This document shows positions 1-20,783 of a stretch of 20,783 bases of DNA, one piece after another. The position numbers and the translations under genes are program-made. The notes under the pieces are model-generated. The model was not told the DNA's origin. It saw only the letters and a program-made list of their open reading frames with translations, and searched no databases. This stretch comes from a virus. The stretch's first letter is position 1, and each line of letters starts with the position of its first letter. Where the stretch lies: the IMG/VR virus record IMGVR_UViG_3300028025_002793, positions 1-20,783 of that record; one strand, given 5' to 3'.

Positions 1-707
1 ACGCTGTCTGTAGAGGCCGAACCCCATCCGCCCCGGCCCCATACGCCCGTGCCCCAGCCGTTGCCCGTAACAGTTGTGTCCAGACCAATGTTGATCTGAT
101 AGGCCCCAACAACCAGCGCTCCACCGCTTCCAACGTCAGAGGCATTGGCCGTGACGTAAGTGGGGGTAAGGACACCATTCACCGTGATGGAGTCGATGGC
201 CGTACCCGCCAGACGCGCACTGATGCGGTAGGAGTTGAGGTTCACAACGCTTACGACCTGATACTCTTGGTTCAGAACCCCTGCCGTGATGTTCCCGCCA
301 AGGCTAACGGCCCCTGAAAAGGTCACAAAGTCCCCGACGATTGCGCCGTGGGCCGTGTCGCTGACGAGGATGGAATAGCTTCCGGACGTAGCCGTAAAGG
401 TCACAGCCCCTGCCGCCGTAGTCTCACGGACAGGGGTGATGTCCCGGTACTCGCCACCGCGGTTGATGTAGTACTTCACCGACGTACCTACACCAAAGTA
501 CTGATCCTGACTAAGCGTCGTCCACGGGTACATGGCGCGGCAAGTACCAAGAAACGACTTGGTTGACTGACGTGCCCAGCCTTTGATCTTCTCTGGATAA
601 TTGAACCGGAAACGTATCTTGTCGCCGTCGTACCAACCGCCCTTGTTGGAGTACGCCGTGACCTCGCGGTTGATCCCGGGGTTGAACTGAAGCTTTGTGA
701 AGGCCAT
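1..707 (-). CDS. Large virion protein, probable tail hub/nozzle (N-terminal part, cut by window edge)
   Basis: The ATG at 707-705 has a clear ribosome site, AGGAG six bases upstream, and the frame stays open to base 1. That gives 235 residues with the C-terminus missing. The opening (MAFTKLQFNPGINRE, then KGGWYDGDKIRFR and GWARQ) and the early YPWTTLSQDQYFGVGT segment match, from memory, a large conserved virion protein of uncultured aquatic phages that I associate with P22 gp10-like hub or T7-like nozzle proteins. Residues about 100-215 are beta-rich and could form an Ig-like or OB-like insert. A Gly/Trp-rich stretch follows at about 217-230 (GWGTGVWGRGGWGS). It lies 29 bases after the endolysin gene and is the last gene seen. 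Virion protein is likely; the hub/nozzle role is inference. Confidence 0.7.
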   Translation of the reverse strand, partial: MAFTKLQFNPGINREVTAYSNKGGWYDGDKIRFRFNYPEKIKGWARQSTKSFLGTCRAMYPWTTLSQDQYFGVGTSVKYYINRGGEYRDITPVRETTAAGAVTFTATSGSYSILVSDTAHGAIVGDFVTFSGAVSLGGNITAGVLNQEYQVVSVVNLNSYRISARLAGTAIDSITVNGVLTPTYVTANASDVGSGGALVVGAYQINIGLDTTVTGNGWGTGVWGRGGWGSASTDS

Positions 708-736
708 GTCGATCTCCTGTTGCTGGAGACTTTACA

Positions 737-1567
737 TCAGTCTAGCAGTTTAGCCAACGTCTTAGGTCCCGCAATACCGTCGGCCACAAGACCTTGTGCC
801 TTCTGCCACTTCTTCAAAGCCGCCGTCGTTCCAACGCCAAACGTTCCGTCCGGCTTTAGCCCGAGCTTCGCCTGAAGCTTGCTAACAGTCTCGCCCTTTG
901 AACCTTGGCGCAACGTCTCCTCTGCCGGAGCGCTTTGAGGCTGAGCGCTAGGGACGATGCCCATGATGGCAAGAGCTTGATCGTAATGCTTCTTACGGTC
1001 CTCTAGGCCAATGGTCCCCCCATTGATGAGCTTCGTCATCTTGGTAATGTCAGTGGCATCGCATGCTGCATTAAGGCCACGAGTCTTCCAGTACCAACAC
1101 GCGCTTTCAAGAGCGCCTCGCTTGGTCTGAATGTATTCAATGATCTCAGGGAGGGTCTTGTTTATAGACAAGGCAAAGGCGCTGTAGCTTTCCTTGCCCG
1201 TCAACTGGATGACGCCGCGGCCCCGGTACAGGTAGCCCTCGCCGCTGGCCGTATCACCGTTACCCATGCGATTGGCATAGACAATGTTGGCAATCCGCTC
1301 CGGCTGCTTAGCGTAGTCAGAGGCTACACGGCCAGCGTCCTTGAAGTACTTTGGAAAGACCTTGTCGAGTTGCTCGCTCCGGTAGAATAAATTCTCTTCG
1401 AGGACCCGGAACCCGGCACTCTCATGACCGCATTGAGCGAAGAAACCAGCAATCCGATAGGGAGTGTTGATCTCATACTTGGGCAGGATTTGCATCGCGA
1501 CGTCTGCCCATACGGCAGCGTCGGGGTTTTCATGCAGAAGCTTTACAACAAGGTCTTTCGTAAGCAT
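737..1567 (-). CDS. Endolysin: GH19 (chitinase-like) muramidase-type hydrolase with C-terminal peptidoglycan-binding domain
   Basis: This 276-residue enzyme is expected to cut the glycan strands of peptidoglycan at the end of infection. Residues 1-203 form a glycoside hydrolase family 19 domain. The HESAGF motif carries the likely catalytic acid Glu49, a second acidic pair (EE) sits at 57-58, GRGVIQLTG is at 116-124 and INGG at 181-184, as in this family. A Pro/Ala/Gln linker (about 204-217) leads to a PG_binding_1-type domain at about 219-275, with LRQGSKGETVSKLQ and DGTFGVGTTAALKKWQ. There is no signal peptide, so export should depend on a holin. Its ATG shares the A of the TAA stop of the preceding gene (TAATG), which suggests coupled translation. 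Bond specificity (lysozyme-like rather than true chitinase) is inferred from phage context. Confidence 0.93.
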   Translation of the reverse strand: MLTKDLVVKLLHENPDAAVWADVAMQILPKYEINTPYRIAGFFAQCGHESAGFRVLEENLFYRSEQLDKVFPKYFKDAGRVASDYAKQPERIANIVYANRMGNGDTASGEGYLYRGRGVIQLTGKESYSAFALSINKTLPEIIEYIQTKRGALESACWYWKTRGLNAACDATDITKMTKLINGGTIGLEDRKKHYDQALAIMGIVPSAQPQSAPAEETLRQGSKGETVSKLQAKLGLKPDGTFGVGTTAALKKWQKAQGLVADGIAGPKTLAKLLD

Positions 1568-1755
1568 TACTTCTTGTCTTTCTTGTCGTCGGCAAACGCG
1601 CCGATAAGATCTCCGACGCTACCCGTGGCAGCGATCTTGATGGCTTTTTCAACAGGGTCGGGGAGGTTGACGTTGTCGAGAACTGCATCGACAACTTTTT
1701 CCTTTGCCCTACGACCGATGAGCATCGAGGCCAGTTTGAGGATCATCTTGATCAT
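1567..1755 (-). CDS. Small helical protein in the lysis cassette, function unknown
   Basis: This is a 62-residue basic protein. Residues 1-20 (MIKMILKLASMLIGRRAKEK) form a short amphipathic or weakly hydrophobic helix, followed by a helical middle, a Gly/Ala-containing hydrophobic stretch (AATGSVGDLIGAFA) and a charged tail DDKKDKK. The ATG overlaps the stop of the holin candidate by four bases (ATGA) and has GGAG-type spacing upstream. Its own stop overlaps the endolysin ATG. The position between holin candidate and endolysin suggests a role in lysis or its timing, for example membrane association, but no family is recognised. It is too short for a confident transmembrane call. Confidence 0.7.
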   Translation of the reverse strand: MIKMILKLASMLIGRRAKEKVVDAVLDNVNLPDPVEKAIKIAATGSVGDLIGAFADDKKDKK

Positions 1756-2033
1756 TCTCCGTCCTTTGGTGTTTGAGGTGGATCTTCGTCTTTGTTTTGA
1801 CGAGCGTTTCCCGCGGCCATCACCCCGGATAGCGCACCGACGATGAACGACGCGATTGGGGTAAGCAGCTCAAAAAACTTGCGGTCGTTTTCCGAAGTCG
1901 CCCCAATGGGTTGCGTAACAAAGACCAGCGAGTACAGGATGACGAAGATGGTGCCCCCAAGAATGATGGTCAAGGCTACGCCGATAAAGTAGCGAAGCTG
2001 TGCTTCCAAGAAGTCGGGATCATATTTAGCCAT
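1752..2033 (-). CDS. Holin candidate with two transmembrane helices
   Basis: This 93-residue protein has two hydrophobic helices, at about 16-40 (YFIGVALTIILGGTIFVILY) and about 55-75 (LLTPIASFIVGALSGVMAAG). A short loop with charged residues (SENDRK) joins them, and the C-terminal tail is hydrophilic and acidic (KDEDPPQTPKDGE). Two helices, small size, a charged tail and a place just before the GH19 endolysin fit a class II holin, which would open the inner membrane so the endolysin can reach the wall. AGGGA lies six bases before the ATG. The ATG falls inside the end of the preceding Cys-rich gene, an 8-base overlap. The holin role rests on topology and context, not on a recognised family motif. 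Confidence 0.72.
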   Translation of the reverse strand: MAKYDPDFLEAQLRYFIGVALTIILGGTIFVILYSLVFVTQPIGATSENDRKFFELLTPIASFIVGALSGVMAAGNARQNKDEDPPQTPKDGE

Positions 2034-2217
2034 TTGGGGTCCCTATCAGGTCAGAGGTACATTCATGGGTGGCAAGGCACATCGGAGGATTACAGATGTC
2101 CAAGGTGATATTTTGGGGGTCCTGACAAGGGTAACGATAGAAGCCGTTTCCCGTAACGTAGAAGACCACCCCGACAAGGATGATCATCAAGACCCAGATA
2201 ATTCCGCTATTGTTCAT
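2026..2217 (-). CDS. Cys-rich single-helix membrane protein, function unknown
   Basis: The protein has 63 residues from the ATG at 2217, which has GAGG five bases upstream. A longer TTG-initiated frame beginning at 2235 is less likely because that start would lie upstream of this ribosome site. Residues 5-23 (GIIWVLMIILVGVVFYVTG) are a transmembrane helix. The remaining 40 residues carry four cysteines (31, 42, 47, 53) in a YPCQDP...DICNPPMC...HEC pattern. If the N-terminus stays in the cytoplasm, the Cys-rich part would face the periplasm and could form two disulphides. I recall similar YPCQDP proteins in other aquatic phages beside lysis or tail genes. No function is established to my knowledge; a lysis accessory or superinfection role is only a guess. 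Confidence 0.75.
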   Translation of the reverse strand: MNNSGIIWVLMIILVGVVFYVTGNGFYRYPCQDPQNITLDICNPPMCLATHECTSDLIGTPNG

Positions 2218-2224
2218 GCCATCC

Positions 2225-2467
2225 TCACTTTGCAAAGCGTTCTATGAGGCGGTCGATCTTTCCGTCCAAAGCCTCGAGGCGCAGTATAACACGATTCATG
2301 TCTGCATGTACCTCCGCTTTTGTAACATATTCTTTAGCCATCTCTTCGCGAGTTCGATTCAGCAGGATCTGAAGCGCTCGCACTTCCTCGTAGGCCGCTT
2401 TCAACAGCCAACTGACAAGACCAAGGCCCGCAGAAAGAACAAAGTTCCAGATCATTTCTGTGGGCAT
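2225..2467 (-). CDS. Membrane-anchored coiled-coil protein, lysis-associated candidate
   Basis: This 80-residue protein has a hydrophobic N-terminal segment at about 6-23 (IWNFVLSAGLGLVSWLL). A long charged helix follows to the end, with heptad-like spacing (EEVRALQILLNRTREEMAKEY, then DMNRVILRLEALDGKIDRL). The LLNRTREE and YVTKAEVHAD blocks are familiar to me from small phage proteins of this type. Architecture and place recall XhlA-like haemolysin/holin-helper proteins, but the sequence alone does not prove that. AAGG lies before the ATG, and the previous gene ends nine bases upstream. It leads the lysis group and is followed directly by the Cys-rich membrane gene. Confidence 0.75.
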   Translation of the reverse strand: MPTEMIWNFVLSAGLGLVSWLLKAAYEEVRALQILLNRTREEMAKEYVTKAEVHADMNRVILRLEALDGKIDRLIERFAK

Positions 2468-2476
2468 GGTCTCACC

Positions 2477-2935
2477 TTACGGGGCTGGGGCCGAGGGCCA
2501 AGATACGTTGTCAGGAAACCCATCGATCAGGGTGATATCGCGAAGTGCTTGGCGGTACTCGGCCCATGCAGCTTTGTCCGCAGTAGCGTCAGGAAGCTGG
2601 GTCCAATCACATTCGGCGAGCTTGGCAGAACGTAAGGCGCGTATCTGCGCTATCACCTCGGCCCTGCGTATCTCTGTTTCTTCCGTGGATACATCCTCTA
2701 CGACCCATGTCTCTACCCAATTTTGCCCATCGAATACGGGATCAATGCGGGTACAGTTATGAAACATTGGGCTGTGTGGAGGAGGGTCCTGCATGAGGAC
2801 AACCGCAATTCCGAACTCTGCCAAGAGCTCCTCTGAAATCGTCTCCGGAAAGGACGTGTTGGGATAGTCCGCGGCCAGCTCACGCCGACCATACGGGTAT
2901 CCGACAACCTGTCCGTCAAGGACCTTTACCCACAT
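2477..2935 (-). CDS. Tail fibre assembly chaperone-like protein
   Basis: This 152-residue protein has an N-terminal part that looks like a small beta-rich domain (MWVKVLDGQVVGYPYGRREL; QNWVETWVVEDVS). The C-terminal part is the helical pattern found in many phage tail-fibre assembly chaperones and tail assembly proteins: RAEVIAQIRALRSAKLAECD, then DWTQLPDA, WAEYRQALRDI, GFPDNVSWP. Such proteins usually sit just after the fibre gene they help fold or trimerise, as here after the propeller and fibre genes. The start is one base after the upstream stop (TGACATG). The partner fibre cannot be read from sequence. Confidence 0.8.
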   Translation of the reverse strand: MWVKVLDGQVVGYPYGRRELAADYPNTSFPETISEELLAEFGIAVVLMQDPPPHSPMFHNCTRIDPVFDGQNWVETWVVEDVSTEETEIRRAEVIAQIRALRSAKLAECDWTQLPDATADKAAWAEYRQALRDITLIDGFPDNVSWPSAPAP

Positions 2936-2936
2936 G

Positions 2937-3173
2937 TCAGAGCTCCACCTGTTTCCGGATCACGTCTAGCATAACCTGTGCCTTGCGTTGCTCCAAGCGC
3001 GAAGATTGCAGCAAGTCTTCTAGCTGCTCACGAAACCCCACAAGCTCGGGATCATCGCCAATAGCTTCGATGGCAAGCCTGAAGTTATCGATGTTGACCT
3101 GATACTCGGTCACTTCGCGAATGCGCCCATCAAGGGACGACGTTAAAAGTTCAAGACGATAGTCAGGATTCAT
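2937..3173 (-). CDS. Small helical (coiled-coil) phage protein, function unknown
   Basis: This 78-residue protein is predicted by eye to be almost entirely alpha-helical, with two heptad-rich stretches (REVTEYQVNIDNFRLAIEAI and QLEDLLQSSRLEQRKAQVML) around a short DDPEL turn. There are no cysteines and no membrane segment. The ATG overlaps the stop of the propeller gene by four bases (ATGA), so the two are probably translated together. The fibre chaperone-like gene begins one base later. Context suggests a tail-fibre assembly or trimerisation helper, but I recognise no family with a known role. Confidence 0.72.
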   Translation of the reverse strand: MNPDYRLELLTSSLDGRIREVTEYQVNIDNFRLAIEAIGDDPELVGFREQLEDLLQSSRLEQRKAQVMLDVIRKQVEL

Positions 3174-4195
3174 CCTAGAGCTCCAAAGCTTACTGATGTT
3201 GGGGAACCAGAAGGGAGTGTTGCCGGGTTAGAGTACTGCGACCCATACGCCCCGCCGGACCAGCGGAAGGCTTTTATGGCCCCCGTAGCGGCACCAGCAA
3301 AAGCTATGGCGTCGTTGTTTACACTAAAGGCAACATCATTCTGCTGACTCGTAAGAGAGCTTGTTGATACTCGAGTACCAAAACCGCCCGCATAGGACCA
3401 TGGATATACGTAGTTACCCGGGTTCGTGGTAGTGCTCATGGCAACGTAGTCGGAGTTACTTGTGACCGAGATACCCGTCCCATTGGCATTCGGCAAACTA
3501 CTCGGTGCCGCATACTTTGTGCCAAAACCAGATCCACTCCACTGCCATGCCGAGATGTATGGGGAGAGTGTATGTACAGCAATAACCGCATTGCCATCCC
3601 GGGTAAACTTCACCCCCGTACCTGCCCCAGAGAAAAGGCTGGTTGGGTTTGCGAACTTAGAACCAAAACTTGAGCCAGACCATGCCCATGCAGCAAGGAA
3701 GTTGGAGCTGTCCGCAAGGGCTATAGCGTTGTTTTTAGGGTGGAAGTCGGCCTGATATGTTCCACTAACAAGTGATGCGGGAGAAGTAACTCTTGTTCCA
3801 AATCCAGAAGAGGACCACGGGTAGACCGAGATGTACGGGCTACCATCATGGCAAATTACGACGTAGTCTGAGCCGGGAGAAAAAGAAACACGTTTCCCAG
3901 ACCCTCCCGGAAGGCTAGCCGGATTAGAATACCTTGTGCCAAAACCACTGGCAGACCACGGGTAGGCCGCAACATAGGGGCTACTATTCATGGTTACGGC
4001 AACATAATATCCGCTGGGAGAAAAAGCTACTCCATTTACCGTGGATGTTGGAGTCGTTGCTGGGTCAGAGTACTTTGTCCCAAACCCTGTCAAAGAGTCC
4101 CACGGGTAAACAAAAAGGTACGAACTGGTGTCAGACCCGACGGCAAGGAATTGCCGCCGTCCAGATGCCGCAGAAAGAAGTTTTGTGGCCTGCAT
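3170..4195 (-). CDS. Seven-bladed beta-propeller virion protein (probable distal tail / receptor-binding protein)
   Basis: The protein has 341 residues from the ATG at 4195, whose A is shared with the TAA stop of the preceding fibre gene (TAATG). A longer frame running back to 4417 would only read antisense-like, Cys/His/Arg-rich sequence through the upstream gene and is rejected. Nearly the whole protein consists of seven repeats of about 45 residues. Their pattern is SPYhxxYPWSxxGFGTxYxNPASLPxGxGxxVxFSPxxxYVAV, where h is hydrophobic. The N-terminal strand (RRQFLAVGSDTSS) can close the ring with the last, shorter repeat, as in WD40-type propellers. No catalytic motif is visible. Position after a tail-fibre gene and before a fibre chaperone-like gene suggests a host-surface or glycan-binding role. 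The fold is well supported; the ligand is unknown. Confidence 0.88.
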   Translation of the reverse strand: MQATKLLSAASGRRQFLAVGSDTSSYLFVYPWDSLTGFGTKYSDPATTPTSTVNGVAFSPSGYYVAVTMNSSPYVAAYPWSASGFGTRYSNPASLPGGSGKRVSFSPGSDYVVICHDGSPYISVYPWSSSGFGTRVTSPASLVSGTYQADFHPKNNAIALADSSNFLAAWAWSGSSFGSKFANPTSLFSGAGTGVKFTRDGNAVIAVHTLSPYISAWQWSGSGFGTKYAAPSSLPNANGTGISVTSNSDYVAMSTTTNPGNYVYPWSYAGGFGTRVSTSSLTSQQNDVAFSVNNDAIAFAGAATGAIKAFRWSGGAYGSQYSNPATLPSGSPTSVSFGALG

Positions 4196-5085
4196 TATGC
4201 GTCTCCGACCCGTGCACCATACAGCACAGACGCAACTCTCCACAACACGATTACCGTGTACCCCGAGGTGTTCAACGTGGGGGCAGAACCACCGTTCGTC
4301 TTCCAAGTCATGGTGGGCCACGTAACCGTATATGCCGTGCCGTCGTCGATCATAAGCGTCATGCTCTCGCCCGCGTTGAGAGAGCTTGTGACGGTGGAGT
4401 TTGCACTTAGCGTCCACGTTTGGATGGTACCGTTCGAGGGGTCAAGTGCTGGGGTGGTGCCAGAGATGGCGTAAACGGTCTCGGTGATCGATCCACCAAA
4501 CGTTGTATCCCCGGTCGTTGTCAGAGTGGTGAAGCCGCCCGCAGCCTTGGTCGTACCGCCGATAGCTACGTTATTGATCGTCCCGCTGCTTATCGTTGCA
4601 GAGGTCAAAGTGGACGTGTCTAACGTGACGCCGCTGATGGCTCCGCCCGTGATCCGTACCGAGGACATCGAGAAGTCTGCCGTCAGATCGGTAACCGCGG
4701 CTCCGGATCCGGCCCCATCGCAATAAACGATCTTGGTGTCCCCATCCAAGATGCTTACAGTGCTTCCGCTACCCTGAGAGAGGATGACGGTCTGCCCCGA
4801 CGAGTTCTTTACAAAGTAAAGATGGTCAGCCGTATTCGGAGAGATGGTGACCGTGTTGGTGCCGCTAGGCGTACCGCCAAGTACGAGCACCTTATACTGG
4901 CCCTCGGACAACGTGCCGTTGAACGTGGACAGCGTATAGGTCGTTCCGGTTAGGGTTATAGCCCCTACGCCATTGGTCAACCTGTCGATGATCTCCAAGT
5001 TGTTGTTGGTGGTATCGCCCCACGTACCGGACTGCTCACCATCGGTGATGAGCTCGAGGCCACTGTTTGAATACGTGCTAGCCAT
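4195..5085 (-). CDS. Tail fibre protein
   Basis: This 296-residue protein has an opening, YSNSGLELITDGEQSGTWGD then NNNLEIIDRL, typical of tail-fibre proteins of aquatic phages and probably the virion-attachment region. Beta-rich repeats follow. Residues about 160-200 contain the common fibre signature SGTINNVAIGGTTKAAGGF, TLTTTGDTTFGG. The C-terminal domain (about 205-296) has WTLSANSTVTSSLNAGESMT, YTVTWPTMTWK and a closing VIVLWRVASVLYGARVGDA, a pattern I know from phage fibre or tail-tip ends. The start has AAGGAG five bases upstream, overlapping the stop of the previous gene. It precedes the beta-propeller gene with a TAATG overlap, so fibre and propeller may be made in matched amounts. 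Confidence 0.88.
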   Translation of the reverse strand: MASTYSNSGLELITDGEQSGTWGDTTNNNLEIIDRLTNGVGAITLTGTTYTLSTFNGTLSEGQYKVLVLGGTPSGTNTVTISPNTADHLYFVKNSSGQTVILSQGSGSTVSILDGDTKIVYCDGAGSGAAVTDLTADFSMSSVRITGGAISGVTLDTSTLTSATISSGTINNVAIGGTTKAAGGFTTLTTTGDTTFGGSITETVYAISGTTPALDPSNGTIQTWTLSANSTVTSSLNAGESMTLMIDDGTAYTVTWPTMTWKTNGGSAPTLNTSGYTVIVLWRVASVLYGARVGDA

Positions 5086-5094
5086 GTCGTCTCC

Positions 5095-6900
5095 TTACGC
5101 TCCGATAACCACCCACACCGATTGCGGGTCGGGTGTGATAGGTGTCCATGGATTTATAGCATCTGGAACGGTGTTCGTCCATGTATTGCCGGGGTCTGCA
5201 GTAATAGGAGCCCATCCCGGATCCCCACTTGGTGACACGGAACTCCACGTCGTTCCGGGGTCTGGAATAATATCCAGCCATCCAACGACAACATCCCCGA
5301 CATAGCCCGTGGCAAAGAAGCCCGTAAGGAAAACCTGAGCGTTTCCATAAGCCGTAACCGAGCCCACATCGGCAGTAGCTGAAAGGCCCGTGACCAGAAC
5401 AGGGGTGACTAGGCTGACACTCGCCGTACCGACCTCACCAGAGGCCGATACGCCCGTTAGATATACTGTTTGCCCAAGATCTACGCTGACGGTTCCAACG
5501 CTAGCGGTGGCCGATACCCCAGTAACAAAGACCTCGGTAACTTGGACAGGGACTGTAGCGGTACCAACGGCCCCGGTAGCCGCCGAGCCTACTGCGGCAA
5601 CCTGTACATCCCCGGGGACTACGGCAAGGCCGACTTGTCCCGTGGCGGAAACGCCCGTAACGGAAACGATAGCTTGCGCGACAACGTCAACGGATCCCAC
5701 GTCGGCAGTGGCCGATAGACCCGTAGCTGAAACAATTACTCCCGCACGGACATCGACGGAACCGACACTAGCGGTAGCTGCGGAACCCGTGGTAGAAACA
5801 ATAGCTCCAGAACCCGCTCCTACTGAGCCTACGTCCCCCGTAGCGGACAACCCTGTAGCAGAAACGTTAGCCTTGGCAACAACAGTAACGGATCCAACAT
5901 CACCTGTGGCGGATAGGCCTGTAACAGAAGCTGAAACACTTTGAGGAACAACAACGGAACCGACACTCGCGGTAGCGCTAACGCCTGTGACGGATACAGA
6001 TATGCCACCCGCCGTAGACACATAGCGAATAACGATAACGCCGTCAGAACCGTTCTGACTCTGGACGTTAAAACCAAGAGCATCCGACGCCGCGGCACCA
6101 CCAGATCCAGCGCCATATGTACCTGCTACGTAACCAACTACGTTTGCCGAAGGAGTTACTACAGCTCTACCTCGAGAGCCGCCGCCAGAACCGTAGCTAC
6201 TTCCAAGTTCTGTGCCGTTACCGCCATCTCCGCCATTGGGGGATGTGCTACTACCAGCAATACCCCCATAGCTAGCATCACCAGCTCCACCATTGGTTGA
6301 GTCTGGTTTGGTTACAGTACTTACGCCGTTTGCGCCAATACCCCACCGACCTGCGGCACCACCACCACCCGTTCCGACAGTAGCAAAAGAGGCACTTGAA
6401 CCACCTCCTGAGCCCCCAGAAAACAGCACAGAGCCAACGCCCGAGGCAGCGTCTCCGCCCGCGGCTCCGCTAATAACTCCACCAGATATTGCAGCTACGC
6501 CGCCCGCACCGCCCTTAGCAAGGATGGTGCTAGTGTTGATAAAATATGTATCGCCGCCTGTGTTCCCCGACACTGCTCCGGTAGAGGTGCCCCGTGAAAC
6601 CGCAGCCCCGCCTGAACCAACAGAGTACGATACGGAGCTAGAGGGCGTCAGTGAAAGATTCGCTATGCGAGAATAGGCCCCGGCACCGCCGCCGCCAGCT
6701 ACGGCCACTGCTCCAAAGGCGGTATTAAACGCAGCGCCACCCGAGCCACCTGCACCAATAACTTCTATGGTATTGTTGGAACTATTCCAATCGCTAGGAA
6801 CCGTCCACGTGGTGCCAGAGGTGAGGTAGATAGTGGTGACAGTGGCTGCTACCCCATCATCCGCTAGGGGCGCAGCGGCTAAGGGGTAAAAGCCAAGCAT
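5095..6900 (-). CDS. Glycine-rich tail adhesin with tandem 22-residue repeats
   Basis: This 601-residue protein starts with a short conserved-looking peptide (MLGFYPLAAAPLADDG). Residues 20-295 form a glycine-rich domain: WTVPSDWNSSNNTIEVIGAG then many GGxGG runs, ending GSDGVIVIRY. This resembles the glycine-rich domains of phage adhesins. Residues about 300-540 hold about eleven repeats of roughly 22 residues with the core TGxSATxxVGSV. The last 55 residues carry a Trp/Pro motif in several copies (DPGTTW, DPGWAP, DPGNTW, NPWTP, DPQSVW). There is no enzyme motif. Length and composition fit an elongated fibre that presents variable glycine-rich surfaces to the host. GGAG lies nine bases before the ATG, just after a TGATAG double stop of the previous gene. 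Confidence 0.85.
   Translation of the reverse strand: MLGFYPLAAAPLADDGVAATVTTIYLTSGTTWTVPSDWNSSNNTIEVIGAGGSGGAAFNTAFGAVAVAGGGGAGAYSRIANLSLTPSSSVSYSVGSGGAAVSRGTSTGAVSGNTGGDTYFINTSTILAKGGAGGVAAISGGVISGAAGGDAASGVGSVLFSGGSGGGSSASFATVGTGGGGAAGRWGIGANGVSTVTKPDSTNGGAGDASYGGIAGSSTSPNGGDGGNGTELGSSYGSGGGSRGRAVVTPSANVVGYVAGTYGAGSGGAAASDALGFNVQSQNGSDGVIVIRYVSTAGGISVSVTGVSATASVGSVVVPQSVSASVTGLSATGDVGSVTVVAKANVSATGLSATGDVGSVGAGSGAIVSTTGSAATASVGSVDVRAGVIVSATGLSATADVGSVDVVAQAIVSVTGVSATGQVGLAVVPGDVQVAAVGSAATGAVGTATVPVQVTEVFVTGVSATASVGTVSVDLGQTVYLTGVSASGEVGTASVSLVTPVLVTGLSATADVGSVTAYGNAQVFLTGFFATGYVGDVVVGWLDIIPDPGTTWSSVSPSGDPGWAPITADPGNTWTNTVPDAINPWTPITPDPQSVWVVIGA
5281..6003 (-). repeat. About eleven tandem degenerate ~66-bp units encoding TGxSATxxVGSV repeats
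   Basis: This is an internal coding repeat of the glycine-rich adhesin, residues about 300-540. Units are close to 22 codons. Each has a hydrophobic lead (VSVTGVSAT, VLVTGLSAT, VYLTGVSAS), a small-residue turn and VGSV or VGTA. DNA copies are diverged but keep the blocks for TGxSAT and VGSV. Unit count is by eye, and the first and last units are the least regular. Confidence 0.85.
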
Positions 6901-6906
6901 ATCCTA

Positions 6907-7089
6907 TCACTCCATGGGAGGGGTGAATGTCTCGCCATCATAACGCCAGCCCGGACCAACCTCTATTGGAGCGGTGATCCAGTTGGCTAAGTCGGAACGA
7001 TAAACATTATTTGGAAACGGGATATTGTTGATCAAATATGACTCAACAACCACACCGCCTTCAACATGAGCTTTAACTATTTGCTCCAT
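6907..7089 (-). CDS. Small tail-fibre assembly-like protein
   Basis: The protein has 60 residues from the ATG at 7089, which has GGAG six bases upstream. A TTG at 7101 would lengthen it by four residues but is poorly placed. The sequence MEQIVKAHVEGGVVVESYLI is followed by PFPNNVYRSDLANWI and ends VGPGWRYDGETFTPP. That ending, GxGWxYDGExFxPP, is common at the ends of small phage proteins next to fibre genes and in tail-fibre assembly proteins. It lies between a fibre-like gene and the glycine-rich adhesin gene. A role in assembling one of these is likely but not shown. Confidence 0.75.
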   Translation of the reverse strand: MEQIVKAHVEGGVVVESYLINNIPFPNNVYRSDLANWITAPIEVGPGWRYDGETFTPPME

Positions 7090-7091
7090 GA

Positions 7092-7880
7092 TCAGCTCCA
7101 AGGTCCGTAGGTAGTCGCCGTTGAGCTCGTGCTAATTCGACGGCACATGAAGTAAGTATTCGGCTGCACGATAGCCGCAGCGGCTGTGGTCAGGGAGAAA
7201 GATGGGATTATTGTGCCCGCCACAGAAACCTTGAATGTTCCTCGTACAGAAACGTTAAGAATGGTCGAGGTGGCAATAGAAACGATAGAGGTGCTTGAGG
7301 TAACCCCGGACCACCAGCCGCCAGAAACACTTGCTCCTACACCCGCCGCAGCATCCCAGCCTCCTGACTGTGATAAGGCAGATGCAATAGTTGCGCTACC
7401 CGCGCCAAGAATACCAAATGCCCCGTTGCCTGTTGTACCAGACATGGCTGTTAAGTAAATAAGGCCCTCATAACGGTATATCCCAATAGGCAAGGTCAGT
7501 GTGCCGTTGGTAGAAGCATTGAACAGCTTTTGCGCTGCGGTACTGCTTGTTAGCGTATAGGTTGCATTTTGCTGTATCCAGAACTCTTCATAAATGTCTT
7601 CCGCACCAACGGTGACATAGACAACGGCAGAACCGGACAAAGACAGAAGAGAGCCCGTACTAGACGAGGTTAGAGTGCGTGATAGGGTTGTGCCGGAGGA
7701 GGTATAGACGCCTACTCCAATCTCCCAATCTAGACCATCCTCGATAGTATAGCGCACGATGTCTGTGTTGAGTATCCCAGCCGAAGCAAACGTTTGAAAC
7801 CCGTCGGAAGGGGTTCCAAGAGTTATCGTCCCCGTCCCCGTGGTTGCTGTAGTCATCTTAGCTCGGTTGGCCGTTCTCAT
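7092..7880 (-). CDS. Fibre-like / baseplate-appended virion protein
   Basis: In this 262-residue protein, the first 100 residues follow a module I know from phage tail and structural proteins: [18 protein letters not shown], then [39 protein letters not shown]. Such modules are found at the start of several virion proteins and may attach them to the particle. The rest (from about residue 105) is rich in Ser, Thr, Gly and Ala with alternating hydrophobic residues, suggesting a beta-sandwich. It ends in [19 protein letters not shown]. There is no enzymatic motif. The ATG lies two bases after the upstream TAA with only a weak ribosome site, so reinitiation is likely. Confidence 0.78.
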
Positions 7881-7882
7881 TC

Positions 7883-8332
7883 TTAGGCAATCCGGATGAT
7901 GGCGTTGCTGGCATCGGCGGTCGGGAACACAATGGTGAAATCGCCTGCCGTCGAAGTCTTATCCGAGCCGAAGTCAAGAATGACGACGGAGTCCGTGGTT
8001 CCGGTGGAGGATCCCGCAGTAGTGTTGTAGATCATCGCACCACGGGCCGTGATCGTGGCCGTGGTGAATGTCAGATCGGCAAAGTCCGTGAACGCGGTTG
8101 TCCCAGAGGTTGTCGGGGTCACGTTGGTCAGCGTCCCGCCACCTGCTGTATACGAGCCCGAGGCAGAGACCTCGTTAGTGGCCGTATAGTCCGTGGTCGC
8201 CGCCGTGAACGACGCTGAGTTGTTGTAAAGCGCCAACTTGAAGGTATCCCCAGTTGATGCCGTGAAGTCGTGTTTCGCCTGCAGGAGTTCCTGCTTGAAC
8301 GAGGTACACATAAAGTTTCCGGTGAACGCCAT
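7883..8332 (-). CDS. Conserved beta-rich virion protein
   Basis: The protein has 149 residues and begins [20 protein letters not shown], then [19 protein letters not shown]. The rest is Ser/Thr/Gly-rich with short hydrophobic strands and ends [19 protein letters not shown] recognise this opening from a widespread structural protein of uncultured aquatic phages that sits between neck genes and fibre genes. Its exact place in the particle (tail, neck or decoration) is unknown to me. AGGAG lies eight bases before the ATG, and one base separates it from the stop of the preceding gene. Confidence 0.8.
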
Positions 8333-8333
8333 G

Positions 8334-8633
8334 TCAAAGTCTCCTGATCAGTTCGGCTAGCTGCGGATGCCCAGCATCGTTCAGCGCATTATACACACTT
8401 GTGCGGTCACTGCGAACAGCTTGTTGCAGGTACCCCTTAACAACTTCTTGGAGCTGCTTCTTGTAAGCACGGGCCTGATCCCTGATCTCCTGCGGAGCTG
8501 TATCTGCAACAAACATCAGCTTGTCCGCGCACATCTCGGCAAGCTCTTCCGCATTGAAGCCGCGGTTGTTCGTAGTGCGGACGCCCACAACGGGGGTATC
8601 CCGGGGCAAGTCCATGAAGCCGACTGAACTCAT
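8334..8633 (-). CDS. Conserved small helical phage protein, function unknown
   Basis: This 99-residue protein has a short N-terminal arm (MSSVGFMDLPRDTPVVGVRT) followed by a helical domain: NAEELAEMCADKLMFVADTA, IRDQARAYKKQLQEVVKGYL, DRTSVYNALNDAGHPQLAEL. The blocks ADTAPQEIRDQA and DRTSVYNALNDAGHP recur, as I recall, in small proteins of many aquatic phages next to neck genes, with no assigned role. The start overlaps the preceding stop by four bases (ATGA). There is no membrane segment. A structural or assembly role is inferred from position only. Confidence 0.78.
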   Translation of the reverse strand: MSSVGFMDLPRDTPVVGVRTTNNRGFNAEELAEMCADKLMFVADTAPQEIRDQARAYKKQLQEVVKGYLQQAVRSDRTSVYNALNDAGHPQLAELIRRL

Positions 8634-9277
8634 TCTTTCTTCCTTGAAACAAGGCCAGTGCGATACTCATCCGAAGTTTCCTTCGCTTCGCCCAGCATTT
8701 TAAGACCCATCAAGCTTTCGGTGAAGCGGCGATCATAGAGCCCCATGATATCCTGCTCACCCTTCATAAAGATATACGCCTCGACGAGCGAGCCGTACAG
8801 TAGCGTTAGCTCGGCGTTCTCGCTCAGCCACGTGGTCCCGCTTTCAGAGCCCGCCGTCAAACTTGCCGGACGATACAGGTAGTGCAGCTCCATTGTGTAG
8901 CTGGTGGTCGGAGTAGGGGCCAAGACGAAGTTGTCTACGTCGAACTGGGCGTAGTACCGCGGAAGGCCCGTCGAGGACGGGTTGGAGTTGTACGTCTGGA
9001 CGAACGTGACATCCTTAAAATCCATGAAGTTCTTGTCGCCGCTCGCCGTGTAGGACAAAGACATCGGTGCCAAGAAGTCGCTGGGGCAGGCAAGATACTG
9101 GTTCGCTGCCGTAGCCGACGCCGTGACGTTCTTGCGAAACACGTTCAACTGCACGGTCTTCAGGACCCGCTCTTCCGCAAAGCGGATGAACAAGGGCAGG
9201 TTTGCCACGAACGTGGTTTCCTCGTTCTGCGTATAGTCCTTGATAGCCGTCTTTAGCTGGGCATAGGTAAAGCTCAT
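8630..9277 (-). CDS. Head-tail adaptor / neck protein candidate
   Basis: In this 215-residue protein, the N-terminal half has helices (FTYAQLKTAIKDYTQNEETT, LPLFIRFAEERVLKTVQLNV) followed by strands (YLACPSDFLAPMSLSY). The C-terminal half returns to helices (ENAELTLLYGSLVEAYIFMK, LYDRRFTESLMGLKMLGEAK). This helical bundle around a small beta region is the pattern of phage adaptor proteins that attach under the portal, such as the P22 gp4 or gp6-like group. I recognise it as the second conserved adaptor-like protein of these genomes. It overlaps its upstream neighbour by four bases (ATGA) and lies in a tight run of neck genes. The exact ring it forms is inference. Confidence 0.75.
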   Translation of the reverse strand: MSFTYAQLKTAIKDYTQNEETTFVANLPLFIRFAEERVLKTVQLNVFRKNVTASATAANQYLACPSDFLAPMSLSYTASGDKNFMDFKDVTFVQTYNSNPSSTGLPRYYAQFDVDNFVLAPTPTTSYTMELHYLYRPASLTAGSESGTTWLSENAELTLLYGSLVEAYIFMKGEQDIMGLYDRRFTESLMGLKMLGEAKETSDEYRTGLVSRKKE

Positions 9278-9579
9278 ATCGTGACCACCGTTACTTCCCC
9301 TACGCTACCCTTGGCTTGCGGAAAGGGTCCTAGGTTTGGGTTTTCTACAAGCTGGATGCCGACGTATACATCCAGCGCTTCGGGCTCATCTGGGCGGGGG
9401 TTACGCAAAGCCTGTGGATCTGGGTAAGCCTTTGGCGGAAACAACTGCGGATGCTTCGGATCAAACTCGTCCCGCCCTACAAGCTGCCCCGTCCACTCCT
9501 TCCGCATGTCGCGCAAGCGGTAACGGAAACCCGAGCGGTCAGAAATGCCCCAAGCCTTTTTTCCGCTAGCGTAAGACAT
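9274..9579 (-). CDS. Conserved small virion-region protein, cysteine-free relative of zinc-ribbon-like phage proteins
   Basis: The protein has 101 residues: AWGISDRSGFRYRLRDMRKE, WTGQLVGRDEF, PKHPQLFPPKAYPDPQALRN. The ISDRSGFRY...WTG...EFxPKHPQ layout is like a small phage protein that, as I recall, often carries CxxC pairs at the two knuckles. Here the sequence has no cysteine at all, so it cannot bind zinc in that way. The C-terminus (ALDVYVGIQLVENP, VGEVTVVTI) is beta-rich. The ATG shares the A of the preceding TAA (TAATG). It lies between the two adaptor-like genes, which suggests a neck or assembly role; function is unknown. Confidence 0.75.
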   Translation of the reverse strand: MSYASGKKAWGISDRSGFRYRLRDMRKEWTGQLVGRDEFDPKHPQLFPPKAYPDPQALRNPRPDEPEALDVYVGIQLVENPNLGPFPQAKGSVGEVTVVTI

Positions 9580-10244
9580 TAGAACCTCAAGTAGGATACA
9601 TCGGGCTGCAGCTTCAACGGAACGCGGTCTTCGTCTTCCTCGGCAGCACGGGTGAACTCTTCGTCATAGATAGCCTTGAGCATTGCCATACGCTCAGGAG
9701 CCCGCTTCATGGCAAGGTAGTACGCGAGGCCCGCCACCATGCAAGGATAGAAGCGCCACGGAAGATCGGTCGTATTCGTCATCGTGCCAGCGTCTTCAAT
9801 GCGCCGGACGTAGTAATAGACAATCTGGTCCGTAGAGTTCTCCGGCACCTGCCAGAGGTTTATCTGCGGAGCAATCTTGCGGTCGTAGTAAAACTGCGAA
9901 GGACGGCCCTGCGTAGTCTTGTTCGGTAAAAGAAAAAAGTCGCCGCGACTGATCCGTTCGACCTCGTAATCCGTACCACTACGACGCAGCACCATCTCCA
10001 AGATGTCCGCGTGGTCTTCCGATACAGAATAGTTGCTGGTGCCTTGGGTCACGGTGATCGTAGCTTGGGCCACGGTCCACAGGTTCAGGCCGCGGTTCGC
10101 CCACTCTGCAAACATGAGGTTGAGACTGCGACGCGCTGTCCGCGCATCGTAGCCAGTGCGAACCTCAAGGCCGCACCGCTCGAAGGACTCTTCGATCAGC
10201 TCGCCGATGTCGAGGTTGAACGTGCGGGTTCCGGATGTGGTCAC
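9579..10244 (-). CDS. Head-tail connector / adaptor protein candidate
   Basis: The protein has 221 residues and starts at GTG (10244), supported by AGAGG five bases upstream and a four-base GTGA overlap with the preceding stop. The sequence has an N-terminal helical part (LDIGELIEESFERCGLEVRT, RTARRSLNLMFAEWANRGLN), then strands (YSVSEDHADILEMVLRRSGT; INLWQVPENSTDQIVYYYV). A helical end follows (PWRFYPCMVAGLAYYLAMKR, MAMLKAIYDEEFTRAAEEDE, VSYLRF). This matches the adaptor-type proteins that bind the portal in podovirus-like particles, P22 gp4-like in layout. It is followed by a second adaptor-like gene. The assignment rests on remembered family pattern and position. Confidence 0.78.
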   Translation of the reverse strand: MTTSGTRTFNLDIGELIEESFERCGLEVRTGYDARTARRSLNLMFAEWANRGLNLWTVAQATITVTQGTSNYSVSEDHADILEMVLRRSGTDYEVERISRGDFFLLPNKTTQGRPSQFYYDRKIAPQINLWQVPENSTDQIVYYYVRRIEDAGTMTNTTDLPWRFYPCMVAGLAYYLAMKRAPERMAMLKAIYDEEFTRAAEEDEDRVPLKLQPDVSYLRF

Positions 10245-10393
10245 TTCGGCCTCTTTGCTGTCTTGGTGGACTGCCGGAACGCCTTAGCGGTAGGTGCGCC
10301 CTTGGTCCCCGGCTTACGCATCTTCTCGTTAGACCCTGCGGCAATGCGCTTCCGCTTGGCATCTATGTTAGCATATAAACCGGGCTTTGCCAT
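10241..10393 (-). CDS. Small basic phage protein (MAKPGLYANI family), function unknown
   Basis: I place the start at the ATG 10393-10391, preceded by GGAGG seven bases upstream, giving 50 residues. They open with MAKPGLYANIDAKRKRIAAG and continue KMRKPGTKGAPTAKAFRQ. This is a very basic small protein seen, from memory, in many aquatic phages, where it usually begins at this same MAK. A longer frame from the ATG at 10444 adds 17 residues and overlaps the upstream stop by four bases (ATGA). It lacks a well-spaced ribosome site but remains possible. Charge suggests nucleic-acid or assembly contact; nothing is proven. Confidence 0.72.
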   Translation of the reverse strand: MAKPGLYANIDAKRKRIAAGSNEKMRKPGTKGAPTAKAFRQSTKTAKRPK

Positions 10394-10440
10394 CCTCTTC
10401 CCTCCGGGTTCAGTAACCTGCTTGGTCATACTTCCACGGT

Positions 10441-11478
10441 TCATGGGGCCATACTCTCCTCTGCTATCGCGTTGTTCATAAGGTTTTTCATCACCTCCGC
10501 GTATGCCCTTCGATAGTTTGGATCATCTGGGTAGATGCCGGACTCAGCCAAAATGTCCTCCACGTATTGCCCAGCAAAGCCCTCATTCTTCCATGCCGCA
10601 TTGTTCTCGAACAGCTTTGCCATCGCGGGCATGTCTTTGTAGCGCTCATCTTCCGGCATGTTTATGCGTGACTGCGTAAGAAAGGCCGTCATCTCGGTGG
10701 GACGGGCAAAGTACTGCTGTAGCTCTGGGCTATCTCTAAAGTCTGTTGGGTATGCCCCGTACTTGTCTGTTCCCTCAAAAGTGTCGATTCCATGGCCCGT
10801 TTCATGAAGAATTGCGCCCAGCATGGTTTTTTGAAAGTTGTCTTCAAACCCAGTTGGCATAGGACCAAAATCTCGATAGGGTTTATCGGGTACGCTTCCG
10901 TGAGGCGTCAGGTACATCGCGCCCGTAGGACTTAGAGAAACTTTTTTTCGCATCTCGTTTATTTCTGAGGGAAACGCCTGTGTTTTCCCAAGAGCGGGGT
11001 CTTCAAGAAAGGGCCCCTCGAACGGACCCGTATAGTCACGATCAACAAGAGCCTCTAGGATTGACTGATGCGGCCCGTACCCAGCTATTGACGCGTTATA
11101 AAAACTCTGTGAAGGAAGAAGCATTACAGGCATATCTTTTAGTTCTGGGTAGTCTTGGAACAACAAGTCGTGTTGCAATATTTCGCTCAAGGGCACTGTA
11201 GTGGCCCGTAGGTCGGATGCAGGATCTCCTTCCATGCGGGGTCCGGGCCTACGCAGCTTTGCGTAATAGTCCGTTATGTTTTCAATGCCCAACAAACGTG
11301 CTTCGTTATCCGGCTGCTCAAAACGAGGCATCCCAGAAGGGTCCATGAATATGCGATCAGCGGGGACATCCGCCGCTGTCTTTGCCTTCGGCCCAGCAAA
11401 ATACGCTTGCTGAAGATACTCCAAGCCCTTGGGGTTAACCGTGGGCTTGGACTTCCTCGCTGACGCACCCGTGCACAT
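10441..11478 (-). CDS. HExxH zincin-like metallopeptidase candidate in the structural operon
   Basis: The key feature of this 345-residue protein is ILHETGHGID, with HETGH at residues 225-229. It is the zincin zinc-binding pattern, two His ligands and a general-base Glu, set in a hydrophobic helix as expected. A Glu further on (E262 in RPTEMTAFL) could be the third ligand, as in gluzincin-like enzymes. The approximately 220 residues before it contain no domain I recognise; 275-345 are mostly helical. There is no signal peptide or membrane segment. The start lies one base after the preceding stop (TGAGATG). Because it is made with head and neck genes, it may process a virion protein or be packaged and injected. 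No substrate can be named. The motif is certain; enzymatic activity is inference. Confidence 0.75.
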   Translation of the reverse strand: MCTGASARKSKPTVNPKGLEYLQQAYFAGPKAKTAADVPADRIFMDPSGMPRFEQPDNEARLLGIENITDYYAKLRRPGPRMEGDPASDLRATTVPLSEILQHDLLFQDYPELKDMPVMLLPSQSFYNASIAGYGPHQSILEALVDRDYTGPFEGPFLEDPALGKTQAFPSEINEMRKKVSLSPTGAMYLTPHGSVPDKPYRDFGPMPTGFEDNFQKTMLGAILHETGHGIDTFEGTDKYGAYPTDFRDSPELQQYFARPTEMTAFLTQSRINMPEDERYKDMPAMAKLFENNAAWKNEGFAGQYVEDILAESGIYPDDPNYRRAYAEVMKNLMNNAIAEESMAP

Positions 11479-11479
11479 C

Positions 11480-11731
11480 TCAGCAGTTCCACGCTTTAAG
11501 GGACAAGGCCTTCCGAGTCGGACGGCCCTTCTCGTCTTTCATCGGTCCCGGCATCCCGCTCATACGAGCGCAGAAGCTTTTGCGACGCTTCGCATCTTTT
11601 TCCGTCTTCGGCTTAGGGGCCGGGGGTTTCAGGTTCATGCCTTGGGCTTTCGCCGAAGCTCGGCCCTTGGCATTTAACCCGCCCTTTGGATCCTTGCCTT
11701 CTTTCCGCTGCCACGCCGGAGACTTTGCCAT
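11480..11731 (-). CDS. Small basic conserved phage protein (DUF6321-like)
   Basis: This 83-residue, strongly basic protein contains AKSPAWQRKEGKDPKGGLNA, KGRASAKAQG, RRKSFCARMSGMPGPMKDEK and GRPTRKALSLKAWNC. The blocks SPAWQRKEGKxPxGGLNAKG and SFCARMSGMxGPMKDxxGRP are, from memory, a widely shared small phage protein that I link to DUF6321, with no known role. Two cysteines (SFCARM and the last residue) are present. Basic charge and head-region context suggest DNA or capsid contact. The ribosome site is modest (AAGG ten bases upstream). It ends one base before the HExxH gene. Confidence 0.8.
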   Translation of the reverse strand: MAKSPAWQRKEGKDPKGGLNAKGRASAKAQGMNLKPPAPKPKTEKDAKRRKSFCARMSGMPGPMKDEKGRPTRKALSLKAWNC

Positions 11732-11743
11732 GGGCGATAACCC

Positions 11744-12019
11744 TTACGAGTAGAAGGCGGTGACCGAGGTGATGTTGGTCAGAGTCGAGATGTACAGGTC
11801 CGACGTGAACAAAATACCTTCCTCTGGGACGTAGAAGTTGTGCGTACTGCTTGCAACAAGATCGACGTCCAAGAGGGTGTCTCCCCCGTTGCCATCGGTC
11901 ATGGTCAAGCGCCCTGCCGTGGCAGTTGTCGTAACAACGAGCATACGGAGACGAGAGCGCCCAACACTGAGCGCCCCCGTTGCCGTGACCCGTTTTGATT
12001 TTACATCAGAACCGGACAT
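11744..12019 (-). CDS. Small beta-rich virion protein, function unknown
   Basis: This 91-residue protein has alternating hydrophobic and small polar residues over its whole length (RLRMLVVTTTATAGRLTMTD, LLDVDLVASSTHNFYVPEEG, DLYISTLTNITSVTAFYS), which predicts a compact beta-sandwich. There are no cysteines, membrane segments or known motifs. GGGAG lies seven bases before the ATG. It follows another beta-rich gene after 25 bases. Size and fold fit a capsid decoration or head-completion protein, but this is an inference. Confidence 0.7.
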   Translation of the reverse strand: MSGSDVKSKRVTATGALSVGRSRLRMLVVTTTATAGRLTMTDGNGGDTLLDVDLVASSTHNFYVPEEGILFTSDLYISTLTNITSVTAFYS

Positions 12020-12044
12020 GTACTAACTCCCTAGGATCTGGCGA

Positions 12045-12506
12045 TTAGACCAGATCGTGTGCCTGAATGTAACGCACCGTGATAGTGCCGACGCCGTCGC
12101 CAGTGTTGGCGGACAAGACAAAGACGCGCTTGTCGGCGGTGCCCGTGTCATCCCAGTTCGCAGTGCGAGTTGCGTCAGTGCCGGGAGTCAATGCGGCCAA
12201 GCCGATTGCACCGCTGGTCGCACCAGCCGACACAAGTTCGGTAGCCGTGGCACTTGTACCAATGCTGATGGTTGTCGCAGCGCCCGACCAAGCAACAGTC
12301 GAAAGCAACTGGATGTTCAAGATGTGGCTATTTGCCGGAAGCACAATGGTTGTAGCCAAAGCGGTCGCGGTCAAAGCCTGAGTGATCGGATAAACCTGAA
12401 CCATGACCACAGAACCAACGTTCTTGACGTTGGTGCCGAGAGTGGTGCCAGTGGTGTCAGGGATATTGCCTGCCCGAATCGGGCCCGAAAAAGTAGTCTT
12501 ACCCAT
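12045..12506 (-). CDS. Beta-rich virion structural protein, first gene after the terminator
   Basis: The protein has 153 residues: MGKTTFSGPIRAGNIPDTTG, then VVMVQVYPITQALTATALAT, ILNIQLLSTVAWSGAATTIS, and an end with GTITVRYIQAHDLV. Composition is Thr/Ala/Gly/Val-rich and predicted beta. The KTTFSGPIRAGN opening looks like that of other phage structural proteins encoded just after the capsid gene. It has one of the best ribosome sites in the window, AAGGAG six bases before the ATG. It is the first gene after the terminator/promoter gap, so its transcription may be set separately from the capsid gene. A decoration or head-fibre role is possible. Confidence 0.72.
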   Translation of the reverse strand: MGKTTFSGPIRAGNIPDTTGTTLGTNVKNVGSVVMVQVYPITQALTATALATTIVLPANSHILNIQLLSTVAWSGAATTISIGTSATATELVSAGATSGAIGLAALTPGTDATRTANWDDTGTADKRVFVLSANTGDGVGTITVRYIQAHDLV

Positions 12507-12582
12507 GTCTGTCTCCTTGCACGGTTAACGGATGAACTGTCTGTGCAACGTCCGCTATGCGGTCAGGTCATCCAACTTGTTT

Positions 12583-12591
12583 ATTGTAGCA
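12583..12591 (-). promoter_or_regulatory. Possible extended -10 promoter driving the second structural block
   Basis: On the minus strand the sequence reads TGCTACAAT, an extended -10 element (TGn plus one mismatch to TATAAT). It lies about 75 bases before the start of the 12506 gene. No good -35 element is visible; the T-rich terminator tail lies where it would be, which is tolerated with an extended -10. A small hairpin (CCGC-ATA-GCGG) lies in the presumed leader. This is the only gap over 100 bases in the window, so a promoter is plausible, but no transcript data support it. Confidence 0.35.
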
Positions 12592-12601
12592 CGTATCGGT
12601 T

Positions 12602-12634
12602 TAAAAAGAAAAGGGCGAGGTTTCCCCCGCCCTT
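12602..12634 (-). terminator. Rho-independent terminator after the major capsid gene
   Basis: On the minus strand the hairpin AAGGGCG...CGCCCTT (seven perfect pairs, 12611-12634, with extra GG/CC pairing possible inside) is followed directly by a T-rich run, TTCTTTTTA, to 12602. It lies 24 bases after the capsid stop codon. Stem, GC content and tail all fit an intrinsic terminator. No comparable structure was found elsewhere in the window. Confidence 0.85.
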
Positions 12635-12657
12635 CAAACCATCCGTCTTTCGACCGA

Positions 12658-13569
12658 TTATGCGCCAGTGGTACCGTACACGCAGCGCGGGTCGCTGAAG
12701 CCGAACGAGTAACGCTCACGCGCCTTGTAGCGCATGTTGCCCGTGTCGAAATCAGCTTCCATGCCCGTGTTCAGCGCAGTGCGCTGGAAGTGCAGGAAGC
12801 CACGCGGTGCGTCGGTTTTGATGAAGTAGCCATCGGGGTCGGTCAAGAAGTCGTTGACGACGTAACCTTCCGGCAGCAAGCCCATCGAACGCATTGCGTT
12901 GACGTCGTTGTCGGCAGTGCCCACACGCAGGTTCGAAACCATCAAACGTTCAGCCACAAACTGCAACTGACGGGGAATGACCAGCTTCAAGCCGCGCAGT
13001 GCAACTTTCAGACCGCGTTCGTCAACGAACCCAGCGATGTTGATCAGAGCGTCTTCGAGCGAAGTTTCGTTCAGGTCAGCATCAGTGGTCGGGCGGTTCG
13101 CGAAAGTCGAACCGTTAACCAAGGGGTGGTTGGTAGCGCAGAGAGCCACGCCGTCGCCGCCAGCCGAAGCACCCGCCGTGAAGGCGTTGTTCAGAATGGA
13201 AGCGGCTTTCACCTGCTTGGTGTGAGCCATCGAGCGAGCGAGGGCACGGGTGTAGCGACTGCCGAGGCGGTCGTACAGGTTGTCCTCGATAGCTTCCTCG
13301 GTGATCGAGAAGGCCAGTGCGATGGTTTCGTGGTTGTACCGAGCGGTGTAGGCTTCCTGTGCATCGTCATACGAGATGCCCGAACCTTCCGATTTGGTCG
13401 GTGCTGCGCCGAAGCCGGACAGCATGACTTCCTCCTCGAATGCACGATCCGAGGACTCGGTGGTGAAGATCTCGGCATGTTGGTTTTCATACCGAGTGTA
13501 TTCCATGCCGAACAGAGCATTGAGACCGGGCTCAAGCTCTTTCGCAAGTTGTGCGCGCGAAATTGCCAT
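12658..13569 (-). CDS. Major capsid protein (HK97-fold, Mu gpT-like type)
   Basis: The protein has 303 residues: MAISRAQLAKELEPGLNALF, TRYENQHAEIFTTESSDRAF, then AEEYTARYNHET-like lead-in (QEAYTARYNHETIALAFSIT), EEAIEDNLYDRLGSRYTRAL, MAHTKQVKAASILNNAFTAG. Later come an ATNHPLVNG loop and LKVALRGLKLVIPRQLQFVA. The end has FLTDPDGYFIKTDAPRGFLH and RYKARERYSFGFSDPRCVYG. This is the layout of phage major head proteins of the gpT-like group. The start has AAGGAG eight bases upstream, overlapping the stop of the previous gene. It follows the scaffold and decoration candidates and is followed by a strong terminator, as expected for a highly made protein. I see no large N-terminal delta domain to be cleaved. 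Confidence 0.9.
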   Translation of the reverse strand: MAISRAQLAKELEPGLNALFGMEYTRYENQHAEIFTTESSDRAFEEEVMLSGFGAAPTKSEGSGISYDDAQEAYTARYNHETIALAFSITEEAIEDNLYDRLGSRYTRALARSMAHTKQVKAASILNNAFTAGASAGGDGVALCATNHPLVNGSTFANRPTTDADLNETSLEDALINIAGFVDERGLKVALRGLKLVIPRQLQFVAERLMVSNLRVGTADNDVNAMRSMGLLPEGYVVNDFLTDPDGYFIKTDAPRGFLHFQRTALNTGMEADFDTGNMRYKARERYSFGFSDPRCVYGTTGA

Positions 13570-13581
13570 GGGTCAGTCTCC

Positions 13582-14199
13582 TTATGCCACCGTGCCTTCA
13601 GAATTTGCCTGAAGGAGTGCGTGGTTGTTGAACATCACGATCATCTGAATGCCCGCTGCCGCGTAGTCTTGACACGTCGGATCGTCGTAGATGCCGAGAA
13701 TCTTGAGCGGAAGCGATTCATTCGTAGCGTCGAGGGTTGCTACGTCCATCTTCGCCGACGAAGCGCCCGTGGTCGTCGAACCAGAGGTGCCCGAGTCGAA
13801 CTGAGTGTTTTCAAAAATCGCGGCCTTAGCGGTTGCGCGGTCTGTGAAAGTCGCATCAGTTGCGATGGTGAAGCGCTGGGTGGGGTTGTCGTACACATAC
13901 CCGACGATGTCGAAGTTTGTGTCCGCGCCAGAACCCGGCCAGTATTTGGACCAAGTCTTTTTCCCGGTCACAGAAGAAACGTATTCACAGCCCTGAAACA
14001 CGCCGACGTGCTTATAAGTGTCGCCAGAAGCGGAACCAGTGATGGCAATTTGACCAGCATTGACCGCGATAACGGGAGACCCTTGATAAATCGCCGAGGC
14101 GCTCGAACCGATGTAATACGCATTAGTACCTTGGCTGTTGGGTGCACCACCAGCAAGGTTGATCGGACGAAGTCCGAACGCACCATACGAGTTAGCCAT
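13582..14199 (-). CDS. Probable capsid decoration / head-associated protein
   Basis: The protein has 205 residues: MANSYGAFGLRPINLAGGAP, YYIGSSASAIYQGSPVIAVN, VGVFQGCEYVSSVTGKKTWS, FDIVGYVYDNPTQRFTIATD. It ends with LKILGIYDDPTCQDYAAAGI and QMIVMFNNHALLQ. The pattern is beta-rich. The opening and the QGSPVxxxxxG...GVFxGCEY segment match a protein often found directly before the major capsid gene in uncultured aquatic phages. AAGGAG lies eight bases before the ATG, next to a TGATAA double stop of the preceding gene. Decoration or stabilisation of the capsid is the likely role; it could also be a head-fibre base. Confidence 0.78.
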   Translation of the reverse strand: MANSYGAFGLRPINLAGGAPNSQGTNAYYIGSSASAIYQGSPVIAVNAGQIAITGSASGDTYKHVGVFQGCEYVSSVTGKKTWSKYWPGSGADTNFDIVGYVYDNPTQRFTIATDATFTDRATAKAAIFENTQFDSGTSGSTTTGASSAKMDVATLDATNESLPLKILGIYDDPTCQDYAAAGIQMIVMFNNHALLQANSEGTVA

Positions 14200-14214
14200 A
14201 GTCGTTGCTCCTTA

Positions 14215-14667
14215 TCAGTCGGACGCTTTGCGTCCGCCAAACGATACCCTGCTTTGCCGTTGTTGGTTGATCGGCATCGAAGGGTGTTGCTCTTTCATCA
14301 AGTCCTGATCCACAGCCGTCATTTGTTCGCGGGTCCGTTTCCCGTAAAATTCGGTTCTTTCATGCGCTGTTTCGACAGGTACGCGGGTTAGGATTAACCC
14401 ACCATTTCCAATAACGCCAGCATGCTTGCCGTCGTCAATGGTCGGGGCTTGGTATCCGGGGTGCTCGTCCGCACGTACAGGTTCATATCCCTGCCGAATA
14501 CGGTTGAACACATTTCCCTTATCTTCCTCGCCACGGATAGAGGCCCGAACCCAACGGTGTTTATAACCATCAGCAGCGGGCGGGGCGTCGAGGACACTCG
14601 GGGGAGCCCAAGGCTTGCGGCGCGATTCTTCTTCGCGGGTAGCGGTAGTACGAGGTGTGCGATCCAT
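14215..14667 (-). CDS. Conserved head-region phage protein, function unknown
   Basis: This 150-residue hydrophilic protein has an Arg/Glu-rich N-terminus (TTATREEESRRKPWAPPSVL, DAPPAADGYKHRWVRASIRG), then IRQGYEPVRADEHPGY, DDGKHAGVIGNGGLILTRVP. A helical C-terminus follows (EQMTAVDQDLMKEQHPSMPI), ending in QRQSRVSFGGRK. The blocks PPSVLDAPPAADGYKHRWVR and MKEQHPSMPINQQRQSRVSFG are strongly reminiscent of a protein conserved beside scaffold and capsid genes in many phage genomes. No role is known to me. It starts four bases after the scaffold candidate stop, with AAGGA eight bases upstream of the ATG. Confidence 0.82.
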   Translation of the reverse strand: MDRTPRTTATREEESRRKPWAPPSVLDAPPAADGYKHRWVRASIRGEEDKGNVFNRIRQGYEPVRADEHPGYQAPTIDDGKHAGVIGNGGLILTRVPVETAHERTEFYGKRTREQMTAVDQDLMKEQHPSMPINQQRQSRVSFGGRKASD

Positions 14668-14671
14668 TCTC

Positions 14672-15532
14672 TCAGTCCTTCACGTATTTTGCGTATTCTT
14701 CCAAAGGAACATTCAGCCTTTTCGCGATGGCGACTTGAGAGGGCGTGAGCCGAACACTTCTGCGCTCCTGTGTCATACTGCGGGACGCGGAAGAGCCAGC
14801 AGGTGCGACCTGACTTCCACCCGTTTTACGAGTCGTAAACTTGTTCGGAAACTCCGAACGAAGACGACGATCAATCTCAGTATAATACTCTTCAGCGTTC
14901 GGGTCAAATCCTTCGTCTTCCACAAGCATCTGGTGGATTGCCAAGGCTGCTGTCGTCATAATCCGGTCTTCACCGAACCACTTGTTCTTCTCTGCCCACG
15001 TCTCGGCGCGAGGATCAGCGCGATCTGGTTTCTGCTGTTGCCGCGGGGCAGCAACTTGTTGCTCTTGGCGAGGCGCGGCAGCTTCGCTTGCCGAGCGCTG
15101 CTTGGCAGTGGCGTACCGCTGCTTCTCCATGATGATGCGGGAGAGGTCTTCCTGCGCCGCCAGCAAGGCTTCCGTGTCGCCCTGCTCGTGGGCAGCGCGG
15201 TAGGCGTTCTTGATAGCCGCCTCTTGCGAGTCTAGTCGAGCGCCATACTCGGACATGAAACCAGTGTCCAAGGCCTGAACGCGCTTCTCAAGATTCCTGT
15301 TTTTCTCAAGAAGCGATTCGGCTACCCGTACTGCTTCTTCGCGGTCACGTTGTTCCTTGCGGTACTTTTCGGTGATCCGGCTAATCCGAGACTGAACCTT
15401 TTGACTGTAGGATGAAAGCTCTTCATCACCACCAGAATCGGAGTCAGCCTCATTCTGTTTTGTCGGGGGTCCCCCAACCTCTACGATGATCTCCGTTTCG
15501 GAGCCATTGTCGTCGTCGAAATCGTCGGCCAT
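14672..15532 (-). CDS. Scaffolding / capsid assembly protein candidate
   Basis: The N-terminus (1-40) of this 286-residue protein is very acidic (DDFDDDNGSETEIIVEVG). Residues about 44-135 form a long coiled coil (ITEKYRKEQRDREEAVRVAE, LLEKNRNLEKRVQALDTGFM). A Gln/Ala/Pro-rich linker follows (about 145-172), then a mixed domain and a C-terminal helix LTPSQVAIAKRLNVPLEEYA. Acidic head, coiled coil, low-complexity linker and a short basic or helical end are the usual design of internal scaffolds. The place between portal and major capsid protein fits as well. The GroES stop codon lies inside its ribosome site (TGAGG, six bases before the ATG). Confidence 0.85.
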   Translation of the reverse strand: MADDFDDDNGSETEIIVEVGGPPTKQNEADSDSGGDEELSSYSQKVQSRISRITEKYRKEQRDREEAVRVAESLLEKNRNLEKRVQALDTGFMSEYGARLDSQEAAIKNAYRAAHEQGDTEALLAAQEDLSRIIMEKQRYATAKQRSASEAAAPRQEQQVAAPRQQQKPDRADPRAETWAEKNKWFGEDRIMTTAALAIHQMLVEDEGFDPNAEEYYTEIDRRLRSEFPNKFTTRKTGGSQVAPAGSSASRSMTQERRSVRLTPSQVAIAKRLNVPLEEYAKYVKD

Positions 15533-15540
15533 GTTTTACC

Positions 15541-16032
15541 TCAAACGTGTTGAATATCGTCGGGCTCAAGGATCGTAGCGATAACCTCATCATCGTTGAT
15601 GATGCGGACCTCGCCTCCGTCGATCTTGAACCGTGAACCAGCGTATCGCCCAATGCAGACCCACTGCCCTTCACGGCACCATGGTTCAGCATTCTCCCCA
15701 AACTTGTTCGGGTCGCAGTAGGCTAGCGGACCTAGCCGCATCACGTATGCAACGACTGTCGCCAAAGCCTCGCGTTCCCGGACTTGGTCAGGGACGATCA
15801 AACCGCCGTCTGTCTTGGCCTTGCCCTTGTACGGCATGACAAGAATACGCCACCCCGTAGGCTGGGGGAGACGATCAAGTAGGGGCTTTTCAACAAGGGT
15901 TGGATCTAGGACCCGGGTGTCCGGCTCGACATATGCCGAACCAAGGTTGACGGGGTTTGGAGGTGGCGCATCGGACTTCTGGGCCTCGATGCGTTTAACG
16001 ATATGATCCGGAAGATAGAGTTTCTTCGACAT
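15541..16032 (-). CDS. GroES-like co-chaperonin (Cpn10 family), viral
   Basis: The protein has 163 residues, longer than the usual ~95. Residues 1-55 are an added N-terminal part (YLPDHIVKRIEAQKSDAPPP and a Pro-rich linker). The Cpn10 barrel follows: PTGWRILVMPYKGKAKTDGG, the GGLIVP mobile-loop motif at 76-81 that would bind GroEL, then ALATVVAYVMRLGPLAY. A metal-site-like insert with CDPNKF...PWCREG comes next, and the end is GQWVCIGRYAGSRFKIDGGE, VRIINDDEVIATI. It probably caps the host GroEL so that a phage protein, most likely the capsid protein, can fold, as gp31 of T4 does. Its start lies 38 bases inside the preceding gene, with only a weak ribosome site. Confidence 0.88.
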   Translation of the reverse strand: MSKKLYLPDHIVKRIEAQKSDAPPPNPVNLGSAYVEPDTRVLDPTLVEKPLLDRLPQPTGWRILVMPYKGKAKTDGGLIVPDQVREREALATVVAYVMRLGPLAYCDPNKFGENAEPWCREGQWVCIGRYAGSRFKIDGGEVRIINDDEVIATILEPDDIQHV

Positions 16033-16222
16033 CGTCAGTTGTTCTTTCCAGCAGGGCTTTCAGTTCGTCTATAGCAAAGGCAAGGCCCCGAATCTCACCT
16101 ACCATAGCTTGGTAACTATCCCAGTTACTTGGAGCGCCGTAAGCTACAGCTTCCACAAGCTCTTTCTCACGGCTCCTTAGACCTTTGTACAAGAGTCTCG
16201 ACAAACTAACAACATCCATCAT
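15995..16222 (-). CDS. Small helical phage protein before GroES, function unknown
   Basis: Three possible ATG starts lie close together (16228, 16222, 16219). I choose 16222 because AGAGG is six bases upstream, whereas it touches the 16228 ATG. This gives 75 residues: MMDVVSLSRLLYKGLRSREK, ELVEAVAYGAPSNWDSYQAM, VGEIRGLAFAIDELKALLER. It is almost wholly helical, with a probable coiled coil at the end. Similar small proteins lie beside portal genes in other aquatic phages, as far as I remember. Its last 38 bases overlap the GroES gene in another frame. Function is unknown. Confidence 0.78.
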   Translation of the reverse strand: MMDVVSLSRLLYKGLRSREKELVEAVAYGAPSNWDSYQAMVGEIRGLAFAIDELKALLERTTDDVEETLSSGSYR

Positions 16223-16232
16223 AGGCATCCTC

Positions 16233-16254
16233 TGTGAGTTTCTTGTTACTCACA
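16233..16254. promoter_or_regulatory. Inverted repeat in the 47-base gap before the small helical gene
   Basis: TGTGAG and CTCACA form a perfect 6-base inverted repeat around a 10-base loop. A second, competing pair (GTTTC / GAAAC, 16238-16260) overlaps it. No T-run follows on the minus strand, so it is not a classical terminator. It could be a processing or translation-control hairpin just before the AGAGG site, or chance. Confidence 0.25.
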
Positions 16255-16275
16255 TGAAACTAGGCCGTTGTCACG

Positions 16276-16488
16276 TCAAAATGTTCCCGAAAACCGCTGC
16301 GGCTTGGCGATGGAACTGAAGCGGCTGACGGTGCCGCCCTCGGCCTTCTTGTTCTTTTTCTTGACCTTGGAGCGCCCTGCAAGGGACAGCGCAATGGCAA
16401 TCGCCTGCTTTTGCGGTCGGCCCTCGTGGAAAAGGGTGCTGATGTTCTTGGAGACCGTCTTGTCAGACTTACCCTTTTTAAGTGGCAT
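16276..16488 (-). CDS. Small basic phage protein (KKGKSDKTxSxNIxTL family)
   Basis: The protein has 70 residues from the ATG at 16488, whose A is shared with the portal TGA stop (TGATG). AGGAGG lies six bases upstream. A GTG three bases earlier is a worse choice because it would sit too close to that site. The sequence MPLKKGKSDKTVSKNISTLF, HEGRPQKQAIAIALSLAG is a well-known small protein pattern of many phages (DUF6496-like). It is followed by a Lys-rich run and GGTVSRFSSIAKPQRFSGTF. It is very basic, with no membrane segment. No role is established; DNA contact or assembly is possible. Confidence 0.8.
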   Translation of the reverse strand: MPLKKGKSDKTVSKNISTLFHEGRPQKQAIAIALSLAGRSKVKKKNKKAEGGTVSRFSSIAKPQRFSGTF

Positions 16489-18986
16489 CACACGCCTCCT
16501 TGCGCTTTGATCATGGCAGCTCGTTGCTGTACCGCAATGCGCTCCCGATTCACGTCTGTTCGGTCTTCGGCAATCTGCTCTTGAAGATCCAGACGGGCAG
16601 AGTCGGTAACGGCCTTCTGCCGCTGGGCCGCGGTGTCCATCATCAACTGCGCCTTATCCATCTCCGCCTTGCGCTGCTCTGATAGCTGCTTGAGCTCCAG
16701 TTCGCGCATGCGGATCGTGACAAGCGGATCGGCCATCGGATCCTGCGGGGCCGGGATCAGACGCGGAAGAACCTCGTCGAGGATTTCTTTCTGCCGTGCA
16801 GCAACTAGCTGCGCGACCTGCGCTGGATCCTGCATGCCCTGTTGGACCTGTTGGATAGAAGCTTGGATCTGGGCCGGGTCTGCGCCGCTGATCTGAGCCT
16901 GTTGCTGTGCCGACTGCATCAGATCGTTCAGGTGCTGGTCAACATCGGCCTGCGCCTTCATGGCGATGTGCTCCATGATATGCGCGTAGAAGACGCCCAT
17001 GACAGACGACGACGTTGCCACAAGTGGAGCCTTCATAAAGGCCAAGTGGATCTCGATGTGGATATCGTGCATCTGCTCGGGGAACGCATTGACGAGTTCG
17101 CCCATGAGGATACGCGCATTCTCCGTCACCGGATCGAGCGGCGCGGGCTCGGGCGGGGGCGGCAGGAGTTCGTCGATATTCTGGATCTCAAGTGCTTGAT
17201 ACAGACGCTTGAACGCCGCCGGAAGGTTGTGCAGTTGAGGTGCCGACTGTGCAATCTGCAGGCTTGTCTGAGCCAGCGTTACGCGCTGCGCCATCGAGAA
17301 GATGTTCGGGTCGCTGACAGGAACAACATCGACGCGGTTGTCGAAGTCCTGTGCAAAGACCGTCCGCTCAGCCCCGGCCACATCGTAGGGATATTCTTGC
17401 GGCAGGTTTTCCGCGAAGGTGCGGGCAAGGATCCGGAACTCCAGCTTCTGCGAATTGTGCAGCCGCTTGTGAATGGCCGACATAACCTTGGTGCCGCGCT
17501 CCAACAGGGCCACAGTGGTTCCGACCGGAGCCTCTTGGTTCATGTTGCTCGTGCGCTCATCCGCAAGCGAGATGAAGCGACGGCCCGCGTCAATCAGGCT
17601 CCCGAGGAGCTGTGCCAGCGTGGCGCTTGGCTCTTTATACGGAAGCGGCATGATCGAGTTGCGAAGATCACCGCCGGGGGCGTCGATGTCGCGGAACTCG
17701 CCCGGGCGGATGGGTTCGTCGCTGTTACGAACACGAATGCCCTTGGCCTTGAAGCCGCCCGGTAGGTTGGCAAGCGTACCTGCGTCGATCAACTGACGCA
17801 GGATAGATGTTGCCGCACGGCCCAGACCGCCAATCATGTGGATCAGGCCAAAGCCATAGAACCCCAGACCGGGCATAAACTTGTAGTGGACGAAGTACTG
17901 TTTCTTCTTCGCAAGCTCCGTGCCTTCATCGAAGTTGCGGCGGATAGCCAAGATCTTCGAGGAGCCCTTGTCGATGGTGACGATGTACGGGAGCTGAATG
18001 CCCGTCGGCTCGCCATCAGGAGACAGGTCCTCAAATCCCTCGATGTCGAGGTTTACGTGCATCTCCAGCAAGAAGTAGGCGTCGTCGTGATACGACTTCT
18101 CGGTGCCCTGAAGCTCGTCAACCTTGGTGCGAACCGAATCAAGCTCTTCTTCGCTGGGCGTGATGTCGATATCGAGGTACTGCCCCGCAACCTGCATCTT
18201 GCGGATGTCGTTGAAATCCATCTGCAAGACGTGCGTAACGCGGGGGCTGGTGTTCAGGTCGCTTGCGGCATACGGGACAACGATATCTTGCGCCGGAACG
18301 AACTTGGAGACCGGGCGCTGAAGCCCCACATCCCAGTAGACCTTCTTAAAACACGACCCTGAGAGGGGCAGATAGAACAACAACTGATCCATATCCGGAT
18401 CGTATTCTTCCATCACCTCGGTGATCTCGTAGTTCATAAAGTCTTTGACGCGGATGGCCTGCGCTTCGCGTTCCGGGGACGTCGCGCCTAGGACCGAGGT
18501 CTTTACCGGGCCCCCGGCGGGCAGGAGCTCCTTGTACGCCTGCGCTTGGAACTGCGTGACGGACTCGGCGATAACCGGATGGGTGACGCCAGATGCGCCA
18601 GCAAAAGGCTCCGTCCGCTCGCGTGTCTTGATGCCCAACAGATCGAGGCCATTGGTGTAGGCCTCTTCCCACTCTTCGCGTGAGCTCAGGTCGGCTTCGT
18701 AGGCCGCGAGAAGGTCGCTTGAGATTTCGCCAAGATAGCCTTTTTCTAGATATTCGGCCAAGTTCGCGTCATGCGGGATCTGAACCTGAGCTTCCATCTG
18801 GGCCAGAGCGTCAGAGATGGCTTGAACCGTAGCCCCGCCGTCCTCGTGCTCGGTGACAACGGCACCGCCAGAGAAGTCATTCATGGTCGGGTTGGGAATG
18901 GATACCTCTTGGCCGTCGGTTCCGACGCCGCCCTGCATGAACCCCTGATCAACCAAAGTCCCTGTAGGACGCGGAGGAATAGCCAT
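16488..18986 (-). CDS. Portal protein (P22 gp1-like)
   Basis: This 832-residue protein forms the ring at one capsid vertex through which TerL pumps DNA. The first ~120 residues are acidic and helical. The core follows with RTEPFAGASGVTHPVIAESV, QFQAQAYKELLPAGGPVKTS, FLPLSGSC-type motif (YLPLSGSCFKKVYWDVGLQR), PAQDIVVPYAASDLNTSPRV and FYGFGLIHMIGGLGRAATSI. The clip and crown regions lead into a Gln/Ala-rich C-terminus (about 690-832) with long coiled helices, as in the barrel of the P22 portal. It is somewhat longer than P22 gp1 (725 residues). The ATG shares its A with the TerL TAA stop (TAATG), with GGGAG eight bases upstream. Confidence 0.92.
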   Translation of the reverse strand: MAIPPRPTGTLVDQGFMQGGVGTDGQEVSIPNPTMNDFSGGAVVTEHEDGGATVQAISDALAQMEAQVQIPHDANLAEYLEKGYLGEISSDLLAAYEADLSSREEWEEAYTNGLDLLGIKTRERTEPFAGASGVTHPVIAESVTQFQAQAYKELLPAGGPVKTSVLGATSPEREAQAIRVKDFMNYEITEVMEEYDPDMDQLLFYLPLSGSCFKKVYWDVGLQRPVSKFVPAQDIVVPYAASDLNTSPRVTHVLQMDFNDIRKMQVAGQYLDIDITPSEEELDSVRTKVDELQGTEKSYHDDAYFLLEMHVNLDIEGFEDLSPDGEPTGIQLPYIVTIDKGSSKILAIRRNFDEGTELAKKKQYFVHYKFMPGLGFYGFGLIHMIGGLGRAATSILRQLIDAGTLANLPGGFKAKGIRVRNSDEPIRPGEFRDIDAPGGDLRNSIMPLPYKEPSATLAQLLGSLIDAGRRFISLADERTSNMNQEAPVGTTVALLERGTKVMSAIHKRLHNSQKLEFRILARTFAENLPQEYPYDVAGAERTVFAQDFDNRVDVVPVSDPNIFSMAQRVTLAQTSLQIAQSAPQLHNLPAAFKRLYQALEIQNIDELLPPPPEPAPLDPVTENARILMGELVNAFPEQMHDIHIEIHLAFMKAPLVATSSSVMGVFYAHIMEHIAMKAQADVDQHLNDLMQSAQQQAQISGADPAQIQASIQQVQQGMQDPAQVAQLVAARQKEILDEVLPRLIPAPQDPMADPLVTIRMRELELKQLSEQRKAEMDKAQLMMDTAAQRQKAVTDSARLDLQEQIAEDRTDVNRERIAVQQRAAMIKAQGGV

Positions 18987-20458
18987 TAGTAGTACTCCCG
19001 AGTATGCGGAATCTCTTCTTCTTCGATCTCTTCGCCTTCAAGCGCAATGAACCCGCCTTGGCGGAAACGCATGAGTGCCAGAGTCATACTATCACAAAAG
19101 TCGTCGTGGTCACCATTAGGAAAAGAGGTAACCTCTTCGACAAGTTCGTCAGCAAAACTCTTGTCCATTGGAGCCCATACCATCCCCGCCTCAAAGAGGG
19201 GAGCCACCATGTGCATCCGGCTTACCTTATCACGACCGCCGCCTCGTCCGCCCGGAGAAAATCCAAGTGCAGGAATATTTTTCAGACGAAGCTCGTCAAT
19301 GAGTGGTTGGCCCGTGGCCTTGGCTTCGACGATAACCATGTCGGGTTGCCAGTACTCGTACTCGTCAAAGGCAACCTGCTTTAGCTCGGGGAAGTTCCAT
19401 CGCCCGCGCTGGGCATCGAGCAGGATTATGTTCTCCGCCCCGTCAAGCTCCGGCCTGAATATCCCCCATGTCGTGATGGCAGAATAGTCGGCACTCTCTT
19501 TCTTCGAGAACGCCGTATCGTAGGCCTGAATGACGTACTCTAGACGCGGGACGTCTTCCTTGTCCCAATCGTTCCACCAATCCTTGTTGATGATATTCGA
19601 CCCAGATGCCGTGGGCTGTTGCTGCCACTGCGCTGCCCACTTCGATACAGGCAGAGAAGCCTTGATCGAAAGCAGCGCATTCTTGTCCCAGAACTCCGGC
19701 CAAAGCGGATCCCCCGACGGCATGATGGCCGGAAACTCTACCACGTCCCACTGGTCAGACATGATGTCAGAACCCTGCGCCTGTATCAGACGGCCCGTCA
19801 GATCCTTCTTGCCCCACCGCGTCATAACGAGAATGATTGCGGCCCCGGGCTGGAGACGCTGACGAGGACCGGAGGTGTACCAATCGTAGGCATGGTCAAA
19901 CGCCGTCTCAGACAAGGCGTCTTGTTCCGAGTGCGGGTCATCGATGATGAACAAGTCAGCACCACGACCCGTCACAGCAGCACCAACGCCCGCGGCAAAG
20001 TACTCGCCCTGCTGATCCGTCTGCCATCGGCCCGCGGACTTCGAGTCTTCCTTCAGAACCGTCTTCGGGAAAATCTCTTGATACTTCGGATCGGCAATAA
20101 GATCTCGGACCTTGCGACCAAAGCGGACGGCAAGCTCGGTGTTGTGCGTAGCCTGAATGATCTTGAGTTTCGGGTTTCGGCCCAAGAACCATGCAGGCAT
20201 GAGGTACGATGCAAACTCAGACTTCGAGTGTCGAGGCGGCATGTTGATGATCAGCCGTTTAAGCTCGCCCCGGGCAACCTTCTCTAGCTTCTCCGCAATA
20301 ACGCGGTGATGCCTGCCTTCGATGAAGTTGCTGTACACGTGATGGGCGAAGGACATGAAACTGTCCTGCGCCTTCTCTCGCGTATCTAACCGCTTCCGTG
20401 CTTCTGTCAGCATAAGAAGCTCTTTGAGGGCCTCTTCTGGTAGCGAGTTTAGGCTCAT
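18986..20458 (-). CDS. terL: Terminase large subunit (packaging ATPase and nuclease)
   Basis: The protein has 490 residues. The N-terminal ATPase has a Walker A-like PPRHSKS (74-80), Walker B LFIIDDP (169-175) and a coupling-type MTRW (212-215). The C-terminal RNase H-like nuclease has acidic residues in YDTAFS (Asp314 area), VEAK (Glu378 area) and the NGDHDDFCDS cluster (449-457). Together these drive ATP-powered DNA packaging through the portal and cut the concatemer. Length is normal for the family. The ATG at 20458 has GGAAGG upstream, with the stop of the previous gene inside the spacer. I see no small terminase subunit; the upstream gene does not look like one, so TerS may lie further right or be absent. 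Confidence 0.95.
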   Translation of the reverse strand: MSLNSLPEEALKELLMLTEARKRLDTREKAQDSFMSFAHHVYSNFIEGRHHRVIAEKLEKVARGELKRLIINMPPRHSKSEFASYLMPAWFLGRNPKLKIIQATHNTELAVRFGRKVRDLIADPKYQEIFPKTVLKEDSKSAGRWQTDQQGEYFAAGVGAAVTGRGADLFIIDDPHSEQDALSETAFDHAYDWYTSGPRQRLQPGAAIILVMTRWGKKDLTGRLIQAQGSDIMSDQWDVVEFPAIMPSGDPLWPEFWDKNALLSIKASLPVSKWAAQWQQQPTASGSNIINKDWWNDWDKEDVPRLEYVIQAYDTAFSKKESADYSAITTWGIFRPELDGAENIILLDAQRGRWNFPELKQVAFDEYEYWQPDMVIVEAKATGQPLIDELRLKNIPALGFSPGGRGGGRDKVSRMHMVAPLFEAGMVWAPMDKSFADELVEEVTSFPNGDHDDFCDSMTLALMRFRQGGFIALEGEEIEEEEIPHTREYY

Positions 20459-20460
20459 AC

Positions 20461-20783
20461 TTACCTTCCGGGAACGAACGGCGTGTACCCTGCTAGCGAA
20501 GCAACGCTAGTGGACTTATGGTACGGAGCGACCACAGGACGTACCGATGCAATTCCCGTAGTTGTAATGTCAGTTGGGACCGGAACACAAGTCCTAACCC
20601 CTTTGGCATCCGTCACAAGCTTATATCCGGCAGGGCATGCAGTCGGGCCACTTCCTGTATTCGTTGTACCGCCGCCTGTCGTGCCGCCGCCTGTCGTGCC
20701 ACCTCCGGTGGTGCCACCACCTGTCGTACCGCCACCACCTGTCGTACCGCCACCACCTGTTGTACCGCCGCCGCCTGTCGTAC
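20461..20783 (-). CDS. C-terminal part of a Thr/Gly-repeat protein (start beyond window)
   Basis: The frame is open from the right edge to TAA at 20463-20461, giving 106 residues. The first ~40 are Thr-Thr-Gly-Gly-Gly(-Gly) repeats. A short Cys pair motif (ACPAGYKLVTDAKGVRTCVP) follows, then ITTTGIASVRPVVAPYHKST and the end SLAGYTPFVPGR. The two cysteines, 16-17 residues apart, could form a disulphide loop. The repeat looks like a flexible linker, so a larger N-terminal domain should lie to the right. The protein may be a virion or surface protein; I do not recognise the family. The stop lies two bases before the terminase ATG and carries its ribosome site. Confidence 0.75.
   Translation of the reverse strand, partial: TTGGGGTTGGGGTTGGGGTTGGGTTGGGTTGGGTTGGGTTNTGSGPTACPAGYKLVTDAKGVRTCVPVPTDITTTGIASVRPVVAPYHKSTSVASLAGYTPFVPGR
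20668..20783 (-). repeat. GGT/GGC-rich 18-bp and 15-bp tandem repeats coding TTGGGG / TTGGG
   Basis: Reading the minus strand, three 18-base units (ACG-ACA-GGT-GGT-GGC-GGT type) are followed by four 15-base units (one glycine codon fewer). The repeat runs off the right edge. Units are nearly identical in DNA, unlike the diverged repeats of the adhesin gene, so copy number could change by slippage or recombination. The minus strand is G-rich enough for two-tetrad quadruplexes. Confidence 0.9.

Follow-up and report, generated by a model that had tools for sequence, protein, structure and literature searches.

A stand-alone LPD23-zincin homologue in the neck slot of an HTVC023P-related phage is most likely a virion-carried peptidase

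The window, that is the whole 20,783-nucleotide stretch analysed here, is a 20.8-kb IMG/VR fragment, and it encodes a 345-aa protein that we interpret as a stand-alone LPD23-zincin homologue, an optional neck-slot gene product and most likely (probability roughly 0.58) a peptidase carried in the virion and acting early in infection. In the protein, an LPD23-like N-terminal domain precedes a zincin metallopeptidase core, where H225, H229 and E262 would bind zinc and E226 would activate a water molecule. It would be a built-in or packaged component of the virion and, early in infection, would cleave a protein, which could be a target in the host or phage cargo packaged alongside. The features of the gene are as follows.

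10441..11478, minus strand: stand-alone LPD23-zincin homologue, 345 aa; ORF with an ATG start, assigned by family profile, hhalign and three collinear profile matches.
11113..11406, minus strand: LPD23-like N-terminal block, residues 25-122 (FAGPKAKT ... PRFEQPDNEA ... LQHDLLFQDYPELKDMPV); hhalign E 3e-15, hmmsearch domain 35.8 bits.
10774..10848, minus strand: predicted active-site helix, residues 211-235, with HETGH; AlphaFold2 (57-row alignment), mean pLDDT of ten-residue blocks 76-92 over 211-240.
10792..10806, minus strand: HETGH, residues 225-229, with H225 and H229 as predicted zinc ligands and E226 as predicted general base; aligned with HExQH of the family.
10693..10695, minus strand: E262, predicted third zinc ligand, in PTEMTA at the family GExEA position; column invariant in the 57-row alignment.

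The first-pass annotation had noticed HETGH in a hydrophobic helix and a later E262. Both were confirmed in the translated ORF, and the helix agrees with the predicted helix 211-235, so that the HExxH motif lies in a helix, as in zincins, by both the sequence and the AlphaFold2 model. E262 sits within ARPTEMTAF, aligns with the family Glu and was placed in helix 260-270 of the model. When the window protein was shuffled 20,000 times, HExxH arose by chance at a rate of 0.46%, and HExxH followed 20-60 residues on by ExxA in 0.085% of shuffles. Because there are many genes in one window, the motif by itself is suggestive, and homology decides.

The arrangement HExxH..I...EG occurs in phage polyvalent proteins and served as the starting point for a family search. 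IMG/VR was scanned with a DNA pattern for HExxH[AG]I[HQDE]..EG, which gave at least 80 loci, and nearly all of the loci listed encoded one kind of protein with an H..L...YP.L block, then HExQHxIQ..EG and then Y..LAGE.EAR..Q.R. Eight of nine family members tested exceeded the Pfam cut-off for LPD23, and their zincin parts weakly matched metallopeptidase models. A family profile was built from 73 of the at least 80 loci, namely those with a recognisable Glu block, with the window protein left out; 63 of the 73 were within length limits, and 55 of these entered the 57-row alignment. The window protein scored 55.3 bits against the family profile and its close relative 58.2 bits, and the best score among the controls (2,000 shuffles and two reversed sequences) was 9.8 bits. 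Scored separately, the N-terminal half reached 38.6 bits and the C-terminal half 21.3 bits, and with residues 201-280 masked the protein still scored 36.5 bits. Since the masked protein and the halves still score, the profile match is independent of HExxH. A profile-profile comparison with hhalign gave 98.5% (E 3e-15) over residues 25-122, and a genome search with a 43-row alignment found three collinear pieces in the window (E 1e-11, 0.07 and 0.17, the last two weak alone) in the order LPD23-like N-terminus, HExxH helix and third-ligand Glu segment. By our own profile the protein belongs in the LPD23-zincin homology group, collinear over the N-terminal, HExxH and Glu blocks.

Ten columns were invariant in the 57-row alignment (P111, H225, E226, H229, I231, E235, G236, G241, Y256 and E262). 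All rows except the window protein (P0001) and L003 had been chosen for having both HExxH.I...EG and the Glu block, which makes conservation in these motifs partly circular. Among columns outside the selection criteria, P111 and Y256 were invariant, and E54, D57, Y110 and R271 were conserved at 90% or more. The zinc-peptidase reading had been made dependent on HExxH being conserved among homologues, and HExxH was kept in all four of the homologues found by sequence rather than by motif that were inspected (of 43 matched records). In these four, AF_016, H66_0060, UOF81783 and EBPR podovirus 3 gp3, the motif lay inside the matching domain; the GE block of UOF81783 was absent in the alignment. 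The non-circular evidence for conservation thus consists of the six columns outside the selection criteria and these four unselected homologues.

Searches of Pfam, NCBIfam, PHROGs and PDB sequences with the window protein returned no recognised family. For LPD23 (PF18838) the curated cut-off of 27 bits was not reached, with no Pfam match at E up to 10 and none at E 1 when its own record was searched; MPTase-PolyVal (PF18818) likewise gave no match at E 1 in a search with its own record. Sub-cut-off matches to PF18838 were found in 7 of 14 control genomes, so a weak Pfam match would carry no weight. The profile search against large polyvalent phage protein domains that had been proposed at the outset pointed to a related zincin-type peptidase through the custom profile, with the Pfam models silent. 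In our judgement, divergent homology of the protein to the LPD23-zincin unit, with an intact predicted site, is very probable, and it is likely that the predicted peptidase is active.

An AlphaFold2 model based on the 57-row alignment had a mean pLDDT of 69 and a pTM of 0.71. With two sequences the mean pLDDT was 33 and the model was useless, which shows that the model depends on the alignment. When the model was compared with BFVD, proteins named 'Large polyvalent protein associated domain' were found at ranks 2, 3 and 6 (E 4e-5 to 4e-4), and Foldseek against the PDB gave nothing at E 0.001 or better. Among the VIA-align matches were zincin chains with Z from 2.6 to 4.6, namely the DPC repair protease 6mdw (4.6), anthrax lethal factor (3.6) and PPEP-1/Zmp1 (2.6-2.9), but these scores are weak, come with no sequence match and leave the fold alone in common, and an unrelated designed protein scored above every zincin (Z 4.7). 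The solved-structure matches are consistent with a zincin fold and are no proof of it, as the Foldseek and VIA-align listings leave room for other folds.

The close relatives found in IMG/VR are confined to four contigs (L001-L004), which share one protein sequence 68-69% identical to the window protein, with HETHH in place of HETGH and with E262 kept. A further relative in BFVD, the predicted protein A0A6J5R1A7 of an uncultured Caudovirales phage, is 71% identical to the window protein. Comparison of the window gene with the L001-L004 relative by the Nei-Gojobori method gave a dN of 0.21 and a dS of 1.0 (dN/dS about 0.2), indicating purifying selection; conservation inside this branch rests on two distinct close sequences, the window protein and the L001-L004 protein. 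Searches of the window protein against phages and against plasmids with tblastn, together with genome scans, gave nothing useful. Scans with the pattern HETxHG...RPxE returned 12 and 15 stretches, and the 23 inspected beyond the four known contigs were non-relatives, which were reused as control loci. PDB profile matches to RPA190 (E 0.049) and TTC29 and a match to a microvirus pilot protein (E 0.4) were judged to be due to chance.

In the window, the terminase, portal, GroES-like co-chaperonin, capsid and two SU10-type adaptors were assigned by profile, and two of these genes frame the slot in which the zincin gene lies.

12658..13569, minus strand: major capsid protein (PF25209, phrog_371).
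9579..10244, minus strand: head-tail adaptor 1 (SU10 adaptor; PF24175), the downstream edge of the variable slot.

The nearest named relatives of the capsid are from the Pelagibacter phages HTVC023P (71%) and HTVC027P (67%), DSL-LC04 (69%) and the Roseobacter phages CRP-901/902. The GroES-like co-chaperonin gene (15541-16032) lies between portal and capsid, and a passage of PMC9599517 gives GroES as a core gene of HTVC023P-type phages. A 286-aa protein (phrog_28737) encoded between GroES and capsid is, as a guess, the scaffold. Long repetitive ORFs at 3170-6900 probably encode tail or fibre proteins; they include a recurring GFGT/YPW motif and a protein rich in Gly and Ser. The first-pass annotation had seen no classical prohead protease between portal and capsid, and in agreement none of the six genes there matched a protease model in Pfam or PHROGs; the window is a fragment, and a protease may be encoded elsewhere. 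The window zincin protein itself matched none of the known prohead protease families in Pfam, NCBIfam and PHROGs. The capsid did match 'head and protease' PHROGs, at profile positions 400-643 and 416-583, and we take the matched stretch to be their capsid part.

The occurrence of the gene was followed in 80 loci with a relative of the capsid, 36 of which span the interval from capsid to adaptor 1. Only one of these 36 close relatives (L001) carried a zincin gene in the slot, and an LPD23-zincin was found in none of the 17 loci that span terminase, portal and capsid, within the stretch covered. Whole records of six named sequenced relatives were searched and all six lacked a zincin match. A solo homologue follows the tail spike in the more distant MW202785.1 (capsid 41.5%), and among 12 hand-picked records 4 matched, those of L003, L174, L176 and L181. 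L174 and L176 (capsid 68-69%) carry the domain within ORFs of 1,623 and 1,690 residues in the terminase-portal interval; in L135 and L181 it likewise lies between terminase and portal, and in L130 and L156 it adjoins the portal gene. In related phages the peptidase is thus either part of a large protein encoded close to the portal gene or, as here, the product of a small neck-slot gene. The slot between capsid and adaptor is variable, and the zincin gene is a late gene that is optional there. A prohead protease should be retained across the capsid lineage; because only 1 of 36 close relatives carries the gene, the zincin is not a required prohead protease. The general role in head maturation that had been suggested for it is not supported by these counts.

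Other HExxH-like motifs were seen in the same survey. The phrog_3704 protein has HDKYH in L003 (9522-10208) and HEKYH or HEQYH in L060, L067 and L068, a useful contrast in which HExxH is unconserved. Gp28 of HTVC023P (L006:741-1229), encoded upstream of the terminase gene, has HELGH and is another possible zincin, and phage 023Pt_psg01 (L011:3-2261) has a 753-aa ORF with HEAAH directly upstream of the portal gene.

The zincin gene is tightly packed between two small genes.

11480..11731, minus strand: DUF6321 protein, 83 aa, ending 1 nt before the zincin start codon (PF19846, E 1.4e-26).
10241..10444, minus strand: small basic protein, 67 aa (phrog_16028), whose ATG overlaps the zincin stop codon (ATGA); assigned by PHROGs match and junction.

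L003 has identical junctions between the DUF6321, zincin and 67-aa protein genes. A DUF6321 relative within 50 bases and a relative of the 67-aa protein within 300 bases of the zincin were found in 4 of the 80 zincin loci listed (L122, L137, L154 and L198), and either neighbour in 0 of 23 control loci, which were fewer and shorter in total (205 vs 747 kb); the association of the two neighbours with zincin genes is suggestive. One 141-residue profile, phrog_11180, represents a fusion of DUF6321 and the 67-aa protein, which match it at successive positions. At their C-terminal ends, several long PHROG profiles match DUF6321 as well. We consider it a speculative and rather doubtful idea that DUF6321, the basic protein and the solo LPD23-zincin form a mobile virion-cargo cassette, in which the basic proteins would attach the peptidase to the head or neck, or package it there; ejected first, the peptidase would clear a host defence or unpack co-injected cargo. 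If true, the cassette would supply in trans the peptidase that is part of giant polyvalent proteins in cis.

The function had been put forward as undescribed, which was too strong, since passages of Iyer et al. (PMC5512222) described peptidase domains of polyvalent proteins in 2017. In their account, zinc is held by both His residues of HExxH together with a Glu from a downstream helix, and the roles proposed are that the peptidase processes its own polypeptide, takes part in processing inside the head or cuts host proteins once injected. They also tie such domains to lethal factor by profile search and mention that LPDs occur as solo proteins near structural genes as well. A limited literature search found no paper on LPD23 function. 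The window protein has the block order of LPD23 (PF18838)-zincins and their R.E..D, H..L...YP.L, HExxH..I...EG and Y....E..A....R blocks, but it is stand-alone, short and under the Pfam cut-off, with PTE for GE, a shorter inter-helix linker, a longer insert before the HExxH helix and extra C-terminal helices. With one LPD23-like block and one zincin core in 345 aa, it lacks the several disparate domains in a large polypeptide that define a polyvalent protein. EBPR podovirus 3 gp3 (335 aa) and other short LPD23-zincins are also solo genes with the N-terminal block, HExxH and the GE.. block, but gp3 is about 25% identical and has no adjacent DUF6321 annotated within the stretch examined. H66_0060 of Pseudomonas phage H66 (3,787 aa) contains the LPD23-zincin domain pair (219 bits) in a giant multidomain virion protein. 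H66_0060 (L248:1542-12905) also has a second HExxH, HEMVH at residue 2493, outside the LPD23-zincin match.

Carriage of the window protein in the virion is modestly favoured, by analogy, because H66_0060 is annotated as a mass-spectrometry-verified virion part, albeit as a giant protein and not in the stand-alone form, and because the gene for AF_016, which has the domain, follows those for putative internal virion proteins and for a structural lysozyme. Action in trans is favoured because there are no attached domains for a solo protein to release, and the injected effector suggested in the first-pass annotation is still the best, though putative, reading. It is also conceivable, though unlikely, that these few phages use the protein as an assembly protease specific to their lineage, which would trim a protein of the neck, scaffold or fibre. 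Its gene does lie between capsid and adaptor genes, and a passage of PMC7824862 proposes that in group 1 jumbo phages a zincin acts in maturation, but the slot contents vary among relatives, and the gene's presence in 1 of 36 relatives with closely similar capsids and 0 of 6 sequenced ones implies that the shared head and neck assemble without the zincin. We give similarly little credence to a late accessory enzyme that would stay unpackaged and act on host or defence proteins in the producing cell before lysis. The variable slot hosts accessory genes in relatives, such as PurM in HTVC023P and the phrog_3704 protein in L003, but the large relatives of the domain are encoded with entry and virion proteins and one is recorded in the virion.

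Two further explanations concern the site itself. A structural or binding protein that retains the fold without catalysis would account for PTE in place of GE, for the linker shortened to about 25 residues between EG and the third Glu and for G or H where the family has Q in the HExxH motif; it is nevertheless very improbable, as neither distinct sequence has lost either His, the base Glu or the third Glu, and dN/dS is about 0.2. That a short motif present in 0.46% of shuffles arose by chance in an unrelated protein is refuted by the family match outside the motif in the masked search (36.5 bits), and this reading retains practically no weight.

At the level of homology the zinc-peptidase reading is right, a role as maturation protease is unlikely, and the family was already known; new here are the divergent solo form and its tightly packed neighbourhood. 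This removes a wrong lead, as the zincin is not the missing head-maturation protease, and it turns an unannotated gene of a marine phage, from phages related to the widespread HTVC023P type, into a testable peptidase. The metallopeptidase unit exists as a small separate gene, and at 345 aa the solo form is much easier to express than polyvalent proteins of 1,600 to 3,800 aa, so it could help to show what the common, largely untested peptidase domains of polyvalent proteins cut.
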